NCBI GenBank assembly: GCA_945889475.1
Contig: CAMDBT010000007.1
Span: 1 to 64,000, forward strand
From: Bifidobacterium breve
Lineage (GTDB): Bacteria; Actinomycetota; Thermoleophilia; Solirubrobacterales; Solirubrobacteraceae
Direction: 5' to 3'
DNA length: 64,000 bases
A program made the translations under genes and the position numbers. Every line of letters begins with the position of its first letter. Within the stretch, counting starts at the first letter, position 1. The notes below the pieces were generated by a model. That model had not been told where the DNA came from and searched no databases. It was given only the letters and a program-made list of their open reading frames with translations. Positions 1 to 64,000 of this stretch are shown here, piece after piece.

Positions 1-1
1 C

Positions 2-262
2 AAGCGCCAGATCATGACCGCTCCACTGGAGGCCGCTGGATTGCGCCCAGTCGGTGGCGCGGCGTCATTCTTCCTATGGTGCGAGGCAGTCGAAGACGGC
101 GACGGTCAGGCGGCAGCTCGCCGTCTGCTTGAGGCCGGCGTGCTGGTCGCGCCGGGCGCGATCTTTGGCAGCGGCGGAGAAGGCTACGTGCGCGTCGCGC
201 TTGTGCCGCCGATAGATCAGTGCGAGACGGCGGCGGCGGCACTGTTGGAGCTGGGACGGTAG
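2..262 (+). CDS. dapC: C-terminal end of a class I/II aminotransferase, probably succinyldiaminopimelate aminotransferase (partial)
   Basis: Only the last 86 codons are present; the frame is open to the left edge, so the gene starts outside the window. The visible part has the small-domain signature of fold-type I aminotransferases, with a segment near VAPGAIFGSGGEGYVRVAL that normally carries the substrate-binding arginine (here in YVRVAL). The product would transaminate N-succinyl-2-amino-6-ketopimelate in the succinylase branch of lysine/DAP synthesis. The assignment to DapC rather than another aminotransferase rests mainly on dapD starting 11 bases downstream on the same strand, a standard actinobacterial pairing. 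Confidence 0.72.
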   Translation, partial: KRQIMTAPLEAAGLRPVGGAASFFLWCEAVEDGDGQAAARRLLEAGVLVAPGAIFGSGGEGYVRVALVPPIDQCETAAAALLELGR

Positions 263-273
263 ATTCGATCGCA

Positions 274-1290
274 ATGGCTGAATTGATTCGAGAAGGCGCG
301 TGGGCCGTCGGGCTGGCGACCATCGACCAAGCGAGCGGCAACGTGCTCGAAGTTCTCTACCCGTCCCCCGCGCTCGGGCTGGACGACGCCCCAGGCGACC
401 TGATCCGAGCCGCCGGACACGAGATCGCCGCCGGCACGGTCGAGATTCACAGCCACCATGCCGCCAAGCTTGGCGCGGCAGAGCTCGGCGACGCAGCTCG
501 CACCGACGATCTGCGCGGCGTAAGAGCGGCCTGCGTGCTAACTGTGATCGAAGACTGCAGCGCGCCGCCGATCGACGCTTACGACGCCTACCTGCGCCTG
601 CAGCTTGTTTCACACCGATTGGCCGCCCCCGGCACGCTCAACTTCGACGGTCTCTTCAGCGTCCTTACGAACGTCGTCTGGAGCGACGCTGGCCCGTGCG
701 CCGCCGAGGGCTTTGCCGCAACGAAGATGCGCTTCATGGCCGCCGGCCAGCAGCTGCAGGTCCGTTCGGTTGACAAGCTCGCGCGGATGTCCGATTACGT
801 CGTCCCAGACGGCGTCAGGATCGCAGACGCCGACCGTGTCCGCCTCGGGGCGCATCTAGCGCCCGGGACAACAGTGATGCACGAAGGCTTCGTCAACTTC
901 AACGCAGGCACGCTCGGCGAATCGATGGTTGAAGGGCGAATCAGCGCCGGTGTCCGCGTTGGCGCCGGCTCCGACATCGGTGGTGGCGCCTCGCTGATGG
1001 GAACCCTTTCCGGCGGCGGCAGCGAACAGATCAGCGTTGGCGAAGGCTGCCTAATCGGTGCCAACGCCGGAATCGGTATTTCGCTGGGCGATAACTGCGT
1101 CGTCGAGGCCGGGCTGTACATCACCGCAGGCACAGTCGTGACGATGGCCGACGGCTCGCTGCGCAAAGCGCGCGAGATCAGCGGCGAGTCAGATCTGCTC
1201 TTCCGGCGCAACAGCACGAGCGGCGCGGTCGAGGCGCTCGTGCGTGACGGAAACTGGGGCCAGCTCAACCCCGAGCTGCACTCCAACTGA
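274..1290 (+). CDS. dapD: 2,3,4,5-tetrahydropyridine-2,6-dicarboxylate N-succinyltransferase (type 2 DapD)
   Basis: The 338-residue product transfers succinyl from succinyl-CoA to tetrahydrodipicolinate in the cytoplasmic lysine/DAP pathway. The C-terminal half is a left-handed beta-helix with hexapeptide repeats; the motifs EGFVNFNAGTLG, SMVEGRIS and IGANAGIGISLGD are those of the actinobacterial type 2 family. An in-frame start at 220 would overlap dapC, so I chose the ATG at 274, which gives MAELIREGAWAVG and sits 11 bases after the dapC stop. Cotranscription with dapC is likely. The gene converges on dapF, leaving only three bases between the stops. Confidence 0.93.
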   Translation: MAELIREGAWAVGLATIDQASGNVLEVLYPSPALGLDDAPGDLIRAAGHEIAAGTVEIHSHHAAKLGAAELGDAARTDDLRGVRAACVLTVIEDCSAPPIDAYDAYLRLQLVSHRLAAPGTLNFDGLFSVLTNVVWSDAGPCAAEGFAATKMRFMAAGQQLQVRSVDKLARMSDYVVPDGVRIADADRVRLGAHLAPGTTVMHEGFVNFNAGTLGESMVEGRISAGVRVGAGSDIGGGASLMGTLSGGGSEQISVGEGCLIGANAGIGISLGDNCVVEAGLYITAGTVVTMADGSLRKAREISGESDLLFRRNSTSGAVEALVRDGNWGQLNPELHSN

Positions 1291-1293
1291 CGC

Positions 1294-2139
1294 TCAAGCG
1301 TCCTGTACACGCTCCAGCAGCTCACCACTGAGGCGAATTTGCTCGACGCGGTTGGCCGTGCCGCTGAGCTCGACATTCATTGCCGCGTCGAGTTCGACGA
1401 CGAGCTCGCCGCCGTCGAGCACTACCGTCACCGGACTGCTACCTCCGGCCAGCACACTTGCGACTGCCACGCCACTGGCACCGGTGCCGCTGGAGGAGGT
1501 TTCGCCAACGCCACGCTCAAAGATCCGTGCTCTGATCCGCCCGTCGCCGAGCGGAGCCCACCAACTGACGTTGGTGCGGCCGGGGAAGCGCGCATCGTTC
1601 TCAACCAAGCGACCGATCTCGGCCAGCTCAAGACGTTCCAGACGCTCGAGCGAGTCCAGCTCGAACGAGCACTGCGGGTTCCCGATCGAGACAAACTGAA
1701 ACGGCAGCACGTTGCCCTCAATCTCGATCTCGCCTCGGCCGTCGGGCGGGCCGCTTGGAAACTGGGCGCTTGCCGTGCGTGCCTGACCGATTGCCACAGT
1801 CGCACTCTCAGGGCCCGTCAACTCAGCCGTGACGATTCCCGCCGCCGTCCTGATCGCCACTGAGTTGGAATCGGTCCATCCGCTTGCGCGTAGGTAAAGG
1901 ACGGCCTGGCGGGAGCCGTTGCCGGAAAGCTCCGCCTGCGAGCCATCAGCGTTCCAGATCGTCAAGTCGGCGCTGACCGAGCTGTCCTCATGACTGAGCT
2001 CAAGTAGACCATCGGCCGCTAAGCCGCTGCGTTCGTCGCAGAGTAGACGCACGCGCTGCTCCGTCAGCCCGAAGCTGAGCCGCTCGCGTTCGACGATCAG
2101 GTACTCGTTGCCTAGCGCCTGCCAACGCTCAAGTTCCAT
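1294..2139 (-). CDS. dapF: Diaminopimelate epimerase family protein with Ser/Ser in place of the two catalytic Cys
   Basis: The 281-residue product has the two-lobed DapF layout: an opening near WQALGNEYLIVE, a first active-site loop SGNGSR and a second loop ERGVGETSSSGTG. DapF interconverts LL- and meso-diaminopimelate for peptidoglycan and lysine. In characterised DapF the loops read CGNG and (A)CGTG, with one catalytic cysteine each. Here both positions are serine: Ser72 (codon 1924-1926) and Ser217 (codon 1489-1491). I chose the ATG at 2139 because the longer frame to 2178 would overlap miaA, whose stop is at 2150. The family call is firm; whether it works as a thiol-free epimerase is open. 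Confidence 0.85.
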   Translation of the reverse strand: MELERWQALGNEYLIVERERLSFGLTEQRVRLLCDERSGLAADGLLELSHEDSSVSADLTIWNADGSQAELSGNGSRQAVLYLRASGWTDSNSVAIRTAAGIVTAELTGPESATVAIGQARTASAQFPSGPPDGRGEIEIEGNVLPFQFVSIGNPQCSFELDSLERLERLELAEIGRLVENDARFPGRTNVSWWAPLGDGRIRARIFERGVGETSSSGTGASGVAVASVLAGGSSPVTVVLDGGELVVELDAAMNVELSGTANRVEQIRLSGELLERVQDA

Positions 2140-2149
2140 CTGCGCCAGC

Positions 2150-3091
2150 CTACGCTGCCGCGCAGCGGTCGGTAGCAAGGATCTCGTCTGCCACCTCTTC
2201 GATGCCGCGCTCGCCGATCTCGATCAGTTCCGCTGCGCTGAGCTTCCTCAGCCACGTCAGTTGCCGCTTTGCGTAGCGCCGCGTGGCTCGCTTCATCGCC
2301 TCGAGCTCTCCGTTCTGCAGCTCGCGAAAGCCGAGCGCCATCTGCGCGGTCCGTGAAGCTCCTGCTGCTAACGCCGCCACAACCTCCTCCCTCCCTCCTG
2401 CCGCGGCGATCGCGTCTACGCGGGCGTCAATCCGCGCGTAGAGCTGATCGCGATCTCGGACCAGTCCAATCAACCTGGTCGGGCGTCTCATCTGCGAGGT
2501 CCAAATTCCGCCCTCACGATCGTCAACCGAGTGACCTTCGGCAAGCAAACCCAGCGTCCGCAGCAACCTCCTGTGATCGGCAACGTCGATCCGTTCGCCG
2601 GCCCGCGGCGACTGCGCCTTCAGCTCGGCGTGGAGCACTTCGTCGCCGTCACGCTCGAGCCGAAGCTGCAGGGCGGTTTCGGTGGTCGCTCGCAGTGGTG
2701 GCCGCAGCGGCATCTCTGTGAGCGCGGCTTGAAGATAAAGGCCTGTCCCGCCGACAACGATCGGAAGCTCGCCGCGCGCTAGCGCTTCGTCGATCTCACG
2801 ATGGGCTAGCTCGCTGTAGCGAGCGACATTGAACTCTTGATCGATCGGCACAGATCCGAGCAGACGGTGATCTGCGCGCGCACGTTGCTCGGCGGTGGCG
2901 GCTCCGCTCACGAGCGCCAGACCGCTGTAGAGCTGCATTGAGTCGGCGCCGATCAGAACGCTCCCTTGGCCACAGGCAGCGAGCCGCTCTGAGAGCGCAA
3001 CCGCTAGCTCGCTCTTGCCGACCGCAGTCGGTCCGAATAGCGCTAGAACTTGCGGCTTTTGCCCCGGTTTCGGGTTTCGTTGGCGGGCCAC
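2150..3091 (-). CDS. miaA: tRNA dimethylallyltransferase
   Basis: The 313-residue product transfers a dimethylallyl group to N6 of A37 in tRNAs that read codons beginning with U; MiaB then adds methylthio to the same base. The P-loop GPTAVGKS is at residues 20-27, followed by the family motif GADSMQLYSG and an arginine-rich C-terminus. The open frame runs on to 3316, but that part overlaps the divergent SDR gene and looks non-coding. The GTG at 3091 places the P-loop at the usual distance from the N-terminus. dapF follows after 10 bases, as in the common actinobacterial miaB-miaA-dapF order. Confidence 0.92.
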   Translation of the reverse strand: MARQRNPKPGQKPQVLALFGPTAVGKSELAVALSERLAACGQGSVLIGADSMQLYSGLALVSGAATAEQRARADHRLLGSVPIDQEFNVARYSELAHREIDEALARGELPIVVGGTGLYLQAALTEMPLRPPLRATTETALQLRLERDGDEVLHAELKAQSPRAGERIDVADHRRLLRTLGLLAEGHSVDDREGGIWTSQMRRPTRLIGLVRDRDQLYARIDARVDAIAAAGGREEVVAALAAGASRTAQMALGFRELQNGELEAMKRATRRYAKRQLTWLRKLSAAELIEIGERGIEEVADEILATDRCAAA

Positions 3092-3127
3092 AGCCGCAAC
3101 GTTAGCGACGGCTGCGACAATGGCGCT

Positions 3128-3919
3128 GTGCAGATCCAAGCTAAACGAGTCCTCTTGACCGGCGCCAGCGGCGGAATCGGCGAAGCTATCGCTAGAGAGA
3201 TCAGCGGCGCGGGCGCAGAGCTGATCGTCAGCGGACGCCGCTCCGATGTGCTCGAGCGAATCGCCGCCGAGACCGGCGCCACAGCTGCCGTTGCCGACCT
3301 CGCCGACCGAACCCAACTAGAGCAGCTGGTTGAGGCCCACTCCGACGTCGACATCTTGATTGCCAACGCCGCGCTTCCCGCCTCGGGCGAGATTTCAGAC
3401 TTCTCGCTCGATCAGATCGACCGCGCACTCGACGTCAACCTTCGAGCGCCGATTGTGATGGCGCGACTGCTGAGCGATCAAATGTTGGCACGCGGTAGCG
3501 GCCAGATCGTCCTGATCGGCTCGCTCTCAGGGAAGGTCGCGACAGCCGGAAGCAGTCTCTACTCGGCGACCAAGTTTGGCTTGCGTGGATTCGGCGCCGG
3601 CCTGAGGGCCGATCTTGCGGGCAGCGGCGTTGGCGTCAGCGTGATCTTCCCTGGCTTTATCCGTGACGCCGGGATGTTCCACGAAGCCGATGTGGAGCTG
3701 CCTGGCTATGTCGGCACCAGCTCGCCGGAAGATGTGGCGCGGGCAGTCCGTTCGGCGATCGAAAACGATCGCGGAGAGGTTGATGTAGCTCCGTTTGGGG
3801 TCCGCGCAGCGACGAAGGCGTCAGAGCTTGCCCCGAAACTGGTCGGCTCGCTTGTCCGCAGGCTCGGTAGCGCTGAGTTCGCGTCCGAGATGGCCGAAGG
3901 GCAAGCCAACAAGCGCTAG
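3128..3919 (+). CDS. Short-chain dehydrogenase/reductase (SDR)
   Basis: This 263-residue classical SDR has the cofactor motif TGASGGIG (residues 11-18), IANAA near 78-82, and the catalytic residues Ser132 or Ser134, Tyr145 and Lys149 (YSATK). The basic pair GRR after the second strand (residues 36-38) suggests NADP(H) preference. The substrate cannot be told. The GTG at 3128 follows a 36-base divergent gap from miaA; a frame extension back to 3050 would run into miaA. The gene is inverted between miaA and miaB, splitting a cluster that is usually collinear. Its TAG overlaps the miaB stop through a shared CTAG. Confidence 0.82.
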   Translation: MQIQAKRVLLTGASGGIGEAIAREISGAGAELIVSGRRSDVLERIAAETGATAAVADLADRTQLEQLVEAHSDVDILIANAALPASGEISDFSLDQIDRALDVNLRAPIVMARLLSDQMLARGSGQIVLIGSLSGKVATAGSSLYSATKFGLRGFGAGLRADLAGSGVGVSVIFPGFIRDAGMFHEADVELPGYVGTSSPEDVARAVRSAIENDRGEVDVAPFGVRAATKASELAPKLVGSLVRRLGSAEFASEMAEGQANKR

Positions 3920-5244
3920 CGGACCGCGCTGGCCAGCAGCGTTGCCTCACCGCTGAGTGAGGTGCTCGTGGCGCCTGTGACCTCGACCTCAACTAGGTCG
4001 CCGGGATCTGCAACGCCGATGAAGTTGACCGGCTTGTTGTGGCGTGTGCGCCCGCGCAGTCGTTCTGGGTTGGTCCGTGAGCTTCCTTCGACCAGCACCT
4101 CGACTGAACGGCCGACGAAGCGCTGCGCGCGCTGCTGCGCGCCGCGCTGGACGAGTTCGATCAAGCGCCCGATCCGTTCGCTTGCCTGTTCGGCGTCGAC
4201 CAGGGCCTCGGTGATCAGCGCCGCTTCGGTATCGCGCCGTGGCGAGTAGACGAAGGTAAAGGCGCCGTCGAACTGGACCTCTTCGACGAGCGAAAGCGTC
4301 TGCTCGAAATCGGCTTCGGTTTCGCCGGGAAAGCCGACGATGATGTCGGTGGTCAGACTGATGTCAGGGATCGCCTCGCGGATCATCGCGACGCGCGACA
4401 GGTAGCGCTCGCGGTCATAGGTGCGCCGCATCGCTTTTAGAACCCGCGACGACCCGGACTGGAGCGGCAGATGGATGTGTTCGCAGAGCGACTCTAGTTC
4501 GGCGTGCGCCGCGACGACATCGGAGCGCATATCCTGCGGGTGCGGACTCGTGTAACGGAGCCGGTCCACCCCTTCGACGGCGTCAATCGAGGCCAGCAGC
4601 TCGCTAAAGCTGTGCCTAGCGGGCCGCAGGTCGCGACCGTACGAGTTGACGTTCTGGCCAAGCAGGGTGATTTCACGGGCGCCGCGCGCAACGAGCCTGC
4701 GCGCCTCTGCGACAAGATCGTCAAATGGCCGACTTAGCTCCCGCCCTCTTGTTGAGGGGACGATGCAGTACGAGCATTTCTGGTTGCATCCGACACTGAT
4801 CTGCATCCAGGCTGATGCGCTTTGCTGGGATCGCATTGGCAGGTCGGCGGTGAAGCCACCAAACTCGAAGTAGCCTTGCGCCTCCAGCGAATCGGAAAGC
4901 AGGAACTCACCCAGCCGGTCGACCTGACCCGGCCCGAACGCTACGTCAACGAACGGGTAGCGCTCGAAGACCTCGTCTTTCAGCGATTGCGCCCAGCAGC
5001 CACCGACAGCCACTACCACTCCTGGCCGGGCCGCTTTGAACCGTTTCGCGTTACCGAGCTGGGTCGCCAAGCGGCGGTCAGCGCTCTCGCGGATCGAACA
5101 GGTGTTGAGAAGGATCAGATCGGCATTGCTCGGCGCCGCGGCGCGTTCGTATCCGAGCGATTCGAGCAATCCGTCGATCCGCTCCGAATCGTGCTCGTTC
5201 ATCTGGCAGCCGAAGGTCGTCAGGTGGTATCTCAGGGCGGCCAT
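3916..5244 (-). CDS. miaB: tRNA-2-methylthio-N6-dimethylallyladenosine synthase
   Basis: This 442-residue radical-SAM methylthiotransferase acts on i6A37 made by MiaA. The N-terminal UPF0004 domain carries cluster-binding Cys13, Cys49 and Cys83; the radical-SAM site is GCNQKCSYC with Cys153, Cys157 and Cys160. A C-terminal TRAM domain ends the protein. The length is normal. The conserved motif PSTRGRE follows the SAM cysteines, as in MiaB rather than RimO. It lies downstream of recA and recX on the same strand, with 28 bases after recX. Confidence 0.95.
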   Translation of the reverse strand: MAALRYHLTTFGCQMNEHDSERIDGLLESLGYERAAAPSNADLILLNTCSIRESADRRLATQLGNAKRFKAARPGVVVAVGGCWAQSLKDEVFERYPFVDVAFGPGQVDRLGEFLLSDSLEAQGYFEFGGFTADLPMRSQQSASAWMQISVGCNQKCSYCIVPSTRGRELSRPFDDLVAEARRLVARGAREITLLGQNVNSYGRDLRPARHSFSELLASIDAVEGVDRLRYTSPHPQDMRSDVVAAHAELESLCEHIHLPLQSGSSRVLKAMRRTYDRERYLSRVAMIREAIPDISLTTDIIVGFPGETEADFEQTLSLVEEVQFDGAFTFVYSPRRDTEAALITEALVDAEQASERIGRLIELVQRGAQQRAQRFVGRSVEVLVEGSSRTNPERLRGRTRHNKPVNFIGVADPGDLVEVEVTGATSTSLSGEATLLASAVR

Positions 5245-5272
5245 TAGCGAGGCAGGCTATCGCGCCGCCAAG

Positions 5273-5752
5273 CTACCGGCGTTCGAACGCGCGCACGGCA
5301 TCGTGAGCGATCTCGAGGTTGTAACCACGGCGCACAAGCATCCCCAGCGCCCGTTCGCGTTCGCGGTCGTCGCTCGGCTTCAAGCCGATTCGCTGATCGA
5401 GCACGCGGATTGCGTCCTTAACCTGATCGCCGTGACCGCGCGAGCCGAGTACAACATCGATGATCTCGGCCGCAATTCCGGCCTCTCGCAGGTTCGTGGT
5501 GATCCGCTCGTTGCCCCAGCCGTCGATTGCGCGCCGGTCCTCGGCGTAGAGCGCCGCGAAACGATGATCGCTGAGATAGCCGTCGGCGACCATCTGTTTG
5601 ATCACGCTGGCGATTACCGGCTGCTCGATGCCGTCACGCTCGAGCCGCGCCGAGACCTGAGTGATCGTGCGTTCACGTTTGGCGATGAAACGGAAGGCGC
5701 GCTCTAGTGCCTCTTGGATCCTTGGAGCGTGATCAAGGGGCGCGCTTGCCAA
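5273..5752 (-). CDS. recX: Regulatory protein RecX
   Basis: About 159 residues, mostly helical and highly charged, with RecX-type three-helix repeats (KRERTITQVSARLERDGI, then DGYLSDHRFAALYAEDRR). RecX binds RecA filaments and limits recombinase activity. The position directly after recA is diagnostic. The frame is open to 5860, inside recA, so the start is uncertain. I chose the TTG at 5752, four bases after the recA stop, because it gives the usual family length; no better ATG or GTG is available. Confidence 0.87.
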   Translation of the reverse strand: MASAPLDHAPRIQEALERAFRFIAKRERTITQVSARLERDGIEQPVIASVIKQMVADGYLSDHRFAALYAEDRRAIDGWGNERITTNLREAGIAAEIIDVVLGSRGHGDQVKDAIRVLDQRIGLKPSDDRERERALGMLVRRGYNLEIAHDAVRAFERR

Positions 5753-5756
5753 CTGC

Positions 5757-6875
5757 TCACGCCGCTTCTGCCGTCGGCTTTTCGGCCACCGCCTCTGGCT
5801 GATCGGAAAGTACCGGCACCTCGGTCTCTGGCTCTCGTTCGATCGGCACGACGAGATCATCGTTTACACCGAGGGCTGCGTAGATCTTCTGCTCAATCTC
5901 CTTAGCCATCTTTGGGTTCTGATCAAGGTAGGCCTTGGCGTTGTTACGCCCCTGGCCGATCCGCTCTTCGCCGTAGGAGAAGAAAGAGCCCGATTTCGTG
6001 ACGATCTCGTGCTCGATGCCGAGGTCGAGGATGCAGCCTGCGCTTGAGATCCCCTTGCCGAATTCGATGTCAAACTCGGCCTGGCGAAATGGGGCTGCCA
6101 CCTTGTTCTTGACGACCTTGACGCGGACGCGGTTGCCGACCGCTTCGGTCCCTTCCTTGAGCGTTTCGATCCTGCGGATATCAAGCCGTTGGGAGGAGTA
6201 GAACTTCAGCGCTCGACCGCCTGGCTGGGTCTCCGGCGAGCCGAACATGACGCCAATCTTCTCGCGGATCTGATTCGTAAAGAGGCACATCGTCTGAGCG
6301 CGATTTAGGTTGCCGGCAAGCTTGCGCATCGCCTGACTCATCATCCGCGCCTGCAGACCGACCGTCTGATCGCCCATCTGGCCTTCGAGCTCGGAGCGCG
6401 GCGTCAATGCGGCGACCGAATCGACGGCGATCAGGTCAACTGCGCCGGACCGAACAAGCATGTCGGCGATCTCAAGCGCCTGCTCGCCGTAATCTGGCTG
6501 GGAGACAAGCAACTCGTCAATGTCGACACCGATCTGACGGGCGTAAAGCGGATCCATCGAGTGCTCCGCATCGATGAAGGCGCAGACGCCACCGAGCTTC
6601 TGAGCTTCGGCGATGACGTGATAGACGAGCGTCGTCTTACCGGAAGATTCCGGGCCGAAGAGTTCGACGATACGGCCGCGTGGCATGCCGCCAATCCCTA
6701 GCGCGATGTCGAGCGAGAGCGCGCCGGTTGGGATCGCATCAACCTTCACCTGAGCGCCTTCGTCACCCATCCGCATCACCGAGCCTTGTCCGAACTGCTT
6801 CTCGATCTGACTTAGGGCGCCCTTGAGGGCCTCGTCGCGTGCTTTTGCTGCCTTATCTGGTGCTGGAGTTGCCAT
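5757..6875 (-). CDS. recA: Recombinase RecA
   Basis: This 372-residue protein forms ATP-dependent filaments on single-stranded DNA for homologous recombination and the SOS response. Walker A is GPESSGKT (about residues 74-81); the L2 region and the [12 protein letters not shown] segment are intact, and there is no intein. Two starts are possible: GTG at 6884 or ATG at 6875. An AGAGAGG sequence lies about 11 bases before the ATG but only two or three before the GTG, so I prefer the ATG. I could not find a clear actinobacterial LexA box in the 134 bases upstream. Confidence 0.98.
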
Positions 6876-7009
6876 CGTCGACACGACCTCTCTTTCTCGG
6901 GCAAGCGTGTATCTTCGGCCTTCGGGCGGACGGAAGAGCGAAGCTATCCGCGCTTCTGTAACGGTGCTAGCGCCAATAAGCGGCCAGAGAGCCCCAAACT
7001 AGGCCGCGG

Positions 7010-8305
7010 TTAGCGCAGCCGCTCACGTAACAGACGGGCCGTCATATGCAAGGCAACTGTCGTCGTACGGTCGCGGATCAGCTGGCGCGACCCGGGCAAC
7101 TGCAATCGCCTCACCGCAAGATCGCCGTCGGCAAGCGAAACAGCGCACCAGACGAGCCCAACCGGCTTCTCCTTGGTTCCCCCGCCAGGCCCGGCGACGC
7201 CGGTGACGCCGACGCCGATTTCGGCGCCCAAGACTGTGCGAGCCCCCTCTGCCAACGCGACCGCAACCTCCTCGCTGACGGCTCCGTGTCGCTCTATCAG
7301 CGCGGCCGGTACGCCGGCGAGCTTGCTCTTGGCCGCGTTGCTGTAAACGGTAACCCCGCCACGGACGTAATCCGAGGCGCCAGCGATCTCGGTCAACCGA
7401 GCCGCGACCAAACCTCCGGTGCACGATTCGGCCACCGCGATCGTCTTTAGCGGAGGGCCGAGCAGTAGCGCCGCTAGCTGCTGGTCGATCGTCGTGCCGT
7501 CAACCGAAAACAGCGTCTCGGAATGGTTCTCAGCGACAAAGCGTGCGAACTCGTCGTAGAGCGGCCGTTGATCGGGCGCATAGCGCGTAACAATCTCGAT
7601 CTCACCTCGCCTCAGGCAGGTTGTGATCTCCAGCTGATCGATCGCAAGGCCAGCGGTCTGCGCAGCGCGTAGCGTCGCAGCGATCTCTGATTCTGGGATG
7701 CCAAACAGCCGCAGCATCGCCTGCTCGATCGCGACCCTCCCTTCAGTTGCCGCGATAAACGGAGCGCTGGATGCAGCCGCTTCCCACATTGGCACCAGCT
7801 CGCTCGGCGGGCCCGGAAGGACGACGACGGTCGGACCGTCGCGCCCAGCCGGTGGCGGCACGACAAGGCCCGGCGCGGTGCCGATCGGCTCCAGAATCGT
7901 AGCGCCCTCAGGGATCGTCGCCTGCTTCAAGTTGCCCGCTGCAATAGCCGCCTGATCGACGCTCGGCCAGCGCGCCGTCAGCCGTTCAAGGATTGCGGTG
8001 ATCCTAAGATGTAGCGGCTCGTCGACAACCATCAGGCGATCTTGAAATTCGCCGACGACGGTTGCCGTCAGATCGTCGGCGGTCGGTCCTAGCCCGCCGC
8101 TAGTGATGATCAGTGCGCAACCTTCGGCCGCCAGCCAGTTAAGCGCCGCCAGAATGTCATTGGGGCGATCGCCGACGACCACGGTGCTTTCGTGATCCAC
8201 ACCGAGCGCCCGTAGCTGCTCCGAACACCAAGGTCCGTTTCGGTCGGCGACGCGGCCGGTCAGCACCTCGGTTCCGGTAACGACGATGCCAGCGCGTACG
8301 CTCAC
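7010..8305 (-). CDS. cinA: CinA family protein (competence/damage-inducible protein, NMN/FAD-type phosphohydrolase)
   Basis: The 431-residue, full-length CinA has an N-terminal COG1058 (MoaB-like) domain with GTEVLTGRVADRN and SGGLGPTADDLT, and a C-terminal CinA domain with VAESCTGG near residues 291-298. In characterised homologues the domains act as ADP-ribose pyrophosphatase and NMN deamidase. The GTG at 8305 overlaps the stop of the upstream HTH gene by four bases (GTGA), fixing the start; the longer frame to 8431 would lie inside that gene. It precedes recA by about 130 bases, the common cinA-recA order. Confidence 0.93.
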   Translation of the reverse strand: MSVRAGIVVTGTEVLTGRVADRNGPWCSEQLRALGVDHESTVVVGDRPNDILAALNWLAAEGCALIITSGGLGPTADDLTATVVGEFQDRLMVVDEPLHLRITAILERLTARWPSVDQAAIAAGNLKQATIPEGATILEPIGTAPGLVVPPPAGRDGPTVVVLPGPPSELVPMWEAAASSAPFIAATEGRVAIEQAMLRLFGIPESEIAATLRAAQTAGLAIDQLEITTCLRRGEIEIVTRYAPDQRPLYDEFARFVAENHSETLFSVDGTTIDQQLAALLLGPPLKTIAVAESCTGGLVAARLTEIAGASDYVRGGVTVYSNAAKSKLAGVPAALIERHGAVSEEVAVALAEGARTVLGAEIGVGVTGVAGPGGGTKEKPVGLVWCAVSLADGDLAVRRLQLPGSRQLIRDRTTTVALHMTARLLRERLR

Positions 8306-8727
8306 AGCAGCGGGCCGACCGCCGAGCTGACCACGAGCGCCTCTACCTCGGCAGCGCTGGAGTTCGTCCCAATCAAGAATAGACCGACCAGCAGCGCGAG
8401 CACCAGCGCGACAGCAACCCAAGCCCTCCAACTGCGGCGAGCGCCGCCATCTGAGTACGGGAAACTGGGCGCGTAGTCTGTTGAATTCTCGACACGGACC
8501 GCGCCGGCCTTGAAGGTCTCAACCAAGGCCCGCCCGTCGAGGCCGAGGTAATCGGCGTAGGTCCGTAGAAAGCTTTTTGCCGCGGTCTCCTCCGGCAGAG
8601 CTGCCCAGTCGCCACTCTCGAGGGCCCGCAGATACTTGGCGCGAATCTTGGTCGCATATTCGGCCGTGGCGATGTCGATCCCGGCCTCCGTACGCGCGGT
8701 CCGCAGTTGGCTAGCAATGTCGGGCAT
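8302..8727 (-). CDS. RodZ-like helix-turn-helix membrane protein
   Basis: The 141-residue protein has an N-terminal Xre-type HTH of the HTH_25/RodZ class (QLRTARTEAGIDIATAE, then RAKYLRALESGDWAALPE), a linker, one membrane span at about residues 103-121 and a short outside tail. RodZ links MreB to the envelope in rod-shaped cells; this version lacks the long periplasmic domain, so its role is less certain. Such short forms sit between ftsK and cinA in many actinobacteria, as here. It starts 13 bases downstream of the ftsK stop and overlaps cinA by four bases. Confidence 0.75.
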   Translation of the reverse strand: MPDIASQLRTARTEAGIDIATAEYATKIRAKYLRALESGDWAALPEETAAKSFLRTYADYLGLDGRALVETFKAGAVRVENSTDYAPSFPYSDGGARRSWRAWVAVALVLALLVGLFLIGTNSSAAEVEALVVSSAVGPLL

Positions 8728-8740
8728 TGCCAGAGGCTAA

Positions 8741-11179
8741 TCAGTCTTCAGCAATATCGGGCGAAACTGCGTGCAAGCTTGTTTGATCGCTGCCTGCGGC
8801 CTGCTCTGACGCCCGGCCGGGAGCCTCCAACGCCGCAAGTACGCGCGGCAAGTCGGCTGCCGTAACCAGCACCTGGCGAGGTTTTGAACCTTCGTAGCCG
8901 GAGATGATTGAGCGCCGTTCAAGCATGTCGATCAGACGCCCTGCTCTCGTGTAGCCGACGCGGAGTCGGCGTTGGAGCATCGACGTCGAAGCGGTGTCCA
9001 TCTCGACGACGAGAGCGATCGCGTCACTGAGCATTGGATCCTCGTCGGGGTCAAAGCCGTCGGCGTCGGTCCCGCTCGCCGATTCGTTTGACGGTTCAAT
9101 CTCTTCGAGCAGATCCTCACGCAAGGCTGGCTCGCCCTGAGCGGCCCAGAACTCGGCCAACTTGGCGATCTGCGGCTCATCGATGTAGGCACCTTGGATC
9201 CGTTCAAGCTTGGAAGAGCCGAGCGGCGAGAACAGCATGTCGCCCTGACCAAGCAGGCTTTCGGCTCCGTTCTGATCAAGAATCACGCGTGAGTCGGTCT
9301 GGCTCGAGACGGCGAAGGCGATCCGCGACGGAACGTTGGCCTTGATCATCCCCGTAATAACGTCGACGCGCGGGCTTTGCGTCGCTAGCACCAGATGAAT
9401 TCCGACGGCGCGCGCCTTTTGCGCGAGGCGGATGACGGCGTTCTCAACATCGGCCGGGGCGACCATCATCAGGTCGGCGAGCTCATCGATGACGCACAGC
9501 AGGTACGGCAACGGCTCATCGCCGTCGTCGACGCGATGCTTATTGAGCTCCGCCAGCGAGCGCGTCCGCGCAACCGCCATTGCGCCGTAGCGCCATTCCA
9601 TCTCGCGGACTAGGTTGCCAAGCGCATTGGCGGCCATCCGCGGGCTCGTGATTACGGGCGTGAGCAGGTGGGGAATTGCTTCGTAATGGTTTAGCTCGAC
9701 CTGCTTCGGGTCGACCAGCACGAGCCTCACCTGGTCAGGCGTGGCCCGCAGCAGAATTGAGCTCAGCATTGCGTTTACAGCTCCCGACTTACCGGCTCCC
9801 GTCGTGCCGGCGATCAGAAGGTGTGGCATCCGTGCAAGATCGGCCGTGACGGGACGTCCGCCGACGTCCTTGCCGAGGAAGACGGTGAGCGGACTGGCGT
9901 CGGCCGGCAGCTCCTGGAATACATCGCCGAGAGTGACCTCAAGGCGCGTGCGATTGGGAACCTCGACGCCGACCGCCTGCTTGCCTGGGATCGGCGCGAG
10001 AATGCGGATGTCGGTCGCAGCGAGCGCGTAGGCGAGGTCGTCCTTTAGGGCACCGATCTTGTTCATCTTGACGCCCGGTGCGAGCCGCAGTTCGTAGCGC
10101 GTGATGTGCGGGCCAGAGATCGTGCCGACGAGCGTTGCTTCGATCCCGTGGTGGCGAAGCGCCTCCAGTAGGGCATCGGAAATACGGCTCTGATCTGTCG
10201 TATCGGGCGACGCCTTCTTTGAGCTCAGCTTTAGAAGCTTGCGGTCCGGGAGGCGGAAAACCGTTGCCGACTGCGGCCCCTTCTTGCCGGCCGTGGGCGC
10301 CGAACCAGTTGGCTTCGCGACGGCCACCGATGGCAGCGGATTCCCGGTCAGCGACTGCGGGCCATCTGGCTCAACCTCGTCGCCGGCGTCGGTCTGGTCA
10401 GCGCCGAGATCGAAGAACTCAACCGGGCCGAGTTGCTCGACCCTGGGCTCGTAACCATCTGGCTCCGGCGGCGCAATTGGCGCTGCCGTATCGCCCCGGT
10501 TAGAGAGCGCCTCGAGACTGCTGGCGAGCGCCTTTCCGGTCCCGGCAATCCCCTGTCCGCTGTGGCGCAGTACCGCGGCAATCGAGAGCCCGCTAATCAG
10601 CAGCACCGCCGCTGACAGCAGAAAGAGCGCGAAGATATGGCTCCCGACGGGCCCGACTAGAGTGCCTCCTGCGAGATAGAGCAGATCCCCTAAAGCACCG
10701 CCGCGATCGCCGAACAGCGCTGGGTCAAGCTGAACCGACCGGCCTCGGCCGTTCCCGAGGCCAAACGTGCCGGCTGCCAGTGCTAGCGAGGCCCCGAGCA
10801 GCAGGGCGAGAGCGCCGAGTCGCAATGTCTGCGGTAGCGTCACGACGGGCCGAAGGATCAGCACCAGCCCCCCGAGCGCGAGGATCGGTGGGATTAGGTA
10901 GGCGACCTGGCCGAAACTCCAACGCAGCGCCGCAACGAACTGTTCGCCGCCGACGCCTGCGTCGCCGCCGGAGTAAAGCGGGAAGGCAATGAATAGTGCG
11001 ATAGCCACCAACGCCAACCCCGAAAGATCGCGCTGACGTTGGCTCAGCTGAGGCACCTGGAGTGGCGTTGAGCCCTTCTTCTGGGGCCGTTTACGCGGCG
11101 CAACGCTGGGACGCGTCGGCGCCTTGCGCCTTGGCGCGCTCTTGGGCCGTGTTTTTGCTTTAGTTTTCGCTGTAGCCAT
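8741..11179 (-). CDS. ftsK: DNA translocase FtsK/SpoIIIE
   Basis: The 812-residue protein has a basic N-terminal tail, about four membrane spans between residues 50 and 235, a proline- and acid-rich linker, and a RecA-like motor with Walker A AGTTGAGKSG (about residue 460) and Walker B LLCVIDELADLM. The C-terminal winged-helix gamma domain (SMLQRRLRVGYTRAGRLIDM) reads KOPS-like sequences. It pumps chromosomal DNA through the division septum. ATG 11179 begins MATAKTKAK; the extra frame to 11248 is not typical and lies in the divergent promoter region. It starts the run ftsK-HTH-cinA-recA. Confidence 0.95.
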   Translation of the reverse strand: MATAKTKAKTRPKSAPRRKAPTRPSVAPRKRPQKKGSTPLQVPQLSQRQRDLSGLALVAIALFIAFPLYSGGDAGVGGEQFVAALRWSFGQVAYLIPPILALGGLVLILRPVVTLPQTLRLGALALLLGASLALAAGTFGLGNGRGRSVQLDPALFGDRGGALGDLLYLAGGTLVGPVGSHIFALFLLSAAVLLISGLSIAAVLRHSGQGIAGTGKALASSLEALSNRGDTAAPIAPPEPDGYEPRVEQLGPVEFFDLGADQTDAGDEVEPDGPQSLTGNPLPSVAVAKPTGSAPTAGKKGPQSATVFRLPDRKLLKLSSKKASPDTTDQSRISDALLEALRHHGIEATLVGTISGPHITRYELRLAPGVKMNKIGALKDDLAYALAATDIRILAPIPGKQAVGVEVPNRTRLEVTLGDVFQELPADASPLTVFLGKDVGGRPVTADLARMPHLLIAGTTGAGKSGAVNAMLSSILLRATPDQVRLVLVDPKQVELNHYEAIPHLLTPVITSPRMAANALGNLVREMEWRYGAMAVARTRSLAELNKHRVDDGDEPLPYLLCVIDELADLMMVAPADVENAVIRLAQKARAVGIHLVLATQSPRVDVITGMIKANVPSRIAFAVSSQTDSRVILDQNGAESLLGQGDMLFSPLGSSKLERIQGAYIDEPQIAKLAEFWAAQGEPALREDLLEEIEPSNESASGTDADGFDPDEDPMLSDAIALVVEMDTASTSMLQRRLRVGYTRAGRLIDMLERRSIISGYEGSKPRQVLVTAADLPRVLAALEAPGRASEQAAGSDQTSLHAVSPDIAED

Positions 11180-11263
11180 CTGTGGTTGTCCTACGCCTAG
11201 CCTGCTTCGACGTCGAGTGCAATCTCCCTTTAGCTGCTGTAAATCCAACGTTCTACCCTCCGT

Positions 11264-11950
11264 ATGGCAATGTCATCGCGCGCCGCACGGGTTCTAGTTA
11301 TCGAAGACGACGAGGCAATCGCTGAAGTCGTCCAGCGGATGCTGCGAATCGATGGCTATTCGACCGAGGTTGCTGGCGACGGCGCGGCTGGCCTGGAGCT
11401 CGCTCTGAGCTTCGAGCCCGATCTCGTGATCCTCGACCTTGGCCTGCCGCTGATCGATGGCACCGAGGTGGCGCGACGGCTCCGTCAGACAAGCGACGTG
11501 CCGATCTTGATGCTTACCGCCCGTGACGCGACCGAGGCCAAGGTTGAGGGGTTGGACGCTGGAGCTGACGATTACCTCGTCAAACCGTTCGAGCGTGACG
11601 AGCTGCGCGCGCGACTGCGATCCTTGCTGCGCCGTCGGCCGCCTCGGGGAACTGAAAGCCTCAGCCTCGAGGATCTTGTCCTACGGCCCGACAGTTACGA
11701 AGTGTTCCGCGGTGAACGTCAGCTCGAACTCACGCAGCGCGAGTTTGAACTGCTCGAGTACCTGATCCGCAACCAGCGTGTCGTGATCAGCCGCCAGCAG
11801 CTGCTGGAAGACGTCTGGGGCTACGACCCGTTCGCCGACACCAACACAATTGAGGTCTTTGTTTCGAACATTCGCCGTAAGCTCGAAGCCGACGGCGAAG
11901 ATCGTCTCTTGCACACGGTGCGCGGCATCGGGTACGTGCTCCGTGTTTGA
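11264..11950 (+). CDS. OmpR/PhoB-family response regulator
   Basis: The 228-residue regulator has a receiver domain with acidic pocket EDD (residues 14-16), phosphoacceptor Asp58 in VILDLGLP, Thr85 and Lys107 in LVKPF, then an OmpR-type winged helix (LTQREFELLEYLIRNQ, ending in RGIGYVLRV). It acts as the DNA-binding partner of the kinase encoded next, whose GTG overlaps this gene's end by eight bases. Starts at 11264 and 11270 are both possible. A TACCCT hexamer at 11254-11259 so close to the ATG would make the transcript nearly leaderless. The regulon cannot be told from sequence. Confidence 0.92.
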   Translation: MAMSSRAARVLVIEDDEAIAEVVQRMLRIDGYSTEVAGDGAAGLELALSFEPDLVILDLGLPLIDGTEVARRLRQTSDVPILMLTARDATEAKVEGLDAGADDYLVKPFERDELRARLRSLLRRRPPRGTESLSLEDLVLRPDSYEVFRGERQLELTQREFELLEYLIRNQRVVISRQQLLEDVWGYDPFADTNTIEVFVSNIRRKLEADGEDRLLHTVRGIGYVLRV

Positions 11951-13331
11951 CCGAATCAGCATTCGCTGGCGCCTGGCGTTGGTGTCGGCGGGGCTCACAT
12001 TCCTGATCCTTTGCGTCTTCGCTGCGATCTTTGGTTCGTTGACAACCTCTCGCATTCGCGCCGATTTCGTGCGCGATACGGCCGACGCTGCTCGACGTCT
12101 TGAAGAGCGCTTGACGATTGCCCCGACCTCTTCGCTGAAGTTCGACATCAGCCCTCCGCTGGAGCTCTACGCCTCCCCGAACAATGCAGCAATCCGACTT
12201 TTCTGGAGCGATCGCCAGGAAGTCGGCGGCGGCTCGACGCCGGGCGGGCCGAAGCTTGGCCTGCCGAGCGAGCCAGGGACTGCGGAGTCTGGTGGCTACC
12301 TGATCGAAACGCGCTTCATAACCAGCGGCAGTGGAATTGGTCAGGAACTGATTTTTCCGGTTTGGATCCAATACGCGCGGCCACTGGCCGATCTGCGCCG
12401 GACGGTCACCGAGCTGCGACTGCTGCTGGTGGGTGGCATCGTCGGCGGCTCACTACTGGCGCTGCTGGGCGGATTGGCGCTGGCACGCCGCTCGCTGCGG
12501 CCGATCACCGATCTGACGGTCGCCGCGCAAGAGATCGCGCGCACGCGCGACCCCGACCGCCACGTGCCGGAGCCGCCGACCGACGATGAGGTCGCCGAAT
12601 TGGCCCGCACCTTTGATGAGATGCTCAGTTCACTGGACGCTTCGCGCCAAGAGACGGAGGGTGCGCTGGTCCGTCAGCGCGAATTTGTCGCCGACGCTTC
12701 ACACGAGCTGCGCACGCCGCTAACAAGCATCCTTGCGAACCTCGAGCTGCTTGCCGAGAGCCTCGATGGCGACCGTCAAGAGGCGGCAACGTCGGCACTT
12801 CGCAGCTCCCAACGGATGCGGCGAATCGTCGCCGACCTGCTGCTGCTCGCGCGCAGCGACGATCAGCAGCCGGTCTTGCACCGACGCACCGACTTGGCCC
12901 TGATCGCCCGCGAAGCGACCGCCGAGGCTGGCGCATTGACCAGCGACCATCGGATCGAACTCGACGCGCCGGCGGCGTTGTTCGTCGAGGGTGACGGTGA
13001 CGAACTCCATCGCCTGGTGCTCAACCTGGTCGAAAACGCCGTTCGCCACACGCCCCCTGCGACGAGCGTCAGCGTCTCGGCTCGACGCGACGGCGACGAA
13101 GCGTTGCTGACCGTCGCCGACGACGGTCCGGGCATCGCTGCTGAGCAGCGCGCACGCATCTTCGAGCGCTTCGTCCGCCGCTCCGGCGACCGCGGCCGTT
13201 CGACCGGCCTCGGGCTAGCAATCGTGCGGACGGTGGCCGAGTCGCACGGCGGCACGGTGATCGTTGAAGATGGGCAGCCAGGGTCAAGATTCGTCGTGCG
13301 GCTGCCGCTGGCGCCGCTCGATACGGACTAA
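11943..13331 (+). CDS. Two-component sensor histidine kinase
   Basis: This 462-residue membrane kinase has a first span at about residues 11-33, an extracytoplasmic sensor of about 120 residues, a second span at about 160-181, HAMP, a HisKA domain with phospho-acceptor His254 (DASHELRTPL), and a HATPase domain with N box (NLVENAVRHT), G1 (VADDGPGI) and G2 (GLGLAIV). GTG 11943 overlaps the response regulator's stop by eight bases, implying translational coupling; the frame upstream of it is a shadow. The sensor domain has no motif I recognise. Its TAA overlaps the convergent RNase J stop by two bases. Confidence 0.92.
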   Translation: MFDRISIRWRLALVSAGLTFLILCVFAAIFGSLTTSRIRADFVRDTADAARRLEERLTIAPTSSLKFDISPPLELYASPNNAAIRLFWSDRQEVGGGSTPGGPKLGLPSEPGTAESGGYLIETRFITSGSGIGQELIFPVWIQYARPLADLRRTVTELRLLLVGGIVGGSLLALLGGLALARRSLRPITDLTVAAQEIARTRDPDRHVPEPPTDDEVAELARTFDEMLSSLDASRQETEGALVRQREFVADASHELRTPLTSILANLELLAESLDGDRQEAATSALRSSQRMRRIVADLLLLARSDDQQPVLHRRTDLALIAREATAEAGALTSDHRIELDAPAALFVEGDGDELHRLVLNLVENAVRHTPPATSVSVSARRDGDEALLTVADDGPGIAAEQRARIFERFVRRSGDRGRSTGLGLAIVRTVAESHGGTVIVEDGQPGSRFVVRLPLAPLDTD

Positions 13332-15001
13332 ACCTCGACGACGACCGGAAGCACCATCGGCCGGCGTCGTAGGCGGTCGTAGACAAGCGCCGCGAGATCG
13401 TCATGGAGCATCTCTTGAATGACGTCGATCTCGGTCACCGACTCCTTTGCCGCTCGCGCAATCGTCGCGTCCACCCCGGCGCGCACGTCGTCGAGCAGAT
13501 CGTTCGCCTCGTCAGGGAATGGAACGCCCCGGAAGATGATTTCCGGCTCGCCGACCGATGAACCGTCCTCTCCTGAGATCGTCGCCACTACGACAAAAAT
13601 GCCGTCGGCGCTGAGCATTCGCCGGTCACGCAGCGGCGCCTCGTTTACTTCGCCTAGCTCAACACCGTCGACGAACACCATCCCTGACTGGACCGGCTCG
13701 CCGAAGCGTGCCCCCTTGGCGGTGATTTCGAGCGGCAGGCCGTTCTCGCCTTTGAAGATCCGCTCCGGCTCAATACCGACCGCTTCGGCGAGGCGACCGT
13801 GCAGCTCGAGCCGCTGGAAGTCGCCGTGGACCGGCATCACGTACTTCGGCTTCGTCAGGTTCAGCATCAGCTTGAGCTCTTCTGCGTAACCGTGGCCGGA
13901 GGCGTGAATCGGCGCGTCGCGCGGCGTCATCACGCTGCAACCGATGTGGTACAGGCGGTCGATCGTCTCCGAAACGGCGCGCTCGTTGCCTGGGACCGGT
14001 GTGGCGCTGAAAATCACCGTGTCGCCACGGCGCAGCTGGACTTCACGATGCTCGCTGAAGGCCATCCGGCGCAGAGCGCTGAGCGGCTCTCCCTGCGAGC
14101 CGGTGCAGATGATCACGATCTCGTCGTCGGGAAGGTTTTCGAGCGCGCGCGGCTGCACAACCATCCCTTCGGGAAAGTCAATGTGGCCGAGTGAACGGCC
14201 AATATTCGTGTTCTTGCGCATTGAACGGCCGACCAACGCGACCTTGCGGCCGAGCGCCTCAGCGGCATCAACGACCTGCTGGACGCGATGGATGTTGGAG
14301 GCAAAACAGGTGACGATGATTCGTCCCTCGCAACTAGAGAAGGCCTGCTCTAGGTGTGGCCCGACGCCTGCTTCACTCTCTGAATACCCGGGACGGTCGG
14401 CGTTGGTTGAGTCGCCGCAGAGCAGAAGTAAGCCGTCGGCGCCGAGCTGCGCAAGGCGACCGAAGTCGGCTGGGCGACCGTCTACCGGTGTTTGGTCGAA
14501 CTTGTAATCGCCGGTGATCAGCATCGTGCCGGCGTCCGTCGTGATCGCGACGGCCATCGCATCAGGGATCGAATGCGTCATCTGGATCAACTCGACCTCG
14601 AACGGCCCCAGCTCGATCGGATCGCCGGGACGAACATCTTCGATCTCGATCTCCTTGATCTTGTGCTCATCGAGCTTCGAGCGGGCCATCGCCATCGTCA
14701 GCGGCGCGCCAAAGAGCGGTGGCAGCTCGCCTTCTGCGCTGATTTCACGCAGCACCCACGGCAGCGCCCCGAGGTGATCCTCGTGGCCGTGCGTGATCAC
14801 GATCCCTTCGATGTCGTCGACCCGCCCTTCAAGGTATGAGAAGTCGGGCAGGACGAGGTCGATGCCGACCATCTCGGCGGTTGGGAAGCGGACTCCGCAG
14901 TCAACAACCAGCAGCTTGCCGTCGTACTCGACGACGGTCATGTTCTTCCCAATCTCCCCGAGCCCGCCCAGTGGCAGCACTCGCAGCCGTTGATCGGTCA
15001 T
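13328..15001 (-). CDS. rnj: Ribonuclease J
   Basis: The 557-residue product is a metallo-beta-lactamase/beta-CASP nuclease with the zinc motif THGHEDHLG near residue 75, a beta-CASP domain (GDSTNADRPG; ICTGSQGEP) and the C-terminal RNase J domain. It processes and degrades mRNA and rRNA as 5'-3' exonuclease and endonuclease. The start overlaps the dapA stop by one base (TGATG), and a dapB-dapA-rnj order is common in Actinobacteria. It converges on the histidine kinase with overlapping stops. Confidence 0.95.
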   Translation of the reverse strand: MTDQRLRVLPLGGLGEIGKNMTVVEYDGKLLVVDCGVRFPTAEMVGIDLVLPDFSYLEGRVDDIEGIVITHGHEDHLGALPWVLREISAEGELPPLFGAPLTMAMARSKLDEHKIKEIEIEDVRPGDPIELGPFEVELIQMTHSIPDAMAVAITTDAGTMLITGDYKFDQTPVDGRPADFGRLAQLGADGLLLLCGDSTNADRPGYSESEAGVGPHLEQAFSSCEGRIIVTCFASNIHRVQQVVDAAEALGRKVALVGRSMRKNTNIGRSLGHIDFPEGMVVQPRALENLPDDEIVIICTGSQGEPLSALRRMAFSEHREVQLRRGDTVIFSATPVPGNERAVSETIDRLYHIGCSVMTPRDAPIHASGHGYAEELKLMLNLTKPKYVMPVHGDFQRLELHGRLAEAVGIEPERIFKGENGLPLEITAKGARFGEPVQSGMVFVDGVELGEVNEAPLRDRRMLSADGIFVVVATISGEDGSSVGEPEIIFRGVPFPDEANDLLDDVRAGVDATIARAAKESVTEIDVIQEMLHDDLAALVYDRLRRRPMVLPVVVEV

Positions 15002-15864
15002 CAGTGACCGGCTGCCTCTAGCAGTCCAAGCTTGATCAGTGCCGTCTCCACGACGCCACGCTCTTCGGAGCTGGCCTCGACGAGCGGCAGCCGCAGCGGC
15101 CCCGATGGCAGGCCTAGCAGCGCGAGCGCCGCCTTGACCGGGATGGGGTTGGTGGTGACGCCTAGCGCAGCGTAGATCTCCGCCAGTTCAGCGTCGATCT
15201 GCGCACGCTGCTGTGGCTCTTCAACGATCCGGCGCAGCTGCGGCCCGACGACGTGGCTGGCAACAAGGATTCCCCCGAGCCCGCCAAGGTCGAGCACCTC
15301 GGCCAGCATGTCGTCGTTGCCGGCGTAGAGCCCTAGTCCGTCGATCTGCTCAACGTCGTCGGGGTTGGCCTGTTTGACGAACTCAATCCGGTCGAGCTGC
15401 GCCAGCTCGGCAAGGAGCTCGTTCGGAAGGTTGGTTCCCGTGCGGCTCGGGATGTTGTAGAGGATGATCGGCCTGTCGGTGGCCTCCGCGACGGCCTTGT
15501 AGTGGGCCACGATGCCGCGGCGGTTCGGCCGGTTGTAGTACGGAGTGACGGAAAGGATTGCATCGGCGCCAAGCGCGGTTGCGCGCTCCGTCATCTCGAC
15601 TGCGTGACGAGTGTCGTTTGAGCCTGCGCCAGCGATGATTGAAGCGCCGTCCGGTCGGTTGGCGACCGCCAATTCGATTAGGCCAAGATGCTCGTCGACG
15701 GAGAGCGTCGCCGCCTCTCCCGTCGTCCCGCAGACGACGAACCCGTCGGAGCCGCTTCGGGCCAGATGGCCCAGCAGCTCAACAAAGCCAGCTTGATCAA
15801 CATTGCCTTGGTCGTCAAACGGCGTGATGATCGCCGTGATGACCGATCCCAGCGACGCGCTCAC
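15001..15864 (-). CDS. dapA: 4-hydroxy-tetrahydrodipicolinate synthase
   Basis: This 287-residue class I aldolase condenses pyruvate with aspartate semialdehyde, the first committed step of the DAP pathway. Visible features are GTTGE (phosphate-like loop), the tyrosine motif PYYNRP near residue 109 and the Schiff-base lysine Lys164 in FVKQAN; most homologues read KEA here, so Gln replaces the usual Glu after the lysine. The GTG start overlaps the dapB stop by four bases (GTGA). Confidence 0.95.
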   Translation of the reverse strand: MSASLGSVITAIITPFDDQGNVDQAGFVELLGHLARSGSDGFVVCGTTGEAATLSVDEHLGLIELAVANRPDGASIIAGAGSNDTRHAVEMTERATALGADAILSVTPYYNRPNRRGIVAHYKAVAEATDRPIILYNIPSRTGTNLPNELLAELAQLDRIEFVKQANPDDVEQIDGLGLYAGNDDMLAEVLDLGGLGGILVASHVVGPQLRRIVEEPQQRAQIDAELAEIYAALGVTTNPIPVKAALALLGLPSGPLRLPLVEASSEERGVVETALIKLGLLEAAGH

Positions 15865-16544
15865 AGCAAGTTCTCAAGACCGATGACGGGAGAGCTCGGC
15901 AGATCGCCGACGCGACGAATTGCGAGCAGCACGCCCGGCATGAAGGACGACCGGTCGAGCGCATCGTGACGGATCGTCAGGGTCTCCCCCGTGCCACCAA
16001 AGATCACTTCTTGGTGGGCGACCAGACCGGGTAGCCGAACCGAGTGGATCGGGACGTCTTTGCCGCTCGCCTGGTTGATCAGATCGGCCGTTCGCGCAGC
16101 GGTGCCGCTCGGCGTATCGAGTTTCTTGTCGTGGTGAAGCTCAACTATCTCGGCCGCCTCCATCAACGCCGATGCTTCAGTGGCGAAACGCATCATCAGC
16201 ACCGCACCGATTGCAAAGTTGGGCGCTACCAGCACGTTTGCGCCGCTGAGGCCTTCGAGCTCGCCTAGGTCGAAGCCCGTAGTTCCAATCACGACGTTGA
16301 CGCCTGCGGCGGCTGCCTCGCGCGCGTTTGACAGTGCGCTATCCGGCTGCGTGAAATCAACCAGCACGTCGGCGTCGCCGAGAACATCGGCGACAGCCGT
16401 GCCCAGCGCGTGGTCGGCGCGACCGACGAGAACCATCCCGCCGTCGTCCTCAACCGCTTCGCAGACCGCCGTGCCCATCCGGCCGGCGGCCCCGGCAACG
16501 GCAACCCTGATCGGAGCTGCTAATACCGGTCCGTCATTCGTCAT
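15861..16544 (-). CDS. dapB: 4-hydroxy-tetrahydrodipicolinate reductase
   Basis: The 227-residue NAD(P)H-dependent enzyme reduces the DapA product. It has the dinucleotide motif GAAGRMG near residue 18, the APNFAIG segment, and the catalytic/substrate motif ELHHDKKLDTPSGTA. The length is slightly below the E. coli enzyme but normal for Actinobacteria. It lies nine bases downstream of pnp and overlaps dapA. Together with dapC, dapD and dapF it gives nearly a full succinylase route in one window; dapE is not seen. Confidence 0.95.
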   Translation of the reverse strand: MTNDGPVLAAPIRVAVAGAAGRMGTAVCEAVEDDGGMVLVGRADHALGTAVADVLGDADVLVDFTQPDSALSNAREAAAAGVNVVIGTTGFDLGELEGLSGANVLVAPNFAIGAVLMMRFATEASALMEAAEIVELHHDKKLDTPSGTAARTADLINQASGKDVPIHSVRLPGLVAHQEVIFGGTGETLTIRHDALDRSSFMPGVLLAIRRVGDLPSSPVIGLENLL

Positions 16545-16553
16545 CGGGATCCC

Positions 16554-18779
16554 TTAGTCGCGGCCACCGCGGCGATGGCGGGGACGGTCGGAGCCGTTGC
16601 CACCGCTGCGCTCACGGCGCTGCCCGCCGCCTGTGGACGTGACCGCAGCCAACTCCTCGGCGCTCTTGCCAGCGATCGACGGATCGTCTGCGAGACGTAG
16701 GCCGATCCGGCCACGCTCACGGTCCACCTCAACGACGCGAACCTGGATCTCATCGCCGCGAGAGAGGACATCTTCGACATTCTCGACGCGCTCACCTGGT
16801 GAGACGTTCGAGATGTGGAGCAGTCCATCCGTTCCCTTGGCAAGCTCGATGAAGGCGCCGAAGGTTGTCGTCTTGACGACCTTGCCAGTGAACTCGTCAC
16901 CAACTTCGACCTCCTTCATCATCGTCGTGATCCGCTCGCGCAGTGCTTCGCCGAGCTCGCCATTCGACGAGTAGATCAGCACCTGACCTTCGTCGTTGAC
17001 GTCGATCTGCGATTCGAACTCATCGGCTAGGCCTCGGATCGTCTCGCCGCCCTTGCCGATCAACATGCCGATCTGAGAGGGGTCGATCTGAATCTGGATG
17101 ATCCGCGGCGCGTACGGGGACATCTCCTCGCTCGGGCCTGAAATCACAGCATCCATCTGACTGAGAATGTTGAGGCGGGCCTCTTTGGCCTGCGTCAAAG
17201 CGTCCTTGAGAATCTCGAAGGTCACCCCCGTGATCTTGATGTCCATCTGCAGCGCCGTGATCCCGTCGGTCGTGCCTGCGACCTTGAAGTCCATATCGCC
17301 GAGGTGATCCTCAACGCCAGCGATGTCGGTCAGCACGATGTAATCGTCGCCTTCCTTGATCAGTCCCATCGCAATACCGGCGACCGGTGCCTTGATCGGC
17401 ACGCCTGCCTGCATCAGCGAGAGCGATGAACCGCAGACTGAAGCCATTGACGACGAGCCGTTCGACTCAAGGATGTCTGAGACGACGCGGATCGTGTACG
17501 GGAAAGCCTCGGTGTCCGGGACGACAGGCACGAGTGCCCGCTCCGCGAGCGCTCCGTGGCCGATGTCGCGGCGCTTGGGGCCACGCATGAAGCCTGCTTC
17601 ACCAACCGAGAACGGCGGGAAGTTGTAGTGGTGCCAGTAGAAGCGGTTCTTCTCCAGACCGAGCGTGTCGAGCCGCATCTCTTCCTTCAGCGTGCCGAGC
17701 GTCGCAATCGAAAGCGCCTGCGTCTGGCCGCGCGTGAAGAGCGCTGAACCGTGAGTACGCGGAGCGACACCAACCTCGATTGAGATGTCGCGGATCTCCT
17801 GCGCTTCGCGCCCGTCAGGGCGCTTCTTCTCGACCGCAATGCGGTTACGGATCGTCGCCTTCTCGAGCTTCGAGAAGATCGTCTGTGCGGTCGCCTTCTT
17901 CGCGCTGTAGTCGGCGTCGTCCGGATTACCGGCGTACTCGGCGACGATCGCGTCGCAGACGGCGTTGCTGGCGTCCTGGCGGGCGAGCTTATCCTCAACC
18001 TGAGTCGCGGCGTCGAGGTCGGCGCCATGGGAGGCACGAACCTTCTCGACCAGCGACTCGTCGAGGCTTGGCGGCTCGAAGGTGATCTTCTCGCGGCCGG
18101 CCTTTTCGCGCAGCTCATGCTGGAGCGCGCAGAGTTTCTTGATCTCGCCGTGAGCGATGTCGAGCGCGTCGAGGATCTCGTCCTCGCCAATCTCGCTGGC
18201 ACCGGCTTCAACCATCAAAATCGCCTCTTCCGTGCCGGCGACAACGAGGTCGAGCTGGCAGCCGTCAAGCAGCGACTCTTCGCTCGGGTTGACAACGAAC
18301 GAACCGTCGATCTTGCCGATTCGAACCGAGCCGACCGGCGTTGGCAACGGCACCTGCGAGATCATCAGCGCCGCTGAGGCACCGTTCATCGCGAGGATGT
18401 CATAGGGATGAACCATGTCTACGCTGAGCGGCATTGCCACCAGCTGCGTCTCGTAGTGCCAGCCCGTCGGGAACAGCGGACGGATCGGGCGATCGATCAT
18501 CCGAGCCGTCAGCGTGCCTTTCTCGCCGGAGCGGCCTTCGCGCTTGAAGAACGAGCCGGGAATTTTTCCGGCCGCGTACATGCGCTCTTCAACGTCAACG
18601 GTAAGCGGGAGGAAATCGACGTCGCGCAGGTTGCCGACGGTCGCCGTGCAGAGAACCATCGTTTCGCCTTGGCGGATTACGACGGCGCCTCCGGCCTGCT
18701 TGGCCATCTTGCCGGTTTCCAGCGAGATTTCAGCGCCTCCGATCTCAGCCGAGACGGTGGTCACAGTGTTAGTAGTCAT
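16554..18779 (-). CDS. pnp: Polyribonucleotide nucleotidyltransferase (PNPase)
   Basis: The 741-residue, full-length PNPase has two RNase PH domains separated by a helical domain, then KH (IGKGGETIRGL) and S1 (VGDEFTGKVVKTTTFGAFIEL) domains and a Gly/Arg-rich basic tail. It degrades RNA phosphorolytically from the 3' end. The active-site region EDHLGDMDFKVAGT is conserved. The ATG lies 11 bases after a GAGGAG ribosome-binding site, and a 7-base-pair hairpin sits upstream in the leader. rpsO, its usual neighbour, is 1.2 kb upstream, separated by two redox genes. Confidence 0.97.
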   Translation of the reverse strand: MTTNTVTTVSAEIGGAEISLETGKMAKQAGGAVVIRQGETMVLCTATVGNLRDVDFLPLTVDVEERMYAAGKIPGSFFKREGRSGEKGTLTARMIDRPIRPLFPTGWHYETQLVAMPLSVDMVHPYDILAMNGASAALMISQVPLPTPVGSVRIGKIDGSFVVNPSEESLLDGCQLDLVVAGTEEAILMVEAGASEIGEDEILDALDIAHGEIKKLCALQHELREKAGREKITFEPPSLDESLVEKVRASHGADLDAATQVEDKLARQDASNAVCDAIVAEYAGNPDDADYSAKKATAQTIFSKLEKATIRNRIAVEKKRPDGREAQEIRDISIEVGVAPRTHGSALFTRGQTQALSIATLGTLKEEMRLDTLGLEKNRFYWHHYNFPPFSVGEAGFMRGPKRRDIGHGALAERALVPVVPDTEAFPYTIRVVSDILESNGSSSMASVCGSSLSLMQAGVPIKAPVAGIAMGLIKEGDDYIVLTDIAGVEDHLGDMDFKVAGTTDGITALQMDIKITGVTFEILKDALTQAKEARLNILSQMDAVISGPSEEMSPYAPRIIQIQIDPSQIGMLIGKGGETIRGLADEFESQIDVNDEGQVLIYSSNGELGEALRERITTMMKEVEVGDEFTGKVVKTTTFGAFIELAKGTDGLLHISNVSPGERVENVEDVLSRGDEIQVRVVEVDRERGRIGLRLADDPSIAGKSAEELAAVTSTGGGQRRERSGGNGSDRPRHRRGGRD

Positions 18780-18800
18780 CTGGTGTTGTACTCCTCATCG

Positions 18801-18825
18801 AGGCCGCCTTCGGATCCTGCGGCCT
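18801..18825 (-). promoter_or_regulatory. Leader hairpin upstream of pnp
   Basis: A perfect 7-base inverted repeat (GCGGCCT / AGGCCGC arms at 18801-18807 and 18819-18825, 11-base loop) lies just upstream of the GAGGAG ribosome-binding site of pnp. PNPase mRNAs in other bacteria are controlled through leader hairpins, so a role in autoregulation is possible. That is inference; the hairpin has no T-run and is not a terminator. Confidence 0.35.
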
Positions 18826-18899
18826 TAGTCGTTAAGTTCTTCTCGGTATCCGATTAGGGTCATCCTAGCCGCCTCGCGCATTGCGGCGCAGGACGACTC

Positions 18900-19382
18900 T
18901 CACTGCGGCGCGGCCGGAAGCTCGCTCTGCAGCTCCCCATCGACGACGAAGGTTGGCGCGCCGGTCGCTCCCGCCCGCATCGCAGCGGTCACGGCATCAG
19001 CAACGTGGTGCGCCAACTGCTCGTCGCGGCGGTCGCGCTCAAAGCGCTCAATGTCGACGCCGAGCAATTCGCAGCGCTGCCACAGGTAGGGGTCGTCAAG
19101 TCTGCTCTGGTCGGCGAAGAGCGAGTCGTGAAAGTCCCAAAAGAGCCCTTGGCGGCCCGCTGCCTCAGAGGCGATCGCCAATTGCACAGCTCGCGGGCTG
19201 CGTGACGCCAGCGCGAAGTGCCGAAAGCAGACCAAGGCTCCGCTCTGGCGCAGCCGCTCTGCAGCTACCGCGCAGTCCGGGCAGCTGAACTCCGCGTAGA
19301 TGATCAGCGGCTTGCCTCCGGCGCCACGGACGTGGTCCTCGGGTCCTACCGGCTCGACGCTCAGGCTGGTGAGATCGCGCAT
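18900..19382 (-). CDS. DsbA-family thioredoxin-fold protein
   Basis: The 160-residue protein has a thioredoxin-like fold with a helical insertion, an active-site CPDC (Cys34 and Cys37 in EFSCPDC) and a cis-proline loop GAPTFVVDG near residue 140. This matches the DsbA/FrnE-like family (thioredoxin_4), close to the domain found after NhaA antiporters. No signal peptide or lipobox is visible, so it is probably cytoplasmic. ATG 19382 gives a compact N-terminus; the frame to 19475 adds unlikely sequence. It lies between the peroxiredoxin and pnp, and may act as a reductant or disulfide exchanger. Confidence 0.78.
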   Translation of the reverse strand: MRDLTSLSVEPVGPEDHVRGAGGKPLIIYAEFSCPDCAVAAERLRQSGALVCFRHFALASRSPRAVQLAIASEAAGRQGLFWDFHDSLFADQSRLDDPYLWQRCELLGVDIERFERDRRDEQLAHHVADAVTAAMRAGATGAPTFVVDGELQSELPAAPQ

Positions 19383-19547
19383 CGCAACGCAAACAGTAGA
19401 TCGCTCCGCAGCGAAGCGTCGTATCGCGAGCGATTGCGTCCGCGATCGGCAGCCGTCAATGCGGTCCGCACTCAAGCCAGGAGGTGATCGCGGCGCACTG
19501 GGCGACGGCGATTGAGCGGCGCGCTACGAACGGGGGAACGCCGACGC

Positions 19548-20009
19548 TCAGTTTGCTGAGAGCGCGTCGATGATCAGGTTGACGCCCGGCGTGTCGCCAG
19601 GGTTATCGGCCAGATGGCTCCAGCTGACGCATCCGTCTGGGCCAACGATCACGATCGCGCGGTTCGTCATCCCGGCTGGCTCGAAGTAGGCGCCGAAGCT
19701 CTTTGCTGCCGCGCCTTTCGGCTCGAAGTCGGAGAGCTGTTCGATCGGCACGCCGAGATGCTCGCGGAAGGCGGACTGCGAAAAGCTGGCGTCGGTCGAG
19801 ACCCCGTAGAGGACCGCGCCGTCGGCAGTGATCTCAGGCAGCGCCTCGCTGTAGACCTGAAGCTGGTTGGTGCAGACGGGGCTGAAGGCGAACGGGTAGA
19901 AGACTAGAACCGTGGTCTGGCCGATCAGGTCGGCCTCGGTGAACTTGGAGCCGTCCTCGCGCGCCAGGCTGAAGGCAGGCACCTTCGTGCCGGGCGCAAT
20001 GACGCTCAC
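19548..20009 (-). CDS. Peroxiredoxin, AhpE-like
   Basis: The 153-residue peroxiredoxin has peroxidatic Cys46 in [10 protein letters not shown]; the usual Thr three residues before the Cys is Ser here, a conservative change. The only other cysteine, Cys127 (GPDGC), is not in a standard resolving position, so a one-Cys, AhpE-like mechanism is likely, using an external thiol. The GTG overlaps the rpsO stop by four bases, so the gene is translationally coupled to a ribosomal protein. The neighbouring CPDC protein is a candidate reductant. Confidence 0.87.
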
Positions 20010-20278
20010 TTGCGGAGACCGAGCGCAGCTACGAGCTCGCGATACCCATCGAGGTCGCTGCGCTGCAGGTAGTTGAGCAGCCGGCGCCTGCGTCCAACCA
20101 GCATCAGAAGGCCTCGCCGCGAAGCGTGATCCTTCTTGTGGCCGCGCAGATGTTCAGTCAAATCTTCAATCCGCTGGCTCAGCAGCGCTATCTGTACGCG
20201 CGTCTCGCCGGTGTTCGCTTCGCCGCCTCCGTAGGTGGCTGCGATCTCGCGGGTCTGCTCTGGGGAAAGGGTGCTCAT
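20006..20278 (-). CDS. rpsO: 30S ribosomal protein S15
   Basis: This 90-residue, four-helix protein binds the central domain of 16S rRNA early in 30S assembly. The [19 protein letters not shown] and RRRLLNYLQ segments are the conserved rRNA contacts. The gene lies 31 bases downstream of ribF and overlaps the peroxiredoxin. In most bacteria pnp follows rpsO directly; here two redox genes intervene. Confidence 0.98.
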
Positions 20279-20309
20279 AGAAGGGAGCAGGCTAGCAGCA
20301 CGCGGGCTT

Positions 20310-21194
20310 CTAGCCGCCGACCAGCGCGCGCGCGGCTTCGACGTCGGCAGCCATCTGACGCTTCAAAGCGTCGACACTCTCGAAGCTCTCTTCGCCGCGC
20401 AGACGTTGGAGGAATTCAACCCGCAGCTGCTGGCCGTAGAGCTCTCCGTCGAAGTCCAGCAGGTAGGCCTCAATTAGTTCACCTAGCCCGCTTTCGAACA
20501 TCGGTCGCATACCGACGCTGATCGCTGCGATCTTGACCTCGCCGCCGGCGATCTGCGCGCGGCCCGCATAGACGCCGTGTCCGGGCGTGCAGTAACCGGC
20601 GGTTGGCGTCAGATTCGCCGTCGGGTAGCCGAGTTCGCGGCCGCGCCGCTCGCCGTGCTGTACCTCGGCGCTGAAGACGTACGGCGAGCCGAGCAGTCGG
20701 TTGGCTTCGGCTAGATCGCCGTCGCGTAGCAGCGTACGGATTCGGCTTGAACTAACCGGCGCCCCGTCGAGCTCAAACAGCTCCAGCACTTTGGTCTCGA
20801 AGCGATCGTCGGCTGCTAGCAGCTCGGCGCCTCCTTTCGCCTCACTCCCGAAGGTGAAGTTGTCGCCTACTTGGACGCCCGCGGCACCGAGGCCAGCGAC
20901 CAGCACTTCATCGATAAATTGCGCTGCCGTGTGCTGAGCGAAAACGCGGTCAAAGGCAACGACGACCATCTCCTCAACACCAAGCGAGTCGACTAGCTCC
21001 GCCTTACGCTCCAGCGAGGTCAACAGCGCCGGCGCCGCTTCTGGCGCAGTGATCGACGTCGGGTGCGGATCGAAGGTCAGAACCGTGTCAGCGCCGGCGA
21101 TCACTTCGCGGTGGCCGAGGTGAACGCCGTCGAATGTGCCAACGGCAACGACGCGCTCGCGCGGCACTAGCTCGCTAAACGGTGTCACCTTCAT
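20310..21194 (-). CDS. ribF: Bifunctional riboflavin kinase/FAD synthetase
   Basis: The 294-residue enzyme makes FMN and FAD from riboflavin. The N-terminal adenylyltransferase domain has [10 protein letters not shown] (residues 19-28) and SSSRIR; the C-terminal kinase domain has [10 protein letters not shown] and the ends typical of the flavokinase fold. The N-terminal domain is a little shorter than usual around residues 29-45 ([18 protein letters not shown]). ATG overlaps the truB stop by four bases, the common truB-ribF pairing. Confidence 0.95.
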
Positions 21195-22021
21195 CCGCGA
21201 AAGCCTATGACCGGCCCCAATTTGCGGTCGTCACGCCTCTCAGCGAGAGCGACCGGGCCGTCCTCCGCGGTCAGCAGTAGCTCGCTCGGCGGCTCGTCCT
21301 CGGGTGCGCGCAGCGATGCACCAATCACGGTTCCGTTCCACTCCACGGCAACTCCGTGGGCGGCCTTCTTCGCGGCCTCGGCATCAAGCTCAACCGAATT
21401 GAAGAAGCGGAGCGCCGCATCAAGTCCGACGACCGAATCGGCGTCGGCGTCGGCGACACTGAACGGGCCGATCCGCGTTCGGCGAAGCTCTTCGGTGTAG
21501 GCGTCGCCGAGAGCGGAGATCAGCGACCGGACGTAGGTACCTGATGAGCAGCGGATGCGATATTCGGCCCTGTCCCCCACGCGACTTAGCTGGCTGAACT
21601 CGAACAGCTCAACTTCGCGCGCGGGAATCTCAAACTGTTCGCCTGCGCGGGCGCGCTGATAGGCGCGTTTGCCATCAACCTTGATCGCGCTGTAGGCAGG
21701 CGGCTGCTGGCTGACCTTCCCCAGCGCCGGCTCGAACTCTTCCGGCGGCAGCTTGCCGGTGATCGTGATGTCGCCCTCTGGGTCGCCGGTCGTTGAAGTC
21801 GCCCCGAGCCGCGCGCTCGCGATGTACTCCTTCGACATCCCCATAAAGAAGCGTTGAACGCGCCGCGCGCGGCCAAGCAGAACGATTAGCAGGCCGGTCG
21901 CGAACGGGTCGAGAGTTCCGGCGTGGCCGGCCTTCTCAGCGCCGAGTGCGCGCCGAACATCGTTGGTGACTTTGTGCGAGCTAAGCCCAGCCGGCTTGTC
22001 GACGAGGACTATTCCGTCCAC
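21191..22021 (-). CDS. truB: tRNA pseudouridine(55) synthase
   Basis: The 276-residue enzyme makes pseudouridine 55 in the T-loop of tRNAs. The catalytic aspartate is Asp38 in GHAGTLDPFATG; the KEY motif (KEYIASARLGA) and the C-terminal PUA-like region follow. It is in the rimP-nusA-infB-rbfA-nrnA-truB-ribF-rpsO run and starts six bases after the nrnA stop. Confidence 0.95.
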   Translation of the reverse strand: MDGIVLVDKPAGLSSHKVTNDVRRALGAEKAGHAGTLDPFATGLLIVLLGRARRVQRFFMGMSKEYIASARLGATSTTGDPEGDITITGKLPPEEFEPALGKVSQQPPAYSAIKVDGKRAYQRARAGEQFEIPAREVELFEFSQLSRVGDRAEYRIRCSSGTYVRSLISALGDAYTEELRRTRIGPFSVADADADSVVGLDAALRFFNSVELDAEAAKKAAHGVAVEWNGTVIGASLRAPEDEPPSELLLTAEDGPVALAERRDDRKLGPVIGFRG

Positions 22022-22027
22022 GCCGCG

Positions 22028-23017
22028 CTACGACTGTTCGCTGATCTGCGCGCAGATCAGATCGATCAGAGCCGCTTTAGGCAGCTCGCTCTTGAAGCCA
22101 GCGGCGGCCGGGTGACCACCACCACCGCCAGCGCGGGCGATCTTCGAGACGTCGATCACGCCGTCGCTGGAGCGCATCGAGATGCGGTAGCTCTCGCCGT
22201 TCTCGTCGCTCGTCTCGCGCAGCAGTGCCGCAACTTGCGTGCCGTCTACGGCGCGCAGGAAGTCAACTATCCCTTCGGTGTAGCTGGCAGGGGCGCCGCA
22301 CTCGTCGAAGTCTTTGCTACTCAGGACCGACACCGTCAGGCGTCGATCCAGGTGGCGCTCGGCGGCGCTAAGCGCGCGGGCGAAGAGGTGTAGCTTCGCT
22401 TCGGGCAAGTTCTCATATACGCGCCGAAAGATCAGGTTGCCGTCGATCCCCGCGGCCAGCAGCTCGGCGGCCATGGCGTGCGACCTAGCGGTGGCGTTTG
22501 GGTACATAAACCGGCCTGTGTCGGTGATCAAGCCGAGGTAGAGCGCCTCCGCGATCTCGGCCGTTAGCTCGACGCCAAGGCCATGCGCTAGGTCCCAGAC
22601 GATCTCGGCCGTCGAGGATGCATCCTCAACGACATAGTCGATGCTGCCAAAGCGCGTGTTGTCGTGATGGTGGTCGATGTTCAGCAGCTGTTCTGGCGCC
22701 GCTACCTCGTCGGCCAGCGCGCTTCGCTCGGTGTTGCCGCAGTCAAGGAGGACGACGACGCGGAGGTCCACGTCGGCGGGGAGTTCAGAGACGACCTCAC
22801 TGATGTCGAGCCAGTGGTACTCGTATGAGAGCGGAAGGTCGTCGGCAGCGATGAGGGTGACGACATCTTTGCCAAGTGATCGCAAAACCAGCGACATCGC
22901 GAGCAGCGAGCCGAGTGCGTCGCCGTCAGGGTTCTCGTGCGTAGCAAGCAGGAAGCGCTGCCCTTCGCTCAGTGCACCGATCGTCTGTTCGCGGCTTTGG
23001 GTAGCGGTCGGATTCAT
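22028..23017 (-). CDS. nrnA: DHH-family oligoribonuclease/pAp phosphatase NrnA
   Basis: The 329-residue phosphoesterase has the DHH-domain motifs HENPDGDALGS near residue 27, LLDCGNTER and IDHHHDN, plus the C-terminal DHHA1 domain with RAGGGGGHPAAAGF. It hydrolyses nano-RNA and 3'-phosphoadenosine 5'-phosphate. Gram-positive genomes usually carry it between rbfA and truB, as here. The ATG overlaps the rbfA stop by four bases. Confidence 0.92.
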   Translation of the reverse strand: MNPTATQSREQTIGALSEGQRFLLATHENPDGDALGSLLAMSLVLRSLGKDVVTLIAADDLPLSYEYHWLDISEVVSELPADVDLRVVVLLDCGNTERSALADEVAAPEQLLNIDHHHDNTRFGSIDYVVEDASSTAEIVWDLAHGLGVELTAEIAEALYLGLITDTGRFMYPNATARSHAMAAELLAAGIDGNLIFRRVYENLPEAKLHLFARALSAAERHLDRRLTVSVLSSKDFDECGAPASYTEGIVDFLRAVDGTQVAALLRETSDENGESYRISMRSSDGVIDVSKIARAGGGGGHPAAAGFKSELPKAALIDLICAQISEQS

Positions 23018-23376
23018 TCGGCGTCGCCCTCTCGGTGCGAATCTACTCGTTCGAGGATCTCTTCGAGGCGCGCGGCCGTCGCCGGGGTCGTGTCGAGCAC
23101 GAACTGAACGGTCGGCGTCCGCTTCATCCGAAGCTGGCTGGCCAACGCTTTCTGGACCCGCCCGTGCGCGGCGTTGAGCGCCTCAAGGCACTGCTCCGGC
23201 CCGGAAGGCGAGTCGAAAACGCTGACGTGGATCCGTGCGCTGCTGAGATCAGGTGTCGTCTGCACATCGGTGACGGTAACGAAGCCTACGCGCGGATCCT
23301 TGATCTGCTTTGTGATCGTGTCAGCCGCGACCTCCCTGATCGCTTCGTCTACCCGTCTCATCCGCGAAGAGGCCAT
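23014..23376 (-). CDS. rbfA: 30S ribosome-binding factor A
   Basis: The 120-residue KH-fold protein assists late 16S maturation and cold adaptation. It has the family opening RMRRVDEAIREVAADTI and the DPRVGFVTVTDV segment. It follows infB by 34 bases and is coupled to nrnA by a four-base overlap. Confidence 0.95.
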   Translation of the reverse strand: MASSRMRRVDEAIREVAADTITKQIKDPRVGFVTVTDVQTTPDLSSARIHVSVFDSPSGPEQCLEALNAAHGRVQKALASQLRMKRTPTVQFVLDTTPATAARLEEILERVDSHREGDAE

Positions 23377-23410
23377 TGGAGAGTCCGCTGACCGACCCGA
23401 GGCCTAGGCC

Positions 23411-25990
23411 TCAGCTCAGCTTGCGTTCCACCTTGCGCGTCGTGTAGGCCTCAAGAACGTCGCCCTCTTTGACGTCCTGGAAGTTGGCGAGCACAACGCC
23501 ACATTCGAAACCTTCGGCAACCTCTTTGGCGTCGTCGTTGAAGCGTTTGAGCGAATCGATCGTCGTCGCGTAGACAACCGTGCCGTCGCGCACCACGCGG
23601 ACGTGAGCATTGCGAACCAGCTTCCCGGCAGTCACCTGGCAGCCAGCGATCGTGCCAACCTTCGATGCCTTGAAGGTCTGGCGCACTTCGGCGCTACCGA
23701 GAGCGTCCTCGACCTCTTCCGGCTCGAGCATCCCTGTCATTGCGTCGCGCAACTCTTCGAGCGCTTTGTAGATCACCGAGTAGCTGCGGATCTCGACTCC
23801 TTCACGGTCCGCGGCGCCGCGCGCGTCACCGACCGGACGGACGTTGAAACCGAGGATAATGGCGTCGGAAGCCGCTGCCAGCATCACGTCGGACTCGTTG
23901 ATTCCACCGACGCCGCGATGGATGATGTTGACCGAAATCTCATCTTGCGGCAGCTTCGCGATCTCGTCCTCGAACGCTTCCAGAGAGCCCGAAACATCGG
24001 CCTTGAGGACAAGATTTAGATCCTTCAGCACGCCCTGCTGGATCCCGCTGAAGAGATCCTCGAACGAAACCTTGCGGCCGGAGCGACGTGCCGCCGCTTC
24101 GTTGCGCAGTCTCGTCTGGCGTTCTTCCGCCTGCTGACGCGCGATCTTCTCGTTCTTTGTTACGCGCAGGACCTCGCCAGCGTCCGGCACTCCGTCGAAG
24201 CCGAGCAGCTCAACCGGATCGCCGGGAAAGGCCGAGTCGCGCACGGCGCCGGTGTGGTCGTGCAGCGCACGCGCTTTGCCCCAGTGGCCGCCGGCGACAA
24301 AGGCATCGCCGACGTTGAGCGTGCCGCGCTGAATCAGAACCGTCACCACAGGGCCACGGCCAGGGTCAAGCTTCGATTCGACGACGATGCCGCTTGCCTC
24401 GGCGTCCGCGTTGGCCTTCAGATCCTCAAGCTCGGCGACGACAAGCAGCGTTTCGAGGAGCTCGTCGAGTCCGGCGCCGGACTTGGCTGAAACGTCCACG
24501 TACTCGGTCTCCCCACCCCACTCGGCCGGCTGCAACTTGCGCTCGGTCATCTCGGTACGGACGCGGGTCGGATCGGCACCCTCTTTGTCAACCTTGTTGA
24601 CGGCAACGACGATCGGGACGCCGGCAGCTCGCGCGTGGTCGATTGCCTCATCGGTCTGCGGCTTGGGTCCGTCGTCGGCGGCGACAACGATCACGGCAAT
24701 ATCGGTCACTTGGGCACCGCGGGCGCGCATCGCCGTAAAGGCCTCGTGGCCGGGGGTGTCAAGGAAGGTGATCAGACGACCGTCGTGGCGAACCTGATAG
24801 GCGCCGATGTGCTGCGTTATCCCCCCGGCCTCTCCAGCGACAACCTCGGTCTTGCGGATCGCGTCGAGCAGCGAGGTCTTGCCGTGGTCGACGTGACCCA
24901 TGATCGTGACCACCGGTGGCCGCTCAGTGAGATCGGCCTCCTCGTCGGCGAAGGTCAGCTCTTCGACCTCTTCGTCGGCGGTCGTGACAATCTCGACCTC
25001 CTTACCGAGAGCTTCGGCAAGGATCACGATCGCCTCATCGGACAACGTTTGCGTCAGCGTTGCCATCTCACCCATCAGCATCAGTTGCTTGATCAGATCG
25101 GGAACCGGCACGCCGAGGTACTCGGCGACGTCCTTGACCGTCGCTCCGCTGTTGACGCGAACCGCGTCGGTTGCGCTTTGAGCACTGGTATCTAGCGGTT
25201 CGAGCGGCGTGTCATCGAACTTGCGGCGGCCGCGTCGGCGCGGACGGCGCTGCGGGAATCCGCCTGGAGGTGGCCCTCCCCCGGGGCGACGGTTGGCCTG
25301 CGTATCGATCACAACGCGGCGCTTGCCTCCGGGCTCGGCTGGGCTGGCGGGCTTGCGCGGCGCACGCTTCGGCTTGTCGGGCTGCGCGATGACCTTCGGT
25401 CCGACCGGTGCAGCAGCGGCGATCTCGTCGGTTGGGGCCGACGGCTTCGCCTCAGCCGCGAGGTCCGGCGCCTTCTCGTCGCCTGTTGGCGCGACTCTCT
25501 CAGCTTCTGCTGGCGGCGTCGGCTCCGCTGGCGGCTCGCTGGCGGGGGCCTTCGGCCTCGGCGGCGGCTGCGCTTGGACTTTGGGCCTTGGCGCCGGCGG
25601 CAGTGCTGGCTCGCGCTTAGCGGAGCTCTTGGAAGGCTTGATCGGTGCTACGACATCGGGCTCAAAGACACGGCTACCGGTTGTGTCGACGGCCTCTCCT
25701 GGATCAAAGCTCCGTTGCTGGGTCGGTGCTGGAGCAGCGGGCGCCTGCGCTGCGGCCCTCGGCGCCGGCTTTTGGCGCAGCGCGGCAGGTGTCCGTGGCT
25801 TCGTTGGCGACTTCGCTTGGCGCTCGGTCGGGCTGTCTCCGGCAGATTTGAGAATCCGTAGCGCCTCATCCTCGTCGACACTCGACGCCGCCGCGGTTAC
25901 CTCTAGGCCGGCAGCGCGGAGCGTCTCCAGCAGCTCGCGGCTGGACAGGTTCTGCGCCTTCGCGATCTCATGGACGCGCTTATTGGCCAC
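23411..25990 (-). CDS. infB: Translation initiation factor IF-2
   Basis: The 859-residue GTPase brings initiator tRNA to the 30S subunit. An N-terminal IF2_N helix (VHEIAKAQNLSSRELLE) is followed by a long Pro/Ala/Lys-rich linker and an arginine-rich stretch (RRPRRRGRRKFDD), a second IF2_N domain, then the G domain with GHVDHGKTS, DTPGHEAF and NKVD, and domains II-IV. The GTG at 25990 overlaps the nusA stop by 11 bases, so the two are coupled without the ylxR gene that often separates them. Confidence 0.97.
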   Translation of the reverse strand: MANKRVHEIAKAQNLSSRELLETLRAAGLEVTAAASSVDEDEALRILKSAGDSPTERQAKSPTKPRTPAALRQKPAPRAAAQAPAAPAPTQQRSFDPGEAVDTTGSRVFEPDVVAPIKPSKSSAKREPALPPAPRPKVQAQPPPRPKAPASEPPAEPTPPAEAERVAPTGDEKAPDLAAEAKPSAPTDEIAAAAPVGPKVIAQPDKPKRAPRKPASPAEPGGKRRVVIDTQANRRPGGGPPPGGFPQRRPRRRGRRKFDDTPLEPLDTSAQSATDAVRVNSGATVKDVAEYLGVPVPDLIKQLMLMGEMATLTQTLSDEAIVILAEALGKEVEIVTTADEEVEELTFADEEADLTERPPVVTIMGHVDHGKTSLLDAIRKTEVVAGEAGGITQHIGAYQVRHDGRLITFLDTPGHEAFTAMRARGAQVTDIAVIVVAADDGPKPQTDEAIDHARAAGVPIVVAVNKVDKEGADPTRVRTEMTERKLQPAEWGGETEYVDVSAKSGAGLDELLETLLVVAELEDLKANADAEASGIVVESKLDPGRGPVVTVLIQRGTLNVGDAFVAGGHWGKARALHDHTGAVRDSAFPGDPVELLGFDGVPDAGEVLRVTKNEKIARQQAEERQTRLRNEAAARRSGRKVSFEDLFSGIQQGVLKDLNLVLKADVSGSLEAFEDEIAKLPQDEISVNIIHRGVGGINESDVMLAAASDAIILGFNVRPVGDARGAADREGVEIRSYSVIYKALEELRDAMTGMLEPEEVEDALGSAEVRQTFKASKVGTIAGCQVTAGKLVRNAHVRVVRDGTVVYATTIDSLKRFNDDAKEVAEGFECGVVLANFQDVKEGDVLEAYTTRKVERKLS

Positions 25991-27701
25991 TTGCCTCGTC
26001 TTCCAGCTCGGCCTTGGCGGCCTCGTCCTCAGTCTCCTCGGCCTCGGCTAGCTCCTGATCGGCCTCCGTGTCGGCAGCCTCTTCCTCAGCCTCGATCGTC
26101 GCTTCTTCTGCCTCTTCAGCAGCTTCCTCGACCTCTGCAGCAGCCTCCTCGACCTCTTCAGCAGCCTCCTCGACCTCTCCAGCAGCCTCCTCGACGGCGA
26201 CCGCGGCCGAACCGTCGGCCGCAATCTCGGTTTCGTCATCCCCGGCTAGCGCGGCGGCGGCCGCGTCTGCTTCAGCTTGAGCGGCAGCGGCATCTGCCTC
26301 GGCTTGGGCCGCGGCGGCGGCGGCCGCTTGGGCCTCAGCGACGACCGTCTCGATTTCGCCGACCCGGGCGGCCAACTCGGCGGCCGGCACTTCGGGGTCT
26401 GCGAATCGGACGATCTCCTCTTCGCTCAGCTCTGCTGCGAAGGCAACCGAGTTACCGCTGAAGCGGCCGAGCGCGATGTGTGTCGGAAGGCCGCAGGATG
26501 TGGTTCCTGGCAGCGCAGCATTTGGGCAACGGCGTCCGTTCGTGAGCACTGCGACGCAGCGACCACCGACCTCCTCATCGGCCGAGGTCGACCCTTCGGG
26601 AGCTTCGGTCGCAAACTCGGATTCGGAACAGATGTCGATCCGCCAGCCGGTCAGGCGAGCAGCAAGGCGCGCATTCTGGCCTTCACGGCCGATTGCGAGC
26701 GCAAGTTGGTCGTCAGGCACGATCACCGTCGCCTGCCGGGCCTCATCGTCAACGACGACCTCACGCACGCGCGCCGGCGAGAGTGCCTTGGCGACAAAGC
26801 GCGCCGGCTCTTCGTTGTAAGGAATGATGTCGATCTTCTCGCCACGCAGCTCGGAGACCACCATCCGCACGCGTGAACCGCGCGGGCCGACGCAGGCGCC
26901 CACTGGGTCGACGCCGTCGGCATACGAGACGACAGCGATCTTGGAGCGATAGCCGGGCTCGCGCGCAACGTTGGCGATTTCTACGAGACCGTCGGCCATC
27001 TCTGGCACTTCGAGTTCGAACAGAGCCTTGATCAGCTCGGGGTCGCGGCGGCTGAGGATGATCGAAGGGCCTTTGGTGTCTGCTGAAACCTCTTTGATCA
27101 CGGCCTTGACGCGCTGACCGTGGTCGTAGCGCTCGCCGTCAACCTGTTCGGAGCGTGGGAGCAGCGCTTCGATCCGTCCACCGACGCCAAGCTGCACAAG
27201 CGTGTAGCGCGAATCTGACTGCTGCACGATGCCGTTGACCAGTTCACCGACGCGATCCTGGTATTCGTTGAACATCATGTCTCGCTCGGCTTCACGAACG
27301 CGCTGGAGGATCACCTGCTTGGCGGTCTGCGCAGCGATCCGACCAAAGTCGTCCGGCGTTACGTCGGCCTCTTCGATCTGGTCACGGTAGATCGCGAACT
27401 TCTCAGGATCGATCTCAGGCTCGGCTGGCTCAACGTACTCGCCTGTCTCCGGGTCAAGGTAGGTCTCCTCGTCGATCGCTTCGACGATTAGCTGGGCCTC
27501 AAGTCGCTCTGGGATCTTCAGCTCGATCACGCGGTAGTCGCCGGTCTCCGGATCGAGCTGAACCCGTGCGTATTTGACCGACGTTGGTTGCTTCATGTAG
27601 GCGGAAAGGAGCGCATCCTCGAGCGCCGTGATCAGCCGTTCGGGGCTGATCCCCTTCTCATTTGCGAGCACTGTCATTGCTTCGATGATCTCTGTAGTCA
27701 T
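25980..27701 (-). CDS. nusA: Transcription termination/antitermination protein NusA with Cys/His cluster and heptad-repeat tail
   Basis: The 573-residue NusA has the N-terminal RNAP-binding domain, S1 (VGELVNGIVQQSDSRYTLVQ), and KH1/KH2 (GACVGPRGSRVR; LAIGREGQNARLAARLTGW). After KH2 comes an unusual extension: a Cys/His cluster from Cys382 (C-x9-C-x10-C-x4-H; codons 26478-26558) resembling a small zinc-binding motif, an alanine-rich stretch, and about 90 acidic residues in heptads (EEAAEEV) encoded by 21-base tandem repeats. ATG 27701 begins MTTEIIEAM; the frame to 27764 overlaps rimP. The core is certain; the tail's role is unknown. It binds RNA polymerase to control pausing and antitermination. 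Confidence 0.95.
   Translation of the reverse strand: MTTEIIEAMTVLANEKGISPERLITALEDALLSAYMKQPTSVKYARVQLDPETGDYRVIELKIPERLEAQLIVEAIDEETYLDPETGEYVEPAEPEIDPEKFAIYRDQIEEADVTPDDFGRIAAQTAKQVILQRVREAERDMMFNEYQDRVGELVNGIVQQSDSRYTLVQLGVGGRIEALLPRSEQVDGERYDHGQRVKAVIKEVSADTKGPSIILSRRDPELIKALFELEVPEMADGLVEIANVAREPGYRSKIAVVSYADGVDPVGACVGPRGSRVRMVVSELRGEKIDIIPYNEEPARFVAKALSPARVREVVVDDEARQATVIVPDDQLALAIGREGQNARLAARLTGWRIDICSESEFATEAPEGSTSADEEVGGRCVAVLTNGRRCPNAALPGTTSCGLPTHIALGRFSGNSVAFAAELSEEEIVRFADPEVPAAELAARVGEIETVVAEAQAAAAAAAQAEADAAAAQAEADAAAAALAGDDETEIAADGSAAVAVEEAAGEVEEAAEEVEEAAAEVEEAAEEAEEATIEAEEEAADTEADQELAEAEETEDEAAKAELEDEASGQ
26118..26201. repeat. 21-base tandem repeats in the nusA tail (four units)
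   Basis: Four consecutive 21-base units (26118-26138, 26139-26159, 26160-26180, 26181-26201) start with AGCAGC and read mostly CCTCCTCGACCTC. Units 2 and 3 differ at only one position; unit 4 diverges after CTCGAC. Each unit encodes one heptad of the acidic NusA tail (EEAAxEV), so the array is coding and its copy number sets the length of a helical segment. Such arrays can expand or contract by slippage. Confidence 0.85.
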
Positions 27702-27705
27702 CTCG

Positions 27706-28128
27706 TTACTCCTCGACCAGGTTGGATCGCTTAATCGCCGTGTAGGGAATCGCGACCAGCGCATCGCCGGCCGAAATCGTTACCTCTTCGTTTGACGCGC
27801 CGACAAGTTCGCCGGTGAAGCTGCGCTGCCCTGCGAGCGGTTCGATTGTGCGCACCTTTGCGCGGCGGCCGAGGAAGCGCTGATAGTGCTCGGGACGCGT
27901 TAGCGGCCGCTCGCGTCCAGGCGACGAAACCTCGATCCCAATCTTCTCGCGCACCAGTTCGAGATCGCCTGTGACGGCGGCGCAGAGATCGAGCGTCACC
28001 CCGTCGGGGTGGTCGATCACGACGCGAATCGTCCCGCTTCCGGCGCCCTCGACGGCAAGGACCTCCAGCGCGGGCTGGGTTTCAGCCAACTTGGCCTCGA
28101 TTTCGGCGTGGATTTGTGTCGTATTCAT
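27706..28128 (-). CDS. rimP: Ribosome maturation factor RimP
   Basis: The 140-residue protein helps 30S maturation. It has the RimP_N domain and the signature VSSPGRERPLTRPEHYQRFLG, followed by the small Sm-like C-terminal domain. It is first in the rimP-nusA-infB operon; nusA begins four bases after the stop. A promoter-like element and an intrinsic terminator precede it, suggesting attenuation of the whole operon. Confidence 0.95.
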   Translation of the reverse strand: MNTTQIHAEIEAKLAETQPALEVLAVEGAGSGTIRVVIDHPDGVTLDLCAAVTGDLELVREKIGIEVSSPGRERPLTRPEHYQRFLGRRAKVRTIEPLAGQRSFTGELVGASNEEVTISAGDALVAIPYTAIKRSNLVEE

Positions 28129-28147
28129 CTGAATGAGGGGATAAAAA

Positions 28148-28167
28148 AAGTGGGCTAGCGCCCACTT
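28148..28167 (-). terminator. Intrinsic terminator/attenuator in the rimP-nusA-infB leader
   Basis: On the minus strand a perfect 8-base-pair stem AAGTGGGC/GCCCACTT with a four-base loop is followed by seven T (28143-28149, overlapping the base of the stem). It lies 20 bases before the rimP start and downstream of a promoter-like element at 28216-28225. It could end coaBC transcription, but its place in the rimP leader fits a premature terminator. A leader sequence at 28185-28191 can pair with 28156-28162 and would disrupt the hairpin. Confidence 0.8.
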
Positions 28168-28215
28168 CCGTTGCTGCTGTGACCGGCGCTACCGGGCTTC
28201 GAAAGCTCGTCTAGA

Positions 28216-28225
28216 ACGATAGCAC
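28216..28225 (-). promoter_or_regulatory. Candidate extended -10 promoter for rimP-nusA-infB
   Basis: The minus strand reads GTGCTATCGT. TATCGT fits the TANNNT form of a primary-sigma -10, with an upstream TGC as an extended -10. The same decamer lies before the SAM riboswitch of the ThrC-like gene (43143-43152). No strong -35 is visible at 17 or 18 bases. A start near 28209 would give a leader of about 80 bases that includes the terminator. Confidence 0.45.
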
Positions 28226-28285
28226 CGCAGCCGCCTTGGCGCTGATCTTCGACGCCCAGTGGTGGCTGAGGAGGCGATCAGGAGC

Positions 28286-28328
28286 GCCGCGTCGCGCTAG
28301 GCGCGGTGCCGCGTCGCGCTAGGCGCGG
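28286..28328. repeat. Two direct copies of a 21-base GC-rich palindromic unit downstream of coaBC
   Basis: Identical 21-base copies lie at 28286-28306 and 28308-28328, separated by one T. Each copy begins GCCGCG and ends CGCGG, so it can form a small hairpin. The pair starts 18 bases after the coaBC stop on the minus strand. It could stabilise the 3' end of the coaBC mRNA or be a REP-like element; there is no T-run, so it is not a standard terminator. Confidence 0.8.
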
Positions 28329-28346
28329 CTAATCATCGCGGGCGGG

Positions 28347-29597
28347 CTACGCGGTGCGAGCGCGCTCGGCGGTTAGCTCGTCAACAGCGTCGAGGATCTC
28401 CCCGGCGATCGCGAGCTTGTCAGCTCTTGGCAGGTGCCGATCTGCGCCGGCGCTAACAATCGTGACCTCGTTGGATCTGCTCTCGAAACCGATCTCAGCG
28501 TCGGAGACGTCGTTGACGACGAGTAGATCGAGACCTTTCGCGGCCAGCTTCGCGCGCGCCAATTCCAGTCCACCGGGGCCATGTTCAGCGGCGAAACCGA
28601 CAAGCATTTGCGCTTCAGTGCGTACCTTGGCGAGCTCTGCGAGCACGTCAGTGGTTGGCGTCAAAGTCAGCTCGAACTCCGTTCGGCCGTCCTTCTTAAG
28701 CTTGCCGGCTGCTGGCTCGGCGGCCGTAAAGTCCGCAACGGCGGCAGCCATCAGGAGCAGGTCGCAGCTGGGGAATTGCTCTCTAGCGGCCTGTTCGAGC
28801 TCTGCCGCGGTCTTGACGTCGAGATAGGCAACCTGAGCGTGGCGCGGCAGATCAACGTTGGCCGCAATCACCGTCACATCAGCCCCACGCGCGGCGGCAG
28901 CTTCGGCCAAGGCGAAGCCCATTCGTCCCGATGAGCGGTTGCCGACGAACCGAACCGCATCGATCGGCTCGCGCGTGCCGCCAGCGGTCACCAGCACGCG
29001 GCGACCATCCCAGGGGCGCTGGCCAGCCGGCACGATCTGTTCGATCGCAGCGAGAATCGCCTCTGGGCGGGCGAGCCTGCCGCTACCCCACTCGTTGCGG
29101 CTGGCAAGCGAGCCGACCTCGGGGTCCACAACCCTAATAGAGCGGCGACGGAGCAGCTCAACGTTGGCCTGTGTCGCTCCGTTTTGCCACATCTGGTGGT
29201 TCATCGCTGGCGCAAGGATCAGCGGGCACGATGCGGCCAACGCGGCGCTTGTCAGCAGATTGTCGGCCAGTCCGGAGGCCAGCTTGGCGATCGTGTTGGC
29301 GCTAGCCGGTGCGATCACGAAGACGTCGGCGTTGCGAACCAGCTCCAAGTGACTGATCGGATCGTGCTCCGGGGTTGGCTGGTCGGGGAAGGCGCCGCGG
29401 GCTGGATCTCGCTCCCACTCGCTAGTCAAGACCGGCCCGCCAGTGATCGCAGCGAACGACGCTGCGCCTACGAAACGCTGTGAGTTGACGGTTTGAATCA
29501 CCCGCAACGAATGGCCGGCGGCGCTTGCGAGACGTACTAGATCGAGCGCCTTATAGGCGGCGATCCCACCGGTGACACCGAGAAGAATTCGGGCCAT
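28347..29597 (-). CDS. coaBC: Bifunctional phosphopantothenoylcysteine decarboxylase/phosphopantothenate-cysteine ligase
   Basis: The 416-residue enzyme makes 4'-phosphopantetheine for coenzyme A. The CoaC domain has GVTGGIAAYKA, ISHLEL (catalytic His) and the PAMNHQMW motif; the CoaB domain has TAGGTREPID, NRSSGRMG and VNDVSD. The flavoprotein domain has an apparent insertion around residues 60-78 (ERDPARGAFPDQPTPEHD). It sits downstream of gmk and rpoZ, a conserved actinobacterial order. Confidence 0.95.
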   Translation of the reverse strand: MARILLGVTGGIAAYKALDLVRLASAAGHSLRVIQTVNSQRFVGAASFAAITGGPVLTSEWERDPARGAFPDQPTPEHDPISHLELVRNADVFVIAPASANTIAKLASGLADNLLTSAALAASCPLILAPAMNHQMWQNGATQANVELLRRRSIRVVDPEVGSLASRNEWGSGRLARPEAILAAIEQIVPAGQRPWDGRRVLVTAGGTREPIDAVRFVGNRSSGRMGFALAEAAAARGADVTVIAANVDLPRHAQVAYLDVKTAAELEQAAREQFPSCDLLLMAAAVADFTAAEPAAGKLKKDGRTEFELTLTPTTDVLAELAKVRTEAQMLVGFAAEHGPGGLELARAKLAAKGLDLLVVNDVSDAEIGFESRSNEVTIVSAGADRHLPRADKLAIAGEILDAVDELTAERARTA

Positions 29598-29621
29598 CTG
29601 TGCCCTCCTAGCTCTACTGGA

Positions 29622-29852
29622 CTACTCGGGATAGCGATAAATCAGCTTGCCTTCGGCAACCTCTTCGAGCGCGATCGTGAGGTAATTGGCCGAATCACTT
29701 GCGACCATCGGCGGCGGGAACTCATCGAAAGTTCCCTCACCTAGGTTGTGGTAGTAGCTGTTGATCTGGCGCGCGCGCTTGGCGGCGACGATCACGGTGG
29801 CGTAGTTCGAGTCGACCTGCTCGAGCAGGGCGTCAATCCGAGGAGCAATCAT
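29622..29852 (-). CDS. rpoZ: DNA-directed RNA polymerase omega subunit
   Basis: This 76-residue small subunit stabilises beta' during polymerase assembly. It has the family segments PRIDALLEQVDSNYATVIV and AAKRARQINSYY and ends with IALEEVAEGKLIY. It is five bases downstream of gmk and 24 bases before coaBC. Confidence 0.93.
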   Translation of the reverse strand: MIAPRIDALLEQVDSNYATVIVAAKRARQINSYYHNLGEGTFDEFPPPMVASDSANYLTIALEEVAEGKLIYRYPE

Positions 29853-29857
29853 GCTGC

Positions 29858-30424
29858 TTAGTCTATCGCTCCACGCAGCTGTCCTTGAACGAGCCGCTCC
29901 AGCGCCTCAACAGCGTTATCGAGATTGTCGTTGACAATCACCTCGCTGAACTCGTCTTGCGCCCCAAGCTCCTCGCGCGCAACCGCGAGTCGTTCGTCGA
30001 TCGTCTGCGCCGAATCGGTGCCGCGGCGGACGAGCCGTTCGCGCAGCGAGTCAAACGATGGAGGGGCGATGAAGACCTGTAACGCCGAGGGCATCGACTG
30101 ACGAATCTGACGCGCACCCTGGAGCTCGATCTCGAGAACAATCACATCCTCGGCTCCGTCGCGCTCGTCCAACTCAGTTAGCAGCGTGCCGTACTGCTTG
30201 CCGGCATAGCGAGCGTGCTCGGCAAAGGCTCCTTCGGCGATCAAAACGTCGAACGCATCGTCCGCTAGGAAGTGGTAATCGACGCCATCCCTCTCCCCCT
30301 GCCGCGGCTCCCGCGTGGTCGCCGAAATACTGAGCCTGACGCTAGCTATGCGCTCGCGCAGCAGCGTGATGAGCGTCCCTTTGCCCACCCCCGACGGTCC
30401 GGTGATGACGATTAAGTGCGCCAT
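29858..30424 (-). CDS. gmk: Guanylate kinase
   Basis: The 188-residue kinase converts GMP to GDP. The P-loop GPSGVGKGTL is at residues 8-17; the GMP-binding residues lie in SATTREPRQGERDGVDYHF. Length and order are normal. It follows mihF by 30 bases and is likely cotranscribed with rpoZ and coaBC. Confidence 0.96.
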   Translation of the reverse strand: MAHLIVITGPSGVGKGTLITLLRERIASVRLSISATTREPRQGERDGVDYHFLADDAFDVLIAEGAFAEHARYAGKQYGTLLTELDERDGAEDVIVLEIELQGARQIRQSMPSALQVFIAPPSFDSLRERLVRRGTDSAQTIDERLAVAREELGAQDEFSEVIVNDNLDNAVEALERLVQGQLRGAID

Positions 30425-30454
30425 TGGCGCAGGCTAAGTGATTGCCCGGCGCGA

Positions 30455-30808
30455 CTAGCGCGCGCGGCTGCGCAGAAGCTCCACGAGCTCGCCGCGCTGG
30501 CGGTCGGACAGGCCACCGACCGTTTTACTTGGCGAGATCCGGACCTGCTGGAGGATCTTGTTGGCCTTGACTCGGCCAAACTTCGGCACCGCCAACAGCA
30601 GATCAAAAACCTTCGCCGTCTCGAGATACTCTGGTGGCGATTCGAGCAGGCGGTCGATCGTTGCCTTGCCGGCGCGCAGGTCACGCTTGAGCTTCGCGCG
30701 TCGGCTGCGAATGTGATTGGCGCGCTCCAAGGCTTCCATCCGCTGAAGCTTCGAACGCTCCGGTGCCTCGGTTGTCGCGGAAGATTTCTTTTCGGTTGCC
30801 GAGGCCAT
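30455..30808 (-). CDS. mihF: Actinobacterial integration host factor MihF
   Basis: The 117-residue basic protein matches actinobacterial IHF (MihF/sIHF), with a lysine-rich N-terminus, a helical segment ending RAKLKRDLRAGK and a helix-two-turn-helix region (LLAVPKFGRVKANKILQQVRI, broken here as LLAVPKFGRVKANK and ILQQVRI). It binds and organises DNA and takes part in phage integration in mycobacteria. ATG 30808 gives the typical N-terminus; the frame to 30904 is upstream sequence. A TATGCT hexamer at 30816-30821 ends eight bases before the ATG, so the mRNA may be leaderless. gmk follows, the usual pair. Confidence 0.93.
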   Translation of the reverse strand: MASATEKKSSATTEAPERSKLQRMEALERANHIRSRRAKLKRDLRAGKATIDRLLESPPEYLETAKVFDLLLAVPKFGRVKANKILQQVRISPSKTVGGLSDRQRGELVELLRSRAR

Positions 30809-30815
30809 GGCCGCG

Positions 30816-30821
30816 AGCATA
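30816..30821 (-). promoter_or_regulatory. Candidate -10 for a leaderless mihF transcript
   Basis: The minus strand reads TATGCT, a good TANNNT -10, only seven bases before the mihF ATG. Transcription would start at or next to the start codon. No clear -35 is seen at 17 bases. I see no ribosome-binding site in front of this ATG, which fits a leaderless mRNA. Confidence 0.4.
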
Positions 30822-30864
30822 CACAACTCTGATCGCGCTGCGACGCGTGGTTGAAAAATTCGAC

Positions 30865-30886
30865 TTGACGTCGAGTTGAGGTCGAG
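30865..30886. repeat. Two adjacent 11-base direct repeats upstream of mihF
   Basis: TTGACGTCGAG (30865-30875) is followed at once by TTGAGGTCGAG (30876-30886), one mismatch in eleven. The 11-base period puts both copies on the same face of the helix. They lie 45 to 65 bases upstream of the likely mihF start, a suitable place for an activator or for MihF itself. Binding is inference. Confidence 0.55.
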
Positions 30887-30931
30887 TGTTCTCAACTTGG
30901 CCACACTCGGCCGGCCCCGGATCGGCGCCGC

Positions 30932-31795
30932 TCAGGCCAGCTGGGCGAGTCCGTCGCGGATCGCACCCGCGGCCGCGGGGTCGCGAAAACTCTCGGTACC
31001 TACGGCGATGACGACGGCGCCTGCGTCAAGGAACTGGCGCCCGTTGGCGGCGCTGGAAATCCCTCCCATCGCGATTATCGGCAGCTTGACCGCCGCCGCA
31101 ACGGCGCTCGTTTGCGCGAGCGCAACGGCGCGGATCGCCGCGCCGGATTGCCCGCCGCTGCCGCCGCCGAGCCATGGCTTGCCCGGCTGCGCTGGATCGG
31201 CAGCGAAAGCCCGGAGCGTGTTGATCAGCGAGACGGCGTCGGCGCCGGAGGCCTCAGCGGCGCTCGCCACGAGCGCGACATCGGCGGTGTTCGGCGTAAG
31301 TTTGACAATCAACGGCTTCGACGTCTTGTCGCGGACGGCGGCTAGCAGCCTGTGTAATTCGGCCGGGTCGGAGCCGATGTCGAGCCCGGTCTTGACGTTC
31401 GGGCAGGAAACGTTCAGCTCGATTGCGGCGATCTCCTCGCGGCCTTCGAGCGCTTCGAATAGTTCACCGACTTCGTCGGCGTTCGACCCCATCACGTTGG
31501 TGATCAGTGGCACCGCCAAGGTCGCGAGCTCGGGCAGGTCGTGCTCGAGGTAGCCTGCCAGTCCGCGGTTCGGGAGGCCGATCGAGTTGACTAGGCCGGC
31601 CGGCGTTTCGAATAGTCGCGGCGGCGGGTTGCCGATCCGCGGCTGCAGCGTGATCGTCTTCGAAACGAACGCCGAGAAAGGGAACTGCTCGTCTAGCGAC
31701 GCGCCAAAGACGCGTCTAGCGGCGATCACGTCGAAGGTCCCGGAGCCGTTGATTACTGGGTGGGCGAGCTCGATGCCGCAGAGGTCAACGCTCAC
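30932..31795 (-). CDS. pyrD: Dihydroorotate dehydrogenase, class 1B catalytic subunit
   Basis: The 287-residue FMN enzyme oxidises dihydroorotate to orotate. It has the TIM-barrel motifs NGSGTFD, NSIGLPN and the catalytic cysteine in ELNVSCPNVK, which marks the NAD-linked class 1B. GTG 31795 overlaps the pyrK stop by four bases (GTGA). PyrK supplies the electron-transfer subunit. It is the last gene of the pyr operon seen here; pyrF and pyrE are not in the window. Confidence 0.94.
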   Translation of the reverse strand: MSVDLCGIELAHPVINGSGTFDVIAARRVFGASLDEQFPFSAFVSKTITLQPRIGNPPPRLFETPAGLVNSIGLPNRGLAGYLEHDLPELATLAVPLITNVMGSNADEVGELFEALEGREEIAAIELNVSCPNVKTGLDIGSDPAELHRLLAAVRDKTSKPLIVKLTPNTADVALVASAAEASGADAVSLINTLRAFAADPAQPGKPWLGGGSGGQSGAAIRAVALAQTSAVAAAVKLPIIAMGGISSAANGRQFLDAGAVVIAVGTESFRDPAAAGAIRDGLAQLA

Positions 31796-32619
31796 CGCTG
31801 GCCCTCCCCTAGGAGCCAATCGGTGGCGAGCTGATCGGCTGAGACCACCGGACCGTCGAGGCAGGTTCGACGGAAACTGCCGTCGTTGATCTTCACAACG
31901 CAGCCGAAACAGGCTCCGTACCCGCAGGCCATTGGCGCCTCCAGCGCGAGCTGTGCAGGGACGCCGCTAGCGACGCTGATCGCGCGCACCGCTTCAAGCA
32001 TCTGCGGCGGGCCGCAGGAGTAGATAACCGCCCGCGCGTCGCGATCGAGTTCAGCCAACAGCAGCTCGGTCACAAGGCCGCGATGGCCAACCGAGCCGTC
32101 GTCGGTGGCAATCTGTGCTCCGGCAAGCAGTTTGGCTCCGGCGGCGTGGGCGCCGTCGCGGAACCCGAGCAGTGCCACCAGCTCAACCTCTTGCGCAAGC
32201 AGTTGGTGCTGGAGCATCGCCAGCGGCGCGATCCCGATCCCGCCGCCGCAGATTACGGCGCGGCGGTCGCCGTCAGGTGCTGTGAAGCCTTTACCCAACG
32301 GCCCCAGCAACCGCAGCCGGTCGCCGGCGCCAAGCTCGACGAGCCGTTCAGTGCCGGGTCCAACTACCTCGAGTACAAACGAAAGCTGGCCATCGCCAGC
32401 CGCCAAGACCGAGATTGCCCGCGGCAGGTAAGGCCGCTCGTCGCTGCCACCGCCCCAACGCACCGAGCTGGTCAGCATGTAGAACTGCCCTGCGCTCGGC
32501 TGAGGACGATCACGATCGTCGCAGCTAATGACTTTATAGGGACCGATCTCCTCAGTCCCAGACACCGTTACCTCTCGCGTTCCAAATGGAGCCTGGACGC
32601 GGTCCGCGGCGGCGCTCAC
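31792..32619 (-). CDS. pyrK: Dihydroorotate dehydrogenase electron-transfer subunit
   Basis: The 275-residue flavoprotein passes electrons from PyrD to NAD+. It has the FAD-binding segment [10 protein letters not shown], the NAD-binding [10 protein letters not shown], and a C-terminal [2Fe-2S] site with cysteines in [12 protein letters not shown] and [12 protein letters not shown] 32619 overlaps the carB stop by four bases and its own stop overlaps pyrD, so the three are coupled. Confidence 0.93.
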
Positions 32620-35600
32620 GCCTCGGCCTCAACCGACCGCAGGCCGCGATGAATCTCCTGCAACGAGAGCACTTCTAGCTCGCCGCTGCGGGCTGACGAG
32701 ATCGCGCGCGCCGCCGCCAAGCCGCCAGCCAACGTCGTCAGGCAAGGGACGCTGCGAGCGACCGCTGCGCGGCGGATCTCCCAGCCGTCACTGCGTGCGC
32801 CGGAGCCTGTCGGCGTGTTGACAACGAGAGTCACCTCACCGCTCTCGATCATGTCAACGACATTCGGCGAACCCTCTCCGACCTTCATCAGCTCCTCCGC
32901 TGGGACGCCCATCCGCTCGAGCGCCTCTCGCGTTCCGCGCGTCGCAACGATCTTGAAGCCAAGGTCGTGGAGCGTTTGGGCGATCGCGACGGCTCCGGCT
33001 TTGTCGGAGTCGGTGACGGTGATGAAGGCCGTGCCGCCGTCTGGTAGCGCCGCCCCGGCGGCGGCCTGAGCCTTCGCGAAGGCAGTTGGGAAGTCGCGCG
33101 CAACTCCCATCACTTCTCCGGTCGAGCGCATCTCAGGCCCGAGCAGCACGTCGGCTCCGTCAAATCGGTCAAACGGCATCACCGCTTCCTTGACGGAAAC
33201 GTGATCGTGGCCGATCGGGTCGGCCGGCAGGCCCAAGTCGTCAATCCGCTCGCCCAGCATCAGGCGGCAGGCCAGCTTAGCTAGTGGGAGCCCAATCGCC
33301 TTGCTAACGAATGGAACCGTCCGCGACGCGCGCGGGTTGGCTTCGATCACATAAAGCTCGGCGCCGTAGACGGCAAACTGAATGTTGCAGAGGCCGACAA
33401 CGCCGAGCGCCTTGGCAATCGCCTCTGTCTGCTCAGTAATCGCGGCCATCATCTCTGGGCCGAGCGAGTGCGGTGGAAGCACGCAGGCGCTGTCGCCAGA
33501 GTGGATGCCAGCCTCCTCGACGTGCTGCATGATGCCGCCGATCCAAACCTTCTCCCCATCGCAGAGGGCGTCGACATCCACCTCAATTGCGTTTTCAAGG
33601 AAGCGATCGAGGTAGATCGCACGGCCGTCTTCACGGACGTGCCGGGAGAGGTAGTCCTGCAGATCCTCCCGCGAATAGACGATCTCCATCGCTCGCCCGC
33701 CGAGCACGTAACTGGGCCGCACCAGAAGCGGGAATCCGACCTCCTCTGAGACGCTCAGCGCCTGCTCAACCGAATCAGCCTGCGCATACGGAGGCGCTTG
33801 GTAACCGAGCGCCTCCAGCAGCCCGCCGAAGCGGCCGCGGTCTTCGGCGAGGTCGATCGCATCGACGCTCGTTCCAAGCACTTTGATTCCGGCCTCAACG
33901 AGCCCTCCAGCGAGCTTCAGCGGCGTCTGGCCACCGAACTGCACGATCACGCCTTCGGGCTGCTCAATCTCAGCTACAGCGAGCACATCGGCCAGCGTCA
34001 ACGGCTCAAAGTAGAGCCGATCGGAGGTGTCGTAGTCGGTCGAAACGGTCTCCGGGTTGCAGTTGACCATCACTGCGTCGCGGCCGCATTCGCGGACCGT
34101 CATCGCAGCGTGGACGCAGCAGTAATCGAACTCGATCCCCTGGCCGATCCTGTTTGGCCCGGCGCCGAGAATCATCACCGAGGGGTTCTCGCCGCGCACG
34201 ACCTCACCCTGTGCCTGCTGCTCCCAAGCTGAGTAGTAGTACGGAGTGCGGGCCTCAAACTCGGCCGCGCAGGTGTCGACTGAGCGGTAGACGCGCTCGC
34301 CTACGAACGGCGCTTCGGGGCTGAGCGCGAGCTGCTGGAACTGGCGCAGGAACCAGGGGTCCACCAGCGAAGCCTCGTGAACCTGCTCCAGCGTCGCCCC
34401 TTGGCGGAAGGCCTCAAGCATGAAGTCGTAGCGTTCCGCGCCGGCCGGGGTCAACGCGGCGATCAGATCATCGACGCCAAGCCCTTCGAGCTTGGCGCTG
34501 ATGTCGAGCTCACGGCTGCGCATCGCTTTCGCGACCGCCTGCTGGAAGGTGCGACCGAAGGCCATCACTTCGCCGACGCTCTTCATGTGCGTTGAGAGCC
34601 GCGGATCAGCGCCAGGGAACTTCTCAAAGGCAAAGCGCGGCCACTTGACGACGACATAGTCGATCGTCGGCTCGAAGCTCGCTGGCGTCACTTGGGTGAT
34701 GTCGTTGGGAATCTCATCGAGCGTGTAGCCAACGGCCAGCCGGGCCGCAATCTTCGCGATCGGGAAGCCGGTCGCCTTCGAGGCCAGCGCCGAAGAGCGC
34801 GAAACTCGCGGGTTCATCTCGATCACGAGAATCTCTTCAGTGGCCGGGTTGACCGCAAACTGAACGTTCGATCCGCCGGTCTCCACGCCAACGGCGCGAA
34901 TCACCGTCAAAGCCTGGTCACGCAGCTGCTGGTAAAGGGCGTCAGTCAGCGTCTGCTGCGGCGCCACCGTCAACGAGTCACCGGTGTGAACGCCCATTGG
35001 GTCGATGTTCTCGATTGAACAGACGATCACGCAGTTGTCGTCGCGGTCGCGCATCACTTCAAGCTCGAACTCACCCCAGCCGAGCACCGACTGGTCGAGC
35101 AGCACCTGTCCGATCGGTGATGCCTCGATCCCTCGCTTGACGATCGAGCGGTACTCAGCTTCGTCGCGCGCGATCCCTCCGCCTCGGCCACCGAGCGTGA
35201 AGGCTGGCCGCACAATTGCCGGCAGGCCAATCTGATCGAGCGCGGCGGTCGCCTCGTCAAGCGTCGTCGCGATCGCACTGCGCGGCATCTTCAGCCCAGC
35301 CTTGGCCATCGTCTGAGCGAAACGTTCGCGATTCTCGGCGCGGTCGATCGCTTCGTAGTTGGCACCGATCAGCTCGACGCCGAAGCGCTCCAGCGTGCCG
35401 TCCTCGACGAGCGCTTTGGCAAGGTTCAGCGCCGTTTGCCCGCCAAGCGTCGGCAGCAGCGCGTCGGGGCGCTCCTTCTCAATCACTGCTGCCACGGGGC
35501 CAGGCAGCAGCGGTTCAACGTAGGTTGCATCGGCGAACTCGGGGTCGGTCATGATCGTCGCCGGGTTGGAGTTGACAAGAACGATCTCGTAGCCCTCCTC

Positions 35601-35714
35601 GCGAAGCACCTTGCAGGCTTGCACGCCCGAATAGTCGAACTCTGCGGCTTGGCCGATCACGATCGGCCCCGAGCCGATCACGAGGATTTTATGGATGTCA
35701 TCGCGCCGCGGCAT
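32616..35714 (-). CDS. carB: Carbamoyl-phosphate synthase large chain
   Basis: The 1032-residue protein makes carbamoyl phosphate from bicarbonate, ammonia and two ATP. It has two homologous ATP-grasp halves, each starting with a phosphate-binding loop ([33 protein letters not shown]), and a C-terminal MGS-like regulatory domain. It is slightly shorter than the E. coli chain. It overlaps carA by one base and pyrK by four. Confidence 0.97.
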
Positions 35715-36844
35715 CAGGCGGCCGCCTTCGTGATCCGCTCGACGAACTCGTCGAAGAGGTGGCGCGCGTCGTGCGGGCCGGGGCCGGCCTCGGGGTGGTA
35801 CTGAACGGTTGAACCGGCCACATCGAGCAGCGTGAGCCCCTCAACGGTGCGATCGTAAAGGTTCACATGGCTTAGCTCGGCGCCGCCAAAATCGGTCTCC
35901 CAGCGGATCGGCTGATCGGTTTCAACCCGCAGGCCGCCGTCGGGCGCGGCAACCGCAAAGCCATGGTTCTGGGATGTGATCTCAATCTTTCCGGTTCGCA
36001 GATCCTTGACTGGATGGTTTACGCCGCGATGGCCGAACGGAAGCTTGAACGTCTCAAGACCGAGCGCGCGGCAGCAGAGTTGATGGCCAAGGCAGATGCC
36101 GAAAACCGGTTTCTTGCCGAGCACGCCGCGAACGGTTTCAACAACTCCGTCAAGCGCAGCGGGGTCGCCGGGTCCATTGGCGAGGAAGATCGCGTCCGGT
36201 CCGTCGGCGAGCAGCTCGTCGGCGCTGACGTTGCAGGGGTGAAGGTCGAGCCGCACGCCGCGCTCGACAAGCTGGCGCACAATCGAAAGTTTGATTCCGG
36301 TGTCAATCGCAGCAACGTGCGGACCGCCGTTGGATTCGCCGTGGCGCACCTTCTCCTGCGGACCGACCTCAGCGGCGAGATTCTGCCCTTCCATCGGCGG
36401 TTCTGCATTGACCAGTGCGGGTGCCTCGCCCTCACTAGTGCTGGCGAAGATCCCTCCCCGCATCGCGCCGCGACTGCGCAGGTGACGCACTAGAGCGCGC
36501 GTATCGACCTCGGTGATGGCGGGAATTTCGCTCGCCTCAAGCCAGTCGAGCCAACCTTGAGCTGCCGTCGGTGCGTCGGATGAGTTGTCGGCGGCGCGCA
36601 TCACGACGCCGCGAACATGGATGCGGTCGCTCTCCATCGCCGTCGCGCTGACGCCGTAGTTGCCAACGTGCGGAACCGTGAAGGTCAGAACCTGCCCTGC
36701 GAATGAAGGGTCGGTAACCGACTCCTGATAGCCGCCCATCGCGGTTGTGAAGACAACCTCGCCGACCGCCCCGCTGGACGCGCCGCAAAGCCTGCCTTCG
36801 AAACGGGTGCCGTCCTCGAGTAGGACGAAGCCCTCGGCGCTCAC
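35714..36844 (-). CDS. carA: Carbamoyl-phosphate synthase small chain
   Basis: The 376-residue glutamine amidotransferase subunit has an N-terminal CPSase_sm domain and a class I amidotransferase domain with the nucleophile in FGICLGHQL and the catalytic His/Glu pair in [12 protein letters not shown]. It passes ammonia to CarB. The GTG start overlaps the stop of the upstream isochorismatase-family gene by four bases. Confidence 0.96.
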
Positions 36845-37380
36845 TTGATCAGCGCCTGAATCTCTTTGAAATGTGGGTTCTTTGCGTCCACCAGTAGCTC
36901 GAAGCAGATCGCTTCGGTACTTGACAGAGCTGCGCCGGCCGAGCCAAGGCGCTCAATCGCCAGCGCGCGGTCATCTGGGTTGCGCGAACCGAGCGCGTCG
37001 CAGGCGAGCCAAACCTCGACCTCGGCTGCCAGCAGGTCGAGCACACTTTGCGCAACGCAGACGTGTGTCTCAATCCCGCAGACGACAACCTGATCTCGGC
37101 CAGCAAGCGAGAAACCGTCGGCTTTGGCGGCGGAGAAACTGGTCTTCTCCAGCACCACCGCGTCGCCCAAGGTCTCGCCTAACTCAGCGACGGTGTTGCC
37201 AAGGCCGCGCGGATACTGCTCGCTGACGATGATCGGCATCTCGAGCAGCGTCGCGGCGCGAGCGAGGATCTGCGCGCGTGCAGTTATCACGTCAGCGTCG
37301 GGAATCACTGCTCTGAACGCCTCTTGGATGTCGACAACGAGCAACGCGGCTCGATCTACGTCGAGCCTCGCAACCTTCAC
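36841..37380 (-). CDS. Isochorismatase-family cysteine hydrolase within the pyr operon
   Basis: The 179-residue protein has the family catalytic triad: Asp17 (LLVVDIQEAF), Lys79 (LEKTSFSA) and Cys108 (GIETHVCVAQ), with a cis-peptide before the Cys. This family includes nicotinamidase, isochorismatase and N-carbamoyl amidohydrolases; the compact form is like YcaC/hydrolase 'isochorismatase domain' proteins. Both ends overlap pyr genes by four bases (pyrC stop, carA start), so it is an integral operon member. A link to pyrimidine or carbamoyl metabolism is possible but not shown. GTG 37380 is set by the overlap; the longer frame is a shadow of pyrC. Confidence 0.83.
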   Translation of the reverse strand: MKVARLDVDRAALLVVDIQEAFRAVIPDADVITARAQILARAATLLEMPIIVSEQYPRGLGNTVAELGETLGDAVVLEKTSFSAAKADGFSLAGRDQVVVCGIETHVCVAQSVLDLLAAEVEVWLACDALGSRNPDDRALAIERLGSAGAALSSTEAICFELLVDAKNPHFKEIQALIK

Positions 37381-38753
37381 TGCGTTGTCTCGCGGAGATC
37401 GGGGGCAGCGCTCAGCGCGAAGTTTCGCTGGCGATATGCGACTGAGCCGTCGGCAATCGTCAGCAACACGCGGCCATAAAGCTCGCGGCCGCCGAAGGCG
37501 CAGTTTTGGGAGCGGCTCTCGTAGCCGTTTTCTCCTACGCGCCACTGCTGCTCAAGGTCGACGAGGACCAGGTTGGCGCTCTCGCCGATCATCATTTGCG
37601 GGATCTCGAGGCCAAAGATTGCGCCGCCGCAGGTCATCTTTTCGATCAGCATCTCAATGCTCATCGCTCCACCGCGAACAAGCTCCGTGTAGCAGGCCGC
37701 GAACGAGCTCTCAAGACCTGTCGTGCCCATCGGCGCCTGCTCAAACGGCACCTCCTTCTCGTGCGCGCTATGCGGAGCATGGTCGGTCGCGATGCAGTCG
37801 ATTGTGCCGTCCAGTAGCCCGGCGATCAGCGCTTGGCGATCAAGCTCGGTCCGCAGCGGCGGGTTCATCTTCATCCTTGTGTCGAGCGTCCGCACCGCCT
37901 CTTCTGTGAAACAGAGGTGGTGCGGGCTGACCTCGGTCGTGACCTTGTAACCGAGCCGCTTCGCCTCGCGGATCGCCTCCACCGACTCCGCGCAGCTGAG
38001 GTGCTGCATGTGGACCGTTCCGCCCTCGTAGCCGGCGAGCGCTGCGTCACGCGCGACCATCGTCGACTCACTGGTGCTGGGGATTCCATCGATGCCGAGA
38101 ATCGCACTGACGGCGCCTTCGTTGATCGAGCCGCCGGCCGAGAGCGATCGATCTTCCTCGTGCAGTGCAAGCACGCCGCCCGACATCTGCTGGTACTGCA
38201 GCGCCTTACGCAGCACTCCGGCAGATTCGACCGGCATGCCGTCGTCTGTGAAACCGGCCGCGCCGGCGTCGCGCAGCTCCGACATCGACGTCAGCTCCGT
38301 GCCATCGAGCCCAACCGTGATCGCGGCGAGGAAGCCGACCGGCACGCGCGCCTCGCGGCGAGCCGCGTCGCGAAGCGAGCGCAGCACCGATGCCGAGTCG
38401 ACTACGGGATCGGTGTTTGGCATCGCTAGGACGGCGCAAAATCCGCCCGCTGCAGCTGAGCGGGTACCGGTCTCGATGTCTTCCTTGTGCTCATGGCCGG
38501 GGGTCCGAAGATGGATGTGCGGGTCGACGAAGGCCGGGAAGAGATGGAAGCCGCTGCCGTCGATCAATTCCGCGTCCGGGCCGGCTGTCAGCGATCCAGG
38601 TTCGCCGATCTCTGCCAGCTGGCCGTCGCTGACAATCACGTCAAAGAGGCCATCTATTCCGGCCCGTGGATCGATCAGGTGGGCGCCGCTGATCATCAGG
38701 TCGGACTGAGCGGCAGTCCCGCGCACAAGTAGCTGTTCTCCGCGCCGCGTCAT
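37377..38753 (-). CDS. pyrC: Dihydroorotase
   Basis: The 458-residue amidohydrolase cyclises carbamoyl aspartate to dihydroorotate. Metal ligands are in DPHIHLRTPG and the late ATDHAPH motif; the bridging region lies near LALHEED and HMQHLS. The length and N-terminal strand domain fit the class I (PyrC/AllB-like) type. ATG overlaps the pyrB stop by four bases. Confidence 0.95.
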   Translation of the reverse strand: MTRRGEQLLVRGTAAQSDLMISGAHLIDPRAGIDGLFDVIVSDGQLAEIGEPGSLTAGPDAELIDGSGFHLFPAFVDPHIHLRTPGHEHKEDIETGTRSAAAGGFCAVLAMPNTDPVVDSASVLRSLRDAARREARVPVGFLAAITVGLDGTELTSMSELRDAGAAGFTDDGMPVESAGVLRKALQYQQMSGGVLALHEEDRSLSAGGSINEGAVSAILGIDGIPSTSESTMVARDAALAGYEGGTVHMQHLSCAESVEAIREAKRLGYKVTTEVSPHHLCFTEEAVRTLDTRMKMNPPLRTELDRQALIAGLLDGTIDCIATDHAPHSAHEKEVPFEQAPMGTTGLESSFAACYTELVRGGAMSIEMLIEKMTCGGAIFGLEIPQMMIGESANLVLVDLEQQWRVGENGYESRSQNCAFGGRELYGRVLLTIADGSVAYRQRNFALSAAPDLRETTQ

Positions 38754-39682
38754 GCCGACTGGTGCTCCGGCATCGGGTCGAAGGCGCGCGAGGCGGCCAG
38801 CAGCTCGAAGAGCACGGCCATCCGCACGACGACGCCGGCAGCGACCTGCTCAAGAATCAGCGACTGCGCGCAGTCAACGACCTCATCGGACAGCTCTACG
38901 CCACGATTCACGGGTCCTGGGTGCATCAGCAGCGAGCGAGCACCGAGTCGACGCTGATCAATCTGAAAGAGCGACGAGTATTCGCGCATGCTCGGTAGGT
39001 AGGCCTGCTGCATCCGCTCGTTCTGCATCCGCAGCGCGTAGACGACGTCGGCCGCGGGCAGGTCGTCGAGTGAGTATCGGACCTCAACGCCCATCGCCTC
39101 GATCCCGCGTGGCAGGAGCGTTGGCGGTCCGGCGACGGTGACGTCGGCACCCATCTTCTGGAAGCCGAGGATGTTGGAGCGCGCGACGCGCGAGTGAAGG
39201 ACGTCGCCGACGACCCAGATCTTCACGCCGTCGAGCGAACCAAGGCGACGATTGAGCGTGTAGATGTCAAGCAGCGCCTGCGTCGGGTGCTCGTGCTTAC
39301 CGTCTCCTGCGTTGATGATCGCGGCGTCGGTCCACTGCGCGACCAGTGCAGGAGCGCCAGCCCAAGGGCAGCGCACGACGATCGCGTCGGGGCGATGGGC
39401 GCTGAGCGTCTGCACGGTGTCTTTGAGCGACTCACCTTTTTCGGTCGATGAGCCGGATGCACTGAAGTTGACGACGTCAGCGCTGAGCCGTTTGGCAGCT
39501 AGCTCGAATGAGCTGCGCGTGCGAGTGCTTGCTTCATAGAAGAGATTGAGGACGGTGCGGCCACGTAGAGCTGGCACCTTCTTGATCTCGCGCTGATGGT
39601 TCTCAGCGAAGGCAGCGGCGCGAGCGCAGATCCGCTCGATGTCCTCGCGGCTGACGTCCTCGATGCTAAGTAGGTGTTTCAT
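38750..39682 (-). CDS. pyrB: Aspartate carbamoyltransferase catalytic subunit
   Basis: The 310-residue enzyme joins carbamoyl phosphate and aspartate. The carbamoyl-phosphate loop is STRTRSSFE near residue 53, and the aspartate site includes HPGPVNRGVE. No regulatory pyrI is present, as expected where PyrR controls the operon. It overlaps pyrR and pyrC by four bases each. Confidence 0.97.
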   Translation of the reverse strand: MKHLLSIEDVSREDIERICARAAAFAENHQREIKKVPALRGRTVLNLFYEASTRTRSSFELAAKRLSADVVNFSASGSSTEKGESLKDTVQTLSAHRPDAIVVRCPWAGAPALVAQWTDAAIINAGDGKHEHPTQALLDIYTLNRRLGSLDGVKIWVVGDVLHSRVARSNILGFQKMGADVTVAGPPTLLPRGIEAMGVEVRYSLDDLPAADVVYALRMQNERMQQAYLPSMREYSSLFQIDQRRLGARSLLMHPGPVNRGVELSDEVVDCAQSLILEQVAAGVVVRMAVLFELLAASRAFDPMPEHQSA

Positions 39683-40242
39683 GCCGCGTCCCCAGTGATC
39701 GCTGCTTCGGCGTCTGCGATCACGACTCGGTCAACTCCGTCGCTCTCCTCAACCTGTACGAAGACGCGCTCGCCGGGCGCGGTCGGCAGATTCTTACCGA
39801 CATAGTCAGGGCGGATCGGCAGCTCGCGGTGGCCGCGATCAACGAGTACTGCGAGCTGAATGCAGGCCGGTCGGCCGTAGGCGAAAAGGGCCTCGATTGC
39901 GGCCCGAACCGTGCGGCCTGTGTAGAGCACGTCGTCAACGATCACGACCGTCGCTCCGTCGAGTGGAAAATCGATCTCAGTCGAGTAAAGCTGCGGCGCC
40001 TCGGGCCGCTTGCCCAGATCGTCGCGGTAGAAACCGATGTCAATCAAACCGAGTGGGACATCGCTGCCGCCGAGCTGATCGAGCAAGGCGACTATCCGCC
40101 TCGCCAAGATCGCGCCGCGGCTGTGAATGCCAACAATTGCCAGCCCAGAAGGATCGCTGTTGCGCTCGAGGATCTCGTGAGCGATGCGGGTTAGCGCCCG
40201 GCCTAGCTCTTCGTCGTCCAAGACGACATTCTGTTGGCTCAT
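39679..40242 (-). CDS. pyrR: Bifunctional pyr operon regulator/uracil phosphoribosyltransferase PyrR
   Basis: The 187-residue protein has a phosphoribosyltransferase fold with the PRPP motif VVIVDDVLYTGRT and the PyrR segment GIHSRGAILARR. It senses UMP/UTP and binds pyr mRNA. It leads the operon pyrR-pyrB-pyrC-(isochorismatase)-carA-carB-pyrK-pyrD. A PyrR-binding element overlaps its own ribosome-binding site, so it should repress translation. Confidence 0.95.
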   Translation of the reverse strand: MSQQNVVLDDEELGRALTRIAHEILERNSDPSGLAIVGIHSRGAILARRIVALLDQLGGSDVPLGLIDIGFYRDDLGKRPEAPQLYSTEIDFPLDGATVVIVDDVLYTGRTVRAAIEALFAYGRPACIQLAVLVDRGHRELPIRPDYVGKNLPTAPGERVFVQVEESDGVDRVVIADAEAAITGDAA

Positions 40243-40246
40243 TAGA

Positions 40247-40285
40247 TCCTGCCCTTCTTGGCCTCTCGGACCGAGTTAAAGGGGG
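40247..40285 (-). promoter_or_regulatory. PyrR-binding RNA element overlapping the pyrR ribosome-binding site
   Basis: The minus-strand leader has a lower stem CCCTT/AAGGG and an upper stem GGTC/GGCC around the loop CGAGA, with the GAGAGG core typical of PyrR sites. The usual hexaloop is CNGNGA; here it is one base shorter. The 3' arm AAGGG is also the likely Shine-Dalgarno, nine bases before the pyrR ATG. Binding of PyrR-UMP would block translation, the mode known in mycobacteria. No terminator follows. Confidence 0.77.
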
Positions 40286-40328
40286 GTTACGACGCGCACG
40301 TTAGCACCGATAGCGGCACGTTGCTGAA

Positions 40329-41330
40329 TCATTTGTCGCTCTCTGCGGGGCCTTCGTCGGCCGCCTCAGCGAAATGCGCCGCCGCGGCTTGCTCTACTGC
40401 AACGTCGTCCGGGCGCGCCAACCGCGGCACGCCCTTCTCAGCGACCGGGATCGCCACGGCGTCGAAATCGCGAGGCACGACGGTTGCAGCGAAGACGGCT
40501 TCCGCCTGCTCGACAATCTGTCGCACCGGATAGCGAGCCGAGATGTGCGTCAGCGCGAGCATTGCCACCCCAGCGGCGGCGGCCACTTCGGCCGCCTGGC
40601 GAGCCGTGCTGTGCATCGTCTCGCCGGCACGCTCCGAGTCTTCATCGGCGAATGTTGCTTCGTGGATCAGAACGTCGGCGCCGCTGGCCGCAGCTTCGAC
40701 CATCTCGCACGGTGCGGTGTCGCCCGAAATCACAACCTTCCTACCGGCGCGAGGCTCACCGATCACCTGCTGCGGGCTTACCGCGCCGACGCTTTCGCCG
40801 GCCACCAGCGCGGCGATCTCCTTGCCGCCGGAGATCCCCAGCTCGGCTGCCCGCTGCGGATCGAAGCGCCCAGGTCGGTCAGCCTCGACTAGCGAGTAGC
40901 CGAGCGCAGCGCCGCGGTGGCGAACGTTGAAAGCCTCTACTTCGTAGCCACCGAACTCAACCGCGTCGCCGGCCTCAAGCTCGACGATGTTGAGTTCGTA
41001 GCCGGTCTTGCCGCTTGCAATCCCGACGGCGGCAAGTTGCCGGGCCGTGCCGCCCGGGCCGTAGAGGTCGAGCGGCTTCTCGCGTCCGCGTAGCTCGAGC
41101 GTGCGGACCAGCCCCGGGATGCCGAGCCAGTGGTCGGCGTGAAGGTGCGTGAGGAAGATCGCGCCAAGATCGGGAAGGCCAATACTTCGTATCAGTTGGC
41201 GTTGAGTGCCTTCGCCGCAGTCAAACAGGAGCCGATCACCGTCGAGCCGCGCCAGCGTCGCAGGCAGGCCGCGACGCGGCGTCGGCACCGAGCCGCCGGT
41301 CCCGACGAAGAAGAGTTCAATCTGATCCAC
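40329..41330 (-). CDS. rnz: Ribonuclease Z
   Basis: The 333-residue metallo-beta-lactamase endonuclease trims the 3' end of tRNA precursors. The zinc motif is THLHADHWLG (His62, His64, Asp66, His67), with more ligands in FNVRHRG, SGDTAP and LALTHIS. Its HEATF and MHSTARQAA segments are RNase Z signatures. It lies next to, and divergent from, a tRNA-Arg gene that lacks an encoded CCA, a natural substrate. Confidence 0.94.
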   Translation of the reverse strand: MDQIELFFVGTGGSVPTPRRGLPATLARLDGDRLLFDCGEGTQRQLIRSIGLPDLGAIFLTHLHADHWLGIPGLVRTLELRGREKPLDLYGPGGTARQLAAVGIASGKTGYELNIVELEAGDAVEFGGYEVEAFNVRHRGAALGYSLVEADRPGRFDPQRAAELGISGGKEIAALVAGESVGAVSPQQVIGEPRAGRKVVISGDTAPCEMVEAAASGADVLIHEATFADEDSERAGETMHSTARQAAEVAAAAGVAMLALTHISARYPVRQIVEQAEAVFAATVVPRDFDAVAIPVAEKGVPRLARPDDVAVEQAAAAHFAEAADEGPAESDK

Positions 41331-41377
41331 GTTCGCGAGAGTACCCGCGAGAGGCGCACGGTAGGCTCAGGGACGTT

Positions 41378-41450
41378 GCGCCCGTAGCTCAGTGGATAGA
41401 GCGCCCGCCTCCGGAGCGGGAGGCCGCAGGTTCGAATCCTGCCGGGCGCG
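41378..41450 (+). tRNA. tRNA-Arg (anticodon CCG)
   Basis: A 73-base cloverleaf. The acceptor stem is GCGCCCG/CGGGCGC with discriminator G; the D arm contains TAGCTCAGTGGATAGAGC; the anticodon stem CCCGC/GCGGG encloses the loop CTCCGGA, anticodon CCG at 41411-41413 (reads CGG); the T arm has GGTTCGAATCC. No CCA is encoded, so it must be added after trimming. It is the only tRNA I see, and the only plus-strand gene between rnz and corA. Confidence 0.97.
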
Positions 41451-41455
41451 CTGGT

Positions 41456-41731
41456 TTAGCCGCCTGCGACCGCTGGCAGGATCTGGAGTTCCTGACCGTC
41501 GCTTAGTTGCGTCTCTAGTACCTCACCGAAGCGGATGTCGTCTCCGCCCACGTAGACGTTGACGAAACGACGTAGCGACCCATCCTCATCGCTTAGCCGA
41601 TCGCGAAGCTCGGGATAGGCTGTGTAAAGAGCCTCAAGGGCCTCGCCGACCGTTGCCGCTTCGACGGAGACTGCGCTCTCACCTCCGGCACTGGCTCGCA
41701 GCTGAGTGGGAAGCTTGACGGTCACGCTCAT
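41456..41731 (-). CDS. MoaD/ThiS-family ubiquitin-like sulfur carrier protein
   Basis: The 91-residue beta-grasp protein ends with the exposed LPAVAGG; the terminal Gly-Gly is where MoaD, ThiS and CysO are adenylated and turned into thiocarboxylates. The opening VTVKLPTQLRASAGGE and the ending DGQELQILPAVAGG follow the MoaD pattern. The ATG overlaps the stop of the ThrC-like gene by four bases, so the two are coupled and share the SAM riboswitch. No other molybdopterin or thiamin genes are nearby. The context suggests it brings sulfur to the ThrC-like enzyme. It needs no proteolytic trimming, since GG is already terminal. Confidence 0.86.
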   Translation of the reverse strand: MSVTVKLPTQLRASAGGESAVSVEAATVGEALEALYTAYPELRDRLSDEDGSLRRFVNVYVGGDDIRFGEVLETQLSDGQELQILPAVAGG

Positions 41732-42996
41732 CGTGCACCGACCAACGTTCCCTCGACCTTGGTTGTGAACTCTTCGAAGGTTGGCTCGATCTCGAATGCT
41801 TCGAAGCTGCCGCGGACGGCGTCTAGCGTTTTCAGCCCGTCGCCGGTGATCACAGCGACGACCGACTCGTCGTGGCCAATCTCGCCGCGCTCAGCCAGCT
41901 TCGCCAAGGTCGCGATTGTCACCCCGCCCGCCGTCTCGGTGAAGACGCCGGTCGTCTCCGCTAGCAGGCGAATGCCGGCGCGAATCTCGTCATCGGAAAC
42001 AGCTTCTACCGACCCGCCTGTGCTCTTCGCTAGATCGAGCACGTAAGGCCCGTCGGCCGGGTTGCCGATCGCAAGCGACTTGGCGATTGTGTTCGGCTTG
42101 ACTGGCTGACAGAAATCGCGGCCTTCAGCCCACGCGGTCGCGACCGGTGCGCAGCCCGCCGCCTGCGCGCCATTCATCGTCGGCAGATCTCCGTCAAGCA
42201 GCCCGAGTTCGAGCCAATCGGCGAACCCCTTCCCGATCTTCGTCAGCAGCGAACCGGAAGCAACCGGCGCGACGATCCGGTCCGGCGTGCGCCAGCCGAG
42301 CTGCTCGCCGATCTCAAAAGCCAGAGTCTTCGAACCCTCGGCGTAGTAGGGCCGCAGGTTGACATTGACGAAGGCCCAGTTGCGCTCGCCGCTTAGCTCA
42401 ACGCAGAGCCGGTTGACGTCGTCGTAGCTGCCTCGGACCTTGACCAAGTTGGTGCCGTAGACGCCAGTGGCAAGGATCTTCTGCTCCTCGAGGTCGGCAG
42501 GGATAAAGACGTAGCTTTCAAGCCCGAGCGCTGCCGCGTTAGCAGCAACCGAGTTTGCAAGGTTGCCGGTCGAAGCGCAGGCAAGAACCTCAAAGCCAAA
42601 TTCACGCGCCCGCGCCGCGGCTACGCTGACAACGCGGTCCTTGAACGAGTGCGTTGGGTTAGCGGCATCGTTCTTGACCCAAAGCTCAGCCAGTCCGAGC
42701 CGCTCGGCGAGCCGGTCGGCGCGAATCAGTGGCGTGCAGCCGGCCGCGAGACCGACGCGCGACGAGTTGCGACCCGACGGCCCCGGAGGTCCGTCGGGAA
42801 GCGGCAAGAAGTCGCTGTAGCGCCACAGGTTCTGTGGCCCACCTTGAATCCTCCGACGCAGCGCAGGAATGTCCGCAGCTAGTGCGCGGTTGTCGTAGAC
42901 AACTTCAAGTGGCCCGAAACACGTTTCGCAGACGTAGATCGGGTCTAGTTCGTACTGGGATCCGCATTCGCGGCACTTCAGATTGGTGGCGCTCAT
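41728..42996 (-). CDS. thrC: Threonine synthase-family PLP enzyme; candidate O-phosphohomoserine-dependent homocysteine synthase
   Basis: The 422-residue fold-type II PLP enzyme has an N-terminal zinc ribbon (Cys8, Cys11, Cys23, Cys26) and the PLP lysine Lys119 in NPTHSFKDR; ThrC usually reads NPTGSFKDR. CASTGNLA binds PLP phosphate. The automatic call would be threonine synthase. But it is preceded by a SAM-I riboswitch, normally found on methionine genes, and coupled to a sulfur carrier. I recall a recent Streptomyces report of a ThrC homologue plus ubiquitin-like carrier making homocysteine from O-phosphohomoserine, which this resembles; I cannot verify it here. ATG 42996 follows a GGAGG in the terminator arm; the frame beyond lies in the riboswitch. 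The symbol marks the family only. Confidence 0.85.
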   Translation of the reverse strand: MSATNLKCRECGSQYELDPIYVCETCFGPLEVVYDNRALAADIPALRRRIQGGPQNLWRYSDFLPLPDGPPGPSGRNSSRVGLAAGCTPLIRADRLAERLGLAELWVKNDAANPTHSFKDRVVSVAAARAREFGFEVLACASTGNLANSVAANAAALGLESYVFIPADLEEQKILATGVYGTNLVKVRGSYDDVNRLCVELSGERNWAFVNVNLRPYYAEGSKTLAFEIGEQLGWRTPDRIVAPVASGSLLTKIGKGFADWLELGLLDGDLPTMNGAQAAGCAPVATAWAEGRDFCQPVKPNTIAKSLAIGNPADGPYVLDLAKSTGGSVEAVSDDEIRAGIRLLAETTGVFTETAGGVTIATLAKLAERGEIGHDESVVAVITGDGLKTLDAVRGSFEAFEIEPTFEEFTTKVEGTLVGAR

Positions 42997-42997
42997 T

Positions 42998-43027
42998 GAA
43001 AAACCTCCGCCTTCAAGTGGCGGAGGT
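42998..43027 (-). terminator. Riboswitch-controlled terminator whose 3' arm carries the Shine-Dalgarno
   Basis: On the minus strand ACCTCCGCC (43019-43027) pairs with GGCGGAGGT (43003-43011) around a seven-base loop, followed by five T (42999-43003). The ATG of the ThrC-like gene is two bases further on. The GGAGG in the 3' arm (43004-43008) is at a proper distance to be the ribosome-binding site, so the hairpin would stop transcription and also hide the start site. The 3' strand of the aptamer P1 plus GGTGGGAG can pair with CTCCGCCAC of the 5' arm, the likely antiterminator. Confidence 0.9.
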
Positions 43028-43038
43028 CTGGAGACTCC

Positions 43039-43127
43039 CACCACATCTGTCAGGAATTGGCACCTTCCCTTTCGGGAGGTTGCCGGGGTTTCAACGGGCC
43101 AGTCCCTCCACCCCTCTAGATGTGTCC
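43039..43127 (-). ncRNA. SAM-I (S-box) riboswitch
   Basis: The minus strand carries the full S-box core: P1 ACACATCT/AGATGTGG, then AGAGGGGTGGAGGGACTGG, CCCGTTGAAACCCCGGCAACC, a hairpin CTCCCGAAAGGGAAGG and GGTGCCAATTCCTGACAG. These blocks match the known consensus GGAGGGACTGGCCC, GCAACC and GGTGCNAATTCC. With SAM bound, P1 forms and the downstream terminator folds, turning off the ThrC-like/MoaD-like operon. Confidence 0.96.
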
Positions 43128-43142
43128 AACTATGTGCGAGGC

Positions 43143-43172
43143 ACGATAGCACGTCCCCGTGCAGGGTTTCAA
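43143..43172 (-). promoter_or_regulatory. Promoter of the SAM riboswitch operon
   Basis: On the minus strand TTGAAA (43167-43172) and TATCGT (43143-43148) are 18 bases apart, a good primary-sigma promoter with an extended TGC before the -10. A start near 43136 would lie about nine bases before the aptamer. The -10 region GTGCTATCGT is identical to the one before rimP. Confidence 0.7.
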
Positions 43173-43217
43173 GCAACCCGTGCACGCCGATACACTGCGC
43201 AGCAGAGGTCAATTCTG

Positions 43218-43301
43218 ATGCCAGCCGACGAACCACGAAGTCTCGATGCCGAGCCTTCCCAAGCCTACGCTGCGTCGACCTCTGCGCCGACGCGGCAATG
43301 A
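43218..43301 (+). CDS. Possible 27-codon leader peptide overlapping the corA start
   Basis: An ATG at 43218 follows AGAGG (43204-43208) by nine bases, the best ribosome-binding site in this region. The 27-residue product starts MPADEPRSLDAEP and is rich in Pro and acidic residues. It ends at TGA 43301, overlapping the corA start (43246) out of frame. Short Pro/acidic leader peptides are known to sense magnesium upstream of transporters such as mgtA. A function here is inference; it may be chance coding. Confidence 0.35.
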   Translation: MPADEPRSLDAEPSQAYAASTSAPTRQ

Positions 43302-44259
43302 GTCGGTCCCAGTTGCCGAAGAGCTTGGCGCTGCCCGCGTTGCGGTAATCGAGACAACCGGTCCTGAAGGCCGTCTGCGGTGGATCAACTTTGGTGACTG
43401 GCGATCGGTTGAGCGCGACTGGCTGAAGGAAAACTTTGAGTTCCACGACCTCGACTACGAGGATCTCGGTTCACGCAACCAGCGGCCGAAGGTCGACGAA
43501 TACGACGACTACCTCTTCATCGTGCTGCAATTCCCGCGCTACGACAAAGAGGTTCGGCGGCTCAGCGCCGTGGAGCTCGATGTCTTCGTTGGCGCCGACT
43601 ATGTGATCACGATTCCGAAGGCGCCGCTGCCAGCGGTCGAGTATCTGTTCGAGCGTTGCGAGAACCGGCCCCAGGTCCGTGATGATCTGTTCGGCAAGGG
43701 CGCCGGCTATCTGCTCTATCGAATCATCGACGACTGCGTCGATGCTGGTTTCCCGATGCTGCGCAAGATCGGCAACAAGCTCGAAAAGCTCGAGAACGAT
43801 GTTTTCGAGGGGCGCTCGACGGAGGTTGTGCGCGACATCTTCACCGCCAAGCAAGAGGTGATCAACTTTCGATCGGTTGTGCGACCGATGCGCCCTGCCC
43901 TGACCGACCTCGAGCGCACGACCAAGCGATACATGGTGGCCGATCTCGACATCTACTTCGACGACATCAACGACGCTTCGGAGCGCGTCTGGGACATGCT
44001 TGAGAACTTCAAAGAGGTCGTCGAAGCGCTCGAGGAGACGAATGAGTCGGTCCTGTCGCACCAGCTCAACACGATCTTGCGGGTGCTGACGGCGATCAGC
44101 CTAGTCCTGCTGCCGCTAACGCTGATCGCGAGCATCTTCGGCATGAATGTGCGCGTTCCAGGGCAGGATCAGATAGAGGCCTTCTGGATCGTCGTTGGCG
44201 TGATGGTCGTACTGCTGGTTGGGATCATCGCGCTCTTCCGTCGTCGTGGCATCCTCTAA
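43246..44259 (+). CDS. corA: CorA-family magnesium/divalent cation transporter
   Basis: The 337-residue protein has a long cytoplasmic domain (about residues 1-275), then two C-terminal membrane spans with the pore motif GMN (IFGMNVRVPG) between them and a basic end (FRRRGIL). This is the CorA pentameric channel layout. The ATG at 43246 is the only canonical in-frame start, but has a weak ribosome-binding site and an arginine-rich N-terminus of about 28 residues that is not usual. A stronger initiation site upstream belongs to a short overlapping ORF. TACACT at 43191-43196 may be its -10. Confidence 0.9.
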   Translation: MPSLPKPTLRRPLRRRGNESVPVAEELGAARVAVIETTGPEGRLRWINFGDWRSVERDWLKENFEFHDLDYEDLGSRNQRPKVDEYDDYLFIVLQFPRYDKEVRRLSAVELDVFVGADYVITIPKAPLPAVEYLFERCENRPQVRDDLFGKGAGYLLYRIIDDCVDAGFPMLRKIGNKLEKLENDVFEGRSTEVVRDIFTAKQEVINFRSVVRPMRPALTDLERTTKRYMVADLDIYFDDINDASERVWDMLENFKEVVEALEETNESVLSHQLNTILRVLTAISLVLLPLTLIASIFGMNVRVPGQDQIEAFWIVVGVMVVLLVGIIALFRRRGIL

Positions 44260-45202
44260 GCTGGCGCCGCGGCGGCGGCTGCTGGTGATTGTCAATCCCT
44301 ACGCGACCTCGGTCGACCGAAAGCTACGCGACCTCGTCTTGGCCGCACTTGCGAGCCGCTACTCGGTTGAGGTTGCCGACACGACGGCGCCGGGCGACGC
44401 CCACCGCCTTGCGGCCGCGGCGGCCGCCGGGGCGACCGATCTGGTCGCGACGCTCGGCGGCGACGGAACGCTAAACGAGGCGGCCGACGCGCTCGCCGGC
44501 TCGAGAATTCCCGTCTACCCGCTTCCGGGCGGCTCGCAGAACGTCTTCGCCAAGCTGCTCGGCCTGCCGAGCGAGATCGTCGACTCCACCGCGCGGCTCC
44601 TAGATCTGGCAGACAACTGGCCGCTCCGACGGGTTGACCTCGGTCGGGTCAACGGTCGCGTCTTCACCTTCGCCGCAGGGGTTGGGCTGGACGCCAGCGT
44701 CGTTGAAAAGGTTGATTCCAATCCGGCCCGTAAATCGCGCCTGAAGCAGTGGTCCTATGTCCAAAGTGGAATCAGCGTCTTCCTTCGCAGCTACGCCCTA
44801 CGCCGGCCGCGGATTGTCGTTGAGTGCGAGGCCGGCGAGCTCGCTGCTGCAACAGTTTTGGTGCAGAACGGCGAGAACTTCACCTTCGCGGGCAGTCGGC
44901 CGGTGACGCTCTGCGCCAACGTCAGCTTGGACTCCGGCAGCTTTGCGGCTGCGCTCGTAACGAGCGGGGAACCGCTGCGGGCGGGCGCTACGGCGCTACG
45001 AATCGTGGGCGCAACGGCTGAAACTGGCGGCAAGAACGGCACTACGCAGCTCGGACCGCTCACGACGCTGCGGCTGCGATCGAGCGACGGCAAGCCGCTG
45101 CCGCTTCAGGTCGACGGTGACTTCGCAGGCGAGCACAGCTCAGCGGAGTTCACGATCGCGCCAGGCGCATTGACTGTGCTGGCGCCTACCCGCCGGGCGT
45201 AA
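44246..45202 (+). CDS. Diacylglycerol kinase/YegS-like lipid kinase
   Basis: The 318-residue protein has the DAGK catalytic motifs VIVNPYAT, LGGDGTLNEAADAL and PLPGGSQNVFAKLLGLP (usually GGTANxFA). The C-terminal domain is the beta-sandwich of YegS/DgkB. It likely phosphorylates a lipid at the membrane; the substrate is not known. GTG 44246 overlaps corA by 14 bases. The gene converges on rel, overlapping it by 17 bases. Confidence 0.87.
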   Translation: MASSKLAPRRRLLVIVNPYATSVDRKLRDLVLAALASRYSVEVADTTAPGDAHRLAAAAAAGATDLVATLGGDGTLNEAADALAGSRIPVYPLPGGSQNVFAKLLGLPSEIVDSTARLLDLADNWPLRRVDLGRVNGRVFTFAAGVGLDASVVEKVDSNPARKSRLKQWSYVQSGISVFLRSYALRRPRIVVECEAGELAAATVLVQNGENFTFAGSRPVTLCANVSLDSGSFAAALVTSGEPLRAGATALRIVGATAETGGKNGTTQLGPLTTLRLRSSDGKPLPLQVDGDFAGEHSSAEFTIAPGALTVLAPTRRA

Positions 45203-47486
45203 CACGGTAGGCATCGAAGACGCCCTCGACCGCTCGTAGCCGAGCGATCGTCGCTTTCAGCACGGTCGTATCGACGACCTCGATCACGAAGCGGTTTGCG
45301 ACCATCGGCCGGTGGTCGAGGCAGCGGGCTTCAACAATGCCCGCACCCTGCTCGCCGATCGTGCGCGTGAGGTCCTCCAGCAGCCGCGTTCGGTCCCAAG
45401 CGTCAACGTGAATCTCAGCCAAGAAGCCGCTTTGGTTGTCGCCGTCCCAACGGACTTCAACGAACCTGCCCGGATCCTTGCGTAGCGCGTTGACGTTGCG
45501 ACAGTCGCCACGGTGGATCGTAATGCCGCGCCCGAGCGAGACGTACCCGACGATCTCGTCGCCGGGCACCGGGTGGCAGCACTTCGCCAAGCGCAGCATC
45601 ACGCGGTCGGCGCCTTTGACCTTGATCCCAAGTTCATGCGAGCTGCCGCTTGGCATCCGCGGTCCAGGCCGGTCGGCTTCGAGCGCCTGACCGGCCGCCG
45701 GCTCCGGCTCGGCAGTCTTGCCTTGCCCGAGCTGCGTGATGATCTTCGCGACGACGACCTTCGCCGAAATCTTCGAGCCGCCGAGGGCAACGTAGAAGTC
45801 CTCTGTTCTGCGGAAGCCCATCTCGCGGATCACTGCGGCCAGCAGAGGCGATCCGGTGATTTTCTGGACCGGCAGGTCCGTGCTACGCAGCTGCGCTGCG
45901 AGCATCTCGCGGCCACTGCGCTCTGCGTCCTCGCGACTCTCAGCGCTGAACCATTGTTTGATCTTCTTGCGCGCGCGCGTCGTCGTCACGACCGCCAGCC
46001 AATCACGCGACGGACCTCGTTCTCTGCGGCCGGTCAGCACTTCGATGCGGTCGCCGGAGCGCAGCTCATAACCGAGCGGGACCAGCTTGCCGTTGACCTT
46101 CGCGCCGACGCAGCGGTGGCCTAGCTCGGTGTGGATCTCGTAGGCGAAGTCGAGCGGCGTGGCGCCAGAGGCAAGCGACCGGACCTCGCCTTCAGGCGTG
46201 AAGACGAAGACCTCCTCCGCGTCCTCGTCGAGCTCACCCTTGAGGTTGTCGACGAACTCGTCTGGGTCGGCCAGCTCCTGCTGCCATTCGAGCATCGAAC
46301 GCAGCCAAGTCAGCTTCGTCTCAGCTTCGGGGGTACCGGGCGCGGCGCCGGCCAAGCGATCCTTGTATGACCAATGCGCCGCGACCCCGTACTCGGCCGT
46401 CTCATGCATCTCACGGGTACGGATTTGAATTTCTAACGGCAGCCCCTCCGGCCCGATCACCGTCGTGTGGAGCGACTGGTAGCGGTTTGCCTTCGGCATC
46501 GCAATCATGTCTTTGAAGCGCCCCGGTAGCGGCCTCCAAATCGAATGGATCACACCGACCGCGCCGTAACAGTCCTTGATCGATGCGACAGTGACGCGCA
46601 TCGCCGTCAGGTCATAGATCTCGTTGAACTCCCGATCCTTCTTCGTCATCTTCGAATAGATCGAATAGAAGTGCTTCGCTCGGCCCGATATCTGGGCCTC
46701 GATCCCGAGCGCGTCGAGCTGAGACTGAAGCTCTGTCCCGGCCGCCGCGACGTACCCCTCGCGCACCTCGCGCTGCTGGTTTACAAGGCCCTTGATCTCC
46801 TTGAACTTGCGCGGGTGGAGCGCGGCGAAGGCGAGGTCTTCGAGCTCCCACTTGATTGCGTGGACGCCGAGCCGATGAGCGATCGGCGCATAGATCTCGA
46901 GCGTTTCACGCGCCTTCTCAACCTGCTTCTGCTTGGGCATCGCTGAGATCGTCCTCATGTTGTGAAGCCGGTCGGCGAGCTTCAGCAAGATCACGCGAAT
47001 GTCGGTCGCCATCGCGACGACCATCTTGCGGTAGTTCTCGGCCTGCGCCTCGTTGCGTGATCTGAACGAAAGCGCATCGAGTTTCGTCACGCCGTCAACC
47101 AATGCAGCGACCTCGACACCAAAGATCTGTTTGACCTGTTCGAGCGACGCCGCCGTGTCCTCGACCGTGTCGTGCAACAGCGCGGCGACCAGAGTTTCAG
47201 TGTCGAGACCAAGTCCAGCGCAGATCGTCGCGACGCTGACCGGGTGGCTGATGAACTCCTCCCCCGACCGCCGACGCTGATCGCGGTGCTGGTGACCGGC
47301 AAAGCGGTAGGCGTCAACGATTTGAGCCTTATCGATCGTTAGCGGGCTTTGCGGCTCGCGCTCGGCGATTACGGCGAAAAGTTCTGACAGCGCCTCGCGC
47401 TCGGCGTCGTCGACCGGCGCTTGCGTCGGCAGCGCTGAAGGCGGTGGCGCGGTTACGCCGCCAGCGACGCGATCGGGCTCAGCCAT
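45186..47486 (-). CDS. rel: Bifunctional (p)ppGpp synthetase/hydrolase (Rel)
   Basis: The 766-residue Rel/Spo protein has an N-terminal HD hydrolase with LLHDTVEDT, a synthetase domain with YDLTAMRV, RFKDMIAMPKANRYQSLH, a TGS domain (VFVFTPEGEVRSLASGATP), a conserved Cys/helical region (LAKCCHPVPGDEIVGYVS) and a C-terminal ACT domain. RFKD is the RXKD form found in bifunctional enzymes, and the HD motif is intact, so both activities are likely. The start overlaps recJ by 34 bases. Confidence 0.95.
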   Translation of the reverse strand: MAEPDRVAGGVTAPPPSALPTQAPVDDAEREALSELFAVIAEREPQSPLTIDKAQIVDAYRFAGHQHRDQRRRSGEEFISHPVSVATICAGLGLDTETLVAALLHDTVEDTAASLEQVKQIFGVEVAALVDGVTKLDALSFRSRNEAQAENYRKMVVAMATDIRVILLKLADRLHNMRTISAMPKQKQVEKARETLEIYAPIAHRLGVHAIKWELEDLAFAALHPRKFKEIKGLVNQQREVREGYVAAAGTELQSQLDALGIEAQISGRAKHFYSIYSKMTKKDREFNEIYDLTAMRVTVASIKDCYGAVGVIHSIWRPLPGRFKDMIAMPKANRYQSLHTTVIGPEGLPLEIQIRTREMHETAEYGVAAHWSYKDRLAGAAPGTPEAETKLTWLRSMLEWQQELADPDEFVDNLKGELDEDAEEVFVFTPEGEVRSLASGATPLDFAYEIHTELGHRCVGAKVNGKLVPLGYELRSGDRIEVLTGRRERGPSRDWLAVVTTTRARKKIKQWFSAESREDAERSGREMLAAQLRSTDLPVQKITGSPLLAAVIREMGFRRTEDFYVALGGSKISAKVVVAKIITQLGQGKTAEPEPAAGQALEADRPGPRMPSGSSHELGIKVKGADRVMLRLAKCCHPVPGDEIVGYVSLGRGITIHRGDCRNVNALRKDPGRFVEVRWDGDNQSGFLAEIHVDAWDRTRLLEDLTRTIGEQGAGIVEARCLDHRPMVANRFVIEVVDTTVLKATIARLRAVEGVFDAYRVTPGG

Positions 47487-49861
47487 TCGCGAGCCTCCTC
47501 GGCTGCGCGCGCGTTCTCGATGAACGCTGTCGAGCTGTCGAGGTTCCGCTGTTCGGGCGCCTCTGCCAACAACCGCAGCCGGGAGCCGTCGAAGCTCGCG
47601 AGCTCCAGCTCTTCGAGTACACGAATGATGAGCGCCATCCTGGTTGGCGAGCGCAGCTCGTCGCCGCCGCGCAGATGGTCGAGAACCGATAGCTCGGGGG
47701 CGGCCCGCAAGCTGCGGTAGACGCCCGCCAGTGAGCCACGCAGATCGGCATCTCGCTCAATTTCATCGAGTGCAAAGCGTAGCTCAGCCGGGCCCCAGAG
47801 TTGGTGGGCAAAACTTCCCGCCCAGCCACCGCTCAGGAGCTGCTGTGCAGCCGACGACGTAGGTGGGTCGAGCGCTACTAGATGAGTGAACCGTTCAGCT
47901 AGCGACCGATCTGCAAGCAGCAGCGCCCACGAGGTCAGCGCGAAGCCACCGATCCGGCCTGACATCTGTGCGCGCCGGCGCTGCTCACAGGCACTGATCA
48001 CGAGCACGCTCTCGCCGCTCGCGACGAGAGCGCCGATAGCACCAGCGACGCCGGAGCCGCGCCGATCGAGCAGCTCGCGCGCGTGAACTTCGTCCCCTTG
48101 CGGCTCCACAGCGGCAGCCGCAGCGAGGGCGGCCTGGAGCGCGACGAAGTCGTCTTCCGGGCGGCCGAGGAGCTCGATTGCGGCCGCTGGAACGGTGGTC
48201 TGCGCGATCACGAAGCGCAGCTCCTCAGCGCCGCGCCAGCGGTTCACTTCCAGCGAGCCAACGACGTCGAGTGCCGTGCTGGCGCCGTCGGGTAAGCGCG
48301 AGACGCCGAAGGCAACTGCCCCAACGCGCAATCCAGCGCTGTTAACGGTGCAGCGCAGATGTTTCCCGTCGCCCATCGTCCGTGCACCGTCGAGCCGCGC
48401 GGAGGGAATCAGCAGCTTTGGCTCAGGGTTGCCGATTCCAAACGGGCCGAGCTGCGTGAGCTGTTCGGCCAGCTCCATGCTGAGCCCGTCGCCGCCGACG
48501 ACAGCATCGACGCGGCCGAGCGATGGCGCTGGCTGTCCGTCAAACACGCCTGCGCAGTAGGCCTCGAAGTGTTCGGCGAAAGCGGCAACTGCGTCGGGTG
48601 CGACGGTGCAACCAGCAGCGGCTCGATGGCCGCCGAAGCGGATCAGGTCGCCCGAGCAGGCCTCGAGCCCGGCCAGCAGGTCAAAGCCTGGAACGGAGCG
48701 GCCGGAACCGCTCCCTTCGTTGCCGTCGAGGGCAACGACCACGACCGGCCGCTGATGAGTCTCGGCGAGCCGCGACGCGACAATCCCGATCACGCCAGGG
48801 TGCCAATCCTCGGAGGCCAGTACGTATCCGTCGCGCGGCCCGAGAGCCTTTGCCTGCTCTTCAGCCTGATAAAGAATTCGCTGTTCGACGAGCTTGCGTT
48901 CACTGTTGGCGTGATCGAGCTCTGCGGCGATCGCCTCTGCGCGCTCGGGGTCGTCGGTCAGCATGAGCTCTACGCCGCTGTCTGCCCGCTGCATCCTCCC
49001 GGCGGCATTGATCCGCGGCGCTAGGCGAAAGCCGATCGCTTTCGCGTCAATCTCAGCCGGATCGACCTGCGCGACGCGCATCAGCGCTCGCAGCCCGGGG
49101 CGTTTGGTCCGCGCCAGCGCAATTAGGCCTTCACGCACGAGGCGCCGGTTCTCGCGGATCAGCGGAACACAGTCGGCGACAGTCGCTAACGCGACTAGGT
49201 CTAGATCGTCTTCGCAATCATCGGCATTTCCGCCACTTGCGAGCCGCAGGGCCTGAGCAAACTTGTAGGCAACCGCGGTCGCGCAGAGCTCCGGATCTGG
49301 ATAGCCGCAGACGAGCGGATGGACAATCGGTGCATCCGGCAACTGGCCGTCAGCGCGTGGACGATGGTGGTCGGTCACGATTACGCTCAGCCCCAGCTCA
49401 CGAGCGCGGGCAACCTCAGCGACCGCGGTGATCGCGCAGTCAACCGTGATCAATAGCCCTGCTGGCCCGGCGGCAAACCGTTCGACGTTGTCGAGTCCGA
49501 GCCCGTATCCATCCTCCTTGCGGCCCGGTATGAACCACTCGACGTCGGCGCCGATCTGCCTGAGCGTTCGGACAAGGATCGCCGTCGAGCAGACGCCATC
49601 GACGTCGTAGTCGCCGTGGATCAGGATTTTTGAATCGCTACCGATGTGATCAAGGGCGAGCGCGACTGCATCGTCGATGCCGTCGAAGTCGGCCGGCGAA
49701 AAGCTCTGATCGGCGCTCAAGAACTCGGCCGCCGCGCGGGGGTCGCCGAGGCCACGGCGGACGAGCAGCTGCGCGACAACAGGGTCAAGCGCCAGCTCGT
49801 CGGCGAGCATCAAGACCTCCGCAAACGGTGCTGGCGCTATCTCAATCGGTGCCGGGTTCAC
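47453..49861 (-). CDS. recJ: Single-stranded-DNA-specific exonuclease RecJ
   Basis: The 802-residue protein has the DHH nuclease core: HGDYDVDGVCST near residue 80, TVDCAI, TDHHRP, and DHHA1 with RFGGHRAAAGC. An OB-like domain and a C-terminal extension of about 230 residues follow, the latter with a degenerate helicase-like look (VLVISACEQRRR; FTHLVALDPP). RecJ degrades 5' ends in repair. The GTG start is 39 bases downstream of the small membrane-protein gene. Confidence 0.92.
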   Translation of the reverse strand: MNPAPIEIAPAPFAEVLMLADELALDPVVAQLLVRRGLGDPRAAAEFLSADQSFSPADFDGIDDAVALALDHIGSDSKILIHGDYDVDGVCSTAILVRTLRQIGADVEWFIPGRKEDGYGLGLDNVERFAAGPAGLLITVDCAITAVAEVARARELGLSVIVTDHHRPRADGQLPDAPIVHPLVCGYPDPELCATAVAYKFAQALRLASGGNADDCEDDLDLVALATVADCVPLIRENRRLVREGLIALARTKRPGLRALMRVAQVDPAEIDAKAIGFRLAPRINAAGRMQRADSGVELMLTDDPERAEAIAAELDHANSERKLVEQRILYQAEEQAKALGPRDGYVLASEDWHPGVIGIVASRLAETHQRPVVVVALDGNEGSGSGRSVPGFDLLAGLEACSGDLIRFGGHRAAAGCTVAPDAVAAFAEHFEAYCAGVFDGQPAPSLGRVDAVVGGDGLSMELAEQLTQLGPFGIGNPEPKLLIPSARLDGARTMGDGKHLRCTVNSAGLRVGAVAFGVSRLPDGASTALDVVGSLEVNRWRGAEELRFVIAQTTVPAAAIELLGRPEDDFVALQAALAAAAAVEPQGDEVHARELLDRRGSGVAGAIGALVASGESVLVISACEQRRRAQMSGRIGGFALTSWALLLADRSLAERFTHLVALDPPTSSAAQQLLSGGWAGSFAHQLWGPAELRFALDEIERDADLRGSLAGVYRSLRAAPELSVLDHLRGGDELRSPTRMALIIRVLEELELASFDGSRLRLLAEAPEQRNLDSSTAFIENARAAEEAREWLSPIASLAA

Positions 49862-49899
49862 AGTTGGACATTAGGCCGAAAGGCCGACGGAAACCTCGC

Positions 49900-50172
49900 C
49901 TAGAGGTGGAGCGGCGGATTGCCGCGCCGCGCGCCGATCGCGTATGCGGCCGCCAATCCGAGCAGGGCGCCTGGGATCGCTTCGATCGCACTCAGAACTG
50001 TGATCGTGTCGTTGCCGGGGACGCTGAAACCGCTGAGAACCAGCCCGACTAGGACCGCGCCGATGATCGCGAAGATTAGACCGCCGACAATCCCGCCCCA
50101 GAAACGGTCGGGAACGAAGATCGCGAAGTGCCAGATAGCAAGTCCCATCATCACCCAAGCCAAAGCAGCCAT
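49900..50172 (-). CDS. Small membrane protein of unknown function
   Basis: The 90-residue protein has about three membrane helices (near residues 5-20, 25-47 and 58-82) and a short polar end. The glycine-rich second helix (GGIVGGLIFAIIGAVLVGLV) recalls the GlsB/YeaQ/YmgE family, but the match is loose. Its stop lies 38 bases before recJ, and its ATG overlaps nothing but follows the secDF stop in TGATG form, so the two are coupled. No function can be given. Confidence 0.72.
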   Translation of the reverse strand: MAALAWVMMGLAIWHFAIFVPDRFWGGIVGGLIFAIIGAVLVGLVLSGFSVPGNDTITVLSAIEAIPGALLGLAAAYAIGARRGNPPLHL

Positions 50173-53099
50173 CAGCGTCTCCCATGCTTCTTGTTGCGTT
50201 TGCGCCGCGGCGTCGTCGGCTTCGCCCGATCATCCTTGAGCACGAGATCTTCCGGCAGTGCGTCGGCGCCGCTACTGGCCGCCGCGGGCTCTTCTGGCGG
50301 CTCATCTGCGGGCTCCGGCTGCTGCTGCTCGATCGGTGGCTCCTCCGTCGTCAGAGCACCTTTGGCGCCGTCGCCGTGAAGGTCGCGCACCATTTCGTCG
50401 AACTCTGCGCCACTGACGGCGCGATCCGGATCGTCCGGCGCCGTCAGGCGACCTCGCGGCTTCTTCGGCTCGTCGATCTGAAGCTCCGTTTCAGCTCCTC
50501 CAGCTGCGGTCGCGTATGGCGGAACAACGCCACCGTTGGCTGCCGCAATCCGTGCACGGCGCGAGCGCCATACGCCCTCGCCTTCCTTCCAGTGCATCAG
50601 CACAGGAGTGGCGATGAAGATCGAAGAGTAGGTGCCGGAGATTACGCCGACTGCGAGCGCTAGCGCGAAGTCGGCAAGCGTCTCGCCGCCGAAGAAGAGC
50701 AGCGCGAAAATCGGCAGCACAGTGCAGAACGAGGTCGCCAACGAACGCATCAACACTTCGCTCATCGAGCGGTTGAGGATCTGCGAATAGGCCGCCCGCG
50801 GCATCCGCGGCACGTTTTCGCGTACGCGGTCGAAGACGATGATCGTGTCGTAGAGCGAATAGCCAAGGATCGTCAGCAGCGCGGCGACGGTCGCCGTAGT
50901 CACCTCCAACCCGAGTAGTGCGTAAACGCCAGCTGTAATCAGCAGGTCGTGGCCGAGCGCGACCAACACAGGGACCGCGTATCTCCATTCGAAGCGCAGT
51001 GCGATGTAGGCGCTGATCACTACCAGTGAGGCGATAATCGCGACAATCGCGCTGTCGGCAACCGTCTTTCCGAATGTCGGCCCGATCGTCTCGAAGCTGT
51101 AGGTGCCGTTACCGAACTCGCTGTTGAGCGCCTTCTCAATCGACGCTCGCTCACCGGTCTCAACAGTGTCTGTTGAGATCTGAAAAGCCGCCTCGCCTTT
51201 GAACTCGTTGCCACTTAGCTTCTGAATTTTCGCCTTACCGAAACCTAACGGGGCAATCGTGTCGCGGATCTGCTGCTCGGTCGCTTTCGTCGGCAGCTCG
51301 GCGACAAGGCGCGTACCGGAAGTGAAGTCGATCCCGAGATTGAGGCCGTTGACCCCGACCGCCAGAGCGCCGACCAGCAGGATCACTCCCGAGAAGGAGA
51401 AGAACCACTTCGAGGCGCCCATGAAATCCCAGCGGAAGCGTTGTCGCGTGGAGTGCGTGCCGAGCATCGCCGGGCTTGAAACGGCCTTCGAGCGCGCCAG
51501 CGTGCCAAGCACAGCCTGCGTTAGCAGCACGGCGGTCAGGAACGAAACGAGGGTGCCGACACCGAGTGTGAACGCGAAACCCTTGACCCCGGCCGTCGCC
51601 AACATGAAGAGGATGAACGCAACCATGAAGGTGACTACGTTGGCGTCGATGATCGCGGAGAGGCCTTTGCGGTAGCCCTGGCTGATCGCGACCGGGATTG
51701 AGCGCCCGAGGCGGACCTCTTCCTTGACCCGCTCGAAAATCACGATGTTGGCATCGGCGGCGACTCCAATCGTCAGGATCAATCCGGCAATTCCAGGGAG
51801 CGTGAGCGTGATTGGAATCAGCTTCACGATCGCGAACAGGAATGCGGCGTAAACGCCGAGCGCCCCAATCGCGACCAACCCCAACAGGCGGTAGATCACG
51901 AGCAGGAACAGCGAGACGAGCGCAAACCCGATCAGGCCGGCGATGATTCCTTGATCAAGCGCCTGCTTGCCGAGTGAAGCCGAGACCGATGAAGCTGAGA
52001 TCAGGTCGAGCTTGATCGGCAGCGCGCCGGTCTTCAGCAGGTTGGCCAGCTCTTGGGCGGTCTTGATCGTGAATCCGCCGGAAATCTCGGAGCCGTTGGT
52101 TCCGTCGATGCCGTCGGGGTTCTGCTGGAAGTCGATGTAGGGAGCTGAGATCAGCTGCCCGTCGAGCACGATCGCAAAATGCTGGAACGAGCTGCGTGCG
52201 TCGCCACCGAAGAAGCTGTCTTGGCCGCGCTGCGCTATCTCGCGGGTTGTCTCTTGCCAAATCTGTTGGCCCTTATCGGTGAAGCTGAAGGTGACGGTCG
52301 GCGCGCCGGTACCGCCGGCGCCGTTGGCGAAGCTCTGTTTCGGGTCTGTGATGTCGGTCCCGTTGAGCGCCGGGTTGTCGCGTAGGACGTAGTACTGATC
52401 GGCGTCCTTGCCTGTCGCCGAGGCTTCGGCCTGGACGACGATTGTGCCGGGCTTCACTTCGACGACGGAGGTGTCCGGCGTCTGGGCGATCTTCTTCGTC
52501 GTGATCTCGGCGTTTAGATCGGCCTCCGTCTCCTGCGGGCCGGCGAGAACCTTCTTCGTCTTGTCGTTGACGAGGTAGTAGGAGCCTGTCGTCGTCTCCT
52601 TGCCGGTGTCGGTTTTCGGGCAGCTCGCGGCGCGCTCGACCGCTTCGTACTGGCTGACAGCGCCGGCGCCACTGCCGGCCGAGGCCCCGCCGGTTACAGC
52701 AGCGTCGGATGGAGCGGGCTTGCAGCCCGGGCCGAGCACATTGGTTTCCCAGTCGTAGAAGTAGAGCTGCGCCGTCTTACCGACCTGCGCTGCGGCTTGA
52801 TCGGCATTGGTGACGTTCGGCAGCGATACGTCGATCTGATCAGCTCCGGTGCGCTGGATCTCCGGCTCGGCGACGCCGAGCGTGTCGATCCGTTTGCGCA
52901 TGATGTCGATCGTTTGATCGACCGACTCACTGGTTACCTGTGCCTGCTTGGTTGGCTTCGCCTGATAGACCAGCGAGACGCCACCTTTGAGATCAAGGCC
53001 CAGCACCGTCGGCTTGGTTGCGATTACTAGCGCCGAGAGGACGAGCAGGCCGGCCACGAACAGCAGGATGAAAAGGTTGCGGCGGCGGTCGGTCATCAA
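50172..53099 (-). CDS. secDF: Fused protein translocase subunit SecDF
   Basis: The 975-residue protein joins SecD and SecF in one chain. An N-terminal span (about residues 8-28) and the D1 motif GLDLKGGVSLVYQ begin the SecD half, with a large outside P1 domain and five more spans; the SecF half has a span near residue 575, GLNLGIDFTSGTRL, and five spans. The C-terminus is a long acidic then lysine/arginine-rich tail. SecDF uses the proton gradient to pull exported proteins. A yajC is not seen upstream; a zinc ribbon-PAS gene precedes it. Confidence 0.95.
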   Translation of the reverse strand: MMTDRRRNLFILLFVAGLLVLSALVIATKPTVLGLDLKGGVSLVYQAKPTKQAQVTSESVDQTIDIMRKRIDTLGVAEPEIQRTGADQIDVSLPNVTNADQAAAQVGKTAQLYFYDWETNVLGPGCKPAPSDAAVTGGASAGSGAGAVSQYEAVERAASCPKTDTGKETTTGSYYLVNDKTKKVLAGPQETEADLNAEITTKKIAQTPDTSVVEVKPGTIVVQAEASATGKDADQYYVLRDNPALNGTDITDPKQSFANGAGGTGAPTVTFSFTDKGQQIWQETTREIAQRGQDSFFGGDARSSFQHFAIVLDGQLISAPYIDFQQNPDGIDGTNGSEISGGFTIKTAQELANLLKTGALPIKLDLISASSVSASLGKQALDQGIIAGLIGFALVSLFLLVIYRLLGLVAIGALGVYAAFLFAIVKLIPITLTLPGIAGLILTIGVAADANIVIFERVKEEVRLGRSIPVAISQGYRKGLSAIIDANVVTFMVAFILFMLATAGVKGFAFTLGVGTLVSFLTAVLLTQAVLGTLARSKAVSSPAMLGTHSTRQRFRWDFMGASKWFFSFSGVILLVGALAVGVNGLNLGIDFTSGTRLVAELPTKATEQQIRDTIAPLGFGKAKIQKLSGNEFKGEAAFQISTDTVETGERASIEKALNSEFGNGTYSFETIGPTFGKTVADSAIVAIIASLVVISAYIALRFEWRYAVPVLVALGHDLLITAGVYALLGLEVTTATVAALLTILGYSLYDTIIVFDRVRENVPRMPRAAYSQILNRSMSEVLMRSLATSFCTVLPIFALLFFGGETLADFALALAVGVISGTYSSIFIATPVLMHWKEGEGVWRSRRARIAAANGGVVPPYATAAGGAETELQIDEPKKPRGRLTAPDDPDRAVSGAEFDEMVRDLHGDGAKGALTTEEPPIEQQQPEPADEPPEEPAAASSGADALPEDLVLKDDRAKPTTPRRKRNKKHGRR

Positions 53100-53109
53100 G
53101 CTAGAGAGA

Positions 53110-53559
53110 CTACTTAGCGGGAGTCAGAACGAGCAACAGCCCGCCGTCATCGTCGTAGGCGGGAAAGAGATCGGCGCTGGCCTTCGCCAGTTGGTCGCCC
53201 TCTGCGCGAACTTCAACCGCTTGATCTAGCGAACGGACTCCCCATTCCAAAACGGTCCCGACAGGATCGGCGTCCTTGTCGAAGCGCAGACCGAGCACGT
53301 CGCTGACGGAGCGCCCGATCACGCGCTCGTCGTCGAGCCCAGTCAGCTCGAAGGCGCCTCGGCCGCAGGCAATCACGCGGGCGTCGTTGTCGCAGACGAA
53401 GAAGGCTGCGTCCGGCGCTGGGAAGTAATCGTCGAGCAGCTCAAAGATAAAGCCGAAGCCGCACTCGCGGCAGCCTTTCGGCGAACCGCGAAATCCGTTG
53501 CCCGCATCGACGGAGAGTGATCGGTTGCCACACTGCGGGCAGATGAAATGATGCGCCAT
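53110..53559 (-). CDS. Zinc ribbon-PAS domain protein
   Basis: The 149-residue protein starts with a zinc ribbon (Cys7 and Cys10 in CPQCG, Cys30 and Cys33 in CRECG), followed by a PAS domain (AAFFVCDNDARVIACGRGAFELTG). It has no output domain, so it may sense a ligand or redox state and act through a partner. ATG 53559 is preferred over TTG 53571. It lies between ruvB and secDF, ten bases before secDF. I do not recognise it as a named family. Confidence 0.75.
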   Translation of the reverse strand: MAHHFICPQCGNRSLSVDAGNGFRGSPKGCRECGFGFIFELLDDYFPAPDAAFFVCDNDARVIACGRGAFELTGLDDERVIGRSVSDVLGLRFDKDADPVGTVLEWGVRSLDQAVEVRAEGDQLAKASADLFPAYDDDGGLLLVLTPAK

Positions 53560-53621
53560 CGGAGCGATCAAGGGTACGGGTACTGAGCCCGGATTGCGCC
53601 GCGCCCGGCCGCAGCTAGACG

Positions 53622-54653
53622 CTAGAAGAGCGCTGAATCACGTGGCGGTTCAAGCCCCAGGTGCTGATAGGCGCGCGCCGTCGCTGTACGCCCGCGGGCG
53701 GTGCGACCGATCAGTCCGCACTGCACCAGATAAGGCTCGTAGACCTCCTCGATCGTGTCCGATTCCTCACCAACGGCAATCGAGAGCGTTGACAGGCCGA
53801 CCGGGCGACCGGAGTAGGTCGTACAGAGAACTCTGAGGATTTCGCGGTCGAGCCGGTCGCAGCCGAGGGCGTCGACTTCGAGCAGCTCGAGCGCGCTGCC
53901 AGCGGCCTCGGCGGTGACCGTCCCTGTGCCACGAACTTCGGCCCAGTCGCGCACGCGTCGCAGCAGCCGGTTGGCAACGCGAGGCGTACCGCGACTGCGG
54001 GCTGCGATCTCAAGTGCGCCGGCGTCATCGAGCGAAACGCGAAGAATTGTGGCCGATCGCCTGACAATCGCGGCCAGCTCCTCGGCGCCGTAGCTCTCCA
54101 GCCTGTACTGGATCCCGAAGCGATCACGAAGTGGCGTCGAGAGCAGTCCGGCCCGCGTCGTCGCTCCAATCAAAGTAAACGAGGGCAGCTCCAAGGTCAC
54201 GACCCGCGCGCCGGCTCCCTGGCCGATCGTGATCGGTAGCCGCCGATCCTCCATTGCTGGATAGAAGGTCTCCTCCAGCGCGCGGCTGAGGCGGTGGATC
54301 TCGTCGACGAAAAACACAGAGCCCGGCTCGAGCGCCGTGAGCAGCGCAGCGATGTCGCCTTTTCGCTCCAGCGCCGGGCCCGCGGTCTGGACGAACGGGA
54401 CCCCTAGCTCTGTAGCGATGATCTGCGCCAGCGATGTCTTGCCAAGCCCTGGAGGGCCGGCGAGCAGGACGTGATCAAGTGGTTCGTTGCGGGCCACCGC
54501 AGCCTCCAACGAGACTGCCAGCTGATCACATACGGCCTGCTGACCGATGAAATCGTCGAGCGTCTGTGGCCGCAGTGAACGGTCCAGCTCATCCTCCTCG
54601 GCCAGCGCTCCGGGCGTCATGATCGGAGCCTGCTCTGGAAACTCATCGCTCAT
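53622..54653 (-). CDS. ruvB: Holliday junction branch migration helicase RuvB
   Basis: The 343-residue AAA+ motor has Walker [10 protein letters not shown], Walker B FVDEIHRL, sensor 1 IGATTRAG and a C-terminal winged helix ([18 protein letters not shown]). With RuvA it drives branch migration. The ATG overlaps the ruvA stop by four bases, in the order ruvC-ruvA-ruvB. Confidence 0.97.
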
Positions 54654-55234
54654 TGGCGCGCCGCCTTCAACGCGCTTTGGAGCAGATCCTCTGCGCTCTC
54701 TCCGTCCGCCCTCGCAACGAAGCCGTCGGCCTCCTGAACTGTGAAGCCGAGCTCGACGAGACCGTCGCGGGCGATTCGGCGCGGATCATCGCCGCGCGTG
54801 ACCGTGATCTCGGTCTCGTCGCCGCCGAGCGCAATCACCTTCTCGCGCAACTCAACGAGGATTCGTTCGGCGGTCCGTTTGCCGATTCCTGGAACGGCCT
54901 GCAGGCGCGCGACGTCGCCGCTGGCAAGCGCGCTTGCTAGCTCCCGCGGTGGGCCGCCACTCAGTAGCGCTAAGGCGACCTTCGGACCGACACCTTGAAC
55001 GCCAAGCAGCATCAGAAAGAGACCGCGTTCATCCTCGCTGGCAAAACCGTAGAGCGCGATTGCGTCATCACGCGCGACGAGATGGCAGTGGAGCGAAACC
55101 GGCCGCCCTACGGCCGGCACTTGGGCCAGCGTTTCGGCCGACACGGCGAGGTGGTAGCCGACGCCGCCGGCTGTTTGGACGACAACGTAATCCTCACGGC
55201 GACCGACAACCTCGCCTTCGACAAAGGCGATCAT
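54650..55234 (-). CDS. ruvA: Holliday junction branch migration protein RuvA
   Basis: The 194-residue protein has an N-terminal OB domain ([20 protein letters not shown]), paired helix-hairpin-helix motifs ([34 protein letters not shown]) and the C-terminal UBA-like domain III that contacts RuvB. It recognises four-way junctions. It overlaps ruvC and ruvB by four bases each. Confidence 0.96.
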
Positions 55235-55749
55235 GCGACGCGCGCGTCGGGTACCTGAGCGCGCAGTGTCGCGCTGCGAAGCGGTGCATGGTTGGCGTGG
55301 CAGATCGCGACCGCAAACGCATCTGCCGCATGCTCCGGGGTCGGCGGCTCGGGCAGCGCCAGCAGGCTCTGCACCATCCGCGTGACCTGCTCCTTCGGCG
55401 CCCGTCCGCTACCGCAGACTGCGGCTTTGACCTGCTGGGGCGTGTAGTCCTCACAGCGAATCGAGCGGCGTCCAGCCGCCATCAGAATGACGCCTCGCGC
55501 TTGGCCGACGGAGAAGGCGGAACGCACATTCTGGCCGAAATAGATCGCCTCCAGCGCTAGCGCGTCGGGGTTATGACGGTCGAGCAGCTCCTCGACCTGC
55601 GCGAAAAGATCGGCCAAGCGATGTTCCGGCGCGCGCTCCGAACGGGTGCAGATTACGCCACCGTCGAGCGCCACTAGACGCCCTGCGCGCCGGCGCACGA
55701 CAGCAAAGCCGGTATTGGCGATCCCGGGGTCGATTCCGACGACGATCAT
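55231..55749 (-). CDS. ruvC: Crossover junction endodeoxyribonuclease RuvC
   Basis: The 172-residue RNase H-fold resolvase cuts Holliday junctions. Catalytic acids are in GIDPGIANTG (Asp7), ALEAIYFGQN (Glu), and HAADAFAVAICH (Asp). The length is normal. yebC, its usual upstream neighbour, is separated here by a TetR gene. Confidence 0.95.
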   Translation of the reverse strand: MIVVGIDPGIANTGFAVVRRRAGRLVALDGGVICTRSERAPEHRLADLFAQVEELLDRHNPDALALEAIYFGQNVRSAFSVGQARGVILMAAGRRSIRCEDYTPQQVKAAVCGSGRAPKEQVTRMVQSLLALPEPPTPEHAADAFAVAICHANHAPLRSATLRAQVPDARVA

Positions 55750-55803
55750 CTCTGGTCATTCTGCGCCCTGACCCGGATGCCTCCCCTGTTGGGCGGCTGG
55801 CGG

Positions 55804-56475
55804 CTAACGCTCCGCAGCGGAGGCGCGGGCGCTGCCGAGCGATTCACCGGAGGCAACGCGATCGAGTCCCAGCCAGCAAAACTCCATCACGCGATCGACC
55901 ACGGCCGCCCTCGGCACCGTGTCGTGGTCGTACCACCAATGCGCGACGGCCTGAGTGGCGCCGGCCAGTAGCTGCGCGTGAAGCTCTAGGTAGAGCGCGC
56001 CGTCGCTCTGATCGGCGCTGTCGTGCTCGACGCGGTCGGGATCGGAGGCCATCAGCGCCGCGATCACGCCGACCGCTTGGGACTGCACGGAGGCCAGCTC
56101 CTCAACGATGTCGGGGTCGGCGGCATCACGGAATAGCACGCGCCAGGCATCACGGTCTTCCTCGACGAAAGAAAGAAACGCGTCTACTCCGAGCCGCAGC
56201 CGTTCCTCGCCGGTCGCACCACTCTCGGCGCACCTTTCAAGGCGCGCGAAAATCTCACTTGCGTGGCGGCCGAGTAGCTCAGCGTGGAGCTCGCGCTTGG
56301 AATCGAAATGCTCGTAGATCAGCGCCTTCGAGACACCGGCCTCGTTCGCAATCTGCTCCAGCGAGCAGCCGTCATAACCGGAGCGCGCGATAACGATTGC
56401 CGCGGCGTCGAGGATCTCGTCGCGGCGCTGAGCTGCGCTTATCCGGCGTCGGGGCGTCTCGCTCATCGGTTCCAT
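55804..56475 (-). CDS. TetR/AcrR-family transcriptional regulator
   Basis: The 223-residue protein has the TetR DNA-binding domain (RDEILDAAAIVIARSGYDG, LEQIANEAGVSKALIYEHF) and a helical ligand domain. ATG starts at 56475 and 56466 are both possible. It is inserted between yebC and ruvC, which are usually adjacent; it is likely unrelated to recombination. The ligand and targets are unknown. A 10-base palindrome upstream may be its operator. Confidence 0.87.
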   Translation of the reverse strand: MEPMSETPRRRISAAQRRDEILDAAAIVIARSGYDGCSLEQIANEAGVSKALIYEHFDSKRELHAELLGRHASEIFARLERCAESGATGEERLRLGVDAFLSFVEEDRDAWRVLFRDAADPDIVEELASVQSQAVGVIAALMASDPDRVEHDSADQSDGALYLELHAQLLAGATQAVAHWWYDHDTVPRAAVVDRVMEFCWLGLDRVASGESLGSARASAAER

Positions 56476-56492
56476 TCTGACAACACTCTCTG

Positions 56493-56502
56493 CGCAGCTG
56501 CG
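56493..56502. promoter_or_regulatory. Perfect palindrome upstream of the TetR gene
   Basis: CGCAGCTGCG is a perfect 10-base palindrome 18 bases upstream of the TetR start, in the 47-base gap after yebC. TetR regulators often repress themselves at such sites. The symmetry does not extend further, and a chance match is possible. Confidence 0.3.
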
Positions 56503-56522
56503 AATAACACTTGCAGCGCCTC

Positions 56523-57272
56523 TTATCCGGGTATCCGTTCGAGCACTTCGGAGTCGATTTCGAAGTTGGCGTGAATGTCACCAACGTCGTCGTTATCCTC
56601 GAGCGCGTCGATCAGCTTCAGCAGCGTTGAAGCTTCAGCTTCGTTGATCTCAACCCGAACGGCAGGCCTCTGGACCAGCTCCGCCGTTTGGTACTCGATG
56701 CCAGCGTCGTCGAGCGCAGAACGGACGGCGACAAGCGATGAGGCGGCGGTGATCACCTCGAAAACGTCCTCGTCAAGCTCGATTTCCTCGGCGCCTGCGT
56801 CGATTGCGACGATCAACTGCTCCTCGCTATAGGCCTCGGCGTCAACGACGATCAGCCCACACTGCGAGAACAGATAGGCAACCGAACCGGGTTCGCCAAG
56901 ACTGCCGCCGAACTTCGTCAACGTGTGCCGCACATCGGCGCCGGTGCGATTGCGATTCTCTGTCAAGGCCTCAATCAGCAGTGCGACGCCGCCCGGGCCG
57001 TAGCCCTCATAAACGACGGCCTCGAAGGCCTCAGCGTCGGCGCCAGCACCGGTGCCACGATCGATCGCGCGATCGATGTTGTCCTTCGGCATTGACGCGT
57101 CCTTGGCCTTCTGCACGGCGAGCGCTAGCGACGGGTTGCCGTCGATCTCTCCCCCACCCTCCTTGGCGGCGACGGTTATCGCGCGACCGAGCTTGGTGAA
57201 GAGCTTGCCGCGGCGGGCATCGACGATCGCCTTCTTGTGCTTGATCCCCGCCCATTTCGAATGGCCTGCCAT
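56523..57272 (-). CDS. yebC: YebC/PmpR-family DNA-binding or translation regulatory protein
   Basis: The 249-residue protein has the family start MAGHSKWAGIKHKKAIVDAR and DNIDRAIDRGTG, the three-domain YebC fold. Members act as transcriptional regulators or, in recent work, help ribosomes through polyproline stretches. ATG 57272 is the conserved start; nine bases more would be possible. It is 25 bases downstream of the epimerase gene. Confidence 0.95.
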   Translation of the reverse strand: MAGHSKWAGIKHKKAIVDARRGKLFTKLGRAITVAAKEGGGEIDGNPSLALAVQKAKDASMPKDNIDRAIDRGTGAGADAEAFEAVVYEGYGPGGVALLIEALTENRNRTGADVRHTLTKFGGSLGEPGSVAYLFSQCGLIVVDAEAYSEEQLIVAIDAGAEEIELDEDVFEVITAASSLVAVRSALDDAGIEYQTAELVQRPAVRVEINEAEASTLLKLIDALEDNDDVGDIHANFEIDSEVLERIPG

Positions 57273-57297
57273 TGCCCACACAATGGTAATGGCCGCT

Positions 57298-58302
57298 TCA
57301 ATCGACGAGCACTTCTGGATGCTTCCGGTACCAATCCAGAGTCAAAGCGAGCCCTTCTTCAAGCCCGACCTTCGGCTCCCAGCCGCTGAGGCTGCGCAGC
57401 TTCGTGGAGTCGATCCAGTGGCGGCCTAGCTCGCCTTCGGGCACGCCCGTCCCGCGCACGTCAACGGTTGGCTCAACGTCGGCGAGGCGGCACATTGTTT
57501 CGACGATCTCGATCGCTCGGAGCGGTACGCCGCTGCCAGCATTGAAGGCCTCGCCGGCGCCGATCCCGTCGTCGAGCAGGTCAAGGATCGCTAAGTACGC
57601 CTCAACCGCGTCGGCGACGTACAAGAAGTCCCGCTCTGGAGAACCGTCGGAACGGATCACTGGCGCCCTGCCGGCGATGATCGCAGCAGCCGTCTCCGGA
57701 ACTAAGCGCGACCGATTGGGATCGCCGCCGCCGTAGAGATTTGCCATCCGTGTGACCGCGACCGGAAGGCCGAAGGTTGACCAGTAGGAGCGCGCGATGA
57801 TGTCAGCGGCAGCCTTTGAAGCGTCGTACGGATGCGACGCTTCAAGCGCCATCGCCTCGGTGTAAGGAAGCTCGGTGCTCGGACCGTAGGCGGTATCTGA
57901 TGACGCGACCACGACGGCCGCAACCTGATTCAAGCGTGCGGCCTCAAGCACGTTCCACGTTCCCAGCACATTCGATTCAAAGGTCGCGCGAGGAGAGAGT
58001 TTTGCGGGGCCGACGGTCGCCTGAGCGGCAAGGTGGACCACGGTCTCGATCCGGCGCTTGCCGAGCTCGATCTCCAGCAGAGCATGATCCAGTAGGTCGC
58101 CGTGCAGCGTCTCGAATTCGGCCTCCGAAGCATTGAGGTCGAGCGCGCTCAGCTTTTGACGCGGGCGACGGAGAACGGTTACCTCCGCGCCGATCGATAC
58201 GAGCCGGGCTGTTAGCCACGAACCGACCAGCCCGTCTGCGCCGGTCACAAGGATGCGACGGCCTTTGGCCGCCGATCCATACTGAAGGTCTTGGGTACTC
58301 AT
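57298..58302 (-). CDS. NAD-dependent epimerase/dehydratase, possibly a nucleotide-sugar 4,6-dehydratase
   Basis: The 334-residue extended SDR has the NAD motif GADGLVGSW (Gly21, Gly24, Gly27), catalytic Tyr159 and Lys163 (YDASKAA) and Ser134 or Ser135. The segment MANLYGGGDPNRSRLVPETA recalls CDP-glucose 4,6-dehydratase, but GDP- and UDP-sugar enzymes are similar, so the substrate is open. It is divergent from a phosphomannomutase gene and near a glycosyltransferase, suggesting cell-surface sugar synthesis. Confidence 0.82.
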   Translation of the reverse strand: MSTQDLQYGSAAKGRRILVTGADGLVGSWLTARLVSIGAEVTVLRRPRQKLSALDLNASEAEFETLHGDLLDHALLEIELGKRRIETVVHLAAQATVGPAKLSPRATFESNVLGTWNVLEAARLNQVAAVVVASSDTAYGPSTELPYTEAMALEASHPYDASKAAADIIARSYWSTFGLPVAVTRMANLYGGGDPNRSRLVPETAAAIIAGRAPVIRSDGSPERDFLYVADAVEAYLAILDLLDDGIGAGEAFNAGSGVPLRAIEIVETMCRLADVEPTVDVRGTGVPEGELGRHWIDSTKLRSLSGWEPKVGLEEGLALTLDWYRKHPEVLVD

Positions 58303-58376
58303 TGGCGCGTGATGCTCGCAGGACTGCGCCCGCGGTGTCGGCAGATCGCTTGCCGGCGCGGGTAGTCTCTCGATTA

Positions 58377-59750
58377 GTGAAAGTTCCAGGCGAGATCTTC
58401 AAGGCCTACGACATTCGTGGCCTCTACGGCACGCAGATCGACGGCGACCTAGCCGAAGCGATCGGGCGAGCCTTCGTGCGAGTGCTCAGCCAGATGAGCG
58501 GACGCGACACCGCCGACCTAGGCATTGGGCTAGGCCGCGATATGCGACTTGAAGCGCCTGAGCTGGCCGAGCGCTACCTCCAAGGAATGCTCGCTGAGGG
58601 CGCGCATGTGATCAACATCGGCGAGGTCGGCAGCGAGATGCTCTATTGGCTGGTTGGCAGTCGCGCGCTCGACGGCGGCCTGATGTGCACCGCCTCGCAC
58701 AACCCGAAGGCCTACACCGGCGCGAAGCTGGTCAAGCAAGGGGCGATAGCGCTCTCGGGCGAGAGCGGCATAACCGACATCCGCGACATGTTGGAGACCG
58801 GGCTCGGGCCTGCGCCAGGTGGCGGCACCTCCGAGTCGATCAAAATCTACAACCCGTTTCGCGCCGCCGCGCTGGAGTTCGTTGACGCTGACGCGATCAA
58901 GCCGCTAAAGGTTGTCGTCGATGGCGGCAACGGGATGGCCGGGCCGATGGTCGGGCCGCTGCTCGAGTATCTCGGCCTGAGCCTCGATAAGAACTACTTC
59001 ATCCCCGACGGCAACTTCCCCGACCACGAACCCAATCCGATGCTGCCGGAAAACCGTGCCTTCATCATGGAGCGGGTCGTCGAGACTGGTGCCGACCTTG
59101 GAATCGCCTGGGACGGTGACGCCGACCGCTGCTTCTTCATCGATGACAAGGGAGAGTTCGTTGACGGTGACTTTCTGACGACACTGCTGGCCGAGAGCCT
59201 GCTCGCGAAGCAACCCGGGTCGACGATCCTTTATGACGTACGCGCCTCGCGCGCCGTTGCCGACACCGTTGAGCGGCTCGGCGGAACGGCGCTTGAAAAT
59301 CGCGTCGGCCACGCATTCTTCAAAACACGGATGCGGGAAGAAGACGCGATCTTCGGCGGCGAGGTCTCCGGCCACTACTACTTCCGTGACTTCTACTGCG
59401 CCGACTCGGGGACAATCCCGGCGCTCTTGATGCTGGAAATCCTCTCCCAGGCCGAGAGGCCTCTGAGCGCGATGCTGGCAGAGCTGAAGGCGAAGTACTT
59501 CATCTCCGGCGAGATCAATTCCGAGGTTGACGACGCTGCCGCGAAGCTCGAGGAGATAGTCGCCACATACGAGGCGCAGGGGGCGAAGATCGGGCGGCTC
59601 GACGGCGTCAGCGTCGACTTCGGCGACTGGCACTTCAACGTCCGCGCCTCCAACACTGAGCCGCTGCTACGCCTCTGCCTGGAATCTCTCGTCTCGGTCG
59701 AAGATATGCAGGCGCGCCGTGACGAGGTGCTTGGGCTGATCCGCGCGTGA
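58377..59750 (+). CDS. manB: Phosphomannomutase/phosphoglucomutase
   Basis: The 457-residue alpha-D-phosphohexomutase has the phosphoserine loop CTASHNPK (Ser107), metal loop WDGDADRC, sugar loop FGGEVSGHYYF and the C-terminal phosphate-binding loop VRASNTEPLLR. It interconverts mannose or glucose 6- and 1-phosphates for sugar-nucleotide synthesis. GTG 58377 gives VKVPGEIFKAYDIRG; the longer frame to 58302 overlaps the divergent gene's start. TAGTCT at 58363-58368 could be a -10 for a leaderless mRNA. Confidence 0.92.
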   Translation: MKVPGEIFKAYDIRGLYGTQIDGDLAEAIGRAFVRVLSQMSGRDTADLGIGLGRDMRLEAPELAERYLQGMLAEGAHVINIGEVGSEMLYWLVGSRALDGGLMCTASHNPKAYTGAKLVKQGAIALSGESGITDIRDMLETGLGPAPGGGTSESIKIYNPFRAAALEFVDADAIKPLKVVVDGGNGMAGPMVGPLLEYLGLSLDKNYFIPDGNFPDHEPNPMLPENRAFIMERVVETGADLGIAWDGDADRCFFIDDKGEFVDGDFLTTLLAESLLAKQPGSTILYDVRASRAVADTVERLGGTALENRVGHAFFKTRMREEDAIFGGEVSGHYYFRDFYCADSGTIPALLMLEILSQAERPLSAMLAELKAKYFISGEINSEVDDAAAKLEEIVATYEAQGAKIGRLDGVSVDFGDWHFNVRASNTEPLLRLCLESLVSVEDMQARRDEVLGLIRA

Positions 59751-60805
59751 GCGCGCTGTGGGATCCTGCCTCGACCGAGGCCGCCACCGCTCGGGAGCGC
59801 GGAATCCACTGCATCCCACTGCCGACGCCGTTCGGCATCGGCCCGATCAACACTTACCTGCTCGACGACGATCCGCTGACACTGATCGACACCGGCCCCA
59901 ACTCCGGGCTCGCGCTTGACGCGCTCGAATCAGAGCTAGCGAAACTCGGCAAGAAGATCGAGCAGCTGGAGCTGATCATCGTCAGCCACCAGCACATGGA
60001 CCACCTCGGTCTAACGGAGATCCTCGCCCGCCGATCGGGCGCGCCGGTCGCCGCGCTCGGCTTGCTTGGTCCTTGCTTGGCCCACTACGACGACTGGATG
60101 GAGGCCGACGATCGTTTCGCCGCGGCGGTCATGCTGCGCCACGGGATCCCTGAAGAGACCTGTCTTGCGCTGCGCAGCGTGTCGCGCTCGTTCCGCGGCT
60201 GGGGCGCGGCGACGACGGTCACGCAGCCGCTGACAGAGGGCGACGAGCTGTCATTCCGCGACCGCAAGTTGACGGTCCATCACCGGCCGGGGCATTCGCC
60301 GTCCGACACAATCTTCTACGACGCTGATAACCGCACGTTGCTGGCCGCCGACCATCTGATCGCCAGCGTCTCGTCCAACCCGCTGATCGCCCGGCCGTTG
60401 GAACCGCCGCTGGAGCAACCCGAAGACGAGGCCCAGCTGGCGCGGCCGCAGTCGCTGGTGATCTATCTCGATTCGCTCGCTAAGACGCGGCAGATGGGCC
60501 CGATTGACCTGATCCTCCCCGGACATGGGCCCGGCTTCACAGATCACGTGGAGCTGATTGACGAGCGTTTCAGACTGCACGAACGCAGAGCCGACAAACT
60601 ATTTGGCTTGATCGCCGAGCAGCCACGGAGCGGCTATCAGCTCGCGCAGGCGCTCTGGGGCAACGTGGCAGTGACACAGGCTTACCTGACCCTCTCGGAG
60701 GCTCTAGGCCACGTTGACGTACTAATCGATCAGGGTCGCGTTGCAGAGCGCTTCGATGACGACGGGATCGCCTACTTCGAAGCGATCAGCTCGCCGACGA
60801 GCTGA
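59747..60805 (+). CDS. MBL-fold metallohydrolase (LACTB2-like)
   Basis: The 352-residue protein has a metallo-beta-lactamase domain with SHQHMDHLG (His81, His83, Asp85, His86), HHRPGHSPSD and AADHLI, then a C-terminal winged-helix region of the LACTB2/GloB type. The substrate is unknown; a thioester or RNA are possible. GTG overlaps the phosphomannomutase stop by four bases. It converges on the glycosyltransferase, overlapping it by 34 bases. Confidence 0.87.
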   Translation: MSALWDPASTEAATARERGIHCIPLPTPFGIGPINTYLLDDDPLTLIDTGPNSGLALDALESELAKLGKKIEQLELIIVSHQHMDHLGLTEILARRSGAPVAALGLLGPCLAHYDDWMEADDRFAAAVMLRHGIPEETCLALRSVSRSFRGWGAATTVTQPLTEGDELSFRDRKLTVHHRPGHSPSDTIFYDADNRTLLAADHLIASVSSNPLIARPLEPPLEQPEDEAQLARPQSLVIYLDSLAKTRQMGPIDLILPGHGPGFTDHVELIDERFRLHERRADKLFGLIAEQPRSGYQLAQALWGNVAVTQAYLTLSEALGHVDVLIDQGRVAERFDDDGIAYFEAISSPTS

Positions 60806-61656
60806 TCTAGCGCGCGAGCAGTCTGCTCCCAGCTGAACTGCGCTGCGCGCGCTGCGCCGGCTGCAGCTAGCTCCTTGTTGCCGATCGCGGCGCAGATCTG
60901 ATCGGCAATCGCGAGCGGGTCCTGCGGGTCGGCGTAAAGCGCGGCCGAGCCGCCGGTCTCAGGTAGCGCGCCAGCGCTAGAGAGGACGGTCGGCAGACCG
61001 CTGGCCATCGCCTCCAGCGCGGTCAAGCCGAAGCCTTCATGCAGCGATGGCAGCACGAAGGCGATGGCACCGGCGTATAGCCCAGGTAGAAACCGTTCAT
61101 CTACGTAGCCAAGAAAGCGAACGCTGCCGGCCGCAGCCTGCTCTCTGAACTGCGGCCGATCGCCGCCAGCAACGACGAGCTCGATCCCACCGGCCGCTAG
61201 CAGCCGCGCCGCCGGCTCCAACGATCCGAGGTTCTTGCGCGCCGTGCGGCTTGCTACGCAGAGCACGTAGGGCGCGCTGAGAGAGAGAGCAGTACGCGCC
61301 TGCCCGACATCGGCGAGCGGCGAAAAGCGCGAATCAACGCCGCCTGCGATCACGTGAACCTTCTCTCGACGGACGCCGAGGAGCTCAACCAGTTCGTTCT
61401 TCGAGAACTCGCTGCCGGTGACAACCGCCTCGGCGCGGCGAGCAATCTGCGGCAGCAGGCGACGCTGGTAGCTGGCGTAAAGGCTCGAATACCAAGTTGG
61501 CTCGCGAAGCGCCGCCGCATCAAAGATGTGGACGAGGTTGCGCGGGAAGGCCAGTGGTGCGAGGTTCGCGGGATTGATCAGCAGCGGCGTTCGCTTGCGA
61601 CGAGCTTCGATCGGCAGCGCAAATTGCTCCCAGAGCTGCCCGGCTCGATGTGTCAT
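60772..61656 (-). CDS. GT4-family glycosyltransferase (start uncertain)
   Basis: From the ATG at 61656 the protein has 294 residues with the GT-B C-terminal features of family 4: GVDSRFSP, VLCVASRTARKNL, FLGYVDERFLPGLY, and EGFGLTALEAMASGLP. The N-terminal domain would be too short from here. The frame is open for 49 more codons up to the pdxT stop and encodes typical GT4 sequence, but with no ATG, GTG or TTG. It probably adds a sugar to a surface polysaccharide or lipid. Confidence 0.85.
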   Translation of the reverse strand: MTHRAGQLWEQFALPIEARRKRTPLLINPANLAPLAFPRNLVHIFDAAALREPTWYSSLYASYQRRLLPQIARRAEAVVTGSEFSKNELVELLGVRREKVHVIAGGVDSRFSPLADVGQARTALSLSAPYVLCVASRTARKNLGSLEPAARLLAAGGIELVVAGGDRPQFREQAAAGSVRFLGYVDERFLPGLYAGAIAFVLPSLHEGFGLTALEAMASGLPTVLSSAGALPETGGSAALYADPQDPLAIADQICAAIGNKELAAAGAARAAQFSWEQTARALDQLVGELIASK

Positions 61657-61803
61657 TGCGCGCGGCGGGCTGACCGGCCGGTACTCGCGAGTCCCCAGTG
61701 CAGGGAGCCGCCCCGCGATCTCACGCGCCCAGCGTTCAACGCCACCGAGTTCAGGGCGCGAGGCGGCGCGGCAATTGATCAGAACGGCGGGTATCGCGCG
61801 AGT
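61657..61803 (-). other. In-frame N-terminal extension of the glycosyltransferase without a standard start codon
   Basis: The 49 codons read ...VLINCRAASRPELGGVER, WAREIAGRLPALGTREYR and PVSPPRA before the ATG, which matches the usual GT4 start (MRVLINxRAA...GGVERWA). Possible starts are CTG at 61780-61782 or ATA at 61792-61794. The pdxT TAA at 61804-61806 is in the same frame, so readthrough would fuse the two. A sequencing error or rare start are alternatives. Confidence 0.7.
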
Positions 61804-62406
61804 TTATGCGGCCGCGAGGCGCGCGTCGCGCACGCTCTGGAGGAAGAGCGCGTGGAGACGGTCGTCGCCGCTGAGCTCCGGGTGGAAGGCAACAACTAGC
61901 ACCTGCCCTTCCCGAGCCGCGACTCCGTGGCCATCGACCTCAGCCAAGATCTCAACGTCCGGGCCGTGATCGGCGATCCACGGGGCGCGGATGAAAACGG
62001 CCGCCACCGGCCCGCCCGGTAGTCCAAGCTCAACTGGCGCCTCAAAGCTTCGGACTTGGCGTCCGAATGCGTTGCGCTCGGCGCGGAGGTCAATGATTCC
62101 TAAGTGCTCGCTATCGAGCATGATCAGGCCAGCGCAGGTACCGAAGATTGGCTTACCGCTGGCGTGAAACGCTTTTAGCGGCTCACCGAGTTGCTCGCGC
62201 TCAATCCCCAGCGTGATCGTCGTCGATTCGCCGCCGGGGATCACAAGGCCGTCGAGTCCTTCTAGATCGGCCGGCACTCGGACTTCGCGCACGATCGCGC
62301 CGAGCCTCGCGAGGACTGCCCCATGGGCCTCAAAGTCACCTTGTAGCGCGAGCACGCCGACTGTCGTCTGCTCGCCGGTCGCACCCGGCGACGGCAAGCC
62401 GCTCAC
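61804..62406 (-). CDS. pdxT: Pyridoxal 5'-phosphate synthase glutaminase subunit PdxT
   Basis: The 200-residue glutaminase feeds ammonia to PdxS for pyridoxal phosphate synthesis. It has the nucleophile cysteine in [10 protein letters not shown], the GGESTT oxyanion region and the His/Glu pair in AFHPEL. The N-terminus is about 13 residues longer than usual. GTG 62406 overlaps the pdxS stop by four bases. Confidence 0.95.
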
Positions 62407-63287
62407 CAGCCGCGGTTGCTCAGCAGCTCAGACTCCTCGAGCTTGCGCGATTCGATCGAGTCCATCGCCGCGCCGAGGCCCTCGGAGGCACGCAGCACTC
62501 GTTCAGGGACCGAAAAGTGGGTCGTCGCTTCGACGATCGCCGCGGCCCGCGCCACGGGATCGGCGCTCTTGAAGATGCCGGAGCCGACAAAGACGCCTTC
62601 TGCGCCGAGCTGCATCACCAACGATGCGTCGGCTGGCGTTGCGATGCCGCCGGCGCAGAACATCACTACCGGCAGCCGGCCGCTGGCAGCGACGGCGCGC
62701 ACCAGCTCCAGCGGAGCTGCGTGATCCTTCGCGGCGGTCGCAATCTCGGCTTCGCCGAGTCCACCTAGACGCTTGATCTCGCCGTTGATCGTGCGAAGGT
62801 GGCGGACAGCCTCAACGATGTCACCGGTTCCGGCCTCGCCCTTCGAGCGGATCATCGCCGCGCCTTCGCCGATCCGACGCAGCGCCTCGCCAAGATTGGT
62901 CGCGCCACAGACGAACGGCACCCTAAAAGGCCACTTGTCGATGTGGTTGGCCTCGTCGGCGGGGGTGAGAACCTCGGACTCATCGATGTAATCGACCTCA
63001 AGCTCTTCAAGCACTTGAGCTTCGGCGAAATGACCGATGCGGGCCTTCGCCATCACCGGGATCGTTACCGCCTCTTGGATCGACTGGATCATCTCTGGGT
63101 CCGACATCCGCGCCACTCCGCCGTCGCGGCGAATGTCCGACGGAACGCGCTCCAACGCCATTACTGCGCAGGCGCCTGCCGCCTCGGCGATGCGGGCCTG
63201 CTCCTGGTCGATCACGTCCATGATCACGCCGCCCTTGAGCATCTCTGCCAAGCCGGCCTTAACTTTGAAGGTCGCTTCGTCGCGCAT
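62403..63287 (-). CDS. pdxS: Pyridoxal 5'-phosphate synthase lyase subunit PdxS
   Basis: The 294-residue TIM-barrel enzyme makes PLP from ribose 5-phosphate, glyceraldehyde 3-phosphate and ammonia. Catalytic lysines are in [10 protein letters not shown] and [10 protein letters not shown], and [15 protein letters not shown] is the family signature. ATG 63287 gives [16 protein letters not shown]; the frame to 63308 adds seven residues. PLP is needed by the ThrC-like and DapC enzymes in this window. Confidence 0.97.
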
Positions 63288-63346
63288 CGTGTTCAGTCTA
63301 CGGCCCAATCGCCGCCGAAGACCGCGCGCCAGAGAATTTGCGGCCG

Positions 63347-64000
63347 CTATTTGAGGCGGAAGGCCTTGATGCGATCGGCGTAGCGCTCGGTGTCACGACT
63401 GTAAACGCCGTATGCCAACGCCTGAATCACGCTCAAAAGAGCGACGTGCGAACGGACGTAAGCCGGCGAGTTCGATGAGTAGTAGAGCTGCACCTGAGCC
63501 AGCTTCGCGACCTCCGAAAGGGTGGCGTCGGTGATCGCCAGCGTGCTGCCGCCGCGGTGGCGAGCGAGCTTCATCCCGCGCAACACCAGCGGATGCGGGC
63601 GTCCGGCTGCGAGCCCGATCACAAGCGACTCCTCATCGATCCGGCCGAGCCGACCAAGCGCCTCTTGGGACGGGCTGGCGACGGTCTCGGCCTCGATGTC
63701 GAGCAGCATCAGCAGATGGCGTAGGTAGGAGGCAAAGAACGCCATCTGGTCGGTTCCCACGACGAGCACCCGTGAAGCGGTGGCGACCGATTCAATCGCC
63801 GCCTCCACATCACGGCGAGATACCTTGCGAGCGGTCTCCTCAACGTTCAGATGGTCTGCCACCAGCGCCGTCTCAAACTCGTTTTGGTCGAGCGCGAAGA
63901 GCGGCTCGGAGCCCGAGCCTCCGCCTTCCTGACCGCTCGCAACACGGCGGCGATACTCCTCGCGGGCAGCGACCTGGAGCTCAGGGAAGCCCTCGAACCC
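63347..64000 (-). CDS. MurR/RpiR-family regulator with SIS domain (partial, N-terminus outside the window)
   Basis: The frame is open to the right edge, so the N-terminus is missing; 217 residues are visible. The first residues ([20 protein letters not shown]) look like the end of the RpiR helix-turn-helix domain, followed by a linker and a SIS sugar-isomerase fold ([36 protein letters not shown]). It likely responds to a phosphosugar. The internal GTG at 63862 would remove the DNA-binding part and is not the true start. Confidence 0.83.

What the first reader, a model, noticed from the sequence alone, without database searches (positions are those of the whole stretch)
28129..28225. Probable attenuator in the rimP-nusA-infB leader
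A strong intrinsic terminator lies between a promoter-like GTGCTATCGT and the rimP start. A leader TAGCGCC (28185-28191) is perfectly complementary to the terminator's GGCGCTA (28156-28162), giving a mutually exclusive fold. Since NusA affects pausing and termination, the operon may regulate itself. Terminators before rimP-nusA are known in other phyla, as far as I recall.
Basis: partly seen in the sequence, partly recalled or inferred. Interest (0 to 1): 0.5.

Follow-up and report, generated by a model that had tools for sequence, protein, structure and literature searches.

The report
RNA switch before the nusA operon
A short RNA stretch at the start of an essential bacterial operon can fold either to stop transcription or to let it continue, probably so that the cell can tune how much of a key transcription factor it makes; the stop part is a known kind, the pairing that would undo it looks new.

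Summary
The hairpin is the terminator of the known 'rimP-leader' (Naville & Gautheret 2010, GGGc...gCCC stem), here in a Thermoleophilia (Solirubrobacterales) genome. A terminator lies before rimP in 89 of 93 upstream regions, mostly relatives, and its sequence is almost rimP-specific: 26 of 27 matches in 61 genomes. The gene upstream differs between relatives, so it is not simply a coaBC terminator. A different pairing is: a box right after the predicted start site (GCUUUCG, 28206-28200) pairs with the 5' foot of the terminator (CGGAAGU, 28170-28164). In 62 distinct leaders 380 of 434 cells pair, against 34-57% in slid registers and 0 of 5000 within-family permutations. Another order (CAUUUC:GAAAUG, 15 of 17) and a family of another class (ACUUUC:GAAAGU, box in 27 of 28) share the design. 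Naville & Gautheret saw no antiterminator in the general rimP-leader. NusA autoregulation is inferred from other bacteria.

The parts
28216..28224 (-). extended -10-like element TGCTATCGT (hexamer TATCGT 28221-28216)
   Evidence: sequence; joint motif search over 92 leaders gives T 0.97, A 0.98 and last T 0.98 at the core positions; promoter activity inferred
28208..28210 (-). predicted transcription start (about 7 nt after the -10 hexamer)
   Evidence: inference from the -10 position; not mapped
28200..28206 (-). 5' box GCUUUCG = 5' strand of antiterminator helix P1
28183..28195 (-).
   Evidence: fold; variable among relatives
28164..28170 (-). CGGAAGU = 3' strand of P1, overlapping the 5' foot of the terminator stem
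28146..28169 (-). intrinsic terminator hairpin (rimP-leader type GUGGGC-GCUA-GCCCAC core, 10 bp)
28143..28149 (-). U-tract of the terminator
27706..28128 (-). rimP
   Evidence: Pfam PF17384 and PF02576
25980..27764 (-). nusA (longest ORF; likely true start near 27701)
   Evidence: Pfam NusA_N, S1, KH_5
23411..25990 (-). infB
   Evidence: Pfam IF2_N, GTP_EFTU, IF-2
23014..23376 (-). rbfA
   Evidence: Pfam RBFA

Best explanation
This is the transcription attenuator of the rimP-nusA-infB-rbfA operon. A promoter just upstream starts a leader RNA whose first nucleotides form a box (GCUUUCG). As the RNA grows, the box first pairs with CGGAAGU, forming helix P1 around a small hairpin; P1 holds the lower 5' arm of the terminator. 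When the 3' arm GCCCACUUU emerges it can displace the box by branch migration and complete the more stable terminator, ending transcription before rimP. Readthrough therefore depends on a race. NusA, which stimulates hairpin-dependent pausing and termination in other bacteria, would tip it towards termination when abundant, closing a negative feedback loop. Shown here by sequence: terminator, box, the complementarity and its conservation. Predicted: relative stabilities and folding order. Inferred: start site, actual termination, and NusA as the signal.
For: Terminator in 89 of 93 upstream regions, three of the other four having weaker forms by eye. Terminator stem pairs in 99.3% of cells with 19 double-changed cells, 0 of 500 shuffles. 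Pattern GTGGGCN{3,8}GCCCRCTTTT: 27 matches in 61 genomes, 26 of them rimP leaders, exactly one in the window's genome. P1, anchored by sequence only: 380 of 434 cells in 62 distinct leaders, slid registers 34-57%, 0 of 5000 within-family permutations (f1 11, f2 54, f3 954 of 5000 taken alone). On a RimP tree of 80: 42 pair breaks against 65 +/- 4 when foot strands are permuted (0 of 200), 7 same-branch compensatory changes against 0-3 in slid registers. Clearest case: two genomes of one genus, GCUUUCG:CGAAAGU (G056) and GCUUCUU:AAGAAGU (G040), three adjacent compensated pairs. Version in another order, CAUUUC:GAAAUG, in 15 of 17; in a family of another class, ACUUUC:GAAAGU, box in 27 of 28. 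Before the 3' arm is made the minimum-energy fold holds P1 in 51 of 70 leaders against 36 of 700 with shuffled box; the terminator state is then more stable by a median 5.2 kcal/mol. NusA-stimulated attenuation of its own operon in B. subtilis (PMC12288461, passage); short and long leader RNAs in S. agalactiae (PMC4448216, passage).
Against: No RNA or protein data for this organism. Compensatory counts alone are modest: 17 of 200 permutations reach the 7 events on the tree, and in the MAFFT alignment of f1 the covariation score is ordinary (144 of 500 shuffles) because the box hardly varies. In f26 both strands are nearly invariant, so permutation shows no excess (2503 of 5000). 12 of 92 leaders (all of f4, Patulibacter and others) were left out of the P1 count because the motif search found no trustworthy box or they lie outside f1-f3, and no equivalent was evident by eye in f5, f6, f7, f38 and f40, although the terminator is there. 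Only 58 of 80 leaders have six or more contiguous P1 pairs. P1 leaves the GGGC/GCCC core of the terminator free, so how far it blocks termination is a prediction. S. agalactiae terminates 31 nt after its start site, leaving little room for such a switch: P1 is not needed for NusA feedback in general.
Confidence: 0.65

Rival explanations
1. Plain rimP-leader: the terminator alone, stimulated by NusA, does the work. The 5' box is conserved as initial transcribed sequence or promoter-proximal element, and its complementarity to the terminator foot is incidental.
For: The terminator occurs without an evident box in other orders and outside the phylum; the box follows the -10 at a fairly fixed spacing (8-10 nt in 46 of 49 f1 leaders); box strand nearly invariant within f1 and f26.
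Against: Register-specific pairing, permutation result, three-pair compensation within one genus, and the CAUUUC:GAAAUG and ACUUUC:GAAAGU versions elsewhere are not expected.
Confidence: 0.22
2. The box is a protein-binding (nut/boxA-like) site for Nus factors rather than an RNA pairing partner.
For: NusA operon; short conserved motif at the 5' end.
Against: 16S leaders of 10 relatives were read: several hold a different stretch of the type CUUUGAAAACUCAACAGC, and none has GCUUUC (that this is boxA-like is recalled). The box changes together with its pairing partner. The comparison covers one candidate site only.
Confidence: 0.06
3. The hairpin only terminates transcription of the upstream gene coaBC.
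For: coaBC lies upstream on the same strand in the window.
Against: The upstream neighbour is a TPR protein in congener G007 and in G019, Dtd in G080 and coaBC in G071, yet -10 box and terminator persist. Only a few neighbours were identified by Pfam.
Confidence: 0.04
4. One reading: TAGCGCC (28191-28185) pairs with GGCGCTA (28162-28156).
For: Perfect 7 bp in the window and in 7 of 9 congeners, the window's own included; exceeds letter shuffles on percentage paired (0 of 500) and covariation score (2 of 500).
Against: 177 of 2000 by chance; broken in 2 of 9 congeners; 51.8% paired overall, about equal to a slid register at 51.0%.
Confidence: 0.03

Closest known systems
rimP-leader, Naville & Gautheret 2010 (PMC2965389, section 7 read)
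   Same: Position before rimP-nusA-infB, GGGc...gCCC terminator stem with U-tract, motif nearly absent from other terminators, NusA proposed as regulator.
   Different: That report found no visible antiterminator in the general form; here a conserved box pairs with the terminator foot. The complex gammaproteobacterial form there has a second, upstream terminator with its own antiterminator.
B. subtilis NusA autoregulation by attenuation (PMC12288461, one passage seen; the primary paper was not seen)
   Same: NusA-stimulated intrinsic termination in the leader of its own operon.
   Different: NusA dependence not tested here; whether that leader has a P1-like pairing was not examined.
S. agalactiae rimP-nusA leader (PMC4448216, passages seen)
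   Same: Terminator in the leader of the same operon, short and long RNAs from one start site.
   Different: Termination 31 nt after the start site, too short for box plus hairpin plus terminator as seen here.
Rfam RF01770 rimP
   Same: Same gene context, by its name.
   Different: No match in G000, G024 or G061, only E 2.8-9.8 in G045 and G077, none over the cut-off.

Membership tests
rimP-leader (Naville & Gautheret 2010) | terminator in the leader of rimP-nusA-infB | tested here: met
rimP-leader (Naville & Gautheret 2010) | GGGc...gCCC stem motif | tested here: met
   GUGGGC-GCUA-GCCCAC in the window; GYGGG..CCCRC plus T-rich tail in 88 of 93
rimP-leader (Naville & Gautheret 2010) | motif specific to this leader | tested here: met
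   26 of 27 pattern matches in 61 genomes lie before rimP
rimP-leader (Naville & Gautheret 2010) | no visible antiterminator (descriptive, general form) | tested here: not met
   P1; this makes it a variant rather than excluding it
Rfam RF01770 (rimP) | match to the covariance model over the gathering score | tested here: not met
NusA-autoregulated attenuator | termination stimulated by NusA in vivo or in vitro | not testable with these tools
   needs bench work
two-state attenuator | mutually exclusive terminator and antiterminator helices conserved by sequence | tested here: met
   the register tested for P1 uses the seven bases before GGG, which are also the terminator foot; mutual exclusion is of the lower stem only
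two-state attenuator | signal that shifts the balance | not tested
   NusA inferred

The most novel reading that the evidence does not exclude
In a large part of the phylum Actinomycetota the rimP-leader is a kinetic RNA switch: the first nucleotides of the nusA-operon mRNA copy the terminator's own 3' arm (CUUUC-type) and hold its foot until displaced, so readthrough reports RNA polymerase speed and pausing, and hence NusA activity, without any dedicated ligand. P1 would be the antiterminator missing from the 2010 description.
Probability: 0.4. Interest if true: 0.6.

Novelty: new variant of a known kind. Interest (0 to 1): 0.45.

Why it matters
The rimP-leader was called the most ubiquitous bacterial attenuator, and how its terminator is switched has been open because no alternative fold was seen. 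A conserved, compensating alternative pairing in two orders of one class and in a family of another class gives exact bases to mutate. It would turn 'NusA probably regulates itself here' into a test of how a general termination factor reads its own leader.

Tried and rejected
Single-sequence complementarity of P1 is not significant by itself in GC-rich leaders: 12 of 92 leaders reach p of 0.1 or less, median p 0.42; only position and conservation make the case. The first box search mistook the -10 for the box in several leaders and was replaced by a joint search. In one search the minus-strand loci among L001-L030 were read in the wrong orientation; one search corrected this. In one search the 'P1 forbidden' energies are wrong because the constraint also blocked other pairs; one search replaces them. 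Covariance model R1 found no second strong locus in relatives other than a second rimP copy in G018; weak class hits were not used. Rfam: no match at gathering score here, only chance matches at E up to 5, RF01770 not matched. boxA idea not supported. No leader peptide was evident by eye in the three frames of the leader. PMC13236596 passages were irrelevant. In-print checks for an antiterminator of the general rimP-leader: searches showed none beyond PMC2965389's gammaproteobacterial form; of what they listed I opened five papers, and subscription papers are mostly not held.

The 93, 63 and 60 leader sets overlap slightly (for example L042/L230, L043/L229, G114 and G163). Loci L031-L038 were not used: they repeat contigs of the G genomes. 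Dropped from P1 counts: 12 of 92 (three f1 with low motif score, all five f4, four unplaced). Left out of the alignments: five more by name, and identical sequences. Of 30 f26 loci, one (L314) was dropped before because its match did not look like a start of rimP with an upstream region, and one (L295) had no anchor.

Full report
What is there. On the minus strand, a 218-nt gap lies between coaBC (stop at 28347) and rimP (ATG 28128), followed by nusA, infB and rbfA. The genome is an 82% complete, 1.65-Mb assembly; its nearest named relatives are uncultured Solirubrobacterales (Thermoleophilia) genomes.

Conservation of the terminator. Of 101 genomes (own plus 100 relatives) 88 have rimP. I read 93 upstream regions: those of these 88 genomes and of five other Thermoleophilia records. 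A strict script finds a terminator in 89 of 93; L015, L055 and L080 have weaker ones by eye; L042 has none. The stem pairs in 99.3% of cells in 45 relatives of the own family, with changes on both sides in four pairs. Further out, the script finds a terminator in 59 of 60 rimP leaders of the class, all from families outside the own order. In a phylum-wide sample 35 of 63 leaders carry the GYGGG..CCCRC form with a T-rich tail (the looser script finds some hairpin in 49 of 63, including unrelated ones such as GCCCCTC/GAGGGGC). The same kind of stem precedes rimP by eye in one record each labelled Paenalcaligenes, Acidobacteria and Acidimicrobiales. In 61 genomes the pattern GTGGGCN{3,8}GCCCRCTTTT has 27 matches, 26 of them before rimP. 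This is the published rimP-leader (PMC2965389, section 7 read).

Not a coaBC terminator. A few upstream neighbours were identified by Pfam: coaBC in the window and G071, TPR proteins in G007 (same genus) and G019, Dtd in G080. A -10-like box (GCTANNNT) upstream of the terminator is conserved across families, so the leader very likely has its own promoter. No start site has been mapped.

TAGCGCC:GGCGCTA is identical in 7 of 9 congeners (the window's own included) and broken by C to A in two without compensation. Seven or more base pairs occur in 177 of 2000 shuffled leaders. In 45 relatives it pairs in 51.8% of cells against 37-51% in slid registers; it does exceed letter shuffles on percentage paired and covariation score. 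I read this as the GC-rich P2 hairpin varying next to an almost fixed terminator, not as a switch.

The conserved alternative fold, P1. Searching for a motif downstream of the -10, by sequence only, gives a box AGCUUUCG. In a fixed register it pairs with the seven bases before GGG of the terminator. In 62 distinct leaders of families f1-f3 (80 of 92 leaders used; 12 dropped, listed) 380 of 434 cells pair. Slid registers give 34-57%; none of 5000 permutations of foot strands within families reaches the observed value. By family: f1 11, f2 54 and f3 954 of 5000, so f3 alone is not significant. On a RimP tree there are 42 breaks against 65 +/- 4 permuted (0 of 200) and 7 same-branch compensations against 0-3 slid, but 17 of 200 permutations reach 7. 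In the MAFFT alignment of f1 the main P1 helix pairs in 98.4% of cells; the covariation score of the structure is no better than shuffles because it hardly varies. The most telling case is within one genus: GCUUUCG:CGAAAGU in G056, GCUUCUU:AAGAAGU in G040, three adjacent pairs changed on both sides. f39, of another order, has CAUUUC:GAAAUG in 15 of 17 leaders, 93 of 105 cells against 44-54% slid. f26, of another class, has ACUUUC:GAAAGU: box in 27 of 28, 143 of 161 cells in 23 distinct leaders against 46-58% slid, but no permutation excess since both strands are nearly invariant. No such box was evident by eye in f5, f6, f7, f38 or f40.

How it would work. P1 ties up the foot of the terminator stem. 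Folding predictions give P1 in the nascent RNA before the 3' arm exists in 51 of 70 leaders, against 36 of 700 with a shuffled box; the finished terminator is more stable by a median 5.2 kcal/mol. In the window: -21.9 for the P1 state, -24.6 for the terminator state. The box resembles the 3' arm plus U-tract that will displace it (GCUUU against ACUUU). I infer a race between elongation and branch migration, with NusA pushing towards termination. NusA-stimulated attenuation of its own operon is stated for B. subtilis (PMC12288461, one passage); short and long leader RNAs are reported for S. agalactiae (PMC4448216, passages); E. coli has two terminators before rimP and NusA control (PMC6511841, passages). 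For this organism none of this is shown.

Novelty. Terminator and NusA idea: known. What I did not find in print is P1: searches showed nothing on it apart from the 2010 paper, which reports no visible antiterminator in the general form and a different one in gammaproteobacteria. RF01770 does not match. I therefore file it as a new variant of the rimP-leader, not a new kind of system. Confidence by step, my judgement: attenuator 0.9, P1 a real helix 0.8, NusA the signal 0.6.

Noticed in passing
window 43040-43126 (-): SAM (S-box) riboswitch, 79.9 bits.
   Followed up: no
window 28290-28330: Tandem repeat GTCGCGCTAGGCGCGG x2 with hairpin potential between coaBC and the rimP promoter; possibly the real coaBC 3' end.
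   Followed up: no
window 28129-28142: No Shine-Dalgarno-like sequence by eye between the terminator U-tract and the rimP ATG in this genus, whereas many relatives have GGAGG there.
   Followed up: no
L031: Record titled Bifidobacterium breve encodes a RimP 92% identical to this Solirubrobacterales one; probably a mislabelled metagenome bin.
   Followed up: no
G018:C52:16347-16840: Second rimP copy with two in-frame TGA codons and its own R1-matching leader, E 1.2e-11.
   Followed up: no
L113, L116, L120, L121, L123, L130: Six genomes of one family (f8) have an inverse-sense hairpin GCCCCTC/GAGGGGC-type before rimP instead of GUGGGC.
   Followed up: no
f6 leaders, e.g. L241, L243, L262: Different conserved motif AAACTGCGAGGT right after the -10 with no evident pairing to the terminator foot.
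   Followed up: no
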